From Arthrobacter sp. StoSoilB20 (GTDB taxonomy: Bacteria; Actinomycetota; Actinomycetes; Actinomycetales; Micrococcaceae), in NCBI RefSeq assembly GCF_019977295.1, contig NZ_AP024651.1, forward strand, positions 3,100,001-3,164,000: 64,000 nt of DNA, in the 5' to 3' direction. Shown piece after piece: positions 1 to 64,000 of this stretch. Positions within the stretch are counted from its first letter, which is position 1. Each line of letters begins with the position of its first letter. The notes under the pieces are model-generated. The model was given only the letters and a program-made list of their open reading frames with translations, was not told where the DNA came from and did no database searches. The position numbers and the translations under genes were made by a program.

Positions 1-1562
1 TGCTTGAAATAAGGGATGGCCGCAATACCACTGACAAGGAGCACTGCCGCGGCGGCAACTGCAGTGACCACGTGGCTTGGCCTGCGACCGGCTTTGCTTC
101 CATCCGCAGTGGTGCCAGCCGACCTGCTGCGCACCTTTTCAATCAGCCAGGCAATGCCTTCGGCAAGCTGCGCTACTCCCAAGCCCGCAAGGGGCACCAG
201 GAGCATGACGAGGATACCGAAAATACGCCATTGGTCGTCGTAGAACGGGGCTGTCAGGGTCATGAAGCGCGGGTTGTCCGTTCCCATGGTGTAGACCGAG
301 AGGAAAGCGAAAGCCAGGACAGGACCGAAGTACCACCACATCCGGATTCTGAGTACTACCGCCAGGCAGCCGAGCGCCACAAGGGCCGTCAGGATCGGCA
401 TGGCCATGGAACCGTGGTTCAGGAAGATGATGTTTTGGATTGCGCCGTTGCGGTCGGTGTCCGCGGCCCAAACCTGCTTGGAGACGCGTTCTGATTCCTT
501 CAGCATCTGGGCGATGATCGGCCAGCCAAGGACCACTGCCAGAACACCGGAGACTGCAAGGTAAACGGTGATGCCAAGGATCCTGCCCTTGCGGCGGATC
601 AGCGCGGAAAGCAACCAGAAAATCAGTACGGGGAGCACCACGAAGGCGAGCGAAGGATGGACTGCTATCAGTCCTACCGCTCCGAAGGCTATGCCAGGGA
701 TCCAGAACTTCTGCCGTTCCACTGCCCCTCTGACTGCAAGCAGGGCAAACGGGCCCACCAGCAGCATGCCTGCAAAGAATGGAATCAGCGGGCCACGCCA
801 GAGGAGATCGTACGGGTATACGGTAAACCAGCCGGAAACGGCTGCGGCGGCAGCCAAGGCAACCGGACGGCGGGTGACCAGCATGGTCAAGGCCATGGTG
901 CTCAAGGGGAGTTGAACTGCCATCATCACCAGGACAAAGACATTCAGGAATACCGGGATGCTGACGCCGCTCATCGGCCAGAAAAGCGACAACACCGCAT
1001 GGAAGGCAATCGGGTAGCTCCGGATCGGAGCCTCAGGAATTGTGGTGTCGTAGTAGGCAAAGTTGCCGGCGACACTCGGATCCCATTCGTGGTTCACCGA
1101 AATAAGCCGGATCATGTTGGCGTGCCAGGGAATATCCCAGTCCTGGTTGATCCCCTGGAGGCCTTCGGTACCCACGATCCATGAGACCGCCGCAACAACA
1201 CCGCCGGCGGCCAGGCCGGCGAGGAGGATCCACCACGAGCCCTTAAAGCCCTGTTTTCCGAAGACAGGCGGCTGGGCAGGGACCCCGAACTTATCCGGGA
1301 AATAGCGCCTCAGCGCAATCCTCACAGCAAACAGGAGCGCAGACAGGACCAGCAGGACAGCAGTCACCGGAAGCAACTGCCAGCTCAGTCCCAGCGCGTT
1401 GCCCATGACACCGATGACGGTCAAAACGCCCATTCCCAGCAACGGTGCCACTACGGGGAGCAATACGCGGCGAACACCCAAAGCTTCGCCCAGGATCCAG
1501 CCTGGACCCCACCACAACACAACGATCAGGAGTACACACAACAGCAGCGGGCCGATACCCAT
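1..1562 (-). CDS. DUF6541-type polytopic membrane protein (partial, 3' end outside window)
   Basis: An open frame of 520 codons runs off the left edge, so the C-terminus is missing. The ATG at 1562 follows an AGGA and begins MGIGPLLLCVLLIVVLWWGP, a first membrane segment. Many further hydrophobic segments follow, and the last residues seen are AAIPYFK. The pattern resembles the large actinobacterial DUF6541 membrane proteins, which often lie in cell-wall polysaccharide loci; that family call is by resemblance only. The frame opens just after the Wzt-like stop codon, so it is probably the distal gene of the glf-glfT2-wzm-wzt operon. Its place suggests a membrane step in polymer assembly, such as a lipid-linked-sugar glycosyltransferase. 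No catalytic residue can be assigned from what is visible. Confidence 0.75.
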   Translation of the reverse strand, partial: MGIGPLLLCVLLIVVLWWGPGWILGEALGVRRVLLPVVAPLLGMGVLTVIGVMGNALGLSWQLLPVTAVLLVLSALLFAVRIALRRYFPDKFGVPAQPPVFGKQGFKGSWWILLAGLAAGGVVAAVSWIVGTEGLQGINQDWDIPWHANMIRLISVNHEWDPSVAGNFAYYDTTIPEAPIRSYPIAFHAVLSLFWPMSGVSIPVFLNVFVLVMMAVQLPLSTMALTMLVTRRPVALAAAAAVSGWFTVYPYDLLWRGPLIPFFAGMLLVGPFALLAVRGAVERQKFWIPGIAFGAVGLIAVHPSLAFVVLPVLIFWLLSALIRRKGRILGITVYLAVSGVLAVVLGWPIIAQMLKESERVSKQVWAADTDRNGAIQNIIFLNHGSMAMPILTALVALGCLAVVLRIRMWWYFGPVLAFAFLSVYTMGTDNPRFMTLTAPFYDDQWRIFGILVMLLVPLAGLGVAQLAEGIAWLIEKVRSRSAGTTADGSKAGRRPSHVVTAVAAAAVLLVSGIAAIPYFK

Positions 1563-1634
1563 TCCTACGATCGCCTTTCTTAGATGCTTCCACCAGCCAT
1601 CCGTTGACAGACGACTCTTTGCAATTGGACGCGG

Positions 1635-2366
1635 TTAGTTACGTTCCCGCAGCCACGCCACAGCTTGATCGGCCGGGCCCTCGAACTGGACTGTTCCGGA
1701 GGACAACACCACGCCCCGATCGCAGATCCGGGAAATCATGTCGAGGTCATGGCTGACCACAACCAAAGTGCGCCCCTCGTCCGAGAGCTGCTTGATTTTC
1801 GCCAAGCACTTCCTCTGGAAAGGTTCATCACCCACGGCAAGGATTTCATCTACGAGGAAAATGTCCGGCTGGGTGTGAACTGCCACTGCAAAGGCGAGGC
1901 GGAGGAACATCCCCGAGGAATAGAACTTAACTTCGGTATCGATGAACTGTTCGATCTCGGAAAAGGCAACGATATCGTCGAACTTCTCTTGGATCTCCTG
2001 CTCCGTCATACCCAGGATGGCGGCGTTGAGGTAGACATTTTCACGCCCGGACAGGTCCGGGTGGAAACCGGCGCCTACCTCGATCAAGCCGGCAACCCTG
2101 CCTTTGGTTCGTACAGTCCCCTGGTCGGGCAGGATGACTCCGGAAATGAGCTTCAAAAGCGTGGACTTACCCGAACCGTTGAAGCCCAGCAACGCCACGG
2201 TCTCGCCCGGCTGGATCTCAAAACTGACATCATGCAGGGCATCGAACTTCTTGGTGAGGTCCCCCTTGCGCCCCTTCACAAGCCACACCAGCGTTTCCTT
2301 CAAGGAGTGCGAATGGCGGAGGTTGAAGGTCTTCTTCAGGCCCTTGACGATTACTGCAGCACCCAT
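1635..2366 (-). CDS. wzt: Wzt-type ABC transporter ATP-binding protein (polysaccharide export)
   Basis: A 243-residue ATPase that should power export of a lipid-linked polysaccharide with the Wzm-like permease just upstream. Walker A is GFNGSGKST (about residues 60-68), the signature is YSSGMFLRL (about 149-157), Walker B is DIFLVDEIL, and a switch histidine lies in VVSHDLD. The N-terminal stretch before Walker A (RHSHSLKETLVWLVKGRK) is typical of the Wzt/TagH/RfbE branch. There is no C-terminal carbohydrate-binding extension, so it is the short form, like mycobacterial Rv3781. Its ATG directly follows the TAA of the permease gene, and the CAGGAGG ribosome site lies inside the last permease codons, so the two are translationally coupled. 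Confidence 0.92.
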   Translation of the reverse strand: MGAAVIVKGLKKTFNLRHSHSLKETLVWLVKGRKGDLTKKFDALHDVSFEIQPGETVALLGFNGSGKSTLLKLISGVILPDQGTVRTKGRVAGLIEVGAGFHPDLSGRENVYLNAAILGMTEQEIQEKFDDIVAFSEIEQFIDTEVKFYSSGMFLRLAFAVAVHTQPDIFLVDEILAVGDEPFQRKCLAKIKQLSDEGRTLVVVSHDLDMISRICDRGVVLSSGTVQFEGPADQAVAWLRERN

Positions 2367-3224
2367 TTAGACCTCCTGCGCAAAGTGGCCCTCGAGCCGT
2401 CGGAAGACGATCTGGCCAATAACAAGGAACAGCGCCGCCATGCCCAGGCCGATGAAGCCCGTCACCAGGAGGTGCGGGGGCAATTCGACTGGCTGATTGA
2501 CGGTGGGGTACCAAAACGCCCAATGGAACAGTTCCACCGCAACGGTAATGGGGTTCAGCTGGTAGATCGTCAAGACCCACGGAGCTGCCAGGCGGCGGAT
2601 CATGGTCCAGTCGTACAGAACCGGCGATGTCCAGGTGACGATCATCATCAGCATGTCGACGATGTTCTCAGCGTCCCGGAAAAAGACATTGATGGCACCG
2701 GCCAGCAGTCCGAGGCCAGTAGCCGTGACAGCCACGATGACGAACCCCAGGAGGGCGCCAAAGAGCTGCATGAGGTCCGGATGCCATCCGCTCAGGAGGG
2801 CTGCGGCCAGCAGAACGATCAACTGCGGCAGGAAGTGCACGGCGGCCACCCATACAGAGGCCACCGGGAACAGCTCACGCGGAAGATAAATCTTCTTGAC
2901 CAGCGCCGCGTTCGACACGATGGATCGGGTGGCGTTCGAGAACGCCTCGGAGAAGAAGTTGATCACAATGACGCCGGAGAACATGTAAAGCGCGTAGTTG
3001 GGAATTTGGTCCCCAACGCGCAACACGATGCCCAAGGCGAAAAACAGGACCACGTACTGGACCAACGGCTTGACGTAGGACCACGCCAAACCCAGCACCG
3101 AGCCGCGATAGCGGACACGGAGCTCCTTGCGGACAATCAGTTTGAGCAGGTACCGCCGGCGGTAGACGTCCAGCAGTCCGGCGCCCACCCCCGGAACTGC
3201 ATACGTATCAGTGGAGTTCGACAT
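2367..3224 (-). CDS. wzm: Wzm-type ABC-2 polysaccharide export permease
   Basis: A 285-residue integral membrane protein of the ABC-2 family with about six hydrophobic segments. It has the family features YRGSVLGLAWSYVKPL (about 40-55) and an interior segment ending NVFFRDAENIVD, both usual in Wzm/TagG/RfbA permeases. It should form the channel that moves a completed galactofuranose-containing polymer, still on its lipid carrier, across the cytoplasmic membrane with the Wzt-like ATPase. The ATG lies 2 nt after the glfT2 stop and the gene abuts wzt downstream. No strong ribosome site is visible, which fits coupling to glfT2. The mycobacterial counterpart is Rv3783. Confidence 0.92.
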   Translation of the reverse strand: MSNSTDTYAVPGVGAGLLDVYRRRYLLKLIVRKELRVRYRGSVLGLAWSYVKPLVQYVVLFFALGIVLRVGDQIPNYALYMFSGVIVINFFSEAFSNATRSIVSNAALVKKIYLPRELFPVASVWVAAVHFLPQLIVLLAAALLSGWHPDLMQLFGALLGFVIVAVTATGLGLLAGAINVFFRDAENIVDMLMMIVTWTSPVLYDWTMIRRLAAPWVLTIYQLNPITVAVELFHWAFWYPTVNQPVELPPHLLVTGFIGLGMAALFLVIGQIVFRRLEGHFAQEV

Positions 3225-3226
3225 CG

Positions 3227-6462
<3,236 letters not shown>

Positions 6463-6540
6463 TCAAGGCTACCCGACATGACGCGGGTTCCCTGTATCCG
6501 GGGCGGGGCATGGTGGCGACGGGCCGCACCGGGAAACGGC

Positions 6541-6573
6541 AAGGGGAGGTTGGCCGGCGGCCAACCTCCCCTT
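6541..6573 (-). terminator. Perfect 15-bp hairpin after the diacetamido-sugar operon
   Basis: Arms of 15 bp (AAGGGGAGGTTGGCC and its complement) enclose a 3-nt loop. It lies between the end of the WbpB-like gene (6598) and the start of glf (6411). Reading leftward the hairpin is followed by TTGCCGTTTCCC, only a weak T-tract. It most likely ends the wbp-like transcript before the glf operon begins. Confidence 0.7.
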
Positions 6574-6597
6574 GGTGCTTTGCTTGATCCGGAGTGC

Positions 6598-7584
6598 TCA
6601 GAGAGTGATGACTGAGCCGGATTTCGCGGATTCCAAAACGGCCTCTGCGACCCTCAGGGTCTCAAGGCCTTCGGCCATGGTGACGATGTTCAGCGACTTT
6701 CCGAGAACTGCATCACGGAATGCCTCATGCTCCATTTTGAGGGGTTCCCGCTTGGCAAGCGCAAAGCGAGTCGAGGATCCCTCGGATACTCCACGGAACG
6801 CCGCGACGGAATCCCAGTCCGTCTGGAACGTACCGTTCTCCACGAAGGTCAGATCCGCGGAAATGGTGTCAGCAATGAACGCTCCGCGTTCACCGAGAAC
6901 CACTGTGGTGCGTTCCTTCATGGGCGACAACCAGTTGACGATGTGGTTGGTCACAACACCACTCTTGAGGTGGCCGATGGCCGTGACCATATCTTCATGC
7001 TCGCGGCCGCTGCGGGACGTAGTGTGGGCAACGACATTGACGAAGTTGCTCTGGGCCAGCCAGGCCGTGAGGTCAATGTCATGGGTTGCGAGGTCCTTGA
7101 CCACGCCGACATCGGCGATGCGGGCCGGGAACGGTCCCTGGCGCCGCGTGCTGATCTGGTAGACGTCGCCCAGGTCCCCGTTCTCCAACCGGTCCCGGAG
7201 GCTTTGCAGGGACGGGTTGAACCGCTCAATGTGCCCGACGGCGCCGATGAGGCCCCTGGATTCAAAGGCTTCAGAAATGCGCCGGCCGGACTCGGAATCA
7301 TTTGCGATCGGTTTCTCCACGAGGCAATGAACGCCAGCCTCGGCGAGCTGGAGTGCCACTTCCTCGTGCAGGATGGTGGGCACTGCCGCGACAGCCATGT
7401 CGATGCCCTGAGCGATGAGTTCCTCAACCGTGGAGAAGACCGTCAGGCCGTCGGCAACGTTGTGGGGGTCGCCGAAGGAATCGGCTACGGCAACCAAATC
7501 AACGCCTTCAAGCTCACGAATGACACGGGCGTGGTGGCGCCCCATCATTCCCAGTCCGATGAGGCCTGCGCGCAGATTTGCCAC
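6598..7584 (-). CDS. Gfo/Idh/MocA-family dehydrogenase, WbpB/WlbA-like
   Basis: A 328-residue NAD(P)-dependent sugar dehydrogenase. The Rossmann motif is GLIGLGMMGRHHARV at the N-terminus, and the family lysine lies in VEKPIAND (89-96). A further conserved stretch, GHIERFNPS, is characteristic of the WbpB/WlbA branch, which oxidises the C3 hydroxyl of UDP-GlcNAc uronic acid. With the aminotransferase and acetyltransferase encoded upstream it would make UDP-2,3-diacetamido-2,3-dideoxy-glucuronic acid. The GTG start overlaps the aminotransferase TAG by one base. The exact sugar substrate is inferred from the gene trio. Confidence 0.85.
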   Translation of the reverse strand: MANLRAGLIGLGMMGRHHARVIRELEGVDLVAVADSFGDPHNVADGLTVFSTVEELIAQGIDMAVAAVPTILHEEVALQLAEAGVHCLVEKPIANDSESGRRISEAFESRGLIGAVGHIERFNPSLQSLRDRLENGDLGDVYQISTRRQGPFPARIADVGVVKDLATHDIDLTAWLAQSNFVNVVAHTTSRSGREHEDMVTAIGHLKSGVVTNHIVNWLSPMKERTTVVLGERGAFIADTISADLTFVENGTFQTDWDSVAAFRGVSEGSSTRFALAKREPLKMEHEAFRDAVLGKSLNIVTMAEGLETLRVAEAVLESAKSGSVITL

Positions 7585-8675
7585 TAGCTGCCCGCCTTGG
7601 CCACAGCGTTGACGGCTGCAACAATCCGGTCCAGGTCATCCTGGCTCAGTGACGGGTGTACCGGCAGCGACAGGACGCTGGCAGCGGCCTCTTCAGTGAC
7701 GGGGAGGTCATCGGAGGTCTGGAAAGGTGCAAGGCGATGGTTGGGAATCGGGTAATAGACTCCGCAACCGACGTTGTATTCTTCGCGGAGGGCCTTGGCG
7801 AAACCGTCGCGGTCTTCAGCGATGCGGATCGTGTACTGGTGGTAGACGTGCTCGTAACCCTCAGCGACCTTCGGCGTGACGACGCCTTCGATGTTCGCGT
7901 CAAAGAATGCCGCGTTCTCCTGACGGGTCTTGGTCCAGCCGTTGACCTTGGTCAACTGGACGCGGCCAATGGCGGCATGGATGTTGGTCATCCGGCAGTT
8001 GAAACCAACCAGTTCGTTTTCATACTGGCGCTCCATGCCCTGGTTGCGCAGCAGGCGGAGCCGACGCTCGACGTCGTCCAGTCCAGTGCTGACCATGCCG
8101 CCCTCACCGGACGTCATGTTCTTAGTGGGGTAAAGGCTGAACATGGCGAAGTCTCCGAAGGTGCCAACCTTGCGTCCGTTGACCGCTGCGCCATGGGCCT
8201 GTGCCGCGTCCTCGAAGACCTTGACGCCGTGCTTGGAGGCAAGGGCGCCAATTGCATCCACGTTAAACGGGTGGCCGTAGAGGTGCACCGGCATAATCGC
8301 AGCGGTACGATCCGTGATCTTCGACTCCACGGATGCCGGGTCCAACGTGTAGTGGTCGGGATCAACGTCGGCAAAAACCGGAGTTGCACCCGTCAATGCC
8401 ACCGAGTTGGCGGTCGCCGCGAAGGTGAAGGACGGAACAATGACCTCGTCCCCAGCGCCGATACCGGCAGCCAAAAGGCCAAGGTGCAGGCCGGACGTGC
8501 CGGAGTTAACAGCTACCGCTGCCCTGCCGTCAAGGAGGACCTGGGAGAACTCCTGCTCGAAAGAGGCTACCTCCGTGCCTTGGGCGAGCTGGCCGGAAGC
8601 CAACACGGCATCAACGGCCTTGCGCTCTTCATCGCCGATGATGGGTTTGGCGGGGGGAATGAATTCGGGGCTCAT
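7584..8675 (-). CDS. DegT/DnrJ/EryC1 sugar aminotransferase, WbpE-like
   Basis: A 363-residue PLP-dependent aminotransferase of nucleotide-linked sugars. The expected Schiff-base lysine is Lys185 in SLYPTKNMTSGEGG. Other family features are VNSGTSGLHLGL (57-68), VPSFTFAATANSV (80-92) and EDAAQAHGA (155-163). In WbpE the enzyme moves an amino group from glutamate to the 3-keto sugar made by the WbpB-type dehydrogenase. The ATG overlaps the end of the upstream acetyltransferase gene as ATGA, and GAGGTAGAGGC serves as ribosome site, so the three genes are one coupled operon. Other 3-amino sugars cannot be excluded from sequence alone. Confidence 0.88.
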   Translation of the reverse strand: MSPEFIPPAKPIIGDEERKAVDAVLASGQLAQGTEVASFEQEFSQVLLDGRAAVAVNSGTSGLHLGLLAAGIGAGDEVIVPSFTFAATANSVALTGATPVFADVDPDHYTLDPASVESKITDRTAAIMPVHLYGHPFNVDAIGALASKHGVKVFEDAAQAHGAAVNGRKVGTFGDFAMFSLYPTKNMTSGEGGMVSTGLDDVERRLRLLRNQGMERQYENELVGFNCRMTNIHAAIGRVQLTKVNGWTKTRQENAAFFDANIEGVVTPKVAEGYEHVYHQYTIRIAEDRDGFAKALREEYNVGCGVYYPIPNHRLAPFQTSDDLPVTEEAAASVLSLPVHPSLSQDDLDRIVAAVNAVAKAGS

Positions 8676-9262
8676 GCCTCTACCTCTCGAAGGGTCTCGT
8701 TCTGTTCAACATACGTTGCGCCGGTTTCCGGACACACCCAGTTCTCACCGCTGCGCTGCAACGGGAAACCGGCCTTGCCGACCCAGCCATGACGCTTGGC
8801 CGGGACTCCGACCATCAGGGCAAAATCCGGGACGTCTTTGGCCACTACCGCTCCAGCGGCAACTGTGGCCCACCGACCAATGGTCACGGGCGCGACGCAC
8901 ACGGCGCGGGCACCGATTGAGGCGCCCTCCCGGATGGTGACGCCAACCGGCTCCCAATCATGGGCGCTCTTCAAGCTGCCGTCGGGGCCTACAGCTCGGG
9001 GGTAGGTGTCGTTGGTCAGCACAACTGCCGGGCCAATGAACACACCGGCTTCCAGTTCCGCGGGCTCGTAGACAAGTGCATAGTTCTGGACTTTGCAGTT
9101 GTCTCCCATCTTGACCCCGGTGCCGATGTAGGCACCTCGTCCCACGATGCAATTGACGCCTAGCTCGGCCTGCTCGCGGACTTGGGCAAGATGCCAAATC
9201 TTTGATCCATCACCAATTACCGCCTTGTCTGAAACATCGGCGCTCTCTGCAACCACTATCAC
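8672..9262 (-). CDS. Left-handed beta-helix N-acetyltransferase, WbpD-like
   Basis: A hexapeptide-repeat acetyltransferase. Early residues read IGDGSKIWHLAQVREQAELG, then repeated I-G-x-x-x-x units, and NDTYPRA near the middle, as in WbpD/WlbB enzymes that acetylate the 3-amino group. A C-terminal extension with CPETGA follows the helix. The GTG at 9262 (196 residues) is preferred because AGGAAGG lies 10 nt upstream and the product then matches the usual 190-200 residue length. A TTG at 9298 would add 12 residues but has no ribosome site. It is the first gene of the operon and overlaps the aminotransferase by 4 nt. Confidence 0.85.
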   Translation of the reverse strand: MIVVAESADVSDKAVIGDGSKIWHLAQVREQAELGVNCIVGRGAYIGTGVKMGDNCKVQNYALVYEPAELEAGVFIGPAVVLTNDTYPRAVGPDGSLKSAHDWEPVGVTIREGASIGARAVCVAPVTIGRWATVAAGAVVAKDVPDFALMVGVPAKRHGWVGKAGFPLQRSGENWVCPETGATYVEQNETLREVEA

Positions 9263-9478
9263 CGGTGAAGGTCCTTCCTCATTGAGCACACGCGACAACG
9301 AGATTCATCTTAGCGGAGACACCATGCCGCAGCGTCAAGGGCCATCCGCGAAGATCGATGCCCGTTTGTCCACATACGTCCTGCAAGGGGCTGCGGCGTG
9401 GCCGGACCACCCATACGGTCAGGTGTAAGGCCCACAAAGAAGGGCCGGAGTTTCACAGATCAAGGGAAGACGGAAGCC

Positions 9479-12400
9479 ATGACGTTGGAATGCACATTGG
9501 TGAGGGGACCGGCGGCTGCGGATTCTTCGGCTCCGGAGGAGCTGACCATCAAGGTCCCGGCGGGTACATCCGGGACCAGGCTTCAGTCAATCCTCGGGGA
9601 GGAGCGCGGGACTGGTCCGCTGGAAGTGGATGGACAGGATATATCGGAGATGACAGTAGGCCGTCCTCCCTTGGTGTCAGGCGCAATCATCGTCGATGGC
9701 CCTGCACCACGGCAGGCCGCCGCCCCATTGCCCCTGCCCCTGCCCCTGTTATTGCTCGTTCATTCCGGGCCCAGTGCAGGGGCTGTATTCCGTATTCATC
9801 GGGGCCGGTTCCGGATTGGCCGCGGCACCGCAGAGATTTCCCTGCCCGATCCCGGCATGTCCAGGGAGCACGCCGTTCTGGATGTTTCCAGCACAGCCAT
9901 GACCCTTAGCCGGGAAGGTGCCGGCAACCCGACCTTCGTGGATGGGCGGCCTGTCCGGCAGGCCGCCGTGACATCGCAATCAAGAATTCTCTGCGGCAAC
10001 ACCGTATTCTCCGTTACCACGGAGACGAGTCTGCTGCCACAAATTTCCAAGGATGCCGGCCGGTCCGTGGAAGAACCCCTGGAAGTGGCGCATGCCGGCC
10101 GGCAGGGAAACCGCGCGGCGATCATTCTTACCGCGATTCTGCCGCTCATCGCGGGCATCGGACTGGCCGTTGCCACAGGAATGTGGATGTATCTGGGATT
10201 CACCGCCATCTCGGCGCTCACCCTTCTGGTCCCCTTCATTGCAGGACGGAAGAACCGCCGGGACTGCGCAGCGGCTGTGGCAAGGGCTGCTCAAGAGGAT
10301 CTGGTTCGCCGGCAACGATGTTCCCCTTCCGCGGCGGAGTTGGCCGTGATGGCATCCGGGGGCTCCACAGCTGCCGCGCCAGATGCCCGGAGCGCACCTG
10401 CGGAGCCCGGTTCGTCGTCCTTCCAACCGCCAGGCCGCCTCGCCGGGGCACCCGTACTCGTTGAGCCCGGTACCTGGATACGGCTGGGAACTGCCAACGC
10501 CATGGCGAATATCCGGTTGGCACCTGATGATCCAACGTTCAACGCGCCGGAAATCGGATCAGCCGCAGTGACCTTGGACCCGGAACTTCCCACTGTGGTA
10601 CTTGACGGGCCTCACCACCACGTTGATTCCTTGCTGCGTTTCATGATGATGCAAATGGCCGCCTTCCCTGGTGCTGCACAGACGCCGGTAGTCGTCCTGG
10701 GGAGTGTCGGAAGGCTGCCGCTAAGCGCCCGATTCCTGCCGGGGGTGACACTTGCGACCACATACGAGGCCGCCCTGGCCTCTATTCGCCGGCCGGTGAG
10801 CGGTACGCGTGGATTGCTGGTCATCATCGAGCACACGGCAAGCGAAGACAAGAACTCCTTGAAGCTGGTTCTTGGCGCTGCAGAACGGAACGGGTGGCAG
10901 GTGGTCCTTTGTGGCCCATCTGATGAACGCTCCGGCCCGCTGATCAAGCTTTCCCACTCCGGGACCAAGGGAACCCTGGAAGTCGCCGGCGAGCGCCGCA
11001 ACTTCGTTCCGGACCTCGTCCCGATGGGTGTTTTCGATGCGTTCTGCCGCGGCATGTCGTCGCAGGGTCGTCACCAAGGCGCCGTACCCCAACAGTCTGT
11101 TCCTGAGCAGTGCGCCTTGGCTGCGCTTCTTCCTTTCGGGACCCGACGGGTTCTTCTTCGCTGGGAAGGGAATGCCAAGGTACCAGGGCTTGCGGCCGTT
11201 CTGGGCCAGGACCGCCACGGGCCGTTGACATTCGACTTCAAGCGCGACGGCCCGCACCTCCTGGTGGCCGGCACCACGGGTTCTGGAAAGTCCGAGCTGC
11301 TGAGAACCCTGGTGGCATCCATGGCCTTGACGTACTCCCCCGAGCACACGACCTTTCTTTTCATCGATTTCAAAGGCGGCTCCGGATTGCGCCCGCTCGC
11401 AGGACTGCCCCACTGCGTTGGCCTGTTGACCGATCTTGGCAGGCACCATTTGGATCGGGCCCTTACTTCGCTCCGCAGCGAGATCAGGTACCGCGAGGAG
11501 TTGTTCGCCGCCGCTGAAGTCACGGACCTGGACCAATACCACCGCGCGGCGGCGGACAACTATCCTGCGATTCCTCATCTGGTTTTGGTCATCGACGAGT
11601 TCCGCATGCTCATTGAGGAGGCTCCCGGCGCCCTCCGCGAACTCATGCGGGTAGCCACCATCGGCCGTTCCCTCGGAATCCACCTCGTCATGGCCACCCA
11701 GCGCCCCCAGGGCGCATTGACCGCCGATATCCGGGCAAACGTTGCCTCAAGCATCGCCCTGAGGGTGCAATCCGAAGCGGAGTCCACGGACATCATCAAC
11801 TCCAAGGTCGCAGCATCGATACCGGCGGACATTCCTGGAAGGGCCTATCTGGTCCGGGCCTCAAGTGTCCCCGAAGAGTTCCAGTCCGCGTCACTGGCAG
11901 TTCCCCACGGCACGTTGGTTACTGGTGGTCCCGGAGTTGGCGTTCCGCGGCTGGTCCATGCCACCACCCTCGTACTCAACGGTGGTCCGCTCCAACAGAG
12001 CCCGTTGCCGGACCCTCTGCGCGATCAGGCAGATTCAATCGCGGATGAGGGTGTCCGGCAGCTTTTGGCCGCTGTCAAGGACGCATGGCACCGCCACGGC
12101 GGTTCCCTCCCCCGCCAACCTGTGGCGGCGCCCTTGCCATCAGCCATTCCCTGGGCCGAAGTTCTGTTCCCCGTGCCCGACACCAAGCTTCCCGTCCACA
12201 GGGATGCCACCAGCGCTATTCCCGCCCGCATTGAAACAGAGCCTTGGAGCATCGGTCCATTGGCCTGGGTAGACAAACCGACACGGCAAGTCGTGGAAAC
12301 CCTGCAATGGTCCCCCACCAAGGACGGGCATCTTGCCATGATCGGGAGCCCTACGAGCGGAATGCACTCCTGCTTCAGGGCGGTTTCGGCCATGCTGGCA

Positions 12401-13651
12401 ACTCAAGGTTCCCAGCCTCATTCCTACGTCCTGGATGGGGCCGGGATACTCGGCGACGTCCTCGGGCAAAGGGAAGTGGGGGCCTTGGCCGGCCTCCATC
12501 AGTTGCCGCTTGCTGCCCGCGTCCTGAAGCGCTTTGCCGGGGAAATGGACCGCAGGCGCAACATCAGTGAGTCCGCGAAGACCGACGATCCCCTCGCTTT
12601 GATCATTACTGGGTGGTGCTCGTGGGCAACTGCCTTCCGCGCCGGGCCTTCGGCCTGGGCAGAAAGCCTGCTGCAGGACATTGTGCGTGATGGGCGGTCC
12701 CTGGGCATCACCGTGTTGATTTGCGGGGAGCGGGAGCTGGTCGGGGCGCGCTTCTTTGCGGCGATTCAGAACCGGGCCTATTTTCCGCTGGGCTCCACCG
12801 AGGAGGCACGGTTCCATTGGCCCCGGCTTCCGGAAGTGGAGCCAAATCCAGGGCGGGCCATCGCCACAGGCAACTTCGTAGACGGAGACGTTGTGGTGTC
12901 GCAGTTTCTTGACGCCCCGGAGGCGGGACCCTGGCCGTTCGCTCACCTTCCCCTTAAGAAGCCGCCCTTCCGCCTGCGACCACTTCCTGATCGGCTGGAC
13001 GAACAGGAATTCTGTGATGGTTTCAAGGAGTCCGGCATTACGGTGCGATCTGCCGGAGGAATATCGGACGGTGCACTGTGGATCGGAGTCGGGGGCGACG
13101 AAGCGTTGCCCGTTTCGCTGCCTCTTCGCTTAAAAGGTTCCAGCATCATCCTTGGCGGCGCCCGGTCTGGAAAAAGCACGGCTTTGGCATCACTGCGTCG
13201 CCTGAATCCTGCCGTTTCCTGGGTTGAACCGCCGGTGGGAACGTCTCCGGACTGCTTCTGGTCTACTACCGCACAGGAGGTTGAAAACCTGGACCCGCAG
13301 AGTATTTTGTTGGTGGACGACGCCGACTCACTGGGCACCCATGGGCGTCAGGCCATCACTGCCCTGAGCGGGAAGGTCCGGGGCATCGTCATGACGGCCA
13401 CTCCCGGTCCGGCGCTCATCCAACAACTGCCGCTGGCGCGCGAGCTCCAGACAGCCCGGATGGGGTTGGTTCTTGCACCGGGATCTCCGCACGATGCCGA
13501 ACTCCTGGGTGTCCGCCTGGAAACGGAGCGCCCAATGCGGCCCGGGCGCGGCTATGTGGTGGAGGGCGGAGACATACTGCCGTTTCAAGCAGTTCTTACA
13601 TCAGGTGTTCCTGCGATTGGCGACTTCTGTTCCCCCACTGAGGCTCATTAG
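9479..13651 (+). CDS. FHA-domain, membrane-anchored FtsK/SpoIIIE ATPase (EssC/EccC-like)
   Basis: A 1390-residue ATPase. After a 75-residue beta-rich region there is an FHA domain at about 90-180 (FRIGRG at 111-116, GMSREHAVL at 126-134), two hydrophobic segments at about 213-256, and an FtsK/SpoIIIE module with Walker A GTTGSGKSE (598-606), FIDFKGGSG, Walker B LVLVIDEF (701-708) and ATQRPQG. A second ATPase-like domain near 954 has a degenerate loop (GSPTSGMHS, no lysine). A third near 1226 has GGARSGKST and LLVDDADS. FHA, membrane, then three ATPase domains is the plan of EssC, the type VII secretion motor of Firmicutes. The ATG follows GGGAAG; an in-frame GTG at 9398 would add 27 residues. 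No WXG100 or other secretion gene is nearby. Confidence 0.85.
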   Translation: MTLECTLVRGPAAADSSAPEELTIKVPAGTSGTRLQSILGEERGTGPLEVDGQDISEMTVGRPPLVSGAIIVDGPAPRQAAAPLPLPLPLLLLVHSGPSAGAVFRIHRGRFRIGRGTAEISLPDPGMSREHAVLDVSSTAMTLSREGAGNPTFVDGRPVRQAAVTSQSRILCGNTVFSVTTETSLLPQISKDAGRSVEEPLEVAHAGRQGNRAAIILTAILPLIAGIGLAVATGMWMYLGFTAISALTLLVPFIAGRKNRRDCAAAVARAAQEDLVRRQRCSPSAAELAVMASGGSTAAAPDARSAPAEPGSSSFQPPGRLAGAPVLVEPGTWIRLGTANAMANIRLAPDDPTFNAPEIGSAAVTLDPELPTVVLDGPHHHVDSLLRFMMMQMAAFPGAAQTPVVVLGSVGRLPLSARFLPGVTLATTYEAALASIRRPVSGTRGLLVIIEHTASEDKNSLKLVLGAAERNGWQVVLCGPSDERSGPLIKLSHSGTKGTLEVAGERRNFVPDLVPMGVFDAFCRGMSSQGRHQGAVPQQSVPEQCALAALLPFGTRRVLLRWEGNAKVPGLAAVLGQDRHGPLTFDFKRDGPHLLVAGTTGSGKSELLRTLVASMALTYSPEHTTFLFIDFKGGSGLRPLAGLPHCVGLLTDLGRHHLDRALTSLRSEIRYREELFAAAEVTDLDQYHRAAADNYPAIPHLVLVIDEFRMLIEEAPGALRELMRVATIGRSLGIHLVMATQRPQGALTADIRANVASSIALRVQSEAESTDIINSKVAASIPADIPGRAYLVRASSVPEEFQSASLAVPHGTLVTGGPGVGVPRLVHATTLVLNGGPLQQSPLPDPLRDQADSIADEGVRQLLAAVKDAWHRHGGSLPRQPVAAPLPSAIPWAEVLFPVPDTKLPVHRDATSAIPARIETEPWSIGPLAWVDKPTRQVVETLQWSPTKDGHLAMIGSPTSGMHSCFRAVSAMLATQGSQPHSYVLDGAGILGDVLGQREVGALAGLHQLPLAARVLKRFAGEMDRRRNISESAKTDDPLALIITGWCSWATAFRAGPSAWAESLLQDIVRDGRSLGITVLICGERELVGARFFAAIQNRAYFPLGSTEEARFHWPRLPEVEPNPGRAIATGNFVDGDVVVSQFLDAPEAGPWPFAHLPLKKPPFRLRPLPDRLDEQEFCDGFKESGITVRSAGGISDGALWIGVGGDEALPVSLPLRLKGSSIILGGARSGKSTALASLRRLNPAVSWVEPPVGTSPDCFWSTTAQEVENLDPQSILLVDDADSLGTHGRQAITALSGKVRGIVMTATPGPALIQQLPLARELQTARMGLVLAPGSPHDAELLGVRLETERPMRPGRGYVVEGGDILPFQAVLTSGVPAIGDFCSPTEAH

Positions 13652-13716
13652 GTTCCCCAACCGAGGCCCACCAAGCCCCGCAACTGAGGCCCACCAGGTC
13701 CCCCAACCGGGCAAGC
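13631..13716. repeat. 23-bp imperfect tandem repeat, about 3.5 copies
   Basis: Units begin at 13631, 13654, 13677 and 13700 (the last partial) and share a core close to CAACTGAGGCCCACCAGGT. The first unit contains the last codons and the TAG of the FtsK-like gene, and the last reaches the 3' end of the converging small membrane-protein gene. The array thus fills the convergent intergenic gap. It may be a member of a dispersed repeat family. Confidence 0.75.
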
Positions 13717-14216
13717 TAGAGGACCCCGGACGTGCCGCCGGTGCGCGAGGCGTAGGCAATGACGTCCTTGTGGAAAAGGAAAACGATCGCCGCAATGGCG
13801 GGGATGATCATGGCCAGACCCGGCACCACGAGACCGCCGGTCATGGTGGGAAAGCCTATGGTGAGGACGAACAACTGTGCCACAAGGGCCGCTGCCCGGG
13901 TCCAACGGTATCCACGGAAAAGAAAGTGGCCCACCGCGAACAGCCACACGGAGAAGGCCAAGAGCAGCCCCAGCGTGAAAACGGCGCCCCAGAAGGTCAG
14001 CACCGGAGCACCGGTAAGGAGTTGGTACGCGTACCAAGCCGCTGCACCCATCAGGGCCAGGGCTTCGAGAAGGACAACGGCTGAAATTACCGCGACCCCA
14101 CGGGGCCGACGGCCCGCTGTGGAATTGCTCATTTCGTCGTTTGCCTGCGCATCGGAATTTTCACCCGGCTGCTGTCCGGAAGCGGGCTGGGATGGGTTTA
14201 CGGGAGGTCTTGACAC
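13716..14216 (-). CDS. Small four-helix membrane protein of unknown function
   Basis: A 166-residue protein with a hydrophilic Pro/Gln/Asn-rich N-terminus (1-38) and four hydrophobic segments, starting with GVAVISAVVLLEALALMGAA and ending with a segment before FLFHKDVIAYASRTGG. I do not recognise a catalytic motif; it resembles conserved actinobacterial membrane proteins of unknown role. The GTG at 14216 lacks a clear ribosome site, and an internal ATG at codon 29 would remove the disordered part and leave about 138 residues, so the start is uncertain. It converges with the FtsK-like gene across the tandem repeat and diverges from whiB1. Confidence 0.7.
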   Translation of the reverse strand: MSRPPVNPSQPASGQQPGENSDAQANDEMSNSTAGRRPRGVAVISAVVLLEALALMGAAAWYAYQLLTGAPVLTFWGAVFTLGLLLAFSVWLFAVGHFLFRGYRWTRAAALVAQLFVLTIGFPTMTGGLVVPGLAMIIPAIAAIVFLFHKDVIAYASRTGGTSGVL

Positions 14217-14359
14217 ACTGGCACACTACCGGACATAGTCGTCTAGCAGTGAGGGCACTGGCGGCTGATGTGATGCATCGCTCACGGATTCCGGGCATTT
14301 CGACCACTAACACCCCTTGTTTACAAGGCGTTAACATGAAACGCTTGACTCAGACGACC

Positions 14360-14382
14360 AAGGGGGCCCATGCGGGCCCCTT
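14360..14382 (+). other. Hairpin in the whiB1 leader region
   Basis: AAGGGGGCCC and GGGCCCCTT can pair around ATGC with one bulged G, followed by TCCTTT. It lies 70-95 nt before the whiB1 ATG with no gene ending upstream on this strand. It could act as an attenuator or mark the end of a short RNA; the function is inferred from position only. Confidence 0.4.
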
Positions 14383-14454
14383 TCCTTTGGAGCCTCTCGT
14401 GAATGTTTTCACAAAAGGCCTATCTAGTTCTCACGAATGGAGTGACTGATCAGC

Positions 14455-14703
14455 ATGGATTGGCGTAACCGCGCAGCCTGCCTCGACAAGGACCCGGAGC
14501 TCTTCTTCCCAGTCGGCAACACCGGACCAGCACTTCTGCAAATCGAGGAAGCCAAGAGCGTCTGCCGCCGCTGCCCCGTAGTGGACACCTGCCTGCAGTG
14601 GGCGTTGGAGTCCGGACAAGACGCCGGCGTTTGGGGCGGGATGAGTGAAGATGAGCGTCGCGCTCTGAAGCGTCGCGCTGCCCGCGCTCGTCGCGCTTCC
14701 TAG
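14455..14703 (+). CDS. whiB1: WhiB1-type iron-sulfur transcription factor
   Basis: An 82-residue Wbl protein. The four cysteine ligands of the [4Fe-4S] cluster are in RAACLDKDPELFF, then VCRRCP and DTCLQWAL (C-x2-C-x5-C spacing). The GVWGG turn is followed by a basic tail ERRALKRRAARARRAS that should bind DNA. WhiB1 responds to nitric oxide in mycobacteria and binds the primary sigma factor. The ATG follows a GGAG 13 nt upstream. The adjacent convergent gene is the PdtaS-like kinase, the same pairing as M. tuberculosis Rv3219-Rv3220c, which supports the WhiB1 rather than a generic Wbl call. Confidence 0.93.
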   Translation: MDWRNRAACLDKDPELFFPVGNTGPALLQIEEAKSVCRRCPVVDTCLQWALESGQDAGVWGGMSEDERRALKRRAARARRAS

Positions 14704-14715
14704 ACCCAAATACTA

Positions 14716-14754
14716 AAGAAGGCCGCGGACCATTTGGTCCGCGGCCTTCTTTTG
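14716..14754 (+). terminator. Strong rho-independent terminator after whiB1
   Basis: A perfect 17-bp stem (AAGAAGGCCGCGGACCA and its complement) with a 2-nt loop, followed by TTTTGTT on the plus strand. The A-rich left flank would also give T residues on the minus strand, so it could also stop minus-strand transcripts such as pdtaS. Confidence 0.9.
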
Positions 14755-14864
14755 TTAAACCTCGGCGTTGCGTGCGCCCTCCATTATTGGTGGGCAAGGT
14801 TCTTTAGTTAAACCTTGGCCCTGTGTGCGCTCCCCCATGTTTCGTGGCCAATCACAGTCAAAAG

Positions 14865-16334
14865 TCAGGCTCGGGCCAGGTTCAATACGATTTCGACGGC
14901 GGTCCCGCCCCCATCGCGCGGGCTCCATTGGATGGATCCACCGAGCTCGCTTGTCACCAGCGTGCGGACAATCTGCAAACCCAGGCCCTCGGTGTACTGA
15001 CCATCCGGCAAGCCAACACCGTCATCGGCAATGGTCACGGTCAGGAATTCATCATTTCCGTCTCCGTCGGCCCGGTCAGCCAGGAGCCATACGGTCCCTG
15101 TGCGCCCCTCAAGGCCATGCTCCACGGCATTGGTTACCAGTTCGTTAATGACCAGGGCCAATGGTGTGGCGAAATCGCTGGGCAGTTCACCGAACAACCC
15201 GGAGCGTTCGGTTCGCACCTGCTGGGATGGCGATGCGACCTCGGCTGAGAGCCGGAACTGCCGACCTATCAACTCATCAAAATCAACACTCTGCGTCAAC
15301 CCCTGGGAAAGGGTTTCATGGACGAGGGCAATGGTGGCCACACGCCGCATCGCTTGTTCCAGGCCCTGCTTCGCTTCGTCGCTGACCATGCGGCGCGATT
15401 GCATGCGCAGGAGGGCCGCAACAGTTTGAAGATTGTTCTTTACCCGGTGATGGATCTCGCGGATGGTGGCATCCTTGGTGACGAGCTCCATTTCCCTGCG
15501 CCGCAGTTCAGAGACGTCCCGGCACAGGACCAAGGCACCGAAACGGTGTTGTTCATCGCGCAAGGGAATGGCACGCAGGGAAAGGCTAACGCCGCGGGAC
15601 TCAATCTCGCTCCGCCAAGGCATGCGTCCGGTGACAACCAGCGGCAGTGTCTCGTCCACCATCCGGCGGTCCTTAAGGAGCCCGGCAGTGACTTCCGCCA
15701 GTGACCGTCCCTCAAGCGACTCAACTTCGCCGAGTCGCCTGAAAGCCGATACACCGTTGGGGCTCGCGTACTGAACAATCCCCTCGGCGTCCAGTCTGAT
15801 GAGCCCGTCCCCCACGCGTGGTGCGCCACGGCGTGATCCTGTGGGAGATGCGAAGTCCGGCCAGAGTCCCAGCGTGCCCATGCGGAGGAGATCATAGGCA
15901 CACTGACGGTATGTCAGTTCCAGCCTCGAGGGCATGCGTGAGCTGGACAAATCCATGTGGGATGTCACGACGGCCAGCGTCCTGCCATTGCGCACCATGG
16001 GAACAGCTTCAACACGCAGGGCCATCTCGCTGCTCCAGCTTGTTTCGCTGGAGCGTTCGATCGAGCGGCTGTTCCATGCCTTGTCCACCAGCGGGCGGAG
16101 ATCGGAACGGATGCCCTCACCCACGAAGTCCGCATGAAACACCGTATGGGATGTCGACGGACGGACGTGGGCGAGGGCTATATAACCGAACTCCGGGTGC
16201 GGGAACCACAAAGCAAGGTCCGCGAATGCCAGGTCGGCGACCATCTGCCAGTCACCGACGAGGAGGTGCAGCCATTCGGCATCCCCAGGCCCGAAATCAG
16301 CGTGTTCCCTGATGGGGTCTGTAAAGATTGCCAC
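14865..16334 (-). CDS. pdtaS: Sensor histidine kinase, PdtaS type
   Basis: A 489-residue soluble histidine kinase with no membrane segment. Residues 1-150 fit a GAF-type sensor domain and about 170-275 a PAS domain (GIVQYASPNGVSAFRRLGE). The HisKA_2 dimerization box is EIHHRVKNNLQTVAALL (from 293), with the phosphoacceptor histidine at 295 or 296. The ATPase N-box VINELVTNAVEHGL and the G-boxes ADDGVGLPDG and TEGLGLQIV follow. In mycobacteria PdtaS phosphorylates the antiterminator-type regulator PdtaR, which is not in this window. The GTG start has GGAGG 4 nt upstream. It converges with whiB1 as in mycobacteria. Confidence 0.92.
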   Translation of the reverse strand: MAIFTDPIREHADFGPGDAEWLHLLVGDWQMVADLAFADLALWFPHPEFGYIALAHVRPSTSHTVFHADFVGEGIRSDLRPLVDKAWNSRSIERSSETSWSSEMALRVEAVPMVRNGRTLAVVTSHMDLSSSRMPSRLELTYRQCAYDLLRMGTLGLWPDFASPTGSRRGAPRVGDGLIRLDAEGIVQYASPNGVSAFRRLGEVESLEGRSLAEVTAGLLKDRRMVDETLPLVVTGRMPWRSEIESRGVSLSLRAIPLRDEQHRFGALVLCRDVSELRRREMELVTKDATIREIHHRVKNNLQTVAALLRMQSRRMVSDEAKQGLEQAMRRVATIALVHETLSQGLTQSVDFDELIGRQFRLSAEVASPSQQVRTERSGLFGELPSDFATPLALVINELVTNAVEHGLEGRTGTVWLLADRADGDGNDEFLTVTIADDGVGLPDGQYTEGLGLQIVRTLVTSELGGSIQWSPRDGGGTAVEIVLNLARA

Positions 16335-16365
16335 TGCACCTCCATTTGCGACGCCGGGATTGCCC

Positions 16366-19300
16366 CTAGCGTCGAACGATTGACCTCAAGAGCCTTAATG
16401 CTACCGACAGTGAAGCCATGTCGTCGGCTTCGAGCGCGTTGACCTCGTCAAACATGGTCTTGGCACGGCCGAGTTGCTCGGCATTCTGCCCTTCCCAGGC
16501 CTTCAGGCGATCTTCAGCGGAGGCGCCTGACTCCGTAGACTCAAGCACCGACATCGTCATATCCGCGACAGTTGAATAAAGGTCGTCGCGAAGGGCAGCC
16601 CTGGCCAGGGCCTGCCAGCGGTCATCACGCGGCAGTGAACTGATCCGTTCCAGCAACGAATCGACGTGGAAGCGGTTGAACACCGTGTAATAGACGTGTG
16701 CGACGGCTTCGACGCTGCCACCGCCGGTCTGGGCGATCCTGGCAATATCCAACAGCGCGTAACTTTCGAACAGCTCTGCCCACCTGTGGGCAAGGTGTTC
16801 GGGCAAATCCCAGCTGCGTGCTTTCTCAAGCCAACCCGAGATGCGTGTCTTGTCTTCGCCGCGGAGGTAGTCCAGCAATTTGGCCCGCAAAGGAGCCAGC
16901 ATCGGCTTGAACGATTCCACAACCTCGGAAATCGGCTGCGATGCCATTCCTTGCCCAAGGATCCATCGAACGGCCCTGTCGAGCAGCCGGCGGATATCCA
17001 GGTGGACTTCGCTCCAGTGCTCAGTCGGGAACGATGCGGGCAGTGCATTCAACTCCGCCACCATGGGATCGAGATCGTAAATTTCGCGCAGGGCAACAAA
17101 TGCCTTGGCAACTGCGACCTCATTGGCCGATGTTTCTTCAATGGCGCGGAAGGCAAAGGTTATGCCGCCCAGGTTGATGATGTCGTTGGCCACTACGGTT
17201 GCGATGATTTCGCGGCGCAGCGGGTGGGTGTCCAGTTCGGCGTCGAACTTCTCGCGCAACTGCTTGGGGAAGTAGTTCCGGATGGTCTCCGCAAACCAAG
17301 GGTCGTCGGCAAGGTTGCTATCACGCAGTGCCGCGCCGAGTTCGATCTTGGCGTAAGCCGCCAGGACTGCCAGTTCAGGCGATGTCAGGCCCTGACCTTG
17401 TTCCAGCCTTGCACGAAGCGTCTCTGTGGTGGGCAGAGCTTCGAGATCACGCTTGAGATCGGCGGACTTCTCCAACCAATCCATCAGCCGCTCATAGCTG
17501 GGACTCCACTCGGCAACCCGCGTCCGGTCATTCAACAACAGGATATTTTGGTCGATGTTGTCCTGGAGGACTAGTCGTCCCACCTCGTCCGTCATGTCTG
17601 CCAGGAACCCGGCCCGCTCTGCTGCCTCAAGCTTGCCGGCAGCGACCATGCGGTCCACGAAGATCTTGATGTTCACTTCATGGTCGGAGCAGTCCACACC
17701 GGCCGAGTTGTCGATTGCATCAGTGTTGAGGATGACCCCTTGCAGGGCAGCTTCGATGCGCCCACGCTGCGTCAAGCCGAGGTTTCCACCTTCTCCCACA
17801 ACCTTGACCCGCAGATCACGCCCGTCCACGCGAATGGCGTCGTTGGCTTTGTCCCCTACGGCCGCATGTGTTTCTGTGCTTGCCTTGACGTAGGTTCCGA
17901 TGCCGCCGTTGTAGAGGAGATCCGCCGGAGCCAGCAAAATCGCGCGAAGGAGTTCAGGCGGGCTCAGCTGTGTGGTGCCGTCGGGCAGGCCCAGCGCCTT
18001 ACGCACTTGGTCGGAAACCGGTATGGTCTTGGCCTGGCGCGGGTAGACGCCCCCACCTTCACTGATGAGTGAACGGTCGTAGTCATCCCAGGAAGACCGG
18101 GGCAGTTCGAACAGCCGCTGACGTTCCTTGAATGATGCTGCGGCATCCGGTGTGGGATCAAGGAAGATGTGGCGGTGGTCGAAGGCGGCCAGCAGCCTGA
18201 TGTGACGGGACAGCAGCATTCCGTTGCCGAAGACGTCACCGGACATATCACCAACACCGACCACCGTGAATTCTTCGGTCTGTGTATCCAGATCGAGTTC
18301 ACTGAAGTGCCGCTTGACTGATTCCCATGCTCCGCGGGCTGTAATTCCCATGGCTTTGTGGTCGTAGCCCACCGAGCCGCCCGAGGCAAAGGCGTCTCCC
18401 AGCCAGAACCCATACTCGGCTGCGAGTCCATTTGCGGTGTCGGAGAACGTCGCAGTTCCCTTGTCAGCTGCCACCACAAGGTAGGAGTCGTCGCCGTCGT
18501 GGCGAACAACGTCCGACGGCGGGACGAGCCTTTCGCCGTCCGCTGAGGTCACCAGGTTGTCAGTGATGTCCAACAGGCCCCGGATGAAGGTCTTGTAGCT
18601 TTCGATTCCTTCCGCCATCCAGGCTGCCCGGTCGATCGCCGGTTTGGGCAACTTCTTTGCGAAGAAACCTCCCTTGGCACCCGTCGGAACGATCACAGCG
18701 TTCTTGACGGTCTGGGCTTTCACCAGGCCAAGGATTTCGGTGCGGAAGTCTTCGCGGCGGTCGGACCAGCGGAGACCACCGCGGGCGACCTTGCCGAAAC
18801 GCAGATGCACGCCTTCAACCCGGGGTGAGTAAACCCAGATCTCATACATGGGGCGCGGGAAAGGCAGCCCGTCAATCGACGTCGGGTCCAGCTTGAAGCT
18901 GAGGTATTCCTTGTTCTGGAAGTAATTGGTCCGAAGGGTGGACTCAATGAGGTTCACGAAGGTACGCAGGACACGGTCAGCGTCCAACGTTGCCACCTGC
19001 TCGATGGATTCGGCCAAGGCCAGCCGTGCCGCTTCCTGGCGTTCGGACCGAAGTTCTTCAGGTACCGCGGGGTCGAACCGTGCGGAGAAGAGCTCGTTCA
19101 GGCCACGGGCTACATCGGGGTTGCCCAAGAGAGTGTCGGCGATGAAACCGAAGGAGTTGGTGTTCCCCATTTGCCGCATGTACTTGGCGTAGGCGCGGAG
19201 GACCACTACCTGACGCCAATGCATTCCTTCACGCAGCACCAGCCGGTCGAAGTTGTCCGACTCTACGGATCCCGTCACGGCGGCACCGAAGGAATCGCTC

Positions 19301-21222
19301 AAGAGTTCCCCCGTAGCAAGGGGGTCGACGCCGGCAGGGTACTTAAGTCCGAGGTCGTAAAGGAAGAAGTCACGGTGATCGGAGGTTTCGATCTCGAAGG
19401 GACGTTCATCCAAAACTTCAAGGCCGAGGTTGTGGAAGTAGGGAAGGATCTGGCTCAGGCTCTTAGGCTCCATGAGGTAGAGCTTGACGCGGGCGTCCTC
19501 CTCCAAAGCTTCGCCGGCACCTTCAGGCAGGTACACGTGTACCCCGGGTTTGACCTGCTTCGGTGCCTCCCCCGCCCTTTCAGCCTCGGCTCCGTACTTT
19601 TCGAAGCGCTCGATGTCCTCCAGGGCGTCTTCAACTTCGTAGTCCACGCGGTAGCCTGCGGGAAATGCCTCTGCCCACAGCGCGGACAGGACGTCGGCGC
19701 TCTCTGCCGACCGGTGCTCGCGGAGGACCTCGGTGATACCTTCACTCCAGGAACGGGATGCCCTCATGAGCCGGTGTTCCAGCTCGGCAACGTTGACTTC
19801 GGCCAGCTCAGCGGTGCGCGGCAGCCGGATCCTGAAAAAGACCCGGGCCAGGGCAGACTCAGTGATCCGGGCCTCGTAATCGATGCTCTCGGCTTGGAAG
19901 GTTTCCCGGAGTTCCTGTTCGATCCGAAGGCGAACGCTGGTGGTGTAACGGTCCCGGGGCAGGTACACCACGGCCGACATGAAGCGGCCGTAGATGTCAG
20001 GGCGAAGGAACAGCTTGGTTCGGCGTCGTTCCTGCAACCGCTGGATTCCAGTAGCGGTTGCCGCCAGGTCCGGTATCTCGATCTGGAACAGTTCATCGCG
20101 CGGGTAGGTCTCAAGGATGCCCAGGAGGTCCTTGCCCGAATGGGAGTCGATCGGGAACCCGGCGTTGCGCAGAACAGCATCCACCTTGTCCCGGACAATC
20201 GGAATGTTGCGCACGGAACCGGTGTAGGCGCTTGTTGCGAACAGCCCGATGAAACGCCGTTCCCCATTGACGTTGCCCTGGGCGTCGAAGCTCTTGACTC
20301 CGATGTAGTCAAGGTAGGCGGGCCGGTGGACAGTCGACCGGGAATTGGCTTTGGTAATGACCAAGGCACGCTTTTCCCTGGCGCGTTTTCGTCCGGCGTC
20401 TGTGAGGTGTTGAACCTGGCGCGTGGCGTCCCCGGCGCGCAGGAGCCCAAGGCCGCTGTCTTCACGGAGTTGCAGAACGTCCTCGCCATCCTGGTCCACG
20501 AGGTCGTACTCGCGGTATCCGAGGAAAGTGAAGTTGCCGTTGTCGAGCCAGCGCAGGAGATCCTGCGCCTGGCGAAGTTCGGCGATCTGCTCAGGGTGTG
20601 AGATGCCCCCAAGAGCTTCGGCGAGCTCAAGTGCCTTACTGCGCATCTTGGGCCAGTCTTCGACCGCTGCACGGACATCGCCCAGAACGCGCTGGAGTCC
20701 TTCGACCAATGCTGCACGGGCGTCGTCGCTGACACGGTCAATCTCAACGGCAATCCAGGATTCCATGTGCGAGGAGTTGTCGCCGTCACCCAAAAGATGG
20801 GCCACGCTTGGAAGTGCAGCGGTGTCGCCACTGGAAATACCGACGTTGGACGGGACCCGGGAGATGTTCCGGAGCTCCCCGGAAACACGGTCGCGGGTGA
20901 CTACGAACAATGGGTGCATGACAAGCCGGATCGCGCAGTTTTGACGAACGAGTTCTGCGTTCACTGAGTCCACGAGGAAAGGCATGTCGTCGGTGACGAT
21001 ATACACGACACCTCGGTCAGCTTCACCGGAAATTTCGACGACGGCGTTGCCCGGCATCCGCGACTGGGCGACTTTCTTGTGATTTGTCGCCCGCGAGATC
21101 AGCAGCTCAGCCGAATAGGCGCGTGCGTCCTCCTCTGCGAGGTGTTCATAGTAGTCACCGAAGAAACCTTCACGGACAACTGCTGCTTCAGACCGATCCT
21201 CCACGCTGGATCCTGACGACAT
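16366..21222 (-). CDS. gdh: NAD-specific glutamate dehydrogenase, large type
   Basis: A 1618-residue enzyme of the L_180-type class that deaminates glutamate to 2-oxoglutarate with NAD. The N-terminal half carries regulatory ACT-like regions (for example VVYIVTDDMPFLVDSVNAEL near 72-92). The catalytic part in the second half shows ARGGLRWSDRREDFRTEILG, then PTGAKGGFFAKK with the expected lysines, GVGDMSGDVFGNGML, and VVGEGGNLGLTQRGRIE. Length and order match actinobacterial homologues such as Rv2476c. GGAGG lies 9 nt before the ATG. It stands upstream of pdtaS in the same orientation with a 31-nt gap, so co-transcription is possible. Confidence 0.95.
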   Translation of the reverse strand: MSSGSSVEDRSEAAVVREGFFGDYYEHLAEEDARAYSAELLISRATNHKKVAQSRMPGNAVVEISGEADRGVVYIVTDDMPFLVDSVNAELVRQNCAIRLVMHPLFVVTRDRVSGELRNISRVPSNVGISSGDTAALPSVAHLLGDGDNSSHMESWIAVEIDRVSDDARAALVEGLQRVLGDVRAAVEDWPKMRSKALELAEALGGISHPEQIAELRQAQDLLRWLDNGNFTFLGYREYDLVDQDGEDVLQLREDSGLGLLRAGDATRQVQHLTDAGRKRAREKRALVITKANSRSTVHRPAYLDYIGVKSFDAQGNVNGERRFIGLFATSAYTGSVRNIPIVRDKVDAVLRNAGFPIDSHSGKDLLGILETYPRDELFQIEIPDLAATATGIQRLQERRRTKLFLRPDIYGRFMSAVVYLPRDRYTTSVRLRIEQELRETFQAESIDYEARITESALARVFFRIRLPRTAELAEVNVAELEHRLMRASRSWSEGITEVLREHRSAESADVLSALWAEAFPAGYRVDYEVEDALEDIERFEKYGAEAERAGEAPKQVKPGVHVYLPEGAGEALEEDARVKLYLMEPKSLSQILPYFHNLGLEVLDERPFEIETSDHRDFFLYDLGLKYPAGVDPLATGELLSDSFGAAVTGSVESDNFDRLVLREGMHWRQVVVLRAYAKYMRQMGNTNSFGFIADTLLGNPDVARGLNELFSARFDPAVPEELRSERQEAARLALAESIEQVATLDADRVLRTFVNLIESTLRTNYFQNKEYLSFKLDPTSIDGLPFPRPMYEIWVYSPRVEGVHLRFGKVARGGLRWSDRREDFRTEILGLVKAQTVKNAVIVPTGAKGGFFAKKLPKPAIDRAAWMAEGIESYKTFIRGLLDITDNLVTSADGERLVPPSDVVRHDGDDSYLVVAADKGTATFSDTANGLAAEYGFWLGDAFASGGSVGYDHKAMGITARGAWESVKRHFSELDLDTQTEEFTVVGVGDMSGDVFGNGMLLSRHIRLLAAFDHRHIFLDPTPDAAASFKERQRLFELPRSSWDDYDRSLISEGGGVYPRQAKTIPVSDQVRKALGLPDGTTQLSPPELLRAILLAPADLLYNGGIGTYVKASTETHAAVGDKANDAIRVDGRDLRVKVVGEGGNLGLTQRGRIEAALQGVILNTDAIDNSAGVDCSDHEVNIKIFVDRMVAAGKLEAAERAGFLADMTDEVGRLVLQDNIDQNILLLNDRTRVAEWSPSYERLMDWLEKSADLKRDLEALPTTETLRARLEQGQGLTSPELAVLAAYAKIELGAALRDSNLADDPWFAETIRNYFPKQLREKFDAELDTHPLRREIIATVVANDIINLGGITFAFRAIEETSANEVAVAKAFVALREIYDLDPMVAELNALPASFPTEHWSEVHLDIRRLLDRAVRWILGQGMASQPISEVVESFKPMLAPLRAKLLDYLRGEDKTRISGWLEKARSWDLPEHLAHRWAELFESYALLDIARIAQTGGGSVEAVAHVYYTVFNRFHVDSLLERISSLPRDDRWQALARAALRDDLYSTVADMTMSVLESTESGASAEDRLKAWEGQNAEQLGRAKTMFDEVNALEADDMASLSVALRLLRSIVRR

Positions 21223-21279
21223 CTACAAACGCCTCCATCACATGTTGATTGCTGCGACTCTGCAGCCCACATTTTGAGC

Positions 21280-22590
21280 CTAGCGCTTATGTAGGCGGGC
21301 GGCTCTGGTATTTCGGCCAAAGGAATTCGCCTTTTGCTGGACAGGCGCACAGACAAGGTTGGCAATGGCAAGTCGAAGTGCCGATTCGGGTGCGCATTCC
21401 AAGAGAACGGACCCGGAGAGCAAGGCTGCATCACAAGCTATCGGGTCCGCCGGCAGGTAGGCGTCGATTCCCAGCCCCGGCCCAAACCTTTCCCACGCCT
21501 CCGCCAATTGCTGCCTTGGCGCATAACCCACGGCCGACTTTTTGACCTTATTAAGGACCACCCGCACCGATGCGTCCGGAACAGCTGCCTGCATTTCGGC
21601 CAGGCCACGGACCAGCCGCGGTACTCCGATGGCGTCTGCCGCTCCCACAGCGAAAACCACATCAGCCATTTCCAGGCTCCGCAAAGTTGCCGCGTTCCTG
21701 CGTGGAGCCATGGTGTCGAAGCTCAGTTCCTCATCCGATTCGAGACAAAATCCGGTGTCTACCACCACGACATCCGAGACTTCCTTGGCCCGTTCAAGGA
21801 CGCGGGACATCGCAGCAGCCCTCAGCTCTGTCCATCGGTCCGCACGCGTGGTCCCCGTCAGCACCCGGAAGGAGAATTCTTTCGTGAATACTGGAACCGC
21901 CGCGGCCTTCAGCGCTTCCGCGTCAAGGATCCCCTGGTCAGCAAGCCTGCAGGCCTGGGCGAGACCCGCGGCTTCGTCCAACAGCCCCAGGACAGCAGAC
22001 ACGCTGGCGCCATAGCTGTCGGCATCGACGAGAACGACGGATTTTCCTTCCGCCGCCAACTCGGCAGCGATGTTGACCGCCAGCAGCGTCCTGCCGGGGG
22101 ACCCAATGGGCCCCCACACGGCAAGCACCTGGCCCGAACCCTCCTGCGGGTCCTGTTCAACTTCAGGAGTTGGTACCGATAACGGACCACCTCCGACATC
22201 GGCGAAACCTGAGTCCTGGCCCGAGCCGAGCAGGGCCCGTGCGTGACCGCCCCCTACCGCCTCGGATATTCTTGCCGCGAGCACGGAGGGTGCTATGCCT
22301 GAAGCGGCCACAACAACTCCAATGGAGTGCAGCCGCCCGGCCTCGACCGGGTCATCCGTGAGCGCCACGACCGAGACCCCGACTGCCCCGAGCCGATCCA
22401 CCAAGGTAGTGGTTAGTTCGTCACAGCCCTCCGCGACAACGGCTGCCATGGCAAGACCGCTCTGGCAGGCTGCCATAAGCTCGGCAAGCTCCGAACAGCG
22501 CCTGACCACCGTCACCGGCCCATGCAGGCCCTCCAGCCCGCCTACTACTGCCTCTTGCGCGGGACCTACAGTAACCACGGGAATGCTCAT
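21280..22590 (-). CDS. CpaE-like MinD/ParA-family ATPase with an arginine P-loop
   Basis: A 436-residue protein. An N-terminal receiver-like region (about 1-120) precedes a deviant Walker A loop GPIGSPGRTLLAVN, in which the usual lysine is arginine, then LVDADSYGAS, a DTGFCLES segment and VLNKVKKSAVG. This plan resembles CpaE/TadZ, which positions Flp pilus machines, but only the CpaB-like neighbour is present and no prepilin, TadA ATPase or secretin is seen. The ATG at 22590 overlaps the TGA of the upstream SAF gene, so translation is coupled; an upstream in-frame start 8 codons earlier is less likely. The function in this setting is not known. Confidence 0.8.
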   Translation of the reverse strand: MSIPVVTVGPAQEAVVGGLEGLHGPVTVVRRCSELAELMAACQSGLAMAAVVAEGCDELTTTLVDRLGAVGVSVVALTDDPVEAGRLHSIGVVVAASGIAPSVLAARISEAVGGGHARALLGSGQDSGFADVGGGPLSVPTPEVEQDPQEGSGQVLAVWGPIGSPGRTLLAVNIAAELAAEGKSVVLVDADSYGASVSAVLGLLDEAAGLAQACRLADQGILDAEALKAAAVPVFTKEFSFRVLTGTTRADRWTELRAAAMSRVLERAKEVSDVVVVDTGFCLESDEELSFDTMAPRRNAATLRSLEMADVVFAVGAADAIGVPRLVRGLAEMQAAVPDASVRVVLNKVKKSAVGYAPRQQLAEAWERFGPGLGIDAYLPADPIACDAALLSGSVLLECAPESALRLAIANLVCAPVQQKANSFGRNTRAARLHKR

Positions 22591-23231
22591 GGGTTCAGTC
22601 CCGCCGGATTCCACACCACTGAAATGCTGGCCTTATTCGCTTGTGCACCCAACAGCTTGGGCATCTGCTCATCCGTCACGAGGACAAGGATCTGGGTGGT
22701 TTTGGATGCTCCCAAACCAACGGGTCCAGACACCACCTGCGCAATTTCGGCGCTGGGCAGCAGCAAATGCGGCTCATCAAACGCACTGCTTGAACCGGGC
22801 AACGCAACCCAGACGTCGACCCGCGCACCTCCAACGACCTGAACAGGCAGTTCCCCTTCGACGGAAACAGCGACAGGCTTCCGGTTCAGCGCATCGGCCT
22901 GCCCCAGGCTTTCCTTGGCGAGAAGCTGGTTCTTCGCGACCCGTTGCAGAGCTACCCGGCCGTCGGCCCAGCCGCCCTCTACGGTGACGTACCCGGACTC
23001 AAGATCGTCCAGGCGCACATTGGCAATCGAGAGGTCCGCCATGGTGACCGCTTGGCCAACTGCGATTTCTTCGCGCGCCGTGTAGACCTGCGTCGTTCTG
23101 TCTGCCGAGCCAACCAGGGCGATGACGCCGGCAACGGAGACGAGTACCAACAGGATGCCGATCAGCAGCCGGGGATCCTTCCACGACGGCTTCTTCAATC
23201 TTGCTGCAGCGACCACTGCCCCTTGACCCAT
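22587..23231 (-). CDS. SAF-domain membrane protein, CpaB/RcpC-like
   Basis: A 214-residue protein with one N-terminal membrane segment (LLIGILLVLVSVAGVIALVG, about 22-41) and an outward SAF domain (VYTAREEIAVGQAVTMADLS, about 49-68). The remaining beta-rich part (VGGARVDVWVAL) matches the CpaB/RcpC family, which stabilises the Flp pilus outer channel in Gram-negatives. Such a channel has no place in this Gram-positive-type cell, so the role is probably different. It starts the two-gene operon with the CpaE-like ATPase and overlaps it by 4 nt. It diverges from the small HTH gene. Confidence 0.8.
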   Translation of the reverse strand: MGQGAVVAAARLKKPSWKDPRLLIGILLVLVSVAGVIALVGSADRTTQVYTAREEIAVGQAVTMADLSIANVRLDDLESGYVTVEGGWADGRVALQRVAKNQLLAKESLGQADALNRKPVAVSVEGELPVQVVGGARVDVWVALPGSSSAFDEPHLLLPSAEIAQVVSGPVGLGASKTTQILVLVTDEQMPKLLGAQANKASISVVWNPAGLNP

Positions 23232-23384
23232 GTCCTGCTACCCCCGGTGAGCTTATGGCAGGTCAATGGACCCGCTCCCTCATTCTTACCGGCCGTTCCC
23301 ACGAGGCAAAAGCCACTGACCACAAAGTAGCCATAACTGTGGATAAACGCACCAAAAGCAGTCCAACGGTGGCAAAATGGTGCC

Positions 23385-23606
23385 ATGCCCCGATTCCTGA
23401 CTCTGGCGGATGTCGCCGAACAACTTCAAATCAATTCCCCACAGGCCTATGCCCTGGTGCGCAGCGGCGAATTGAAAGCCATCCAAGTAGGAGGGCGGGG
23501 TCAGTGGCGCATTGAGGAGACGATGCTGGAAAAATACATCCAGGACCGCTATGCCGAAGCAAGCCGCATGATCCAGGAGGCAAGAGCCAAGGCCGGCCAG
23601 CCCTAG
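23385..23606 (+). CDS. Small helix-turn-helix protein, excisionase/BldC-like
   Basis: A 73-residue winged-helix protein of the MerR/excisionase type. The segment FLTLADVAEQLQINSPQAYA gives the recognition helices, and AIQVGGRGQWRIEETMLEKY gives the wing and terminal helix seen in Xis/BldC domains. There are no phage genes nearby, so it is more likely a chromosomal regulator than a recombination factor. It is divergent from the SAF-domain gene with a 153-nt gap that must carry both promoters. Its own regulon cannot be inferred from sequence. Confidence 0.85.
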   Translation: MPRFLTLADVAEQLQINSPQAYALVRSGELKAIQVGGRGQWRIEETMLEKYIQDRYAEASRMIQEARAKAGQP

Positions 23607-23624
23607 GCGTATCCGCGACGGTAG

Positions 23625-24191
23625 TTACCAGCCGGGGTATGAGCACAGAGCTGCAACAGCGCCGAACGGGACAGTCATGACCGAGGCCACGTTTCCCGCC
23701 CGCCGCGCTTCACCGTCCCGGACAACGGCAATATCAAGGTGGTCCCGGCCCACCCTGTCTATGACACCCCTGATCTTCACGGCAGTTCCGGCTGGTGCGA
23801 CCAAGTGAAGTACCAGCTCGGACCGGTCCATGGCCAGCGCCCTGAGGACGGATGCGATCCCGGGTAACCCAAGAATCGTCGAGGCGGGTTTCAAGGCCAA
23901 TCTCCCCAGGCCCCGGAATGTCAGAACTGCAGCGAATGGCACCAACCATTGCTTGGACCCCTCAGCCACAACCAGCCAGTCACCGCCCACACGCCTCACC
24001 ACCCCTTCCAGGACGGTGTCGTCGGCGAGAAGCAGTGTAATCACTGAGCCAGCTGCACCACGGAGCCGATCACCCAATTCGATCCCGGCAAGCTCCACCC
24101 TGGACCGCTCAGTGATCTCGGACTCCGCCGAAAGGGCGTGCCCGGCAGAAAATTGTGCGTCCAGATCGTCAAAGAGAGAGTCCCATCTCAT
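23625..24191 (-). CDS. Conserved hypothetical protein, two beta-rich halves
   Basis: A 188-residue soluble protein I do not recognise. It appears to contain two related SH3/Sm-like beta segments: VITLLLADDTVLEGVVRRVG then DWLVVAEGSKQWLVPFAAVL (about 51-90), and LVLHLVAPAGTAVKIRGVID then DHLDIAVVRDGEA (about 126-160). The start codon lies exactly 6 nt after TAGTCT, a good -10 box, so the gene is probably leaderless. It converges with the small HTH gene across a gap of only 18 nt. A nucleic-acid or lipid-head-group role is possible but unsupported. Confidence 0.7.
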   Translation of the reverse strand: MRWDSLFDDLDAQFSAGHALSAESEITERSRVELAGIELGDRLRGAAGSVITLLLADDTVLEGVVRRVGGDWLVVAEGSKQWLVPFAAVLTFRGLGRLALKPASTILGLPGIASVLRALAMDRSELVLHLVAPAGTAVKIRGVIDRVGRDHLDIAVVRDGEARRAGNVASVMTVPFGAVAALCSYPGW

Positions 24192-24197
24192 GTAGTC

Positions 24198-24203
24198 AGA
24201 CTA
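24198..24203 (-). promoter_or_regulatory. -10 box of a leaderless promoter
   Basis: TAGTCT on the minus strand, followed by 6 nt and then ATG of the beta-rich hypothetical gene. No ribosome site is present between them. No clear -35 is seen, as is common in actinobacterial leaderless promoters. Confidence 0.5.
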
Positions 24204-24340
24204 GGCTGCAACATGAAGACGGAGCGAATATGGCGTTATCCGGCGATCCGGATTGGACAGAACGGCTGCAACGTGTTCAGAATAGGCCTAACGATGTCAA
24301 AATGCATCAAACTGCATCAAACGGAGCTTGGGGGCTTTGA

Positions 24341-25111
24341 GTGGCAAGAACAGTACGCAGCGACGCCTGCCTCGCCGGGACAATCCTGGGACTTGGGCTG
24401 CTGCTTTTCTACGTGGGCACCATGCTCTTGGATCAATGGCGGTCAGCGGATCACCACAACCAAGTCATCTCCATTGAGGACCTGATCGGTTTCATCGCGA
24501 ACGGTGCTGGTGCAGCACTGGTGGCGTGGTGGATTCTCTCATTTGTGCTCGCATTCTTCGCATCGCTTTTGCACCGTAGGGGAAAGAAGGCCAGCGCCAA
24601 TGCCCTGGCAAAGTTCAGCCCTGCTTTTATGCTGCGGATTGCCGCAGCGGTCCTGAGCTTGAATCTCCTGGGTGCCACTATGGCCCAGGCGTCCGCTCCC
24701 CTACCCGAGCCCGGCTGGGGACCCACAGCTGTCAACAGCCGAACCTCTCCGCACCCTGCCTGGACTCCCAAGCCCGCTGCGGGGTCCGCTCCCGATTTGC
24801 AGAAAACCGGGTCCATCGCCAAGGCAAACTCCCTTGATCCACGGTGGAAGCCCCAGCCTCCCCTCGCCGATCCCGGACTTCTCAGCAGGTCGCCGATGAG
24901 ACAAGGGATCCCTCCAGAAGAATCCGGTGTCGTCGTGAAGTCAGGAGACACTCTTTGGTCTATTGCAGCGTCACGGCTGGGTCCCCTTTCAACCGATGTC
25001 GAGGTCGCGCTGTTGTGGCCCAAGTGGCACGCCGCCAACCGTTCGGTCATTGGCGAGGATCCTTCAGTGTTGGTCCCGGGCCAGGTCCTGCGGCCGCCCT
25101 TGCCGGGCTGA
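24341..25111 (+). CDS. LysM-domain membrane protein
   Basis: A 256-residue protein with hydrophobic segments at about 10-28, 50-73 and 91-110 and a long Pro/Ala-rich linker (about 118-190). A C-terminal LysM module runs from about 194 (VVVKSGDTLWSIAASRLG) to the end (VLVPGQVLRPP). LysM binds peptidoglycan GlcNAc, so the tail should reach the wall from the membrane. The GTG start has GGGGG 7 nt upstream. It is followed in the same direction by the Rv3235-family gene, a pairing seen in several actinobacteria upstream of secA. There is no catalytic domain. Confidence 0.85.
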   Translation: MARTVRSDACLAGTILGLGLLLFYVGTMLLDQWRSADHHNQVISIEDLIGFIANGAGAALVAWWILSFVLAFFASLLHRRGKKASANALAKFSPAFMLRIAAAVLSLNLLGATMAQASAPLPEPGWGPTAVNSRTSPHPAWTPKPAAGSAPDLQKTGSIAKANSLDPRWKPQPPLADPGLLSRSPMRQGIPPEESGVVVKSGDTLWSIAASRLGPLSTDVEVALLWPKWHAANRSVIGEDPSVLVPGQVLRPPLPG

Positions 25112-25249
25112 CAATCCGGTAAACGACTACTAAAAACGTGACCCGCTCAGGGGTCCCCCACAAGCAACACAAGCGTCATCCCAGCAGAAGCCACCAGAAC
25201 AGGGCGTCCCCACGCCCGGGTTCATGTAGTGAATGCCTGAGGTATGACC

Positions 25250-25672
25250 ATGACCGTTGCGACCGCGAGCCGGCCCACGGACCGCCAGAACTCCCAACGA
25301 CCATCTCCCGGTTACGGTTCGAACAGTTCGGACATTGACGTTCGGCTGGTTGCACGCAGTATCGCGCAGGCAGCGTTGGAGGTTCTGGCAGGTACCCGCG
25401 CCCTGACCCAGCTCTCACGTTCCCTTGATCCTGACTGCTATCTATCCCTGCAGCACAGGGCTGCCCTCACCCGGAAGCACGCCGCCAGGGTCCGGGGAAA
25501 CCTTCATCCCCACCGGAGCCCTATGGTCCGCTCTGTTCGAGCCTGCTCAATCACCGAGGACATCTGCGAGGCAAGCATTGTTGTTGCCGAAGAACAAAGA
25601 TGCCGCGCTGTGGCCATGAGACTGGAACGGTTGGATGGAGTGTGGCGGGTTACGGCTTTGGAAATCGGTTGA
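25250..25672 (+). CDS. Rv3235-family protein
   Basis: A 140-residue basic protein with a disordered start (about 1-28) and a conserved core: VRLVARSIAQAALEVLAGTR, then TRALTQLSRSLDPDCYLSL, and a C-terminal beta segment (CRAVAMRLERLDGVWRVTAL). These match the actinobacterial Rv3235 family, which has no known function and is conserved next to secA. The ATG at 25250 has GAGG 7 nt upstream; an ATG two codons earlier is too close to it. It follows the LysM gene and converges with secA across a shared terminator. Confidence 0.8.
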   Translation: MTVATASRPTDRQNSQRPSPGYGSNSSDIDVRLVARSIAQAALEVLAGTRALTQLSRSLDPDCYLSLQHRAALTRKHAARVRGNLHPHRSPMVRSVRACSITEDICEASIVVAEEQRCRAVAMRLERLDGVWRVTALEIG

Positions 25673-25699
25673 CCCCGGAGCAGCCATCCGCGGACAACA

Positions 25700-25732
25700 A
25701 AAAAGCAGGCCCCGGACGCTAAGTCCGGGGCC
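25700..25732. terminator. Terminator between the Rv3235-like gene and secA
   Basis: A perfect 10-bp GC stem (GGCCCCGGAC) with a 5-nt loop at 25708-25732. On the minus strand it is followed by TGCTTTTTTGTT, so it is a strong terminator for secA. It can also stop the converging plus-strand transcript, where a weaker CTATTCTTT follows. Confidence 0.85.
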
Positions 25733-25804
25733 CGCCCTATTCTTTGACCAGCCCTTTCATGGCATGCCACCAGCAATGCCAGTTGCGGCCACTACATCAG
25801 AGGA

Positions 25805-28546
25805 TCAGCGACGCTTCTTCTTGGCAGGTTTGCGCTGCTCCTGGCCGGCTGCCTTGGCCGGATTGCCGGAACGACCGGACGTGCGGCCCTCGACGCGGGT
25901 TTGGGTCCCACCATCTTCACCCGGCGCGGTGTACTGCAACTGCGCCGGCTTCTCCGGCGCCTGCAGGCCCGCTGCCCGAATCTGCGGTTCATGATGTTCA
26001 GTGTGCGTCCCGGCGGCGGTGTCGTCGGCAACCACCACGTCCTCGGCCGGCGTTACTTCCACCTCAAGGTTGTAAAGGAATCCGATGCTCTCTTCACGGA
26101 TGGCTTCCATCATGGACTGGAACATCACAAAGCCCTCGCGCTGGTACTCCACCAGGGGATCACGCTGGGCCATCGCCCGGAGACCAATACCTTCCTTCAG
26201 GTAATCCATCTCGTAAAGGTGTTCCTGCCATTTACGTCCCAGGACCGACAACACAACACGTCGTTCCAGTTCGCGCATGCTCTCGGAGCCAATGGCCTCT
26301 TCACGGGCCTGGTAAACCAGTCGGGCGTCGGAAAGAATCTCATCCTTCAGGAAATCGGCAGTGACACGGGACTTTCCACCGGCTTCCTCGATGATCTCTT
26401 CGGCCGTCACCGTGGCCGGGTACAACGTCTTCAAGTTGGCCCACAGCTGGTTGAAGTCCCAATCGTCGCCTGTTCCCTCGGCAGTGGCTGCCTCGATGAG
26501 TGCGTTGATGGTGTCTTCAAGGAAGAACTGGACCTTCTCGTGCAGGTCGTCGCCCTCAAGGATACGGCGGCGGTCGCCATAGATCGCTTCACGCTGCCGG
26601 TTGAGGACGTCGTCGTACTTGAGAACGTTCTTGCGCTGTTCAGCGTTGCGACCTTCCACCTGCCCTTGGGCAGAGGCGATGGCACGGGAGACCAGCTTCG
26701 ATTCAAGCGCGACATCATCGGGCACGGAGCTGTTCATGAGCCGTTCGGCCGCACCCGAATTGAACAACCTCATGAGGTCATCAGTCAGGGAAAGATAGAA
26801 ACGGGATTCGCCGGGGTCACCTTGACGTCCTGAACGGCCGCGCAGCTGGTTGTCGATCCGGCGGGATTCATGCCGCTCAGTTCCCAGAACGTAGAGCCCG
26901 CCAAGGTCCAGGACTTCTTCGTGCTCATCTTTGACCGATTGCTTGGCGGCAGAAAGCGCCTCGGGCCAGGCCGCCTCATACTCCTCCGAGTTTTCCTCGG
27001 GATCGAGTCCACGCTTCGCCAGCTCTGCAATGGCAGTAAATTCCGCGTTGCCGCCAAGCATGATGTCAGTACCGCGACCTGCCATGTTGGTTGCAACGGT
27101 AACGGCGCCTTTTCGTCCGGCTTGCGCAACGATCGAGGCTTCACGTGCATGGTTCTTGGCGTTCAGCACCTCGTGCCGGATACCTTCTTTGGCCAACAGC
27201 TTGGAGAGGTACTCGCTCTTTTCCACGCTGGTGGTGCCTACCAGCACCGGCTGGCCTTTCTCGTGCCTCTCGGCGATGTCCTGCACTACGGCGTCGAACT
27301 TTACGACCTCGTTCTTGTAAACAAGGTCCGGCTGGTCGATCCGCTGCATGTCCCGGTTGGTGGGGATGGGCACCACACCCAGCTTGTAGGTGCTCATGAA
27401 CTCAGCCGCTTCAGTCTCGGCCGTGCCGGTCATGCCGGCGAGCTTTGAATACATGCGGAAGTAGTTCTGCAGTGTCACGGTGGCGAGCGTCTGGTTCTCG
27501 GCCTTGATCTCGACATTTTCCTTGGCCTCAATGGCCTGGTGCATGCCTTCGTTGTAGCGACGCCCGGCGAGGATACGGCCGGTGTGTTCGTCGACAATGA
27601 GGACCTCGCCGTCGAGGATGACGTAGTCTTTGTCGCGCTTGAAAAGCTCTTTGGCCTTGATGGCGTTGTTGAGGAAGCCGATCAGGGGGGTGTTGGCGGA
27701 TTCGTAAAGGTTTTGGATTCCGAGGTAGTCCTCAACCTTTTCGATACCGGCTTCGAGTACGCCCACCGTGCGCTTCTTTTCATCGACCTCGTAGTCGACT
27801 TCGGGTTGCAGGCGGAGAACGACTTTTGCGAACTCGCTGTACCAGCGGTTGGTGTCGCCTTGGGCAGGGCCGGAAATGATGAGCGGAGTACGGGCCTCGT
27901 CAATCAGGATGGAGTCGACTTCATCGACGATCGCGAAATTGTGTCCGCGCTGAACGAGTTCACTGGCATCCCAGGCCATGTTGTCGCGCAGGTAGTCGAA
28001 ACCAAACTCGTTGTTGGTTCCATAAGTGATGTCCGCAGCGTACTGCTGCCGCCGGACCGCGGGATCCTGGTTGGACAGGATGCAACCGCTGGTCAGGCCC
28101 AGGAACCTGTAAACGCGGCCCATCAACTCGGACTGGTATTCGGCGAGGTAGTCGTTGACCGTGACAACATGGACACCCTTGCCCGCCAGCGCGTTCAGAT
28201 ACGCGGGCGCGGTTGCCACGAGGGTCTTGCCTTCACCGGTCTTCATTTCCGCGATGTTGCCCAGGTGAAGTGCAGCGCCGCCCATCAGCTGGACATCGAA
28301 GTGGCGCATGCCCAAGGTACGGGAAGAGGCCTCACGTACAGCGGCGAATGCTTCCGGGAGGAGCGCTTCCAGGGTCTCGCCGTCTTGGTGGCGGGACCGG
28401 AGATGGTCGGTTTCCTCGCGGAGTTCGGCGTCCGTGAAGGACTTGAAGGAGTCTTCCAGGGCATTGATGGAATCGGCATAGTTCCGCAATTGCTTGAGTG
28501 TCTTTTTGTCACCCGTGCGGAGAAGTTTTTCGATTAGTGATGCCAC
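25805..28546 (-). CDS. secA: Preprotein translocase ATPase SecA
   Basis: A 913-residue motor that drives unfolded preproteins through SecYEG. Walker A is [11 protein letters not shown] (101-111). Further motifs are [27 protein letters not shown] (Walker B), [27 protein letters not shown] and [13 protein letters not shown]. The C-terminal tail is long, Pro/Glu-rich and ends in a basic KKKRR without the zinc-binding Cys motif of proteobacterial SecA, as in SecA1 of actinobacteria. The GTG at 28546 has GGGAG upstream. Position downstream of hpf and comF matches M. tuberculosis secA1, Rv3240c. Confidence 0.97.
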
Positions 28547-28632
28547 GTGAAATTGCTCCCAGTCTCATGCTGCCGAATTCTGGCTGTTTCAGTCTACGGG
28601 AGAGACCAGCACCACGTGGCCGCGTTCACCTC

Positions 28633-29880
28633 TCAGCGGACTGGCCGGTGGCCAAGGGGTCCACCCCGTCCTTCAGCGCGATCAGCCACGGCTTGGGCGA
28701 GATCGCCTGCGAGGTCCCCCACCGGCCACACCACGACGTCCTGCAACCTGAGCCAGCCCGCCATGAGTTCCAGCTCGGCAGCAAGTTCGACGGCGGTATC
28801 GGCTGGAGCACCAAGCTCAGCAAACGCCGAGCGCACCAGAAGGCGGCCGGTTGCGCGGTCTGCCTTCAGATCCACCCGTGCCACGATTCCGTCCCTGAGA
28901 AGGAACGGGAGTACGTAATACCCGAATTGACGCTTGGCCGCGGGAGTGTAGATCTCTATCCGGTAATGGAAACCATGCAATTCCTCAAGTCGCCGCCGTT
29001 CAAAGACCAACGAGTCAAAAGGGCTCAGCAATGCACGGCCTTCAGCCCTGCGTGGCACCCTGGCGGTGATGTGCTTGTAGGTTTCCCTGTCCCAACCACG
29101 CACCGACACTGGCAGGAGGCGGCCTGCCTGGACCAACCGCCGGACCGACTCCGCTCCTGCCTTCACAGGTGTCCGGAAGTAGTCCGAAAAACAGCGGACA
29201 GTGCCGATTCCGTGGGCTTGGGCGGCAGCATCCATCAGGCGGTCGAGCGAGTCCTCGGCAGTTCCCGAGGGCGCGGCAATGTCAGGAACAACCCTGGAGG
29301 TCAGGGTGTACTTACGCTCGAATTGCGGTGTCCGCGACGCGGCCGAGATGCGTCCTTGTTCAAACAGGTGCTCCAGGACCCGCTTAACGATGTTCCAGTT
29401 CCATCCCCAATTGCCACGGTCAGCTGCCTCCTCGTGCCCGAGTTCAGCCGTAAGTTCCGAGGCAGTCATAGGGCGTCCTGCACTGAGGGCGGCCAGAACG
29501 CGGTCTTCCATATCCTGGCGGACATGCGGTTCAAGGTGGTGGGCTCCCACCCACGACCGCTTTTGCCACACCAGAAGGTCTTGAAAATGCTCCGGGCGGA
29601 TAAAGCTCGCCTCGTGCGCCCAATACTCCATCATCCGGCGCGGCTTTCGACCTGCCATCGTGTGCAGGATCCCGGGGTCGTAGTCGCCCAACCGGGAAAA
29701 GAAGGGAAGGTAGTGACTTCTGGCCACCACGTTCACGGAATCGATCTGAACAAGCTGGAGTTGGGCAAAAGTCCGGCCCACCGCCCGTGCTGTCACGGGG
29801 CCGGCGGGCCGGATTTTTGCCAATCCTTGAGCTGCCAATGCGATCCGCCGTGCCTCTGAGAGGCTCAGCGAAGCGGTCAT
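28633..29880 (-). CDS. YcaQ/AlkX-family winged-helix DNA glycosylase
   Basis: A 415-residue HTH_42 protein. The family catalytic QxD motif is visible as Gln45-Ile-Asp47 in LQLVQIDSVNVV, followed by RSHYLPFFSRLGDYD and the EYWAHEAS motif, all typical of YcaQ/AlkX and AlkZ. These enzymes excise bulky N-alkylated bases and unhook interstrand crosslinks; the QxD rather than QxQ motif points to the broad-specificity AlkX branch. AAGGGA lies 5 nt before the ATG. The gene lies between hpf and secA, which are adjacent in mycobacteria, so it looks like an insertion into that block. Confidence 0.88.
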   Translation of the reverse strand: MTASLSLSEARRIALAAQGLAKIRPAGPVTARAVGRTFAQLQLVQIDSVNVVARSHYLPFFSRLGDYDPGILHTMAGRKPRRMMEYWAHEASFIRPEHFQDLLVWQKRSWVGAHHLEPHVRQDMEDRVLAALSAGRPMTASELTAELGHEEAADRGNWGWNWNIVKRVLEHLFEQGRISAASRTPQFERKYTLTSRVVPDIAAPSGTAEDSLDRLMDAAAQAHGIGTVRCFSDYFRTPVKAGAESVRRLVQAGRLLPVSVRGWDRETYKHITARVPRRAEGRALLSPFDSLVFERRRLEELHGFHYRIEIYTPAAKRQFGYYVLPFLLRDGIVARVDLKADRATGRLLVRSAFAELGAPADTAVELAAELELMAGWLRLQDVVVWPVGDLAGDLAQAVADRAEGRGGPLGHRPVR

Positions 29881-29909
29881 GGAAGTCCCTTCATACGGGC
29901 AATAATGCC

Positions 29910-30638
29910 TTACTTTGCGGTGGACGCCTGGTCATCGGAACGGTAGGCGTGGATTTTCTCTTCCACGGCTTCCTCGCCGGGTTCACAGGTGGAGTCGAGA
30001 GTGATCACGCCGTAGGTCCAACCACTACGGCGGTAGACGACCGAGGGCGCATTGGTTTCCTTATCCAGGAAAAGGTAGAAGTTGTGGCCAACGAGTTCCA
30101 TGTTGTCCACAGCGTCATCCAGCGTCAGGGAAGCAGCGGGGAAGACTTTCCGGCGGATCAGGACGGGCGAGTCGCCTGCCGGAATGTCGTTCTCGATCTC
30201 ATAGGGAGAACGCTCATCTGCCGCCGGCGCGGGGTCCTGGTGATTGCTTGCTTCGAGGTAGAGCGGTTCGCTCGCGCTGGCTGGTTCCAGTGTTGCAGTG
30301 GCTTCGCGCACGGCCTTCGGCGTGTGGCGGCCGTGGTGGACCTTTTTCCGGTCCTTCGCGCGCCGAAGCCTCTCAAGAAGCTTGTTGTATGCCAGATCGA
30401 AGGCAGCGAATTTATCGTCGGCTGTGGCCTCGGCACGGATGACGGGGCCCCGGCCCAGGACTGTCACTTCAACGGTGAGCTGGCCCGGCGTCTGCCGCGG
30501 GTTGGTTTCCTTGGAAACCTTGGCGTCGACTCGCTGGACCTTATCCCCCAGCGACTCAATCTTCGAGATTTTCTCGCCGGCGTATTCGCGAAAGCGGTCG
30601 GAAACTGTGAGATTTCGTCCGCTGATCATGAACTCCAT
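29910..30638 (-). CDS. hpf: Ribosome hibernation promoting factor, long form
   Basis: A 242-residue long HPF. Residues 1-100 form the YfiA/HPF domain (MEFMISGRNLTVSDRFREYA, then KFAAFDLAYNKLLERLRRAK), a basic-to-acidic linker follows, and the C-terminal dimerization domain contains NFYLFLDKETNAPSVVYRR. Long HPF pairs two 70S ribosomes into inactive 100S particles in stationary phase. The ATG at 30638 is chosen for the GGAGG 5 nt before it; an in-frame start 11 codons upstream adds MSCHLSYLEGT without support. Rv3241c is the mycobacterial counterpart. Confidence 0.93.
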   Translation of the reverse strand: MEFMISGRNLTVSDRFREYAGEKISKIESLGDKVQRVDAKVSKETNPRQTPGQLTVEVTVLGRGPVIRAEATADDKFAAFDLAYNKLLERLRRAKDRKKVHHGRHTPKAVREATATLEPASASEPLYLEASNHQDPAPAADERSPYEIENDIPAGDSPVLIRRKVFPAASLTLDDAVDNMELVGHNFYLFLDKETNAPSVVYRRSGWTYGVITLDSTCEPGEEAVEEKIHAYRSDDQASTAK

Positions 30639-30781
30639 GGTGCCCTCCAAATAACTCAGGTGACACGACAACGACGCTGTTGGGGGCTTGTCTGACGGAC
30701 AGTCGAGCCCCTTTCCGAGCCGCTATCGACAGGTACATCTATTCTTGGTACCCACAACCGACGTTAGTTCATCGTCACGCG

Positions 30782-31915
30782 TTATTCATCCTTTGCTCGC
30801 TTATTTTTTGATTGAGTCTTGAAGACTTCATCCGGATCGCGCCCTATGGAGTTGGAAGCGTAGGCTGGTGGCCTCGTGGCCGCGAGGACAACGGCGCCAC
30901 AGACCACACCGCCCGCAGCTTCCACTGCCCGGGCTGCTTCGGCAAGGGTCGCGCCGGTGGTGAGCACATCGTCTACAAGAAGGCATTTCCTGCCCTTGAT
31001 TTGTTGGAGGTATCGGCCTTTTACCCGCATGGATCCACGGACCCTGCTGGCCCGGGCACCTCTTCCCAGTCCCTTCTGGCCTGCACCGGAGTGCCGTGTC
31101 CCCTTCCTGCCCGGAAAGCCGGCGGTCCGCTCCAGAAGGTCTCGAAGCGAGTCCCTTCGGACCGCGGATGCCGGTGAAATAACTCGCTTTTCCAAAGCGT
31201 CAAGGCTTGTGCACTGGGGCAGCATGCGTCGTATCCGCACGACGAAAAGCAAGAGATGCACCGGACTGAATCCCCTTTTTCGGTAGGCCCGGCCACTTGT
31301 AGGAACCGGCACAAGGAAGAATCCGGATTCATCACCAATGGCCCGCCGCACCGCGTTGCCAAGACAATGCGCCAGGACCCCGGCCAAGCGCCACTGGCCC
31401 AAGTGCTTGAAAGAGAGGATGCACTGGGCCAGTTCGTCACGGTAGGGCCCAGCGGCAACAACTCCCATCCTTGCCGCGCCATCGAACCCAACCAGGGCGG
31501 GCGACTCCTGTTCTGCGCGGAACGGCCGGCTGCAGAGTTGTCGGACCCGCTTGGCACAGGCCGCACACAACACGGTGTCTTCCGCAGAGCAACAAACGCA
31601 ATCCACAGGCACCAGCAGGCCCAGCAGGTCAGTGGCAGTGCCTTGAAGCACCGCCAGGAAGCGGCCAAGAGGCTGTCGGTCAGGAGCACGCCGACGAGCC
31701 TGCACAGGATCCACCGGGTGGAGGTCGGGGTCTTGGTCCCGCCGTGGCTGCCTGGCACGGGTAGCCGCACGAAGCTCCCGGAAGCCGTGCTGGTCAAGAG
31801 CGGTAGCCATGGCAGTGCTGTGCGGCCCGAAGGAGCCGTCCCTGGTTTCCTTTTCTGCCCTGGTCATGGCAGCAAGCATGCAGGGAACCAAACCCGACGG
31901 AAAGGCATGCCCCAC
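30782..31915 (-). CDS. comF: ComF-family phosphoribosyltransferase-like protein
   Basis: A ComF homologue of up to 377 residues. A short zinc-finger-like CVCCSAEDTVLCAACAK lies near 107-123, followed by VPVPTSGRAYRKRGFSPVH and the PRPP-binding loop LLVDDVLTTGATLAEAA near the C-terminus. ComF proteins help move transforming DNA across the membrane in competent bacteria, although in actinobacteria this role is not established. The first ~90 residues are basic and low complexity, so the true start may lie at a later ATG (31867, 31810) or GTG; the upstream GTG at 31915 is kept because it lies 37 nt after lpqB. Rv3242c is the mycobacterial counterpart. Confidence 0.82.
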   Translation of the reverse strand: MGHAFPSGLVPCMLAAMTRAEKETRDGSFGPHSTAMATALDQHGFRELRAATRARQPRRDQDPDLHPVDPVQARRRAPDRQPLGRFLAVLQGTATDLLGLLVPVDCVCCSAEDTVLCAACAKRVRQLCSRPFRAEQESPALVGFDGAARMGVVAAGPYRDELAQCILSFKHLGQWRLAGVLAHCLGNAVRRAIGDESGFFLVPVPTSGRAYRKRGFSPVHLLLFVVRIRRMLPQCTSLDALEKRVISPASAVRRDSLRDLLERTAGFPGRKGTRHSGAGQKGLGRGARASRVRGSMRVKGRYLQQIKGRKCLLVDDVLTTGATLAEAARAVEAAGGVVCGAVVLAATRPPAYASNSIGRDPDEVFKTQSKNKRAKDE

Positions 31916-31951
31916 CCTATGTGCACAACGCGGACTCTATCTGCTCCCTGG

Positions 31952-33664
31952 TCAGCCGGGGAAAGCGGGCTCCGTAGGTCCTTTAAGCTGGAGTTCCCAG
32001 CCGTTTCCTACCCGTTGGAACACGCCGTCCTCGGATTGACCGTAAATCTGCTCCGAGCCATTGCCGGCGCTGAGGCTGGTCAAGCCGTCCCACGGAGCCA
32101 ACTGTTGTGGTTCGCCCGACTCCAGCGAAAGCAGTTCAGGGACCACGGTTCCACTGGCCGATCCAGACATCACGGCCACTGTTGAACTGTTAACCCAGAC
32201 ACCCTGGTCAACCGAGCCGCTGCTGACCAAGGTGATGGGCGCAGTGAGGTCCTTGGGAACGCCGTCGGCATTTCGGACTATTCCGGTAATCTGCACCGTT
32301 GACTTGCCGTTTGCCTGGGAAATGACCAGCGCCCGGGTCCCTTCCCGGGAAACCCTGAAGTCCTTGACGGTCCGTCCGGACAACCAAGCCGGAGTCAAGG
32401 TGACATTGGGAATGGCCATGCCCGGGGCAACCCCCGTGGGTTTGAAAGCCACCACTTCGGCCGCTCCGTTGGCGCCCGGCCCGGCTGTCCAAACCCAATC
32501 GTGGGGGCTGAAGGAAGGCCCTGTGAGAGTGCTCCTGGTGGTCAACTGGCGTGCCGGCTGACCGGGTTCAATCGCATACAGGGTTGTCTTGTCCCCGTTA
32601 AGGAACGCCGCCGTTTGGGAAACAGGCGATTCAGCCGGCGAGTGGGGGCCCAGGCCGGACACTGGTTGCATGTCCGGAAGCGGAGTCATCCGGTTATTTT
32701 CATACCGCACCAGATCGCCGTTGCTGACAGCTATCTGACGGGCCGGAACGCTCTTGTCCACTACAGGAGGCAAGACTGTTCCGTTGTCCTCAACCCGGAC
32801 AAGGTCCTGATCGGCGCGAAGCTGGACGTTGATGACATCAGGCTGGTCCCGGAAGGTCAGAGCCAATTGGTTCTGCATCCTCTGGCGGTCCTCTGCCGAG
32901 GCATCGAACAGTTCCTTGGCGGAGAGATCGACCTGCGCAGACCCGGACACCACAGGCACGGATTCGCGTGCGAGTTTCATCCCGGACGGGAAGGCACTGA
33001 CCACTGCACCCCGAAGGTACGGAGCCGGCCCTGCAAGCACCGCTGAAGTCATGGACTTGACGGTGTTCTTCTTGATGAACCAACGGTAGTCGGGCACGGC
33101 ATAGGTAAACGTGGGGTCATAGAAGTAGATGGGGAATGCCCCATAAATTACCTTGAACGTTTCTTCCGGTATGGCCGTACCGTCGGGCACCTTCGAAATC
33201 CGCCACTGGCCTTCCACCTGCTCAAGGGTCAGCGGAATGGTCTCCTTGGTACCCGGCGGGAATTGCGTGGCCACGCCATCGGCGTCAACCGAATACGCAA
33301 CGTCCAATTCGTAGAGGTACTCATTTTCCCCAGCTGATTTGACTACCTGTGCTTCACGGAAAACAATGGCCCGCTTGTCTGGTTTCCATGTAACGGACTG
33401 TGCCTGGGTCAAGTACTGGCGCGCAACAGGGTAGTCATCCTCATACCCGCTGCCGGCCATGTAGAAATCCTCGATCACGGTCTCCGGGCTCGATCCCGCA
33501 CGCGGGGCAGCAGGAAAGAAGACCGGTGCGTTGGGATTGCCCGCACCTTCGTCCTTGCTTTTACCGACGGGCCCGGACCGCGGAATCTGGGCACAGGAAG
33601 CCAGCAGCACCATCAGGACAGCAAGAACCGCAAGAAACGCCCGCCGGCGCCTTGGCCCGGTCAT
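31952..33664 (-). CDS. lpqB: Lipoprotein LpqB
   Basis: A 570-residue lipoprotein. The N-terminus has RRRR, a hydrophobic stretch and the lipobox LLASC, so the mature protein is anchored at the outer face of the membrane. A GerMN domain lies at about 60-310 and a beta-propeller-like half follows. In mycobacteria LpqB binds the extracellular domain of MtrB and modulates MtrA phosphorylation. The ATG at 33664 has GGAGG 7 nt upstream, which is better than the GTG at 33670 that touches that site. The start region overlaps the end of mtrB, so it belongs to the mtrAB-lpqB operon. Confidence 0.94.
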
Positions 33665-33666
33665 GC

Positions 33667-35622
33667 TCACGCCTCCCTCCCCGCTTGATCGTCAGGAGCA
33701 GACTTCGCGGCGTCCGGGCGCTGGCGCTGCAGGCCTGCTCCGGAGTCCGCGTCCAGAATGAGCATGTGCCGCTCGTTCGCGCTCCCGGTCCCGGGGAATT
33801 CAATATCGGCCGGTTCAAGCTGAAGCGGAGACTTCACAATGGTGCCTCCCTGCCGGAGGGGAAGTGTCAGCCGGAAGTTCGAACCCGATCCCTTGCGGCC
33901 CCACGCCTGAAGCCAACCATTGTGCAGTTTGGTGTCCTCTGCGGCAATGGACAGGCCCAGGCCACTGCCTCCGGTGGTACGGGCACGGGCGGGGTCGGCC
34001 CGCCAGAAACGATCGAACACCCTGGCTGCTTCTGCCTGGGTCATCCCGATGCCGTGGTCCCGGACCGACACTGCAACGGCCTCATGGTTGGCTGCAACTG
34101 AGATGTGGATCGGTTTCCCTTCCCCATGTTCCAGGGCGTTCAGCAACAAATTGCGAAGGATCCGGTCGATCCGCCGGGAGTCCATCTCCACCACGATGCT
34201 CTTTTGCCGGGCATTCAGCCGGACCTCGGAGCCGTATTCTGCTGCAACAGGTGCCGCACCTTCCATGACATGGGAGATCACCTGGAAGATGTCCTGGGGT
34301 TCTGCATCCAGGACTGCTGCCCCGGCGTCGAAGCGGGAGATTTCCAACAAATCCGAGAGCAGGGACTGGAACCGCTCAACCTGGTGGTAGAGCAGTTCGG
34401 CTGACCTCTTGTTCATGGGATCAAAGTCATCACGGGCGTCAAAGAGCACTTCGGCAGCCATCCGGACAGTGGTCAGCGGGGTACGAAGCTCATGCGAGAC
34501 GTCGGAAACGAATCTCTGCTGCATTTGCGACAAAGTGGCCAGCTGGGTGATTTGCTCCTGGAGGCTGGCAGCCATGTGGTTGAAGGAAGCGCCCAACCTC
34601 GCTACCTCGTCCTCGCCCTTGACCACCATGCGCTCCTGGAGCTGGCCGGCCGCGAGCTTTTCGGAGACCACCGCAGCGTGGCTCACAGGACTGACCACGT
34701 TGCGCGTCACGTACCAGGCGATCGCCCCGATCATCAGGACCAGTGCAGCTCCACCGGCCCAGAGCACGTTCTGGATTTCGTCCAACGTTTGCTGGGCAGT
34801 GTTGAGGTCGTAAATCAGGTAGAGCTCATAGGAGGTGCCGTTGAACGTCACCAGGTTTCCGACGGCGATGCCCGGGCGGTCCTCATTGCCTACAGGGAAC
34901 TGCGTGGAGGCCCAAAACTGCTGCTTGCCACCCTCCTGCACGGCTTTCCGGAGCTCGGGAGGTATGACCCGGACCGTCAACTGGTCCGAAGCGCGCGACT
35001 CGACCCAGCGGTTACGGGGTTTTGTCTGCTCTGGCTTTGCTTCGAACACGTAGCGCCGTTGGATGACCGAACCCCGGCCCTCCACGGCCGTCAGGGTGTC
35101 ATAGACCAACGTAATGACGCTGGACTGATCGGTGACCTGCGCGCCGTCGAACGTGTCCTGGACCTGTTTGACGTTGTATCGGGTCTCCGACTCTGCCTGG
35201 GCGAGCCGCTCCTGGAAAAGGTTGTTGGCAATTTGGTTGGACAGGTAGGCGCCCACTATCGCAAAGGATGTCACGGCCAGTAGAAGGGTGGTCAGGACGG
35301 TACGGAACTCAAGGGACCGCCGCCACCGGCGCAGCACCGAGCGCCAAAGGTAGCGAAGCCCAGGTTTGATCTGCCGGACTCCAATGGACACAAGGCGTGA
35401 GACCCGCAAAACAAGGATCAGTCCGCGCCGTGTCCAGATCCGTGCGCGGGAAAGGAGCCATGGCAAGGTGCGGGTATTCCGGCCCGGCTGCTTCGGGTCC
35501 GGTTGATCGGGGCCTCCGGAGGACGATTCGCCAGTCGCTTCGGGGGTCGGTGGCAAGGCCGGGGTCGAATGGTCGACTCCGGCCGCCTCTGGACCCTTGG
35601 TCCCGAGGTCTCCTTCTGCCAT
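33667..35622 (-). CDS. mtrB: Sensor histidine kinase MtrB
   Basis: A kinase of about 651 residues with a disordered Pro/Ser-rich cytoplasmic start. Membrane segments (near [18 protein letters not shown] and [17 protein letters not shown]) bracket an extracellular sensor domain, followed by HAMP. The phosphoacceptor box is [19 protein letters not shown], and the ATPase motifs are [20 protein letters not shown] and [10 protein letters not shown]. With MtrA it controls cell-wall and division genes. The ATG at 35622 lies 22 nt after the mtrA stop; a GTG at 35673 would overlap mtrA by 29 nt and add 17 residues, so the start is uncertain. Confidence 0.93.
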
Positions 35623-35644
35623 GCCGGCTTTGCCGGCCGGGGAC

Positions 35645-36319
35645 TCAGGAACCTGCTTTATATCCGACACCACGCACCGTCAAAACGACCTCGGGCGCCT
35701 CCGGGTCGCGTTCGATCTTGGACCTCAGGCGCTGGACGTGGACGTTGACCAGGCGCGTGTCCGCGGCGTGCCGGTAGCCCCAAACTTGTTCGAGGAGCAA
35801 CTCCCGGGTGAAAACCTGCCAGGGTTTGCGCGCCAGTGCCACCAGGAGGTCGAACTCCAGGGGGGTGAGCGAAATCCGGTCGCCGCCGCGGGTGACCAGG
35901 TGGCCTGCGACGTCTATGGTGACGTCGGCGATGCGCAGCGTTTCGGGGGCCTTCTGGTCGCCGGGACGGAGTCGCGCACGGACCCGCGCCACCAGTTCAG
36001 CCGGCTTGAAGGGCTTGGGCACGTAATCGTCGGCTCCGGACTCCAGTCCCCGGACCACATCGGAAGTATCGGACTTTGCCGTCAGCATAACGATGGGCAC
36101 ATCGGATTCACCGCGGATCTGGCGACAGACTTCGATGCCGTCGGATCCGGGCAGCATCAGGTCCAGCAGCACAAGGTCCGGCTTGGAAGAGCGGAAGATC
36201 TCCAACGCCTGGCCACCGTCTGCGCAGAACACCGGCTCGAAACCATCATTGCGCAGGACGATGCCAATCATCTCTGCGAGTGCTTCGTCGTCGTCAACTA
36301 CCAGAATGCGTGCCTTCAT
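35645..36319 (-). CDS. mtrA: Response regulator MtrA
   Basis: A 224-residue OmpR-family regulator. The receiver domain begins MKARILVVDDDEALAEMIG, has the phosphoacceptor aspartate in LVLLDLMLPGSDG, and Thr and Lys in MLTAKSD and YVPKPF. The C-terminal winged helix includes LTPLEFDLLVALARKPWQVF and the recognition helix ending RLVNVHVQRLRSKIE. Phosphorylated MtrA controls wall hydrolases and dnaA-related genes in actinobacteria. The ATG at 36319 with GGGAA about 11 nt upstream is chosen; the open frame extends 30 codons further but that part is unlike any MtrA. Confidence 0.96.
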   Translation of the reverse strand: MKARILVVDDDEALAEMIGIVLRNDGFEPVFCADGGQALEIFRSSKPDLVLLDLMLPGSDGIEVCRQIRGESDVPIVMLTAKSDTSDVVRGLESGADDYVPKPFKPAELVARVRARLRPGDQKAPETLRIADVTIDVAGHLVTRGGDRISLTPLEFDLLVALARKPWQVFTRELLLEQVWGYRHAADTRLVNVHVQRLRSKIERDPEAPEVVLTVRGVGYKAGS

Positions 36320-36541
36320 AGTTATATATTCCCTTATCACCAAGTCTTTGTCCCGTTGGGCACAGCGCACGGCATGGCGCTCCAAGGGCAGTTCCACCGT
36401 ACTGCACATGCGTGGTGGCCTGCCTGCCGTGGCTGCCCGGGCGTCAGGCTATGAGGGACGACGGCGGGCCTATAGGCTGGGGGCCAAGGCGCGTTTGGGG
36501 ACGTCGGACGTCGGCGGGCCGGGTCTTATGGGGAGGATATT

Positions 36542-37984
36542 TTGTCACAACCAGAGCACGGCCGGGGTGCCTCACCAGGCAACCAGCCAGCGTGGGGAAA
36601 CCAACCCCAATGGGGTGGTCCCCCGGCATGGGCAGCCCCTCAAGGCGGCGGCCAGTATGGCCAAGGACAACCGGCGCCGGGATGGCCACCGGGTCCACCG
36701 TATGGACAACCCCTCTATGTCGCTCCGCCCAAGCCGGGCGTTATCCCGCTGCGGCCGTTGCAATTCGGCGAAATCCTTGACGGCTCTTTCCAGACAATCC
36801 GCCGCAATGCGGCTTCCATGTTCGGTTCTGCGCTTATTGTGCAGGCCATCGGTGCCGTGCTCATTGGGATTGTCACGCTGGGAATGTTCCAGCTGACCAT
36901 GTCCTTTGAATCAGTCAACTCAGAGGCTGACTTCAACGAGGCCATGGGCCCCTTCCTCGCCATCATGGCGAGCACGTTGGGTGTCTCGGTCCTGATCGGT
37001 TTTCTTGGTTCGGTACTCCAAGGCGTCCTGGTGGTGCCCGTGGCGCGCTCGGTCCTGAACCGGCGGACGGGTTTCAAGCAGATGTGGAAGTTGGCCGGCA
37101 GGAGAATCCTGCCGCTGTTGGGTGTCGCAGTCCTCCTGACCCTCGGCGGGCTGCTCGCCGCCGCCGCAGTGGTGGGTATTGCCGTTCTGCTCTTCACTGC
37201 CATGGGGCCCGGGGCTTTGCTGGTTGTCCTGCCTCTTGGGCTTGGGTCGGTGGTCTTGTTCGTCTGGATCGGGCTGAAGTTGATGCTGGCGCCCGCCGCG
37301 ATCGTCGTTGAGCGGACAGGTGTCTACGACGGACTCCTGAGGTCCTGGCAGCTGACCAAAAACAACTGGTGGCGGATCTTCGGCATCACCTTGGTGGTGG
37401 CGATCATGGTGGGCATCATTGCCCAGATCGTCCAGATCCCCGCGTCCTTGGCAGCTACGGCTGTTGGCGGGGTAGTCAATCCCCACCCCGACGCCGAGGC
37501 AATAGCCTCCAGCCTGGTGGTCACCACTGTGATTTCCTCAGCCATCGGTGCGCTTGTGGGGTCTGTGACGTTTGCTTTCCAGGCCTCCGTGTTCGCCTTG
37601 ATCTACATGGATCTGCGCATGCGCCGTGATGGTTTGGATGTTGAGCTTATGAGGCTGATGGAAACCGGAGACGATCCCGAGGGAATCCCTGGCAGTCCGT
37701 CGGTCCTGGGTCCTCACTCCGGCGCTTCGACCCGGAATCAAGGCTGGCCGTCCCAGGGCACACAGCCCCCTGCCGCGCCTCCCGGGCCCTGGCCGTCCCA
37801 GGGCACACAGCCCCCTGCCGCGCCTCCCGGGCCCTGGCCGCCGCAGGGCACACAGCCCCCTGCCGCGCCTCCCGGGCCCTGGCCGCCGCAGGGCACACAG
37901 CCCCCTGCCGCGCCTCCCGGGCCCTGGCCGCCGCAGGGCGGACAGCCCCCTGCCGCGCCTCCCGGGCCGTGGCCGCCGGCATGA
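36542..37984 (+). CDS. Multi-pass membrane protein with Pro-rich ends
   Basis: A 480-residue protein: a Gly/Pro/Gln-rich N-terminus (about 1-62), at least six hydrophobic segments between 90 and 365 with KLMLAPAAIVVERTGVYDGL and SWQLTKNNWWRIFG, and a C-terminus of five 15-residue units (consensus WPPQGTQPPAAPPGP). The central part resembles the glycerophosphodiester phosphodiesterase membrane domain family, without the phosphodiesterase. The TTG start is well supported by GGGGAGGATAT. It begins the DUF4129-DUF4350-MoxR-DUF58 operon and is divergent from mtrA across 222 nt that must contain both promoters. The function is unknown. Confidence 0.8.
   Translation: MSQPEHGRGASPGNQPAWGNQPQWGGPPAWAAPQGGGQYGQGQPAPGWPPGPPYGQPLYVAPPKPGVIPLRPLQFGEILDGSFQTIRRNAASMFGSALIVQAIGAVLIGIVTLGMFQLTMSFESVNSEADFNEAMGPFLAIMASTLGVSVLIGFLGSVLQGVLVVPVARSVLNRRTGFKQMWKLAGRRILPLLGVAVLLTLGGLLAAAAVVGIAVLLFTAMGPGALLVVLPLGLGSVVLFVWIGLKLMLAPAAIVVERTGVYDGLLRSWQLTKNNWWRIFGITLVVAIMVGIIAQIVQIPASLAATAVGGVVNPHPDAEAIASSLVVTTVISSAIGALVGSVTFAFQASVFALIYMDLRMRRDGLDVELMRLMETGDDPEGIPGSPSVLGPHSGASTRNQGWPSQGTQPPAAPPGPWPSQGTQPPAAPPGPWPPQGTQPPAAPPGPWPPQGTQPPAAPPGPWPPQGGQPPAAPPGPWPPA
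37745..37969 (+). repeat. 45-bp coding tandem repeat, five copies
   Basis: Five in-frame 45-bp units start at 37745, 37790, 37835, 37880 and 37925, followed by a partial unit. Units differ by only a few bases (TCCCAG versus CCGCAG, ACA versus GGA). They encode the WPPQGTQPPAAPPGP units at the C-terminus of the membrane protein. The near identity at DNA level suggests recent slippage and a likely variable copy number. Confidence 0.95.
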
Positions 37985-38670
37985 GGACTATTCCACTGCA
38001 ACCCACCATGTGGGCGGCCCAGGAGCCGCCCGTGACACCGGACCGTGAAGAGGCGCGGCGATGGGCGGCCGAGGAACTCTCGAAACCCCAATACCCGGAC
38101 GCGCAACCCGGTTGGCTGGACCAATGGTGGCGCGACTTCCTCGACTGGTTGTCGTCCCTGGAAGGCGACGCATCGGGTCAAGGACCGGATCTTGCAGTTC
38201 CGCTCATGATCGCGTTGGCCCTTGCACTCATCATTGCTGCGGTCATCGTGGTCCGGCCCCGACTGAACGCCCGCCGAAAAGCCGCTGGATCGGACATCTA
38301 CGGCGGTGACAGCAGCCTGGACTCGGAGGGCTACAGGAAGCGCGCGGCAACCGCAGCCGACGACGGCGACTGGCCGTCCGCCGTCGTCGACCAGTTCAGG
38401 GCGATTGTCCGCTCCGCCGAAGAGCGGGAGATCGTTGATGCCCGTCCCGGGCGGACCGCTGACGAAGCGGCAACCCAGCTGGGGCAGGTGTTTGGCACCG
38501 CGCAGTCCCGGCTGGACGCAGCCGCGCTCCTTTTCGATGCCGTGCGTTACGGCGAGCAGGGGGCAACGGCTCCGGACTATGAGTCCGTCCGCAGGCTCGA
38601 TGCAGACCTCCTTGACATGAAGCCTGACTTCGCCGGACAGGCCCACGCAGGTTTCGCGGTGCCGCGATGA
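37981..38670 (+). CDS. DUF4129-domain membrane protein
   Basis: A 229-residue protein with one central membrane segment (AVPLMIALALALIIAAVIVV, about 74-93). The DUF4129 domain runs from about 120 (YRKRAATAADDGDWPSAVVD) to about 200 (RRLDADLLD) and is cytoplasmic. The N-terminal part (WAAEELSKPQYPDAQPGWLD) is typical of the family. DUF4129 proteins are found with MoxR and DUF58 and some family members are fused to transglutaminases; the role here is not known. The ATG overlaps the upstream TGA as ATGA, and the gene overlaps the next by 4 nt. Confidence 0.85.
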   Translation: MRTIPLQPTMWAAQEPPVTPDREEARRWAAEELSKPQYPDAQPGWLDQWWRDFLDWLSSLEGDASGQGPDLAVPLMIALALALIIAAVIVVRPRLNARRKAAGSDIYGGDSSLDSEGYRKRAATAADDGDWPSAVVDQFRAIVRSAEEREIVDARPGRTADEAATQLGQVFGTAQSRLDAAALLFDAVRYGEQGATAPDYESVRRLDADLLDMKPDFAGQAHAGFAVPR

Positions 38671-39881
38671 CTACTTCCACGGTGGCAGACACCACGACCC
38701 ACGGTGAAGCTCCCGCTCCCCAGCAGTCGGCTGGGAAGACGGCAGGGAAAAGCCTCCGTACCTGGTTCCGGAAACACCTGGTTTGGATCCTGATCGGCGT
38801 CGTCCTGGCTGGGCTGGTAACCTACCTGGCAATCTCCAGTGTGTCGGGCGCAAAAGATCCCCGTCCTTTGTCCGCCCGGAACCCAGCGCCAAATGGTGCA
38901 ATGGCGGTGGCTGAAATCCTGGCGGATCACGGTGTATCGGTCGCATCGACCGATACCTTCGCGAAGACCATGGACGAGGTGGCCGACAGGGACGACGCTA
39001 CCGTCCTCATCTACGACCCCCGCGGTTTTTTGGACCGAACACAGCTTGAAGACATTACGGACGCCGTGGAGCACGTGGTACTGGTCACCCCGCGGCTGAG
39101 GACATTGAACGCGCTGGAGCAGGGTTTCCGCCCGGGCGGGGTGGTTCCTGAAGCGACAACGGTTCTTGAACCCCGCTGCGACCTGGACGATGCCGTCGTG
39201 GCCGGCAAAGTCTCCGCCCAAGGCGCCATCTATTCCGGACCTGTGGTGTGCTACCCGGCCGCGGCCAAGGGATCCGGCATCTATGCTGCATCCCAGGACG
39301 GCAGGGTGGTGGTGCTGGGCAGTACCGACTTGCTCGACAACCAGCATCTGGCCTCTGAAGGCAATGCAGCACTCGCGCTGCGGACCTTGGGGAAGGACCA
39401 GAACCTGGTGTGGTACCTGCCCGGCGTGGGAGACGTTTCCGCGACTGACTCAACCCCTACCCTCAACGAGTTGGCTCCCCGCTGGCTTGCGTTCGCTGGA
39501 CCGTGGATGGGAATCGTGGTGCTCCTGGCCATAGCGTGGCGGGGCCGGCGCATGGGCCCGCTGGTCTTCGAGCCACTTCCCGTGGTGGTGAAGGCTGCCG
39601 AGACGGCGGAAGGCAGGGCGCGTCTTTATCAGGACTCGCGGGCAGTGGAGCGCGCAGCCGACAACCTGCGGGCAGGCACACTGGTCCGCCTGGCCCGGCA
39701 TTTCAACCTGGGAACAGAGGCCACCCCGGAGGCAATTGTGGACGCCTCGGCCGGGCACATGGGGCAGCCGGCCCCGGAAGTCAGGTTCGTGCTCCTCGAC
39801 TTCAGGCCGGAGAACGAAGGACAACTGGTGCAATGGGCACAACAGATCGAACGAATCGAACAGGAGGCGACCACCCGATGA
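38667..39881 (+). CDS. DUF4350-domain membrane protein
   Basis: A 404-residue protein with membrane segments at about 38-58 (VWILIGVVLAGLVTYLAI) and about 276-292 (FAGPWMGIVVLLAIAWRGRR). The segment between them, outside the membrane, is the DUF4350 domain (SARNPAPNGAMAVAEILADH, then VVVLGSTDLLDNQHLA), related in fold to GATase-like domains but without a visible catalytic triad. A cytoplasmic C-terminal region of about 110 residues follows. It overlaps its neighbours on both sides by 4 nt, showing strict translational coupling to DUF4129 and MoxR. Confidence 0.85.
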   Translation: MTTSTVADTTTHGEAPAPQQSAGKTAGKSLRTWFRKHLVWILIGVVLAGLVTYLAISSVSGAKDPRPLSARNPAPNGAMAVAEILADHGVSVASTDTFAKTMDEVADRDDATVLIYDPRGFLDRTQLEDITDAVEHVVLVTPRLRTLNALEQGFRPGGVVPEATTVLEPRCDLDDAVVAGKVSAQGAIYSGPVVCYPAAAKGSGIYAASQDGRVVVLGSTDLLDNQHLASEGNAALALRTLGKDQNLVWYLPGVGDVSATDSTPTLNELAPRWLAFAGPWMGIVVLLAIAWRGRRMGPLVFEPLPVVVKAAETAEGRARLYQDSRAVERAADNLRAGTLVRLARHFNLGTEATPEAIVDASAGHMGQPAPEVRFVLLDFRPENEGQLVQWAQQIERIEQEATTR

Positions 39882-40996
39882 GCAGCCAGCCGAACAGCTA
39901 CACGGACAGCAACAGCCAACAGGGTGGTGGCGGCGCACCCCACCAGGGTGCCGCACCGGACCAGGTCGCGCCGCCCCACCACTCCGCGCAGCAAAATGTG
40001 CGGCAAGAAGGGGATCCCTCAGGAAACGGGCACCGCAGCACACAGGAAAACCCCGCCCGGCAGTCCCTGCTGAATGTGCGCAACGAAGTGGGCAAAGCCG
40101 TGGTGGGGCAGGATCCCACCGTGACGGGCATGCTCATTGCCCTGCTATGCGGCGGCCACGTCTTGCTGGAAGGAGTCCCCGGCGTGGCCAAGACCCTGCT
40201 GGTGAGGGCGTTGTCCACCGCACTGAGTTTGGACACCAAGCGGGTCCAGTTCACCCCCGACCTCATGCCGGGTGATGTCACAGGCTCGTTGGTCTATGAC
40301 TCCCACTCCTCGGAGTTCACCTTCCGTGAAGGCCCCGTTTTCACCAACATCATGCTTGCGGACGAAATCAACCGGACACCACCGAAGACCCAGGCGTCGC
40401 TCCTTGAAGCCATGGAGGAACGCCAGGTTTCCGTTGATGGAGTCTCGCGTCCGCTGCCGAGCCCGTTTATCGTAGCTGCGACGCAGAACCCCGTGGAGTA
40501 TGAAGGCACCTATCCCCTGCCCGAGGCGCAGCTTGATCGGTTCCTGCTGAAACTGACAATGCCGTTGCCAGGAAGGGCCGAGGAGATCGAGGTCATTCGA
40601 CGCCATTCCACCGGCTTCGATCCGAGGAACCTCGCAGCTGCCGGTGTCCGTCCGGTGGCGGGCGCGGCAGAGCTTTCCGCCGCGCAGGCCGCCGTTGCCC
40701 ACGTAGCGGTGGCCCCGGAAATCCTCGCGTACATTGTTGACGTTGTCCGTGCCACCAGGTCCGCACCGTCCTTCCAACTCGGGGTTTCCCCCCGCGGTGC
40801 CACGGCGCTGCTCAATACGTCCAAGGCGTGGGCATGGTTGTCCGGGCGGTCCTTCGTCACCCCTGACGACGTCAAGGCTTTGTCTTTGCCCTGCCTGCGG
40901 CACCGTGTGGGCCTCCGTCCCGAAGCACAGATGGACGGCATCCAGGTCGACGACGTCCTGGGCAGCATCCTTGCATCGGTTCCGGTGCCTCGGTGA
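39878..40996 (+). CDS. MoxR-family AAA+ ATPase
   Basis: A 372-residue AAA+ protein. A Gln/Gly-rich disordered start (1-60) precedes the ATPase: Walker A GVPGVAKT (99-106), PDLMPGDVTGS, Walker B IMLADEINR, the sensor-type ATQNPVEYEGTYPLPEAQLD, and the lid with GVSPRGATALL. MoxR ATPases act as chaperones that help activate partner proteins with VWA or DUF58 domains. AGGAGG lies 10 nt before the ATG, which overlaps the upstream stop as ATGA. The frame extends farther upstream but that part is antisense-like noise within the DUF4350 gene. Confidence 0.93.
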   Translation: MSSQPNSYTDSNSQQGGGGAPHQGAAPDQVAPPHHSAQQNVRQEGDPSGNGHRSTQENPARQSLLNVRNEVGKAVVGQDPTVTGMLIALLCGGHVLLEGVPGVAKTLLVRALSTALSLDTKRVQFTPDLMPGDVTGSLVYDSHSSEFTFREGPVFTNIMLADEINRTPPKTQASLLEAMEERQVSVDGVSRPLPSPFIVAATQNPVEYEGTYPLPEAQLDRFLLKLTMPLPGRAEEIEVIRRHSTGFDPRNLAAAGVRPVAGAAELSAAQAAVAHVAVAPEILAYIVDVVRATRSAPSFQLGVSPRGATALLNTSKAWAWLSGRSFVTPDDVKALSLPCLRHRVGLRPEAQMDGIQVDDVLGSILASVPVPR

Positions 40997-41190
40997 CTCC
41001 GGATGCCCGCATGAATGGCGGCGCCCAAGGCAGCCCTGATACCCAAGGGCGCCCCGATACCCAAGGACGCCCCGGCATGCAACGGTCCCCGGGCACACCA
41101 GGGCGCCCCGGCAAACCACGGAGCCCCGGATCGAAGGGGGCCACCGGCTGCCGCATGGGTTCCGGCGCGGCCCAGAGTGAGGCGGACTGA
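40993..41190 (+). CDS. Small low-complexity ORF between MoxR and DUF58
   Basis: A 65-codon frame that starts with GTG overlapping the MoxR TGA and ends with a TGA immediately followed by the DUF58 GTG, in the same frame as DUF58. It encodes Gly/Pro/Arg/Gln-rich units (GRPDTQGRPGMQ and variants) resembling a collagen-like segment. It may be a real coupled peptide, or the remains of an N-terminal extension of DUF58 cut off by a stop codon. No family is recognised. Confidence 0.35.
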   Translation: MTPDARMNGGAQGSPDTQGRPDTQGRPGMQRSPGTPGRPGKPRSPGSKGATGCRMGSGAAQSEAD

Positions 41191-42483
41191 GTGGCGGTTT
41201 CCGGCCGATTCGTCCTGCTGGCCCTCGCCGGGCTGCTTCCTTTCGTGTTGTTTCCGGGTTGGAACACTGTCTTGTTCGTAGCCATGGGACTGCTGCTGTT
41301 GCTGATCCTCGACCTGCTCCTGGCTGCTTCTCCTGCAGGCCTGGCCCTGGACCGGGGGCACCCGGGAAATGTGACGCTGGAGGGCCGGGCAGAGACCGTT
41401 GTTACAGTTGCCAACCCCACGCGCAGGAAGTTGCGGGCCAACATCAGGGATGCCTGGCAGCCTTCTGCCGGAGCCACCAATAACATCCAGTCGCTGGTGG
41501 TTCCTCCGGGCGAGCGGCGGCGCATGCGGGTGGCCTTGGTTCCCCGCCGCCGCGGCGACCTGGAAAGCCCCCACATCACCATCCGGTCTTGGGGACCGTT
41601 GGGTCTGGCCGCCAGGCAGCGCACCCGTGGGTTGCCCGGACATCTGCGGGTCCTGCCTCCCTTTCACTCGAAACGCCACTTGCCCTCCAAGCTCCGCAAG
41701 CTCCGGGAACTGGACGGCAAGGCTGCCGTGCAGATCCGGGGAGCAGGAACGGAATTTGATTCCCTGCGCGATTACGTCCGCGGTGACGACGTCCGCTCCA
41801 TCGACTGGCGGGCTACGGCCCGGCGCACCTCGGTGGTGGTCAGGACCTGGCGTCCGGAACGTGACAGGCGCGTGGTCATCGTCCTGGATACCTCACGCAC
41901 TGCGGCGGCCAGGATCCAGGACGAGCCCCGTCTTGATACCGGAATCGAAGCGGCATTGCTGCTCTCGGTGCTGGCCGAACGCGGCGGGGACCGGGTTGAC
42001 TTCCTCGCCTATGACCGCAGGTTGCGTGCAAGGGTGGAGTCGGCATCCAAAGGAAACATGCTCGGCCAATTGGTCCAGGCCATGGCCCCTTTGGAGGCTG
42101 AACTGATTGAACTGGACTGGCAGCAGGTCCCGGGACAGGTAAGGGCAGTCTCGGCCCACCGGTCCCTGGTGGTGCTGTTGACAGCGCTCGACGGCGGTGC
42201 CCCCGAGGAGGGCCTGTTGCCTACGGTGGCACAGTTGTCGCGACAGCACGTTGTGGTGGTGGCGTCCGTCAGGGATCCACTGCTGGCAGCAATGAAAGAG
42301 GAGAGAACCACGGCAAGCCAGGTGTTCCGGGCCGCGGCGGCCGAACGTGCCCTGTTGGAACGGGCCGCGGTCACAGCCCAGCTACGGCAGTTGGGCGCCG
42401 AAGTGGTGGACGCCGAGCCCCTTGAGGTTCCACCACTGCTCGCGGATACCTACATCCGGCTAAAAGCTGCCGGAAGGCTCTAG
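41191..42483 (+). CDS. DUF58-domain protein, VWA-like
   Basis: A 430-residue protein with two hydrophobic segments at the N-terminus (about 6-46), a beta-rich region (VTLEGRAETVVTVANPTRRK), and the DUF58 motif GTEFDSLRDYVRGDDVRSID (about 191-210) followed by WRATAR. The C-terminal half is a von Willebrand A-like domain with VIVLDTSRTAAA as a MIDAS-like start. DUF58 proteins are likely substrates of MoxR chaperones. The GTG follows GAGGCGGACTGA, giving a good ribosome site and direct contact with the stop of the small ORF. Confidence 0.9.
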   Translation: MAVSGRFVLLALAGLLPFVLFPGWNTVLFVAMGLLLLLILDLLLAASPAGLALDRGHPGNVTLEGRAETVVTVANPTRRKLRANIRDAWQPSAGATNNIQSLVVPPGERRRMRVALVPRRRGDLESPHITIRSWGPLGLAARQRTRGLPGHLRVLPPFHSKRHLPSKLRKLRELDGKAAVQIRGAGTEFDSLRDYVRGDDVRSIDWRATARRTSVVVRTWRPERDRRVVIVLDTSRTAAARIQDEPRLDTGIEAALLLSVLAERGGDRVDFLAYDRRLRARVESASKGNMLGQLVQAMAPLEAELIELDWQQVPGQVRAVSAHRSLVVLLTALDGGAPEEGLLPTVAQLSRQHVVVVASVRDPLLAAMKEERTTASQVFRAAAAERALLERAAVTAQLRQLGAEVVDAEPLEVPPLLADTYIRLKAAGRL

Positions 42484-42507
42484 TTCCCGTTTCCGGAAAG
42501 GACGGCC

Positions 42508-43239
42508 ATGAACACCCCTATCTACAAGCTGGCACTCGGCGATGACTTCACCAAGCTCGCACCCGAGCTTCAGGAGTACTTTTCACTGGCGGCAGGTTCC
42601 GGCTACTACGGCATAGGCGAAGGCGTCTTTGATGTGGTGGGTTGCAAGCAGAAGTGGCTGCGTCCCCCGCTCGCCCTCACAGGACGCGAAGAAGCATTTT
42701 TTCCCGAGTACGGTGAGGGCATCCGCTTCAGGATCGAGAACCATGCGCACGTGGATCCATTTGGACGACCTGCGCTGACCGCGCGCCGGGAAATCTACTT
42801 TCCAGCGCGGACCAGGCTCTTCCATGACACGACAAGTGCCGTGCTGCAAGGGAACGAGGGGCCTGGGCAGGAAGGAAACACCCAGGCACGCCTGGTGGAC
42901 CACGTAGGGCGGTACAGGCGGCTTGTGACCGACTTGGATGTCAGTGTCACTGCCGAGGGCCGGCTTCGTGGTGTCTCCCGATCCAGCCGGCTGCTCCTCG
43001 GGCCGCTGCGCATACCGTTGCCGGCCGCCCTGGACGCGCGCGCCTACGCGGAGCAATGGTGGGACAGCGCCGAGGGCAAACACCGGATCCAGGTCAAAGT
43101 CATCCAGCCGCAAGTCGGTTTGGTCCTGGTCTATGCAGGCCGCTTCGATTACCGGCTTGCGCCCTATCTGCCGGGAACAGCTCCTGGCACTACGCTGCCT
43201 CGATACGCAGAACCGGACCGTTGGGAACGACGCATTTGA
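42508..43239 (+). CDS. DUF4166-domain protein
   Basis: A 243-residue soluble protein. The segment FTKLAPELQEYFSLAAGSGYYGIGEG (about 11-36), then ENHAHVDPFGRPALTARREI (about 76-95) and the closing part RFDYRLAPYLPG fit DUF4166, a domain found alone or fused to saccharopine-dehydrogenase-like enzymes. No active site is known. It follows DUF58 after 24 nt and could be the last gene of the operon. GGAAAGGA upstream of the ATG at 42508 supports the start. It converges with the MetE-like gene. Confidence 0.8.
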   Translation: MNTPIYKLALGDDFTKLAPELQEYFSLAAGSGYYGIGEGVFDVVGCKQKWLRPPLALTGREEAFFPEYGEGIRFRIENHAHVDPFGRPALTARREIYFPARTRLFHDTTSAVLQGNEGPGQEGNTQARLVDHVGRYRRLVTDLDVSVTAEGRLRGVSRSSRLLLGPLRIPLPAALDARAYAEQWWDSAEGKHRIQVKVIQPQVGLVLVYAGRFDYRLAPYLPGTAPGTTLPRYAEPDRWERRI

Positions 43240-43290
43240 CCGCCGGGCACGGCATCAGCATCTGCTAAGAGGTCTTCCCGGACGCTCACG

Positions 43291-44325
43291 TCAGCCTTGG
43301 GCCAGTTGATCAAGTCCGTCAGCCACCTGGGTGAGTCTGGCCAGCACTTCCATTGCCGCTGACGGCTTGTAGCCTGCCAGTCCTGTGGAGGGTGTGACGC
43401 GGAGCCCTGTCAGAGCCGATGCCGGCAGTCCGAGCTGGCGCCAGGGCTTCCAAATACTTTCCACGATCTCCGAGGTACGCGGCAGTTGAGCGCTTGGATT
43501 ATGGGTAGGCAGGGCACCGGCCCAGAGGCGTTTGCCGCTTTCCACTGCACCGGCCAGCTGTTCCCATTGACGGGCGGTCAGCGCCCGCAGGGGCAGTGCA
43601 ACACCGTCGGCTCCAGCTGCCAGGACCCGCTCGATCGGTGCTTCTATTTCCGGCAAGGACACCACAGCCTCGACGACGCCGGCGGACTTCAGTGCCTCGA
43701 TCACCAACCGCCAGGCCCCGGTGACTTCTTCGCCCGGGACCGATCGCAGTGTCCTGTACCCGCTCGCCGTCGGGATGGTTCCGGCCATGACGGATGCAAT
43801 GTCAGGTTCGTCCAGTTGGACCACAATGCCTGCACCCGGTACTGCTGCGCCGACGCGGCGCACATGTTCTGCGACCCCGGCAGCCAGGGACTCTGCAATA
43901 TCGCGCCTGGCGCCATAGTCCAGGAGCGCCCGTTCGCCATTGTGAAGGTACAAATTGGCTGCCAGGCTCAGGGGGCCAAGCAATTGGATTTTGAGTTCCG
44001 TTGCGGAAACATCCTCGGTGCCGGCGATATCGGCCAGGACGTTGATATCAGTGGAGAGGGCGGAGCGGGCGCGCTGGGCATCCTTCCCGGGTCGGTCCAC
44101 GAGTCGCCAGCCGTGTGGCTGGACATCGAGTGCAAGGTCCACCAGCAAAGTCCCGGACCGGCCCACGGCATCCGAGCCAACGCCACGGTCCGGAAGTTCG
44201 GGAAGGAAGGGCAGGTGTGGATCTCCCAGCTCGCCCCGGATGATTCGGTTTGCCTCCGCAGGGTCGTTGCCAGGCCATGGCCCCAGTGCGGTTGCGCTGG
44301 CGCGCGGGTCATTCACTGCTGCCAT
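43291..44325 (-). CDS. MetE C-domain-like protein lacking zinc ligands
   Basis: A 344-residue protein resembling the C-terminal half of cobalamin-independent methionine synthase, as does mycobacterial Rv3015c. Fold markers are GPWPGNDPAEANRIIRGELG at the start, VVQLDEPD (substrate-side loop) and VTPSTGLAGY near the C-terminus. The zinc-binding residues of true MetE are missing: there is no His-x-Cys pair after the DEPD segment, and the usual DCGL is STGL. It is therefore unlikely to make methionine by the known chemistry. The ATG at 44325 is 2 nt after the chorismate mutase stop; a TTG at 44331 would overlap it. Confidence 0.8.
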   Translation of the reverse strand: MAAVNDPRASATALGPWPGNDPAEANRIIRGELGDPHLPFLPELPDRGVGSDAVGRSGTLLVDLALDVQPHGWRLVDRPGKDAQRARSALSTDINVLADIAGTEDVSATELKIQLLGPLSLAANLYLHNGERALLDYGARRDIAESLAAGVAEHVRRVGAAVPGAGIVVQLDEPDIASVMAGTIPTASGYRTLRSVPGEEVTGAWRLVIEALKSAGVVEAVVSLPEIEAPIERVLAAGADGVALPLRALTARQWEQLAGAVESGKRLWAGALPTHNPSAQLPRTSEIVESIWKPWRQLGLPASALTGLRVTPSTGLAGYKPSAAMEVLARLTQVADGLDQLAQG

Positions 44326-44327
44326 GG

Positions 44328-44717
44328 TCAAACCTGCTGGCTTGAAATCTGGTGGTCCTCGGCGATTGCCTCGTGGTGGCGGATCACTTCGCTGATGATG
44401 AAGTTCAGGAATTTCTCGGCAAACGCCGGGTCCAGGTGCGCATCTTCGGCGAGCCGGCGGAGGCGGGCAATCTGGGCTGATTCCCTGCCCGGATCTCCGG
44501 CGGGAAGCTTATGGGTGGCCTTGAGGACTCCTACCTTCTGCGTGGCTTTGAAGCGCTCGGCGAGCAGGAAGACCAGGGTCGCGTCGATGTTGTCGATACT
44601 GGACCGGATGGACAGCAACTCATCCATGACGGCGCTGTCCACTTGGCCGGCCAGTGAACTCGCAGCCGGGTTGAAGGAATCGGCGGCATCGGGAAGGGCG
44701 TTGTTCTGCTCGGTCAT
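44328..44717 (-). CDS. Chorismate mutase, AroQ type
   Basis: A 129-residue helical protein. The core SIRSSIDNIDATLVFLLAER, then the KVGVLKATHKLP loop, RESAQIARLRRLAE and a third helix FAEKFLNFIISEVIRHHEAI match the AroQ dimer fold that converts chorismate to prephenate. The lysine in VGVLKA and the arginines in RFKATQ are the expected active-site groups. There is no signal peptide, so it is the cytoplasmic form. The frame extends upstream, but MTEQNNALP (ATG at 44717) is the natural start. It is coupled to the MetE-like gene. Confidence 0.88.
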   Translation of the reverse strand: MTEQNNALPDAADSFNPAASSLAGQVDSAVMDELLSIRSSIDNIDATLVFLLAERFKATQKVGVLKATHKLPAGDPGRESAQIARLRRLAEDAHLDPAFAEKFLNFIISEVIRHHEAIAEDHQISSQQV

Positions 44718-44899
44718 GCGTCCCAGTCTATGGTGCCGGACGGTGCGCACGTGGGTGTTACTTTTGCGCCTCGGACCGCCGCAGGGCGGCGCAGACCGGG
44801 GCAAACCGAACGCACGCCCCTGCAATGATGGCAGTATCCCCCGAGGCCGGTTTCGGAGCACAATGACAGCATCACTGCAGGTTCGGCAAAGGAGTCACC

Positions 44900-45556
44900 A
44901 TGAAAATCGCTGTTCTGGGCACAGGCATGGTGGGGCACGCCCTCGCGGGCAAGCTGGTGTCGTTGGGCCATGAAGTCACCATGGGCTCCCGCGAATCCGG
45001 CAATCCAAAGGGGCAGGAATGGGCCGCCCAGGCAGGGTCACGAGCCCATGCCGGCTCTTTTGCCGAGGCAGCTGAGCAAGCAGAATTGGTGGTCAATGCC
45101 ACCCCGGGGACAGTCAGCCTCGCTGTCTTGGCTGAGGCCGGCGAAGCAAACCTCAACGGCAAAATCCTGTTGGACGTCTCCAATGCCCTGGATTCTTCGA
45201 GTGGGTTCCCTCCGTCATTGACCGTGTGCAATACCGACAGCATCGCCGAAACAATTCAGCGGACTTACCCGGATGTCCTGGTAGTCAAGTCGCTCAACAC
45301 GGTAAGCGCACCGGTCATGGTGGAGCCCTCGAGGCTGCCCGGATCCCACGATATTTTCATGGCAGGCAACGATCCTGCCGCAAAGTCCCGTGTTTCGGAT
45401 CTCCTCCAGGAATTTGGCTGGGCGCCCGGGCACATCAGGGATCTGGGCGGCCTCGACGCCGCCCGCGGAATGGAGATGTGGTTGCCGCTGTGGCTGCGGA
45501 TCTTTATGCAGCAGCCCCACGGAAAAATGTTCAACATCGGCATCGTCTCTGAATAG
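44900..45556 (+). CDS. Fno-like NAD(P)-binding oxidoreductase
   Basis: A 218-residue protein with a clear Rossmann motif at the start (MKIAVLGTGMVGHALAGKLV) followed by MGSRESGNPK, a loop suited to bind the NADPH 2'-phosphate. The remainder (VVNATPGTVSLAVLAEAG, then NGKILLDVSNALD, and VKSLNTVSA) matches the NADPH:F420 reductase family. Whether it uses F420 cannot be told; actinobacteria also use such proteins in other redox roles. AAGGAGT lies 6 nt before the ATG. It diverges from chorismate mutase and ends at a terminator. Confidence 0.85.
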   Translation: MKIAVLGTGMVGHALAGKLVSLGHEVTMGSRESGNPKGQEWAAQAGSRAHAGSFAEAAEQAELVVNATPGTVSLAVLAEAGEANLNGKILLDVSNALDSSSGFPPSLTVCNTDSIAETIQRTYPDVLVVKSLNTVSAPVMVEPSRLPGSHDIFMAGNDPAAKSRVSDLLQEFGWAPGHIRDLGGLDAARGMEMWLPLWLRIFMQQPHGKMFNIGIVSE

Positions 45557-45577
45557 CGCCGGCTCCTCCCGCACAGG

Positions 45578-45607
45578 AAAGGCACGCCCCACCAGGGGCG
45601 TGCCTTT
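45578..45607. terminator. Terminator between the Fno-like and peptide transporter genes
   Basis: A perfect 13-bp stem (AAAGGCACGCCCC) with a 4-nt loop in the convergent gap. The A3 and T3 ends of the arms serve both strands. It should end both the Fno-like transcript and the leftward peptide transporter operon. Confidence 0.8.
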
Positions 45608-45638
45608 CACGGACTTTGCGGGTCCGCCGGCAATGCAG

Positions 45639-47345
45639 CTAGCCGCCCAGCAGCGCCCGGTGGGCTTCCCGCCGTCGTGCTTGTTCGTCAGGGTCGGGTA
45701 CAGGCAGCGAGGCGATGAGCCGCTTGGTGTAGTCGTGTTGCGGTGAGCCCATCACGTGGTTGCCAATCCCCTGCTCCACAAGTTGGCCCTTGTACAGCAC
45801 GCCCACCCAATGGGACAACATGTCCACCACTGCGAGGTCGTGGCTGATGAACAGGGCAGCAAAGCCGAACTGCTCCTGGATGTCCTTGAACAGGTCCAGG
45901 ACTTTCGCCTGCACCGAGACGTCCAGGGCAGAGGTTGGTTCGTCGGCAATGAGGAGGCGGGGGTTCAATGCCAGCGATCTCGCCAGGGAGGCACGCTGCC
46001 GCTGTCCGCCGGACAGCTCGTGCGGATACCGCTGAGCGTACGACGCCGGCAATTGGACTGATTCGAGCAGCTCACCGACTTTTTTCCTCGCCTCGGCCGC
46101 GCTTGGTTTGGTATGGATCATCAACGGCTCCGCGACGCACTCACCGATGGTCAGGTGCGGGTTGAACGAGGCCGCCGGATCCTGGAAAACGAAGCCGATC
46201 TCCTTGCGAAGCGGCCGGAAGGAACGCTCCTTGAAGTCCAGCATCTCGTAGCCGAGAACCTTCAAACTGCCGCCCGTAGCCCGGTTCAGGCCCGCGATGG
46301 CCCGGCCAATGGTGGATTTGCCCGAGCCGGACTCCCCTACCAGGCCAAAGACCTCATTTTCCGAGACAGTAAAGCTGACGTTGTCTACGGCCTTGAATCC
46401 GTTGCGCCCGAACCTGCCCGGATACTCAATGGTGAGGTTCTTGGCTTCCACCAGGATCTTGCCGTCTTGGTGGAGCCGGCCACGGGCACCTTCGGAGGCC
46501 GAATGACGGCCCAGGTGCGGGACGGCGGCAAGCAGCTTCTTGGTGTAGTCCACCTTTGGTTCGGCAAAGAGGACACGGGAAGGTGCTTCCTCCACGACGT
46601 CCCCTTGGTACATGACCACTACCCGATCCGCGAGATCGGCTACCACGCCCATGTTGTGGGTAATGAGCACAATGGAGGTGCCGTAGTTGTCCCGCAGGTC
46701 CCGGAGCAGCTGCAGGATCTCGGCTTGGACCGTGACATCCAGGGCGGTCGTCGGCTCGTCGGCGACGATGAGGCCGGGGTTCAGGGCCAGCGCTGCCGCG
46801 ATGACTACACGCTGTTTCTGGCCGCCGGAGAATTGGTGCGGATAGTAGTTGACGCGGGTTTCTGGATCCGGGATTCCTACTTTGCGCAGGGCCTCAACAG
46901 CGCGTTGCCTGGCCTCTTTGGCGGAGACCCGTTTTCCGTCCGTGGCGTGGGCCCGGATTCCTTCAGCAATCTGCCAACCAACGGTAAACACCGGGTTCAA
47001 GGCTGTGGAGGGCTCCTGGAACACCATGGCAACATCGCGTCCGCGGATTTTACGCAAGGCGGCTTTACTGACACTGATCACGTTGTTGCCGTTGATCACC
47101 ACGGCGCCGGAGCTTATGGCAGTTTCCGGCAGCAGGCCCAGGATGGTCTTGGCGGTGACCGTCTTGCCTGATCCGGACTCCCCGACGATCGCAACAACCT
47201 CGCCGGAGTTCACGGTGAGGCTCACGTCCTTGACGGCGTGGACATCCCCGCCGTCCGTCGCGAACGTTACCTGGAGCCGGTCAATGCTGAGAACGGGTTC
47301 AGCGTTGACGGACTTCCCTGACATGTGTCCAAGGTTGGTGGTCAT
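45639..47345 (-). CDS. Fused double ATPase of a dipeptide/oligopeptide ABC importer
   Basis: A 568-residue protein carrying two complete ATP-binding domains, equivalent to DppD plus DppF in one chain. The first has [25 protein letters not shown] and [12 protein letters not shown]. The second has [28 protein letters not shown] and [12 protein letters not shown]. Each is followed by the peptide-family C-terminal segment ([23 protein letters not shown]). A single polypeptide can supply both nucleotide sites of the transporter. The ATG overlaps the stop of the upstream permease as ATGA. It is the last gene of the operon. Confidence 0.93.
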
Positions 47346-48364
47346 GGCTTACCTGCCTCTTCGGGCTCTGAGGCCGCCGTTGTTGGTGCTGCCGGGGCTG
47401 CAGATGGCGCAGCCGGCGTTCCGCCTGCCCGTTTGCGTCCGCGGATCCGGGGATCGTTGAGGTCGTTGATGCTTTCGCCCACCAGGGTCAGGCCCAGGAC
47501 GGTGAGCACAATGGCGATGCCCGGGAACACGCCGGTCCACCAAATGCCGGAGGATGTATCAGCCAGCGCCTTGTTCAGGTCAAAGCCCCATTCGGCAGCA
47601 GAGGTAGGTTCGATGCCGAACCCCAGGAACCCGAGCCCCGCGAGGGTGAGGATCGCTTCGGAGGCGTTGAGGGTGAACATGAGCGGCAGTGTCCGCGTGG
47701 CGTTCTTGAAGATGTGGCGCCCGATGATGCGCATGCTGGACGCGCCCAGCACCTTCGCAGACTCGACGAATGGTTCAGCCTTGAGCCGGATGGTCTCGGC
47801 GCGGATCACCCTGAAGTACTGCGGCACGAAAACCACGGTGATGGAGAAAGCACAGGAGAAGATACCGCCCCAGAAACTGGATTGGCCCTTGCTGATGACG
47901 ATCGAGATGACGATGGCCAGGAGCAACGTGGGGAAGGCATAGATGGCATCTGCCACCACTACCAGGATGCGGTCCAGCCAGCCGCCGAAGTAGCCGCTGA
48001 GCAAACCCAGGGCGACACCCAGGAAAAGGGACATGGCAACGGCGACGACAATGACCGTAACGGCCGTCTGGGATCCCCAGATCACCCGCGACAGAACGTC
48101 ATAGCCGCTGACTGTGGTTCCCAGCAGGTGCTTGCCGCCCGGTGCCTCCTGCGTGGGAAAGGAACCGGAAGCGTCGCTGAGTTGGGAGTAGCCGTAGGGT
48201 GCGAGCAATGGCGCGAAGATGCTGGTGAGGATCAACAGCCCTGTGAGAACGAGGCCTACGATCAGCATGCCGCGTTGGAGGCCGACGCTTTTCTTGAAGT
48301 GCGAGACCACAGGCAGCCGGTGGAGCAGGGGCTGCTTGGGTGCTGTCAGCGATGGAGTGCTCAT
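47342..48364 (-). CDS. Peptide ABC importer permease, DppC-like
   Basis: A 340-residue permease with about six membrane segments. A N-terminal loop precedes the first segment (GMLIVGLVLTGLLILTSIFA), and the permease signature with the EAA loop (EPFVESAKVLGASSMRIIGR) lies in the middle. The C-terminus is a Pro/Ala-rich tail. The ATG at 48364 is 2 nt after the DppB-like stop and has GAGG about 9 nt upstream. The open frame extends upstream by 53 codons, but that part overlaps the permease before it and is not native. It acts with the DppB-like permease as a heterodimer. Confidence 0.92.
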   Translation of the reverse strand: MSTPSLTAPKQPLLHRLPVVSHFKKSVGLQRGMLIVGLVLTGLLILTSIFAPLLAPYGYSQLSDASGSFPTQEAPGGKHLLGTTVSGYDVLSRVIWGSQTAVTVIVVAVAMSLFLGVALGLLSGYFGGWLDRILVVVADAIYAFPTLLLAIVISIVISKGQSSFWGGIFSCAFSITVVFVPQYFRVIRAETIRLKAEPFVESAKVLGASSMRIIGRHIFKNATRTLPLMFTLNASEAILTLAGLGFLGFGIEPTSAAEWGFDLNKALADTSSGIWWTGVFPGIAIVLTVLGLTLVGESINDLNDPRIRGRKRAGGTPAAPSAAPAAPTTAASEPEEAGKP

Positions 48365-48366
48365 GG

Positions 48367-49458
48367 TCAGTACCTCACTCGGGGATCGATGAGCGCGGCA
48401 ATGATGTCCACGATGAAGTTGGTTACGGCCACAATGATGGCCAGCAGGACCACGATTCCCTGGACGGCCACAAAATCGCGGGCGTTCAGATACTGCACCA
48501 ATTGATACCCCAGGCCCTTCCATTCGAAGGTGGTTTCCGTCAGGATGGCCCCGCCCAGCATCAACGCGATCTGCAGCCCCATGACGGTGATGATGGGGAT
48601 CAGTGCAGGCTTGTAGGCGTGCTTGGTCACGAGCCGGAACTCACTGACTCCCCTGGAGCGCCCTGCCTCGACGTAGTCCTTTCCCAACGTACCGATCACA
48701 TTGGTACGCACCAGGCGCAGGAAGACCCCGGCCGTCAGGAGGCCGAGGGCAAGGGCCGGAAGGACGGCGTGGGAAGCGATGTCACCCAACGCGGTCAAGT
48801 TGCCGCTGCGGAGGGCATCCAGCCAATAAATTCCTGAAGGCGCTGCCAGGCCGCTCATGGTCAGTTCTGTCCGGGTGGACGCCCGCCCGGCCACCGGGAA
48901 CCAGCCCAGCCACACAGAAAATGTCAGTTTGAGGAGCAGGCCGGCAAAAAAGACGGGCGTCGCGTAGCAAAGGATCGCAAAGAACCGCAGCACGGCGTCG
49001 GGAGTCTTATCCCGGTGTTGGGCCGCAATGAGGCCGAAGGGAATACCTGCCAGCAGGGCGACGATCAGTGCGTTGATGGAGAGTTCAAGGGTGGCTGCTC
49101 CGAAAGTGGTCAGTACTTCCACCACTGGACGCCGGTCAGTGATGGTGGTGCCGAAATTGCCCGTCAGGAGTTGGCCAATGTATTCGAAGTACTGGACCAG
49201 GATGGGACGGTCGTAGCCGGCGTCGTGGATGCGCTGGGCCAGGACGTCCGGAGGAAGCCGGCCACCCTGGGATGCCGTGATGGGATCTCCAATGACCCTC
49301 ATCAGGAAGAACACCAGCGTCACAAGGATGAAGACGGTGGGAATGATCAGGAAGAACCGGATCACGATGTATCTGCCAAGCCCTCCCCCGGCTTTGGACT
49401 TGCTCTTGGGAGCAACTATCCCGGGCTCGGCCTCGGGTACCTCTATAAGTGTTGTCAT
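48367..49458 (-). CDS. Peptide ABC importer permease, DppB-like
   Basis: A 363-residue permease with the DppB/OppB N-terminal signature IVIRFFLIIPTVFILVTLVF and the periplasm-side-type loop with RPILVQYFEYIGQLLTGNFG. The EAA motif (DYVEAGRSRGVSEFRLVTKH) couples it to the ATPase. The ATG at 49458 is taken because the preceding open part reads as non-native; no strong ribosome site is seen. It is separated from the binding-protein gene by a 127-nt gap with a hairpin, so its expression may be lower than that of the binding protein. Confidence 0.92.
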   Translation of the reverse strand: MTTLIEVPEAEPGIVAPKSKSKAGGGLGRYIVIRFFLIIPTVFILVTLVFFLMRVIGDPITASQGGRLPPDVLAQRIHDAGYDRPILVQYFEYIGQLLTGNFGTTITDRRPVVEVLTTFGAATLELSINALIVALLAGIPFGLIAAQHRDKTPDAVLRFFAILCYATPVFFAGLLLKLTFSVWLGWFPVAGRASTRTELTMSGLAAPSGIYWLDALRSGNLTALGDIASHAVLPALALGLLTAGVFLRLVRTNVIGTLGKDYVEAGRSRGVSEFRLVTKHAYKPALIPIITVMGLQIALMLGGAILTETTFEWKGLGYQLVQYLNARDFVAVQGIVVLLAIIVAVTNFIVDIIAALIDPRVRY

Positions 49459-49533
49459 TATTACCTGTATTCCTGCCCGTGGATTGCGCGGGGTTGGCTC
49501 ATGCGTGCCGGCCAAGATGGTGGTCAGCAAAGG

Positions 49534-49562
49534 AGGCGGGACACCGGATCAGTGTCCCGCCT
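49534..49562 (-). other. Intergenic hairpin between binding protein and permease genes
   Basis: A perfect 11-bp stem (AGGCGGGACAC and its complement) with a 7-nt loop, located just after the binding-protein stop on the minus strand. There is no T-tract, so it may slow transcription or protect the binding-protein mRNA end. Such hairpins are common where the binding protein must be made in excess. Confidence 0.6.
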
Positions 49563-49585
49563 GCCTTCTGGTCACGTTGGTGCGG

Positions 49586-51214
49586 TTACTTGGATATGAC
49601 GCCCAGGCGGAACTTGAAGGACGGGTCCAGTGTCTTGTCGACACCATTCACGCCGCTTCCGACTACCGCCACCTGTGCACCCTGGAGCAGGGGCAGCGTG
49701 GAAATGTCCTTGGCGAGGGCGTTCTGGACATCCTTGATGTCTGATTCCCGCTTGGTCTTGTCAGCCTCAGTCAACTGCTTGCCGATGAGGTCGTTCACCG
49801 TGGCGTTGTTGTAGTGGTTCTTCAGGAAGCCGCCCTCCGGGAAGAAGGGAGTGAGGTAGTTATCGGCATCGCTGAAGTCCGGGAACCAGCCAAACTGGAA
49901 CAACGGGTATTCATCGGCGCGGCTGGCCTTGCTGTAGGTGACCCATTCCGTGGACTGCAGGTTCACGGTGAAGAGGCCCGACTTCTCCAGCTGTTCCTTG
50001 ACCATTGCGTATTCATCTCCGGATGATCCGCCGTAGTGGTCCGGGTTGTACTGCAGGTTCAGTGCCACAGGCTCGGTAATTCCTGCGTCGGTCAAAACCT
50101 TCTTGGCCTTGTCCAGGCTTGGCTTTCCGCCATCACCGTAGGCATCCTTGAACGACTCGTTCGCACCAAGGAATCCGCTCGGAACGTTGGAGTACAGCGG
50201 CAGGTACGTGCCCTTGTAGACCTGGTCTGCGATGGCCTGGCGGTCAACGAGGTTGGCCACGGCCTGGCGGACGGCCAATGCCTTGGCCGGATCTGCGCCG
50301 GCTGCCTTGGTTCCATAGGGCATGGTGTCGAAGTTGAAGGTGATGTAGCGGATCTCGCCGCCAGGCCCGGTGAGGACCTTGACTTTGGAGTCCTTCCGGA
50401 GGTCATCGATGTCCGTGGCACTGAGGCTGCGGAAGGCGACGTCGATGGCTCCCTGCTGGATTTCCAGCTTCAGGTTGGTGGGGCTGGCGTAGTACTTGAT
50501 GGTGGCAGCATCGTTGGCCGGCTTGCCCAGGACGCCCTGGTAGTCCGGGAACGCCTTGAAGCTGACAAGCTCGTTCTTCTTGTAGCTGTCGATGGTGTAC
50601 TGGCCGTAGAAAGCATTGGCCTTGATGATCTCGTCGTCGGACAGGACTTTGTCGGCCGGGAAGACTTCGTCGTCCACGATCGGCGCGGCAGGGCTGCTAA
50701 GGATCTGGCTGAAAGTCTGGTCGTTGGCGTTCTTCAACTTGAACACCACTGTGGTGGCGTCCGGTGCGCTCACGCTCTCGATGTTCGTCAGCAACGATGC
50801 CGGGCCGGCGGGGTCGTTGATGGCCACCTGCCGGTCAAAGGAGAACTTGACGTCCTTGGAATCCAAGGTGTGGCCGTTGGCCCACTTCAGGCCGGATTTG
50901 AGCTTGACGGTGTACTCGGACGGAGCCGTGAACGACGACGATTCCGCCAGGTCCGGGACCGGCTCGGCTCCACCGGGCTTGGAGTTCAATAGGAAGGAGT
51001 AGATCTGGTTCATCACCATGAACGAACCGTTGTCATAAGACCCTGCCGGGTCAAGCGACGTGACCTTGTCTGTGGTGCCGTAGGCGATGGGGCCCGCGGC
51101 TGCCGGGGCGGACGAGGAGCCGCCGCCCGAGGGACCCGTGCATGCCGTCAAGGCGAGCGCGGAGATGCCCGCCAGCGCGATAACGCCGTGCAGGGCCTTC
51201 TTGTTCATTGCCAT
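49586..51214 (-). CDS. Peptide ABC importer substrate-binding lipoprotein
   Basis: A 542-residue family-5 solute-binding protein (DppA/OppA type). The start MAMNKKALHGVIALAGISAL leads to the lipobox ALTAC (about 22-26), then a Gly/Ser linker. Mature features include VTSLDPAGSYDNGSFMVMNQ and VKLKSGLKWANGHTLDSKDV, where substrate enters the cleft. It should bind peptides outside the membrane and deliver them to the two permeases. The ATG at 51214 follows GAAGG about 10 nt upstream; a start 21 codons earlier is unlikely. It is the first gene of the operon and diverges from the caspase gene. Confidence 0.92.
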   Translation of the reverse strand: MAMNKKALHGVIALAGISALALTACTGPSGGGSSSAPAAAGPIAYGTTDKVTSLDPAGSYDNGSFMVMNQIYSFLLNSKPGGAEPVPDLAESSSFTAPSEYTVKLKSGLKWANGHTLDSKDVKFSFDRQVAINDPAGPASLLTNIESVSAPDATTVVFKLKNANDQTFSQILSSPAAPIVDDEVFPADKVLSDDEIIKANAFYGQYTIDSYKKNELVSFKAFPDYQGVLGKPANDAATIKYYASPTNLKLEIQQGAIDVAFRSLSATDIDDLRKDSKVKVLTGPGGEIRYITFNFDTMPYGTKAAGADPAKALAVRQAVANLVDRQAIADQVYKGTYLPLYSNVPSGFLGANESFKDAYGDGGKPSLDKAKKVLTDAGITEPVALNLQYNPDHYGGSSGDEYAMVKEQLEKSGLFTVNLQSTEWVTYSKASRADEYPLFQFGWFPDFSDADNYLTPFFPEGGFLKNHYNNATVNDLIGKQLTEADKTKRESDIKDVQNALAKDISTLPLLQGAQVAVVGSGVNGVDKTLDPSFKFRLGVISK

Positions 51215-51319
51215 CTGGTGAACCTTCTGTTCGATGGATTCGGCGCGCCGCCGTGGGATATTTGTGACGGCGCACACTCTTAGTGCCTCGATTCAACCAG
51301 ACTTCGAACGGGGCGAACC

Positions 51320-51338
51320 CTCAAAACAGTGATTTGAG
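51320..51338. promoter_or_regulatory. Inverted repeat in the divergent gap (possible operator)
   Basis: CTCAAA and TTTGAG arms of 6 bp flank a 7-nt spacer in the 247-nt region between the peptide-binding-protein gene and the caspase gene. A repressor site or chance palindrome are both possible. The rest of the gap must hold the two promoters, but I could not assign -10/-35 elements with confidence. Confidence 0.3.
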
Positions 51339-51461
51339 ACACAAAATTTACTTTCCAGTAGCTTCGGTCCGGCTTCGGCAAACCATTGCCCGGGGTGGAG
51401 CTCAGGAATATGGTTTATTCCGAGTCTCCACTCACTGAAAGTCGGCACAAAGGACAGCCAC

Positions 51462-52289
51462 ATGAGCAAGGCAGCATTGTGCGTAGGGATCAACGAGTTC
51501 AAGTTCCTGCCCCAAGCCAGTTGGCTCAACGGCTGTGTGAACGACGCCGAGGATCTGGCGGGGATGTTGGAGAAGGACTATGGCTTCGACCGGTCCTCGA
51601 TCACGGTCCTTCGCGACGCCGGCGCTGCGAAGAAAAACGTCATGGCCGAACTCAATAAATTGGTTGACGCTGCGGTCTCGGGCGCTGCCAACCACATCGT
51701 CTTCACCTTCTCCAGCCACGGGACCCAGATCCCGGACAACAGCGGAGACGAAGACGACAGCCTTGATGAGGCATTCGCGTGCTACGACATCAATGACGCC
51801 GGTGACTCCTGGGATCCCGACACCGTCATTTCGGACGACGAACTGGCAGCAGCGTTTTCGCGCCTTCCGGAAGGCGTTTTGATGGACGTGGTCCTCGATA
51901 CCTGCCACAGCGGTACCGGGTTGAAGTCCTTGGACTTGATCCCCGGTCGTCGTCCGCGCTTTCTGCCGGCACCGACGCCACGCGCTGTTGTGGCCAACGA
52001 GGATCTGGAAACGCGGACCCTGCGGGACTTGGTCAAAGCGGCCAAGCTCTCTACCCCGGTACTCATGGCAGCTTGCCGGTCTGATCAAACCGCCGCCGAT
52101 GCCTTGATGGAGGGCCGCTACAACGGCGCGTTCACCTACAATTTGGTCAAGTCCCTGCACGGTGACCGGACCTTGGGGCGTGCGGCCCTGCTCAAAGAGG
52201 TCAGCAAGGGGCTCAAGTCCGGCGGCTTCGACCAGGTTGCACAGCTGGAAGCTTCCAAGCACGCACGAAACGCCGCCTGGGGTGCCTGA
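51462..52289 (+). CDS. Caspase-family (metacaspase-like) cysteine protease
   Basis: A 275-residue soluble protein made of a caspase (C14) domain only. The catalytic dyad is His86 in FTFSSHGTQIPD and Cys148 in VVLDTCHSGTG. The start CVGINEFKFL and the NDAEDLAGMLEKDYGF helix are typical of bacterial metacaspases. It has no signal peptide, membrane segment, or recruitment domain. Asp101 (SLDEAFACYD) and nearby acidic residues could form the S1 pocket for Arg/Lys or the calcium site. AAAGGA lies before the ATG. It converges with a metalloprotease gene with 38 nt between stops. The natural substrate is unknown. Confidence 0.9.
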   Translation: MSKAALCVGINEFKFLPQASWLNGCVNDAEDLAGMLEKDYGFDRSSITVLRDAGAAKKNVMAELNKLVDAAVSGAANHIVFTFSSHGTQIPDNSGDEDDSLDEAFACYDINDAGDSWDPDTVISDDELAAAFSRLPEGVLMDVVLDTCHSGTGLKSLDLIPGRRPRFLPAPTPRAVVANEDLETRTLRDLVKAAKLSTPVLMAACRSDQTAADALMEGRYNGAFTYNLVKSLHGDRTLGRAALLKEVSKGLKSGGFDQVAQLEASKHARNAAWGA

Positions 52290-52327
52290 CCGCCGCTCCT
52301 TCTCCGCCCGGACGTAAATTTCGGTTG

Positions 52328-53959
52328 TCAGCTGCCGGTGGCGTGGAACTTGTCCCGGACTCCCGAGGAGGCGGCCTCTTCGGCATCGTGGTGCTGGTCC
52401 GAACCAAACAGTTGTCCTTGCCGTTCCCTGTCCATCACCGGTTTGAGCGCTGCGTATACCAATCTGCCCCCGGCATCGAAGCGCAACAGCCCTCCCCCAC
52501 GGATGTCAACGAATTCCCTCCGGGTTTTCAGGCCGAGGCGCACATAAGCTTCCCTGCGGCTCATCCGGACGGTCTGGATGAAAGATGCACCGATCTCGGA
52601 GATGATGAAACCGTCCGGGGACACACGCTCCGAGGTCCGTACCCGCGTGGAGCTCAAGGGCGTGCGGCGCTCCAGCCGCGCCGCCTCCAGAAGCCGCGGA
52701 TTCTCCCAGACGAATCGCTGCACCTCCTGGGGATCGGAGCCGAGGGCCGACAACCTGATGGGGTAGCGGAGCCCTTGGTAGCTGTCCACGCCGCTGATGT
52801 TGTTAATGGACACCCTGCGTATGCCTATTCCGGAGAACTCGGCCTGGAGTGCCTCACGGTATCCATGGTTGTCTTCGGGAACCATGTCGAGGTCGGCCGC
52901 GATGATGCCGCGAAGCAGGTCCCGCCACGAAACGTCGACCGGTGGCATGTAGGAGAGGCCACGGATCACCATGCGCAGGACACGCGTAGCCACTATCGAG
53001 CCTGATTCGGCCTTCTGTTGCAGGCTTTGGTTGTCTCCGAACCGCGCGTTCCGCTCCGACCACAGCCGCTGGACCGCCCGGAGCACCGCCCCCACCACCA
53101 CGGCCCCCCTCGCATGCGGTTCCGGAAGGGACTGCCAGTCTTCGGGCACGGCGCCTATGAACGGTTCCCGCAATGGTCCACGGGCGAAGAGATCGCGGGC
53201 AAAATCGAAAAGGGACCGCATCAGGACCACATCGTCCACTACTTGCCCGGCCTCAAAGCCGCCACCGGCCGCTTCAAGTTGCCGCGAGACGATGTCCCGG
53301 GAAGAAAAGACCGAAAGGATGGCTACGATGTCGGCCAACGCCTCGTGCATGGCCAACTGCTCCATGGTGGCCATCTGGTCCGCCCACGCGGGACGGAATC
53401 CGTCCAGGATGGCATGGGTCACCTCGTGGGCAACAATGTCACGGTAGAGGGCTGTGGGTACTTTATAACCCATCCGGTCCACCGAACCGAAGCGGATGAT
53501 GTTGGTGCCCCGCTCGTAGCCGGTGTCGGTGGCGGTGATCAGGTCCCTGGCTTTGAGGACCACCCGCCCTTCCGGATTCCACGGCATGCGCCTGCCGAGG
53601 GTTGATTCGAAGATGTCCAAGGTGCTCATGGCCACGCCATAGACGTGCTGGGCCAGGAAGCGGGTGTCATCAAGGAGCTCACGCAAACCGGCCGGTGGGG
53701 GTTCGGAAACCAGCTTCCAGGGATCACCTTGCTGCGTCAGGGTCACCGGGGACACAGAGGTTCCTCGCCACTTCCTGATGTGGATTGCATAGCGATGACC
53801 CGTGGGACCACGCCTCAGGCGTTCTACCGGGATCCGGACCTGTGCAGTCAGCGGCGCCATTCCCGGGGCGCCAATCGGCCCCTCGGCAAGAACGGTCACT
53901 GAGACCATCTGCCCGGCTTTGATGTCTCCCGGGCTCTTTTTTGGAAATGCCACAGTCAT
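52328..53959 (-). CDS. Thermolysin-like (gluzincin) metalloprotease
   Basis: A 543-residue protein with no signal peptide. The zinc site is HEVTH (178-182) in DIVAHEVTHAILDGF, with the third ligand as Glu206 in MHEALADIVAIL, close to the NExxxD motif of thermolysin-type M4 peptidases. A beta-rich N-terminal region (1-90) and a C-terminal region of about 330 residues (including FVWENPRLLEAARLER) match nothing I know. The ATG at 53959 has GGGACGG upstream; a TTG 8 codons earlier is possible. Without an export signal it should act in the cytoplasm, which is unusual for this type. It converges with the caspase gene. Confidence 0.8.
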   Translation of the reverse strand: MTVAFPKKSPGDIKAGQMVSVTVLAEGPIGAPGMAPLTAQVRIPVERLRRGPTGHRYAIHIRKWRGTSVSPVTLTQQGDPWKLVSEPPPAGLRELLDDTRFLAQHVYGVAMSTLDIFESTLGRRMPWNPEGRVVLKARDLITATDTGYERGTNIIRFGSVDRMGYKVPTALYRDIVAHEVTHAILDGFRPAWADQMATMEQLAMHEALADIVAILSVFSSRDIVSRQLEAAGGGFEAGQVVDDVVLMRSLFDFARDLFARGPLREPFIGAVPEDWQSLPEPHARGAVVVGAVLRAVQRLWSERNARFGDNQSLQQKAESGSIVATRVLRMVIRGLSYMPPVDVSWRDLLRGIIAADLDMVPEDNHGYREALQAEFSGIGIRRVSINNISGVDSYQGLRYPIRLSALGSDPQEVQRFVWENPRLLEAARLERRTPLSSTRVRTSERVSPDGFIISEIGASFIQTVRMSRREAYVRLGLKTRREFVDIRGGGLLRFDAGGRLVYAALKPVMDRERQGQLFGSDQHHDAEEAASSGVRDKFHATGS

Positions 53960-54077
53960 CGCCGTCCCGAATGCGGACCCCAAATACCGCAGCGGAAGCG
54001 CTGCTTAGGCCAGTATGGAGGCGCCCCATTCCGGTGGCAATGGCTGTGGCGGGAATGGGCCCTGGACCGGATTGCTC

Positions 54078-55217
54078 CTAGAGAGCCACGCGCTGAAGGG
54101 AACGGGCGGCGTCGATGGTCGCCTGCCCCAAAACCCTGCTGCCCTGGTACAGGACTACGGTCTGCCCCGGAGCCACGCCGCGGAGCGGCTCGGTCAGGGT
54201 GACAACCAGCTCTGCACGCTGCACTCCAGAGTCGTCATCGACGGTCTCCACGTGGGCTCGCGCCGGAACGGGATCCCCATGCGCCCTTACCTGGGCATGG
54301 CAATCAAACTCTGCGCCCGTCTCGACTTCGGCGATGGGCAGGCCTGCCCAGGAAACCTTGATGCCGCGGATCTCGTCGATGGCCAGCAGTGCCTCCGGCC
54401 CCACCACCACTTTGTTTTCCTTGGGACGGATTTCCAGGACAAAGCGGGGCTTGCCATCAGCGGCCGGGGTTCCCAGCTTCAAACCGCGCCGCTGTCCCAC
54501 TGTGAACGCGTTGGCACCGGGGTGCTCGCCGACCTTGGCGCCGGTTTCGTCCACGATGTCACCGGTAGTCATGTCGATCTTCTCGGCCAGCCAGCCACGG
54601 GTGTCGCCGTCGGAAATGAAGCAGATGTCGTGGCTGTCCGGCTTGTTGGCCACGGACAGGCCCCGCCGCTCGGCTTCAGCACGTACTTCTGCCTTGGAGG
54701 GGGTCTCTGCCAGCGGGAACATGGAGTGCTTGAGCTGCTCATGGGTCAGGACACCCAGGACGTAGCTCTGGTCCTTGGCCCAATCGGCTGCGCGGTGGAG
54801 TTCACGGTTGCCGTCGGCGTCCTCGATCACCTTGGCATAGTGCCCGGTGCAGACTGCGTCGAAGCCCAGTGCGATGGCCTTTTCCAGCAGGGCCGCGAAC
54901 TTGATGCGTTCATTGCATCGCATGCAGGGGTTCGGTGTCCGGCCGGCAGCGTATTCATCAATGAAGTCCTGGACAACGTCTTCCTTGAAGCGCTCCGAAA
55001 AATCCCACACATAGTAAGGGATTCCAAGGACGTCGCAGGCCCGCCAGGCATCACGGGAGTCTTCAATGGTGCAGCAGCCCCGGCTTCCGGTACGCAGGGT
55101 GCCGGGCATGCGCGACAACGCGAGGTGGACTCCGACGACGTCGTGTCCGGCCTCTACGGCGCGGGCGGCGGCTACGGCGGAGTCCACTCCGCCGCTCATT
55201 GCTGCAAGTACTCGCAT
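54078..55217 (-). CDS. mnmA: tRNA-specific 2-thiouridylase MnmA
   Basis: A 379-residue enzyme that puts sulfur at C2 of U34 in Glu, Gln and Lys tRNAs. The ATP-binding PP-loop is [13 protein letters not shown] (5-17). The catalytic cysteines are Cys98 in [10 protein letters not shown] and Cys199 in SHDICF. The C-terminal domain carries [12 protein letters not shown] and [12 protein letters not shown]. Sulfur would come from the cysteine desulfurase encoded 1.4 kb away. AGAAAG lies before the ATG. In mycobacteria the desulfurase gene directly precedes mnmA; here an FAD reductase gene lies between them on the other strand. Confidence 0.95.
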
Positions 55218-55278
55218 GCTGGCTTTCTGTTGGGGCTGTGGCTACTGGTCCGGATCAGACCAGCCGACGTGCCCGTCT

Positions 55279-55284
55279 ATTCTA
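55279..55284 (-). promoter_or_regulatory. Candidate mnmA -10 box
   Basis: TAGAAT on the minus strand about 61 nt upstream of the mnmA ATG. It is a good actinobacterial -10 hexamer, but no clear -35 is seen. Confidence 0.45.
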
Positions 55285-55314
55285 GCGTGCTTTACCACGG
55301 CTGCACTAAATCCC

Positions 55315-55343
55315 TTGACCGGCCCCGCCAAGGATTCTAAAGT
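55315..55343 (+). promoter_or_regulatory. SigA-type promoter of the FAD reductase gene
   Basis: TTGACC and TAAAGT are separated by exactly 17 nt, a near-consensus housekeeping promoter. The start of transcription would be close to 55350, giving a leader of only about 20 nt. Confidence 0.6.
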
Positions 55344-55373
55344 CAAGAGAACTGGTTTTAGAAACGAGTGGAC

Positions 55374-56609
55374 ATGGCACAGGAACGAATGGTTATTGCC
55401 GGCGCGGGACTGGCCGGTGCCACCGCAGCCAAGACACTGCGCGCAGAGGGCTACGAGGGACCCATCACGCTGGTGGGCGCCGAAAACCGGAATCCCTACA
55501 TCCGTCCGCCCCTGTCAAAGGAATTCCTCCTTGGCAAGGCCGGCGCGGACACCGCAGAAGTGGTTCCGGCGGACTGGTACGCCCGGAACGACGTCGAACT
55601 CCTCCTCGCCAGTCCTGCCCACGGAGTCGACACCCGCAACCATGAGGTAGTGCTGGCAACGGGTCGAACTCTTGGCTACTCCAAGCTGCTCCTGGCAACC
55701 GGGGCACTGCCGCGGACCATCCCGCTGCCGGGTTCTGAACTTCAGGGAGTGATGACGTTCAGGACTTTTGAGGACAGCTTGAAGCTGCGCGGCCTGCTGG
55801 CCGACGGCGGGCGCAACGTTGTGATGATCGGTTCAGGCTGGATTGGCATGGAACTGGCCGCAGCGGCGCGCACCTACGGGAACGACGTGACGCTCCTGGG
55901 CCTGGAAGATATTCCCCTCAGCGCAGCCATCGGGCCCGCGCTTGGTGCCTGCTTCCAGCGGGTCCACACTTCCCACGGCGTGCATTTCCGTCTTCCTGCG
56001 AGCGCCGCTGGTATCGAGGGGCGCGAGGGCAGGGCAACAGCGGTCCGTACGAGTACGGGCGAAACGATTCCGGCGGACGTCGTCATCATCGCAGTGGGGG
56101 TTGTCCCGGATACTTCCCTCGCCGGTTCAGCGGGCATTGCCCTCCGCAATGGGATCCTGGTTGACGCCGGGCTCCGCAGCAGCGCCCAGGACGTCTTCGC
56201 CGCCGGCGACGCGGCGAACGCCCTGCATCCCTTCACGGGCGAACACCAGCGCAGCGAACACTGGGCAAATGCCCTCAACGGCGGCAAGGTTGCGGCGAAG
56301 TCCATGCTGGGCCAGGCTGCCGTGCTGGACGTCATCCCCTACTTCTACACAGACCAGTTCGAGCTCAGTATGGAGTACTGGGGATTCCCGACCCTGGCCA
56401 CAGGCATTGAACCAGTAATCCGTGGCTCGACGGCCGATGCCGGCTTCATGGCTTTCTGGCTGAACGACGGCCTGGTGGTGGCGGGCATGAGCATCAACCA
56501 AACAAAGGTGCAGAAGCCGGTCAAAGCCCTGATTTCCGGGCGGGTCCGCGTTGACGTTGCAGGCCTCACGGATCCAGGAGTGCCCTTGGAAGAGCTGGTT
56601 CCCGGCTAG
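55374..56609 (+). CDS. FAD-dependent ferredoxin-reductase-type oxidoreductase
   Basis: A 411-residue flavoprotein. The FAD motif is VIAGAGLAGATAAKTLR, the NAD motif VVMIGSGWIGMELAAAAR (about 142-159), and DVFAAGDAANALHPF closes the FAD site. The family feeds electrons to ferredoxins of P450 or Rieske oxygenases (rhodocoxin reductase type), but no ferredoxin or oxygenase gene is present here. The ATG is two codons inside an in-frame GTG (55368). No ribosome site is seen for either. It stands alone between mnmA and the desulfurase on the opposite strand, with its own promoter. Confidence 0.88.
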   Translation: MAQERMVIAGAGLAGATAAKTLRAEGYEGPITLVGAENRNPYIRPPLSKEFLLGKAGADTAEVVPADWYARNDVELLLASPAHGVDTRNHEVVLATGRTLGYSKLLLATGALPRTIPLPGSELQGVMTFRTFEDSLKLRGLLADGGRNVVMIGSGWIGMELAAAARTYGNDVTLLGLEDIPLSAAIGPALGACFQRVHTSHGVHFRLPASAAGIEGREGRATAVRTSTGETIPADVVIIAVGVVPDTSLAGSAGIALRNGILVDAGLRSSAQDVFAAGDAANALHPFTGEHQRSEHWANALNGGKVAAKSMLGQAAVLDVIPYFYTDQFELSMEYWGFPTLATGIEPVIRGSTADAGFMAFWLNDGLVVAGMSINQTKVQKPVKALISGRVRVDVAGLTDPGVPLEELVPG

Positions 56610-56620
56610 GCGCAAGGCCG

Positions 56621-57850
56621 TCAGGACGTGTGCGATCCCTGCCGCGCCACTGTTGCCGCAGTTTGGATGCTGGACTCGTGACCGGCCATGCCCGCCTGCC
56701 GGGCCCTTGAACAGGCCTCGGGAAGGGCTTTCAGGAGCGCTTCGACGTCCGTGTCCGTAGAGCTGTGGCCCAGGGTGAAGCGTTGTGCCCCGCGGGCCGT
56801 GTCCTCATCCAGGCCCATCGCCAACAGCACATGGGATGGCCGCGGCACCCCTGCCGTGCAGGCAGAGCCGGTGGAAGATTCGACCCCGGCCAGGTCCAGG
56901 AGGAAAAGGAGCGAATCGCCCTCGCATCCCGGGAAGGTAAAGTGTGCATTTCCCGGCAGTCGCCCCTCGCCCGCAGCACCGCGCAGCACTGCCTCGGGTA
57001 CGGCCGCCATAACGCCCTCGATCAGCTGATCGCGCAAGGCGCTGAGCCGCCTGCGCTCTTCGGACAGGCTCTGTGTCACGGACTGGGCCGCTGCGGCGAA
57101 AGCTGCAATGGCCGGCGTATCCAGCGTTCCGGAGCGAACATCCCGTTCCTGGCCACCACCGTGCTGGACCGGCGTCAGCTTCACTGACCTGCCAAGGAAC
57201 AGGGCACCAACGCCCACGGGACCGCCAAGCTTGTGCCCTGAGACCGACATTGCCGCCAGCCCGCTCCCCCGGAAATCCACGGGGACGGACCCAAAAGCCT
57301 GGACGGCGTCAGAGTGGACCGGTATTCCGTGGGGCTTGGCGAGCTCAACGATCCCAGCGACCGGCTGGATGGTTCCGACCTCGTTGTTGGCCCACATCAC
57401 GGTGATAAGCGCAATTGACTCCGGGTCCCTGGCGATCTCCCGCTCAAGGACCTCGAGCCGCACCGCGCCGGACCCATCGACCGGAAGCCACACGACGTCG
57501 GCGCCCTCGTGGCGCTCCAGCCACTCGACGGTGTCCAGAACGGCGTGATGTTCGACGGCGGAGCAAAGGATCCGCGTCCGGCGCGGGTCCTCGTCCCGGC
57601 GGGCCCAGAACAAGCCCTTGACAGCCAGGTTGTCCGCCTCGGTTCCGCCGGAGGTGAAAATGACCTCCGAGGGATGCGCTCCGGCTGCAGCGGCAAGCAT
57701 TTCACGGGAGTCCTCTACGGCGCGGCGGGCACGACGACCCGCTCCGTGCAGTGAGGACGGATTTCCGGTTCGCGCAAGCTCCCGCGTCATGACGGCGAGC
57801 GCTTCGGCCGATAACGGCGTGGTGGCAGCGTGGTCGAGGTATACAGGCAC
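56621..57850 (-). CDS. Cysteine desulfurase, NifS/IscS type
   Basis: A 409-residue PLP enzyme that takes sulfur from cysteine for tRNA thiolation and iron-sulfur clusters. PLP lysine is Lys207 in SGHKLGG, His101 in AVEHHAVLD, and the persulfide cysteine is Cys331 in SSTGSACTAGV, with a long loop before the following PRPSHVLLAMG (IscS/NifS class I type). The GTG start is exactly 6 nt after TAGAAT and has no ribosome site, so the mRNA is probably leaderless. The C-terminal tail (AGMAGHESSIQTAATVARQG) is longer than usual. It should serve MnmA. Confidence 0.94.
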   Translation of the reverse strand: MPVYLDHAATTPLSAEALAVMTRELARTGNPSSLHGAGRRARRAVEDSREMLAAAAGAHPSEVIFTSGGTEADNLAVKGLFWARRDEDPRRTRILCSAVEHHAVLDTVEWLERHEGADVVWLPVDGSGAVRLEVLEREIARDPESIALITVMWANNEVGTIQPVAGIVELAKPHGIPVHSDAVQAFGSVPVDFRGSGLAAMSVSGHKLGGPVGVGALFLGRSVKLTPVQHGGGQERDVRSGTLDTPAIAAFAAAAQSVTQSLSEERRRLSALRDQLIEGVMAAVPEAVLRGAAGEGRLPGNAHFTFPGCEGDSLLFLLDLAGVESSTGSACTAGVPRPSHVLLAMGLDEDTARGAQRFTLGHSSTDTDVEALLKALPEACSRARQAGMAGHESSIQTAATVARQGSHTS

Positions 57851-57856
57851 CTTGCC

Positions 57857-57862
57857 ATTCTA
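57857..57862 (-). promoter_or_regulatory. -10 box of a leaderless promoter (desulfurase)
   Basis: TAGAAT followed by 6 nt then the GTG start of the cysteine desulfurase gene. No -35 consensus is visible. Confidence 0.55.
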
Positions 57863-57872
57863 CCGGCGGGGC

Positions 57873-58550
57873 CTAGGACGGCGGGGTTTGGTTCGCCGTC
57901 ACGATCCGCGCACAGCAGTGGCCCGGTCCCAGGTCTGGCACCACTTCGACGGCATCAGCGGCCAAAGTGTCGGCGACTCCGGAGAGGAAAGCGCCGTTCA
58001 TGGCGCACACCACCTCCCGATGCTCCTGGGATAACCGATGAAACGGGCAGTTCAGCAGGTTGTATCCGCCTTCGCCATCAGGCACAGGCTCGTATCCGAG
58101 GCCGGCCAGGGTGGCTGCAAAATCCCCATCGCCTCCGATCCGCCGCCCCTTGGTGGCTGCGACTTCCGCCAGAGCCTCAGCGATAGGGACGTCCGCCGTT
58201 GCCGAGTGCGAAATGGCGGAGGCCAGGAGGTCCCCTGCAAGATCGTAGTGTCGTGGCGGAACGGAGACTCCCACCTCGTCCACCACGGGTACGTAGAGTT
58301 TGGCAGGGCGCCCTGAACCAGGCCCTGCTTTGTCCGCCGTTTTCCGGAACTGCGGGCTCAGCAATCCATCCCGGACCAACCTGTCCAAGTGGAAGGACGC
58401 TGTGCTGCGCGGTATGGCCATGGCTTGGGCGGCCTCGTCACGCCCCACCGCGTGGCCCGCACGCTTGACGTAGTTGTACAGGTCCCTGCGGCAGGTGTCG
58501 TTCAGCGAAGCTACCGCCGAAAGCCGCTGGAGCCAGGTGAGGCCGTTCAT
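57873..58550 (-). CDS. SufR-like HTH regulator with C-terminal cysteines
   Basis: A 225-residue regulator. An N-terminal winged helix (about 14-75) includes GRDEAAQAMAIPRSTASFHL and a wing rich in Gly/Arg/Lys (TADKAGPGSGRPAKLYVP). The C-terminal half has a cysteine set: LLNCPFHRLSQEHREVVCAM (Cys-x13-Cys) and GHCCARI about 30 residues later. This resembles SufR, whose iron-sulfur cluster controls Suf genes. The gene lies just upstream of the cysteine desulfurase on the same strand, so it may sense cluster status and regulate sulfur supply. Cluster binding is inferred. Confidence 0.8.
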   Translation of the reverse strand: MNGLTWLQRLSAVASLNDTCRRDLYNYVKRAGHAVGRDEAAQAMAIPRSTASFHLDRLVRDGLLSPQFRKTADKAGPGSGRPAKLYVPVVDEVGVSVPPRHYDLAGDLLASAISHSATADVPIAEALAEVAATKGRRIGGDGDFAATLAGLGYEPVPDGEGGYNLLNCPFHRLSQEHREVVCAMNGAFLSGVADTLAADAVEVVPDLGPGHCCARIVTANQTPPS

Positions 58551-58585
58551 GGAGCAAGGGTAACTCTAAAAACAAGGAACGCTGC

Positions 58586-59260
58586 TTAATTTGGCGGGAC
58601 CACCACAAGCTGGGCGGCCACCTCGGCGCGCGCCTTCTCCAACAACGCCCCATCCGGGCAGGCCACCGAAACGAACACCGAAGACGCAGGAGCACTGAAC
58701 AACCTCGCCATGACAACAGCGGCGTTACCGCCCGAGGCTGCCGGGGATTCCAAGCCGAGGAACTCCACGGCATGCTGGGGCTTATCCGAATCCTGTCCCC
58801 AACGCAGGGACACCGGCTTCAACCGTTCGGTCGCAATGCCCGGATCAAGGTAGTGGAAGAGTTCCTTGGTGGAGGCTGCGTCATCTCCCGCCACAACCAA
58901 GGGACCCTGGTTGACGCTGACCCTGATGGCCAAAGTGCAGCCGTCACCCTTCCGATACCGCACTTCGCCTTGAAGGCCGGAATGCACCACAGTCCACCCC
59001 GGAACTTCCTCCAACCGGGTGGAAACGGTCACAGGGTCCCCTGCAGCCAACGTACCTCCAGCCGTCAAGGGCAAGTCTTTCGCCGCAACCGCGGCAGCAT
59101 CATGCCCGGGGGTGATGGTGGGCGTCGCCAGCGTGGACTCCGACGGCGACGGCTTCGGCGCCGCCGGATCAGGAACGTTGACGGTGCAGCCGGCCACCAT
59201 GGCGGCGGCTCCCAGGGCAGCAATCCCAGCCACCCGTCGTCGAACGTTTCGCGTCACCAT
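58586..59260 (-). CDS. Lipoprotein of unknown function
   Basis: A 224-residue protein with a classic signal: RRRVAGIAALGAAAMVAGC, so Cys25 should be acylated. A Pro/Ser linker follows, and the mature domain contains two widely spaced cysteines (DGCTLAIRVS and VSVACPDG) that may pair. I do not recognise a family. AAGGAG lies 2 nt before the ATG and 5 nt before the GTG that follows it, so the protein may start one codon later. It follows the 32-bp repeat region on the same strand as its neighbours. Confidence 0.75.
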   Translation of the reverse strand: MVTRNVRRRVAGIAALGAAAMVAGCTVNVPDPAAPKPSPSESTLATPTITPGHDAAAVAAKDLPLTAGGTLAAGDPVTVSTRLEEVPGWTVVHSGLQGEVRYRKGDGCTLAIRVSVNQGPLVVAGDDAASTKELFHYLDPGIATERLKPVSLRWGQDSDKPQHAVEFLGLESPAASGGNAAVVMARLFSAPASSVFVSVACPDGALLEKARAEVAAQLVVVPPN

Positions 59261-59270
59261 CGCTCCTTAT

Positions 59271-59346
59271 CACCGTGCCGATCCATCAACCTGCCCTGAC
59301 GCCACCATGCCGATTCATTAACCTGCCGGGACATCACCCTGCCAGG
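59271..59346. repeat. 32-bp tandem repeat, about 2.4 copies
   Basis: Units start at 59271, 59303 and 59335 (partial). They share CACC-TGCCGATCCATCAACCTGCC with a few differences. The repeat lies in the 134-nt gap between the lipoprotein gene and the DagK-like gene. It could contain regulatory sites for the lipoprotein gene, which starts just beside it. Confidence 0.65.
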
Positions 59347-59394
59347 ACAGAAAGCAGGCCATCTGCCGCGATCGAGTCTAGCCGCCAGGCCCGC

Positions 59395-60324
59395 CTACGC
59401 GAGGACCCGCACAGCGCCCGGAACAACATCCACGTCCACCGGCAACGGACCGATGCGCTCGCCGTCGGCGTAGGCCACTACGCCCTCTGCCTCCAACCGC
59501 ACCTTCTGTACGCGCGTGATCTGCACGGCAGGGTGGCCGGTGTGTTTGCCGGCGAATACTTTCGGAAAAACAGCAAGGAACCGGAGCCGCGACAACGGTT
59601 TGACCACAAAAAGATCCAGCAGGCCGTCCTCGGGCGAAGCCTCCGGTGTAATCCGCATGCCACCGCCGATGTACTGCCCGTTCGCCACTGAGATCAGCAG
59701 CGCCGGCTGGCGCCAAGTCATGTTGTCCGCCGTCACCGTGTAGTCGATCCTTCGGAACGAACCCAACTCTTTGAGCATCGCAAGGTTATAGCGGCTTTTT
59801 CCTCGCGGCCACCTCCACGAATTGGCCCGTTCGTTGACTGCGGCATCGAACCCGGCCGAGAGAACTCCGGCAAAGTAGCTGGTCCGGCCATCCGAGACAA
59901 CCCGGCCGGCGTCGATCCGCCTTCCTCCTGCGGCCATCGAGGCCAGGATGAGGCGACAGGCCGCGGCGGTGTCGTGAAGCGGCATTCCAAGGAGCCGGGC
60001 AACGTCATTCCCCGTTCCGCTGGGAACTATGCCCAGGGCAATGTCGGATCCGGCGAGCGCGTTGACCCCCAGATGGACCATGCCGTCGCCTCCCACCACC
60101 ACCAGGGCGCCCACTTCCCGGCGGGTCAGGGTCTGGTCGACGAGTTGCCGCAGCCCGCTGTACCCGTCCGCTTGGAGAACGACGACGTCACGTCCGGCGG
60201 CGCGGAACCGGGCTGCGGCATGGTCCCCGGCAAGGCGGGTGCGGCCAAAGGAGGCAGCCGGGTTGATCGCCAGAGCGATGGTTCCCCGCGTGCTGGAGGG
60301 GTTATCGGCTGCCGGTGGGGTCAC
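59395..60324 (-). CDS. Diacylglycerol/sphingosine-kinase-family lipid kinase
   Basis: A 309-residue DagK/YegS-type kinase. Conserved features are LAINPAASFGRT, the nucleotide motif VVVGGDGMVHLGVNALAG, and PSGTGNDVARLLGMPL. The C-terminal half carries ANGQYIGGGMRITPEASPED and the closing VVAYADGERIG. Such enzymes phosphorylate diacylglycerol or similar lipids for phospholipid recycling. The GTG at 60324 is preferred because CATAAT lies 7 nt upstream and no ribosome site exists; a TTG at 60366 would add 14 residues unlike the family. Confidence 0.88.
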   Translation of the reverse strand: MTPPAADNPSSTRGTIALAINPAASFGRTRLAGDHAAARFRAAGRDVVVLQADGYSGLRQLVDQTLTRREVGALVVVGGDGMVHLGVNALAGSDIALGIVPSGTGNDVARLLGMPLHDTAAACRLILASMAAGGRRIDAGRVVSDGRTSYFAGVLSAGFDAAVNERANSWRWPRGKSRYNLAMLKELGSFRRIDYTVTADNMTWRQPALLISVANGQYIGGGMRITPEASPEDGLLDLFVVKPLSRLRFLAVFPKVFAGKHTGHPAVQITRVQKVRLEAEGVVAYADGERIGPLPVDVDVVPGAVRVLA

Positions 60325-60331
60325 AGCGTGA

Positions 60332-60337
60332 ATTATG
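60332..60337 (-). promoter_or_regulatory. -10 box of a leaderless promoter (lipid kinase)
   Basis: CATAAT followed by 7 nt then the GTG start of the lipid kinase gene. There is no ribosome site in between. Confidence 0.4.
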
Positions 60338-60444
60338 CCAGCGGGAACCACCCGCCCCGGTACCAACGTTCACATAGTGGCTGGATAAACTTGCCAGTAC
60401 CGCGTCTCCCCTGGAGCGCACCACTTTGAGAGAAGGGCCCGTGC

Positions 60445-61389
60445 TTGGCCGAGGGCAGCAGTTCGCACTATCAGGTTCTTCGTGTTTCCGTCACCGCGAC
60501 GGACAAGGAGATCAAGGTCGCCTACCGCAAGGCTGCCCGGAAGGCGCACCCCGACCACGGCGGAGAAGCGGAGATGTTCCGGCGTGTCACCCTGGCTTAC
60601 GAAACCCTGATCGACCCCCGGCGCAGGGCTGAGTACGACCGCCGCTACGCCCGCGGAGCATCCGGGGTAAGCCAGCCCCGTCCCGGGGACTACACGGGCA
60701 CCTCAGCACCGGGTCCCTTCGCCACCGGGAACGTCAGGCGTCCCCAGACCCAGCGGAACACCGCCGGTGATCCACCCGTTTACGTCCCTGCGTTTGAGGA
60801 TCCCAACGAGGTCCCGCTCATTTCCGAGGCCGAAGCCGCGCAACAGGTCCATGGGCTCCCCCGGAAGCGGGGCATCTTTGGAGCCGAAGCGCGGATCCAA
60901 CGTGAAATGCGCACCGTCCAGCTCATCAGCCGCCAGGTGCTGCCGGCCATTCCAGCAGCCCGGCTCATCAATGGCCTCCGCTCACCCTCGGACAACAACC
61001 ACATTGACCACGCCGTGCTCTCCGGTTACCGATTGGCCTTGGTAGGCTCCATGCTGCTTCCCAAGGGTGCGTACTCCTGGGACGGCCACTCCCTTCGGCA
61101 CGGCGGCCGTTCCGTCGCTCCCCCGCAACTGGCACACATCGTCCGGCACATGCAGGACATCTTCCCTGAACTCAACGTCACCGGATGGGTGGTCCTGCAC
61201 AGCCCTGATGGCAACCTGCACGAACCGGTGATTGATCAGTATGGCAAGGGCCAATCCAGCCATAACGCCGTGGAAGTGGTCAATGGCGCCGGACTGGCCA
61301 GGGGGCTCAAGCAGTTCCTCAGCTCGGGGCCAGCTCCGAACACCGTAGTGGTGCCGGTGCTGGCACGCCTGCTGCGCGGGATGCACTAG
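60445..61389 (+). CDS. J-domain protein with NERD-like C-terminal domain
   Basis: A 314-residue protein. A J domain fills residues 8-68 with the key HPD motif in KAARKAHPDHGG, so it should stimulate a DnaK-type ATPase. A Pro/Gly linker (about 70-140) leads to a C-terminal domain with NNHIDHAVLSGYRLALVG, then KGAYSWDG and NVTGWVVLHSP. This resembles the nuclease-related NERD fold, although the usual Glu-x-Lys of nuclease-type proteins is replaced (VGSMLLPKG). It lacks zinc fingers and the G/F region of DnaJ. The TTG start has GAAGGG 8 nt upstream. Confidence 0.8.
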   Translation: MAEGSSSHYQVLRVSVTATDKEIKVAYRKAARKAHPDHGGEAEMFRRVTLAYETLIDPRRRAEYDRRYARGASGVSQPRPGDYTGTSAPGPFATGNVRRPQTQRNTAGDPPVYVPAFEDPNEVPLISEAEAAQQVHGLPRKRGIFGAEARIQREMRTVQLISRQVLPAIPAARLINGLRSPSDNNHIDHAVLSGYRLALVGSMLLPKGAYSWDGHSLRHGGRSVAPPQLAHIVRHMQDIFPELNVTGWVVLHSPDGNLHEPVIDQYGKGQSSHNAVEVVNGAGLARGLKQFLSSGPAPNTVVVPVLARLLRGMH

Positions 61390-61431
61390 GCACCACCTGG
61401 GCTCCTGCCCGGGCCCGACGGCACTGACCGA

Positions 61432-61437
61432 TAGGAT
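61432..61437 (+). promoter_or_regulatory. -10 box of a leaderless promoter (trmL)
   Basis: TAGGAT followed by 6 nt then the GTG start of trmL. There is no ribosome site in between. Confidence 0.55.
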
Positions 61438-61443
61438 GGGCGG

Positions 61444-61911
61444 GTGTTCCGCATCCTCTTCCACACTCCTGAAATCCCGGGCAATACGGGCAATGCCATC
61501 CGCCTGGCCGCCATCACGGGAGCCGAACTCCACTTGGTGGAGCCCCTCGGCTTCGACTTTTCCGATGCCAAACTGCGCCGCGCCGGCCTTGATTACCACG
61601 ACCTTGCCGTAGTCACCGTCCACAAAGACATCGACTCCGCATGGGAGGCCTTGCAACCGCAACGCGTCTTTGCCTACACCTCCGACGGCGAAACGTCCTA
61701 TACCGATATCAGCTACGTCGAGGGTGATGTCCTGATGTTCGGGCCCGAGTCTGTTGGCCTGCCGGACTGGTTGAAGAACGACCCCCATGTCACAGCCCGC
61801 GTCCGCCTTCCCATGAAGCCATCACTGCGCTCCCTTAACCTGGCCAACGCTGCTTCGATTGCCGTGTTCGAGGCCTGGCGGCAGAACGGATTCGCCGGAG
61901 CCAAGGTGTAG
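61444..61911 (+). CDS. trmL: tRNA (cytidine(34)-2'-O)-methyltransferase TrmL
   Basis: A 155-residue SPOUT methyltransferase with the trefoil-knot signature: FHTPEIPGNTGNAIRLAAIT at the start, FGPESVGLPDW (about 99-109) and RLPMKPSLRSLNLANAASIA (about 120-139) at the end. It modifies the wobble base of leucine tRNAs. GTG start, leaderless as noted. It follows the J-domain gene after 54 nt but probably has its own promoter. Confidence 0.94.
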   Translation: MFRILFHTPEIPGNTGNAIRLAAITGAELHLVEPLGFDFSDAKLRRAGLDYHDLAVVTVHKDIDSAWEALQPQRVFAYTSDGETSYTDISYVEGDVLMFGPESVGLPDWLKNDPHVTARVRLPMKPSLRSLNLANAASIAVFEAWRQNGFAGAKV

Positions 61912-61987
61912 CCCATCCAAAGGCGCCGCAGCACCGAATACCTGATGCAGGACAAATCCTGCCGGGACATTCGTTGAGGGAGCTTAC

Positions 61988-62704
61988 GTGAGCGCGCTGC
62001 AGACCAGGGCGATATCAGTGAACCGCTGCACCGCCGCGCCCGCAACATCACACGGTGGTGCTGCCGGTTTCAAACGCGACGACATATGCTGGACGGTGAT
62101 GGACATCCCCAACACCCCCGGCCCACCGGTCTTTGAAGCTACAGGCACCGCGACAGATGTGAATTCGCAGCTCACCGGCCTGCTTGAGCTCATGGCTTCC
62201 GGCGACCAACAGGCTTTTGCCGAGTTCTACCGCCTGACCTCACGGCGTGTCTTCGGCATGGCCAAGCGCGTCCTCATAGACCCCGACCTCAGCGAAGACG
62301 CCACCCAGGAAGTGTTTATCCAAGTGTGGCAAGGCGCAGCCAAGTTCGATCGCTCCGCAGGCACGCCGCTGGCGTGGCTGATGACCATTGCGCATCGCCG
62401 GGCCATTGACCGTGTGCGGGCCGTGCAGGCCGCAACGGATCGTGAGGCCAAATACGGCGCTGCAAGCCAGGACCCGGACCGTGACCTGGTAGCCGAAGAA
62501 GCCGACACCAACCTCGAAGCCGAAGCAGTCAGCCGTTGCCTCGGCACGCTGACGGACACCCAGCGCGAATCGGTCCGCCTGGCTTATTACGGCGGATTGA
62601 CCTACCGGGAGGTTGCCGAGCACTTGGGCGCTGCCGTCCCCACCATCAAGTCCCGCATCCGTGACGGGCTGCTTCGCTTGAAGACCTGCCTGGGGGTGGG
62701 TTGA
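61988..62704 (+). CDS. sigK: ECF sigma factor SigK
   Basis: A 238-residue ECF sigma factor. Region 2 includes FAEFYRLTSRRVFGMAKRVL and DATQEVFIQVWQ, and region 4 has LTDTQRESVRLAYYGGLTYR and AAVPTIKSRIRDGLLRLK. The GTG at 61988 has GAGGGAG 6 nt upstream, so a 37-residue N-terminal extension (with two cysteines) precedes the MDIPNTPG start often annotated; which is used is unproven. It is followed by RskA after 1 nt, so membrane-bound RskA should hold it inactive. Confidence 0.9.
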   Translation: MSALQTRAISVNRCTAAPATSHGGAAGFKRDDICWTVMDIPNTPGPPVFEATGTATDVNSQLTGLLELMASGDQQAFAEFYRLTSRRVFGMAKRVLIDPDLSEDATQEVFIQVWQGAAKFDRSAGTPLAWLMTIAHRRAIDRVRAVQAATDREAKYGAASQDPDRDLVAEEADTNLEAEAVSRCLGTLTDTQRESVRLAYYGGLTYREVAEHLGAAVPTIKSRIRDGLLRLKTCLGVG

Positions 62705-62705
62705 A

Positions 62706-63554
62706 ATGAGTGAAAACACCAGTGGAGGCTTTATCCGCAGAATGTTTGCCAACGACATCGCAACCGACCTCGCCGAGGGCCGTGTACTCGAACTTGCTGA
62801 GATCTATGCCTTGGACGCCATCAATGATGACGAACGGGACATGATCGATTCCTACCTCCGGGATGCTCCGGAGAGCCGGGAATTCCACGAACGCGTCCGT
62901 GCAGCCAGGGAGACCCTGGCCGTCAGCTTCGCGCCCGAGGAGGAGCCTCCGGCCGCCCTTTTTGACACCATCATGCAGCGCATCTCCCATGAAGCGCCGG
63001 CTGAGCCCTTCGCCGGAACGGCGGCCACTGAACCGGCGGCCACTGAGCCTGCACCTCCGGTATTGGATGAGCTGGCCGCTGCGAGGGCAAAACGCGGGGA
63101 GCGCAGCGGGGCCGGTGGGGCCCGTCGTTGGATCGTGGGCGCGGCCGCAGCAGCAGTGATCGCCCTTGGTGGTATTGGTGTGGGAGCTTACGTTTCCACC
63201 CAAAACGACCCCGTCAACCAGGTGCTGCAGGCACAGGACGTCCAGCAGAAGTCCGCACCGGTTCCCGGCGGCGGAACGGCTACCATTTCCGCTTCTTCGG
63301 CCAAGGACTCCTTCGTGGTCCTCATGGATGGCGTGGCCCCGGCTCCGGCGGGCAAGGTGTACCAATTGTGGACCCTGCCCAAGGACGGTTCAGCACCGGT
63401 ACCGCAGGGAACCATGGATGCCCAGACTCTCTCCAAGCCGGCCGTGGTGAAGGGCCTGTCCTCAGCCTCGTCCGTAGCGATCACCGTGGAACCCACGGGC
63501 GGATCAAGCGCCCCCACCACGGACCCTGTCCTGGTGGTTGCACTGAGCGCCTGA
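62706..63554 (+). CDS. rskA: Membrane anti-sigma factor RskA
   Basis: A 282-residue anti-sigma factor for SigK. The cytoplasmic anti-sigma helix set (about 25-95, ELAEIYALDAINDDERDMID) is followed by a linker, a membrane segment at about 141-162 (WIVGAAAAAVIALGGIGVGA), and the outside domain with SFVVLMDGVAPAPAGKVYQL (RskA C-terminal domain). Regulated cleavage releases the sigma factor in mycobacteria. The ATG lies 1 nt after the sigK stop. Confidence 0.92.
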   Translation: MSENTSGGFIRRMFANDIATDLAEGRVLELAEIYALDAINDDERDMIDSYLRDAPESREFHERVRAARETLAVSFAPEEEPPAALFDTIMQRISHEAPAEPFAGTAATEPAATEPAPPVLDELAAARAKRGERSGAGGARRWIVGAAAAAVIALGGIGVGAYVSTQNDPVNQVLQAQDVQQKSAPVPGGGTATISASSAKDSFVVLMDGVAPAPAGKVYQLWTLPKDGSAPVPQGTMDAQTLSKPAVVKGLSSASSVAITVEPTGGSSAPTTDPVLVVALSA

Positions 63555-63567
63555 AGTAAAAGCACCT

Positions 63568-63627
63568 AACGCCCGACGGCGGCCGTCCCACCTCGGGGAT
63601 GACCGCCGTCGGGCGTTTTGTTTTTTT
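63568..63627. terminator. Terminator between rskA and the GntP permease gene
   Basis: AACGCCCGACGGCGG pairs perfectly with CCGCCGTCGGGCGTT with a 20-nt loop that can add a small inner stem, followed by TTGTTTTTTT on the plus strand. It ends the sigK-rskA transcript and, being close to the converging gene end, may serve both directions. Confidence 0.9.
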
Positions 63628-63637
63628 CAACAGGCAG

Positions 63638-64000
63638 CTATAACACCAGGGACAGGAGCATGACGAACCCGAATCCCACCACCGAAATCAGCGTTTCCAT
63701 AACGGACCAGGTCTTGAACGTTTGCCCGACGGTGAGTCCGAACAGTTCTTTGACCAACCAGAAACCGGCGTCGTTGACATGGGAGAGGAACAGGGATCCT
63801 GCGCCGATTGCCAGGGCGAGCAGGGCAGCATGAGTGGGACTCAGGCTGCTCGCCAGCGGCGCCACGATGCCGGCTGCCGTCACTGTGGCCACCGTCGCCG
63901 ATCCTGTGGCAAGGCGGAGTGCCACCGCAACGATGAAGCCGAGTACGAGGACGGACATATTGGCGCCCTCAGCCCACTTCTTGACGGCGTCGCCCACGCC
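63638..64000 (-). CDS. GntP-family permease (C-terminal part, N-terminus outside window)
   Basis: At least 121 codons of a permease continue past the right edge; this is the C-terminal part ending FGFVMLLSLVL. It shows ATGSATVATVTAAGIVAPLA and LFLSHVNDAGFWLVKELFGL, characteristic of the gluconate:H+ symporter (GntP/GntT) family. Substrate may be gluconate or a related sugar acid. No neighbour beyond the edge can be seen. Confidence 0.88.
   Translation of the reverse strand, partial: GVGDAVKKWAEGANMSVLVLGFIVAVALRLATGSATVATVTAAGIVAPLASSLSPTHAALLALAIGAGSLFLSHVNDAGFWLVKELFGLTVGQTFKTWSVMETLISVVGFGFVMLLSLVL

Follow-up and report, generated by a model that had tools for sequence, protein, structure and literature searches.

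Two protease genes converge in the genome of Arthrobacter sp. StoSoilB20, one encoding a caspase and the other a zinc metalloprotease (MP). This raises the question of whether their products form a two-protein system and which of them would act on the other. The pair lies within the window, the whole stretch of 64,000 nucleotides that was analysed, to which all positions refer. Animal cell death runs through protease cascades. Only a few bacterial caspase pathways are known (PMC12799240). An initial annotation, made from the sequence alone, singled out the pair as the best candidate in this stretch for an undescribed two-protein system, in which one protease might activate the other. The features of the locus are listed in Table 1.

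Table 1. Features of the caspase–MP locus in window positions; residue counts refer to the chosen set of loci given in the text.
Feature	Position	Strand	Remarks
oppA (so called here), peptide-binding protein of ABC transporter	49586..51277	-	flank; divergent from caspase
Promoter-like TTGCCC-N17-TATGGT upstream of caspase	51386..51414	+	by eye; within conserved CATTG/GAATA blocks, 24 aligned upstream regions
Metacaspase (caspase family C14), 275 aa, single domain	51462..52289	+	Pfam PF00656 (Peptidase_C14) E 1.3e-21; PDB metacaspases
Catalytic His86 codon	51717..51719	+	kept in 43/43 checked orthologues
Catalytic Cys148 codon	51903..51905	+	kept in 43/43 checked orthologues
Thermolysin-like (gluzincin-motif) MP, 543 aa from ATG	52328..53959	-	subthreshold Peptidase_M4; thermolysin ranks first when the PDB is searched by profile
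Phe538-His539 motif of the C-terminal tail; may be a latch or a docking peptide	52343..52348	-	H539 nearly invariant in alignments
Variable linker, MP residues 503-537, from last conserved strand to C-terminal motif	52349..52453	-	29-66 aa; length and sequence vary
H282 of MP	53114..53116	-	kept in 45/46 checked MPs
E206-ALA-D210, ExxxD third zinc ligand motif	53330..53344	-	aligned with thermolysin's in profile searches
HEVTH zinc motif, MP residues 178-182	53414..53428	-	alignment
Sigma-70-like match upstream of MP	54012..54040	-	1 found in region; shuffles mean 0.3
mnmA	54078..55217	-	flank; MP's strand, 118 nt upstream of MP

The locus and its two proteins

The open reading frames, His86, Cys148, the HEVTH motif and the stop codons of the initial annotation were all confirmed, as was the 38-nt gap between the convergent stops (52290..52327). 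A terminator within this gap was considered and rejected, as no terminator-like site was found there. Neither protein has a signal peptide visible by eye, in line with the cytoplasmic location first assumed.

The caspase consists of a single domain of the metacaspase type and nothing more, as originally described. Its best solved relatives in a sequence search of the PDB are the metacaspases 6w8s and 4f6o, and the His-Cys dyad of Peptidase C14 is present as His86/Cys148, as judged from Pfam and the structures matched by sequence. Residue conservation was counted in a chosen set of loci comprising 43 caspases and 46 MPs, with the broken MP of Cryobacterium genome G530 left out. In this set D99, D102, E103, D125 and D126 are kept in all 43 caspases, and D96 and D158 in 41 each; the metagenomic caspase P0221 departs at several of the acidic metacaspase residues. 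The D96-D158 set is presumed to have roles in Arg/Lys specificity and calcium activation, and acidic residues of this kind in metacaspases predict cleavage after Arg/Lys. The EACC1-associated caspases belong to the same caspase superfamily but their NCBIfam model, NF047832, matches only weakly (29.7 bits, cut-off 140). PADLOC returned a generic caspase model for the caspase and no match for MP.

MP had been read as a thermolysin-like zinc protease. This stands for the active site, where HEVTH and Glu206 are joined by Asp210, and does not extend to membership of a named family. No Pfam family scores above its cut-off (Peptidase_M4 E 0.16, 12.8 bits against 22.4), nor does any NCBIfam family, and Peptidase_M4 appears at E <= 1 in 11 of 19 MP relatives, with a best value of 0.0058. 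A single-sequence search of the PDB gave no match. In profile searches of the PDB thermolysin ranks first at E 0.36 and 0.026, below significance, with an alignment spanning HExxH...ExxxD. The gluzincin motif is thus present while the M4 family score falls short, and some MP relatives are named 'gluzincin family metallopeptidase' by NCBI. H178, E179, H182, E206 and D210 are kept in 46/46 checked MPs. H282, which is missing from P0116 and P0119 in the MP alignment, is a candidate counterpart of the second catalytic histidine of thermolysin.

An upstream TTG start would extend MP to 551 aa. The large N- and C-terminal regions pointed out earlier are conserved and of unassigned fold, and both contain invariant residues outside the catalytic core: an LAEGP block in the N-terminal region, and PDGF...SEI and RGGG...RFD.GG in the C-terminal region. 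MP resembles the M4 enzyme thermolysin in its HExxH and ExxxD motifs, but differs in the lack of a significant match, of an export signal by eye, and in its N- and C-terminal regions. By its sequence, MP is a member of an unnamed family with thermolysin-type active-site motifs.

A hydrophobic-His motif near the C-terminal end occurs in 113 of 114 MP tails (110 by pattern and three more by eye), compared to a mean of 15.5 and a maximum of 26 in shuffled tails, in a sample of 119 MPs of at least 500 aa from which five without an anchor were left out and of which many are closely related. P0116 is the only one of the 114 without it. The motif is also carried by MPs linked to MBL-fold proteins, is absent from the divergent MP of G143, and lies away from the very end in an MP fused to an S8 protease. 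The Phe-His tail suggests an autoinhibitory latch, as a histidine sits on a tether in a zinc enzyme; a docking peptide is equally possible.

In the window genus, Arthrobacter/Paenarthrobacter, the pair has mnmA on one side and peptide-transporter genes on the other, and this block is conserved across the compared loci; the flanks of the window pair are peptide-transporter and mnmA-iscS genes. The promoter-like stretch upstream of the caspase was missed by a consensus promoter scan. By-eye reading of 24 aligned upstream regions found CATTG in all 24 and GAATA in 23. LexA/SOS control was rejected, since a LexA-like pattern was unmatched in the upstream regions. The block TGATTTGAGACACAAAATTTAC at 51330-51351, between oppA and the caspase, is near-identical in most of the 24 upstream regions, in both groups, and is perhaps a control element of oppA.

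Co-occurrence in related genomes

Among 121 genomes of the window genus, an ortholog-grade caspase occurs in 20 (E 7e-184 to 1e-105) and an ortholog-grade MP in the identical 20 (E 0 to 4e-147), with neither occurring alone in any genome. Six further genomes hold other caspases only (best E 7e-19) and four hold distant MPs only (E 8e-25 to 2e-21). The two genes are convergent neighbours in 19 of the 20, and ~400 kb apart in G022. G121 and G122 carry MP at its usual place, with the caspase on a different contig. These three genomes, unlinked yet with both genes, form one clade and so count as one event.

The pattern recurs in two other genera, where caspase and MP are neighbours too, so that the earlier expectation of a conserved neighbourhood is borne out in 19 of 20 same-genus genomes, in Cryobacterium, in Sinomonas and, in another arrangement, in G437. 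In 57 Cryobacterium genomes MP is found at E < 1e-60 in 15, the caspase in 15 and both in 14. G546 retains both genes as fragments only, G540 a caspase fragment and no MP, and in G518, G523, G530 and G533 MP has stops or is broken and the caspase frame is open. In Sinomonas (15 genomes) both genes occur in the same three, and a fourth genome has another caspase only (E 8e-16). Fisher tests of co-occurrence, which ignore kinship, gave 3e-23 for the genus, 3e-11 for Cryobacterium and 0.002 for Sinomonas. As they are conserved in other genomes, caspase and MP are not chance open reading frames.

On a species tree of 103 genomes the pair needs six changes (p 0.031), with one label serving both genes, which occur in the same genomes; block deletion could explain these changes because the genes are usually neighbours. 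The mnmA stretch allowed 79 of the 101 pair-less genomes of the genus sample to be examined, 71 of which have an oppA match in that stretch, and no remnant of caspase or MP was found near mnmA in any of the 79 (tblastn E 1e-3). A mobile defence island was rejected on these grounds, given one chromosomal site in the genus and no remnant in the examined genomes.

A first look at the order level covered 396 genomes, scoring the best three and best six candidates per genome. At least 13 have an MP match, and all eight at E < 1e-75 have an ortholog-grade caspase adjoining, three of these eight overlapping the genus samples or genus list. One of the eight, G369, has its MP match in two pieces. G424 has an MP match at 36% identity and no caspase neighbour. 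The genes of G437 are rearranged yet adjacent: MP is preceded at 39 nt, on its own strand, by the caspase, which is fused behind another domain. Three of the 11 order genomes with the caspase type (G451, G512, G331; E 3e-84 to 2e-79) have no MP among the matches listed. The expectation that MP does not occur widely without a caspase holds for the window clade, as every genome searched for both genes that has a window-clade MP also has the caspase, except G546, in which both are broken. It fails for the wider MP family, which pairs with MBL-fold proteins.

Separate histories of the two genes

The two genes do not always share their ancestry. Group-B MP, measured in G115 and G059, is 49–51% identical to the window group and 65% to Sinomonas, while group-B caspase is 71–76% identical to the window group and 55–58% to Sinomonas. 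G022 displays the reverse, with an MP 80–82% identical to the window group and a caspase at 60–64%. For MP, a single A+B clade was rejected by AU testing (p 0.004), and so was a position of the moved caspase within the window group (p 0.024 and 0.035). These results are weakened by the length of the MP stem leading to group A and by the naming of groups after the trees were seen. The data suggest that either partner was exchanged separately while the other stayed.

At greater distance the MP tree divides with 100/100 support, 21 rows being caspase-linked and 11 MBL-linked. The rows were picked from loci with a known partner, and long branches (G143, G437, G424) drew a warning from the program. 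Window-type caspases form one clade (99/98) that includes three neighbours of CHAT proteins.

Partners of the wider families

Distant MPs adjoin MBL-fold proteins, often together with a DUF2235 protein, and lack a window-type caspase. Such MP-MBL or MP-MBL-DUF2235 cassettes were found in actinobacteria, Rhizobium, Deinococcus, Hymenobacter and a planctomycete; that of R. phaseoli lies near a CBASS cyclase gene and that of R. gallicum near multiubiquitin and ThiF genes. All three MBL neighbours tested match PADLOC LmuA (7e-17, 2e-15, 1.5e-20) as well as Avs1a, with RTasMBL as a further family matched. According to PMC12799240, LmuA/Avs1a-type MBL-fold proteins are pro-nucleases of antiphage systems, and a protease encoded alongside unlocks them. 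HamM and Avs1a are unmasked when a loop is cut, and in canu a caspase unlocks the MBL-fold pro-nuclease and acts upstream (PMC12799240). The main text on nuclease-protease pairs mentions 'other diverse families' and does not contain the word metalloprotease (PMC12799240).

Cassettes that combine an MP relative with an MBL-fold protein and a DUF2235/Tle1-like protein recur at L068:6690-11031, L069, L070, L071, L138:6835-10968, L181:7130-11099 and L182:6902-11697. Judged by its genes, this cassette looks like an undescribed protease-gated nuclease/lipase system.

The caspase has partners of its own. In the actinobacteria G451, G512 and G331, a window-type caspase lies directly downstream of a CHAT protein (L133:8671-12892, L134:8779-12938, L135:8205-12446), and a CHAT-caspase operon is possible. 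The CHAT proteins are 1073–1103 aa long with the domains DUF7362, DUF7379, DUF7363 and CHAT, identified by Pfam in two of the three and by 56–62% BLAST identity in the third.

A domain that reads as lipase-like is fused to the caspase domain at L137:9562-11676, L131:6695-8893 and L132:6337-8580. The hydrolase/lipase-like reading, for G437 and Cryobacterium, rests on motifs seen by eye in a domain without a Pfam match. In two Cryobacterium loci the fused caspase is on the other side of MP, so that two caspase genes flank it. The domain was rejected as a needed third partner, as it occurs in two of 121 same-genus genomes and neither has the pair. A caspase-MP fusion was likewise rejected: the C-terminus of the caspase in Rhizobium L179 differs, being 29% like part of the L133 CHAT protein, and the MP fusion that was found is with an S8 protease in a different strain.

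Comparison with described systems

In type III-B CRISPR, SAVED-CHAT is reported to act on a caspase in a proteolytic cascade. The window pair resembles this in having a stand-alone caspase with a protease, and in the CHAT neighbours of its caspase type in G451, G512 and G331. It differs in that no CRISPR, SAVED domain or nucleotide signal was seen at the window, and the activator would be a zinc protease. A CHAT protease in a type III CRISPR context was not found among the flanking genes.

Like canu and the nuclease-protease pairs of Hachiman, AVAST, Lamassu and DRT (PMC12799240), the window pair places a protease gene beside a partner enzyme. Unlike them it lacks a nuclease and joins a thermolysin-like zincin to a second protease. 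An MBL-fold pro-nuclease is absent among the flanks of the window pair but present beside distant MPs. Caspase with alpha/beta-hydrolase is a described pairing in VMAP ternary conflict systems (PMC7159879), and the fused caspases of G437 and Cryobacterium are similar by eye, while MoxR, vWA and VMAP were not noticed among the genes flanking the window pair, which are conserved housekeeping genes. Among the titles and abstracts listed from the open-licence literature, none describes a caspase + MP pair, in agreement with the initial annotation, and no described counterpart to such a two-protein system was found.

Order of action and alternative readings

Caspase and MP are probably functionally linked. 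In favour of this are the intact active-site motifs of both, their joint occurrence in three genera, the pairing of their families elsewhere with other proteases or with relatives of protease-gated effectors, and, stronger than linkage, the persistence of both genes after either had been replaced. We give a probability of about 0.42 to the reading that they are one unit, a two-protease death or defence switch in which MP activates the caspase. MP would be a zinc endopeptidase kept latent under regulation, with non-catalytic regions that perceive a trigger or are acted on by one. Once released, it would cut and activate the small, sensor-less metacaspase, which would in turn cleave cell proteins after Arg/Lys, and the cell would be stopped or killed. 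MP is favoured as the activator because its relatives take the position of activator next to proteins related to gated nucleases, because the other partner of the caspase also has a protease-type domain (CHAT), and because only MP has non-catalytic regions. As both families occur in modular protease-effector systems, the pair looks like one recombination of such modules.

Several facts weigh against this reading. Being convergent, the genes do not make up one operon, and a promoter-like site precedes each of them; the chromosomal site between mnmA and oppA is fixed, unlike mobile defence islands; most co-losses are explicable as single deletions of two neighbours; G540 has a caspase fragment and no MP, and MP is broken or interrupted by stops in four Cryobacterium genomes with an open caspase frame; and the caspase of canu acts upstream, an order that the Phe-His tail also suits. 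The patchy joint loss and the settings of the relatives speak for a conflict or death role, which the fixed housekeeping locus opposes. Of the interpretation first offered, a unit of two apparently cytoplasmic proteases is supported, and activation of one by the other is plausible; against it stand this housekeeping setting and the caspase type without MP in G451, G512 and G331.

The MP tail makes the reverse order a strong rival, if on balance an unlikely one. Here the caspase would initiate, cut the MP linker and remove the Phe-His latch from the zinc site, leaving the freed MP as executioner. The nearly universal hydrophobic-His motif on its variable tether fits this order, as do the acidic metacaspase residues kept in most orthologues, which predict Arg/Lys cleavage. 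The unmasking of a gated enzyme by the canu caspase and of HamM and Avs1a by loop cleavage offers precedents (PMC12799240). However, the tail motif is common to MPs without a caspase neighbour, so that it is not necessarily cut by a caspase and may serve for docking instead, and no single Arg/Lys site is conserved clade-wide in the compared tails.

It is improbable that both proteins serve one pathway without cutting each other, for example as proteases that work in parallel under stress or starvation and share a trigger. The stable chromosomal locus with mnmA and oppA and the separate promoter-like sites are consistent with this, as is the finding that in the window genus no hydrolase-type component accompanies the pair as a third member. 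Against it, both families elsewhere have proteases or relatives of effectors gated by proteases as neighbours. Least probable is that the genes have no functional link and were co-inherited and co-lost by linkage, which the single locus of 19 of the 20 genus-sample pairs, the absence of remnants and the sufficiency of six tree changes would allow, but which fits poorly with the presence of both genes in the unlinked clade (one event), at other loci, in another arrangement and after separate replacements.

If zincin and metacaspase do form a unit, it would be a caspase pathway of only two genes, very small and readily expressed and assayed. A wider proposal joins this to the relatives: an undescribed two-protease immune or suicide cascade, with MP from an unrecognised zinc-protease family that, in several phyla, also activates gated effectors (MBL pro-nucleases and DUF2235 lipases), and with MP held shut by the Phe-His latch. 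As a whole this remains doubtful. Through the MP-MBL link, the range of proteases that unlock gated antiphage effectors would come to include a family of zinc enzymes, for which the link also supplies a latch that can be tested.

Further members of the MP family

A class-wide search with the Cryobacterium MP (394 genomes, best three candidates per genome) gave strong matches only in G000, G246 and G345, and two further matches at E 2e-4 and 1e-3. A caspase near MP on an Isosphaeraceae plasmid was rejected as a counterpart, having no match to the window caspase at E 1e-3. On a Rhizobium ruizarguesonis plasmid an S8 serine protease is fused in front of the MP-family domain (L180:6420-9755). One of 50,697 phage records has an MP match, a 29% identical MP-family stretch in MT836994.1:4717-5793, an unannotated 9.5-kb 'Bacteriophage sp.' from faeces.
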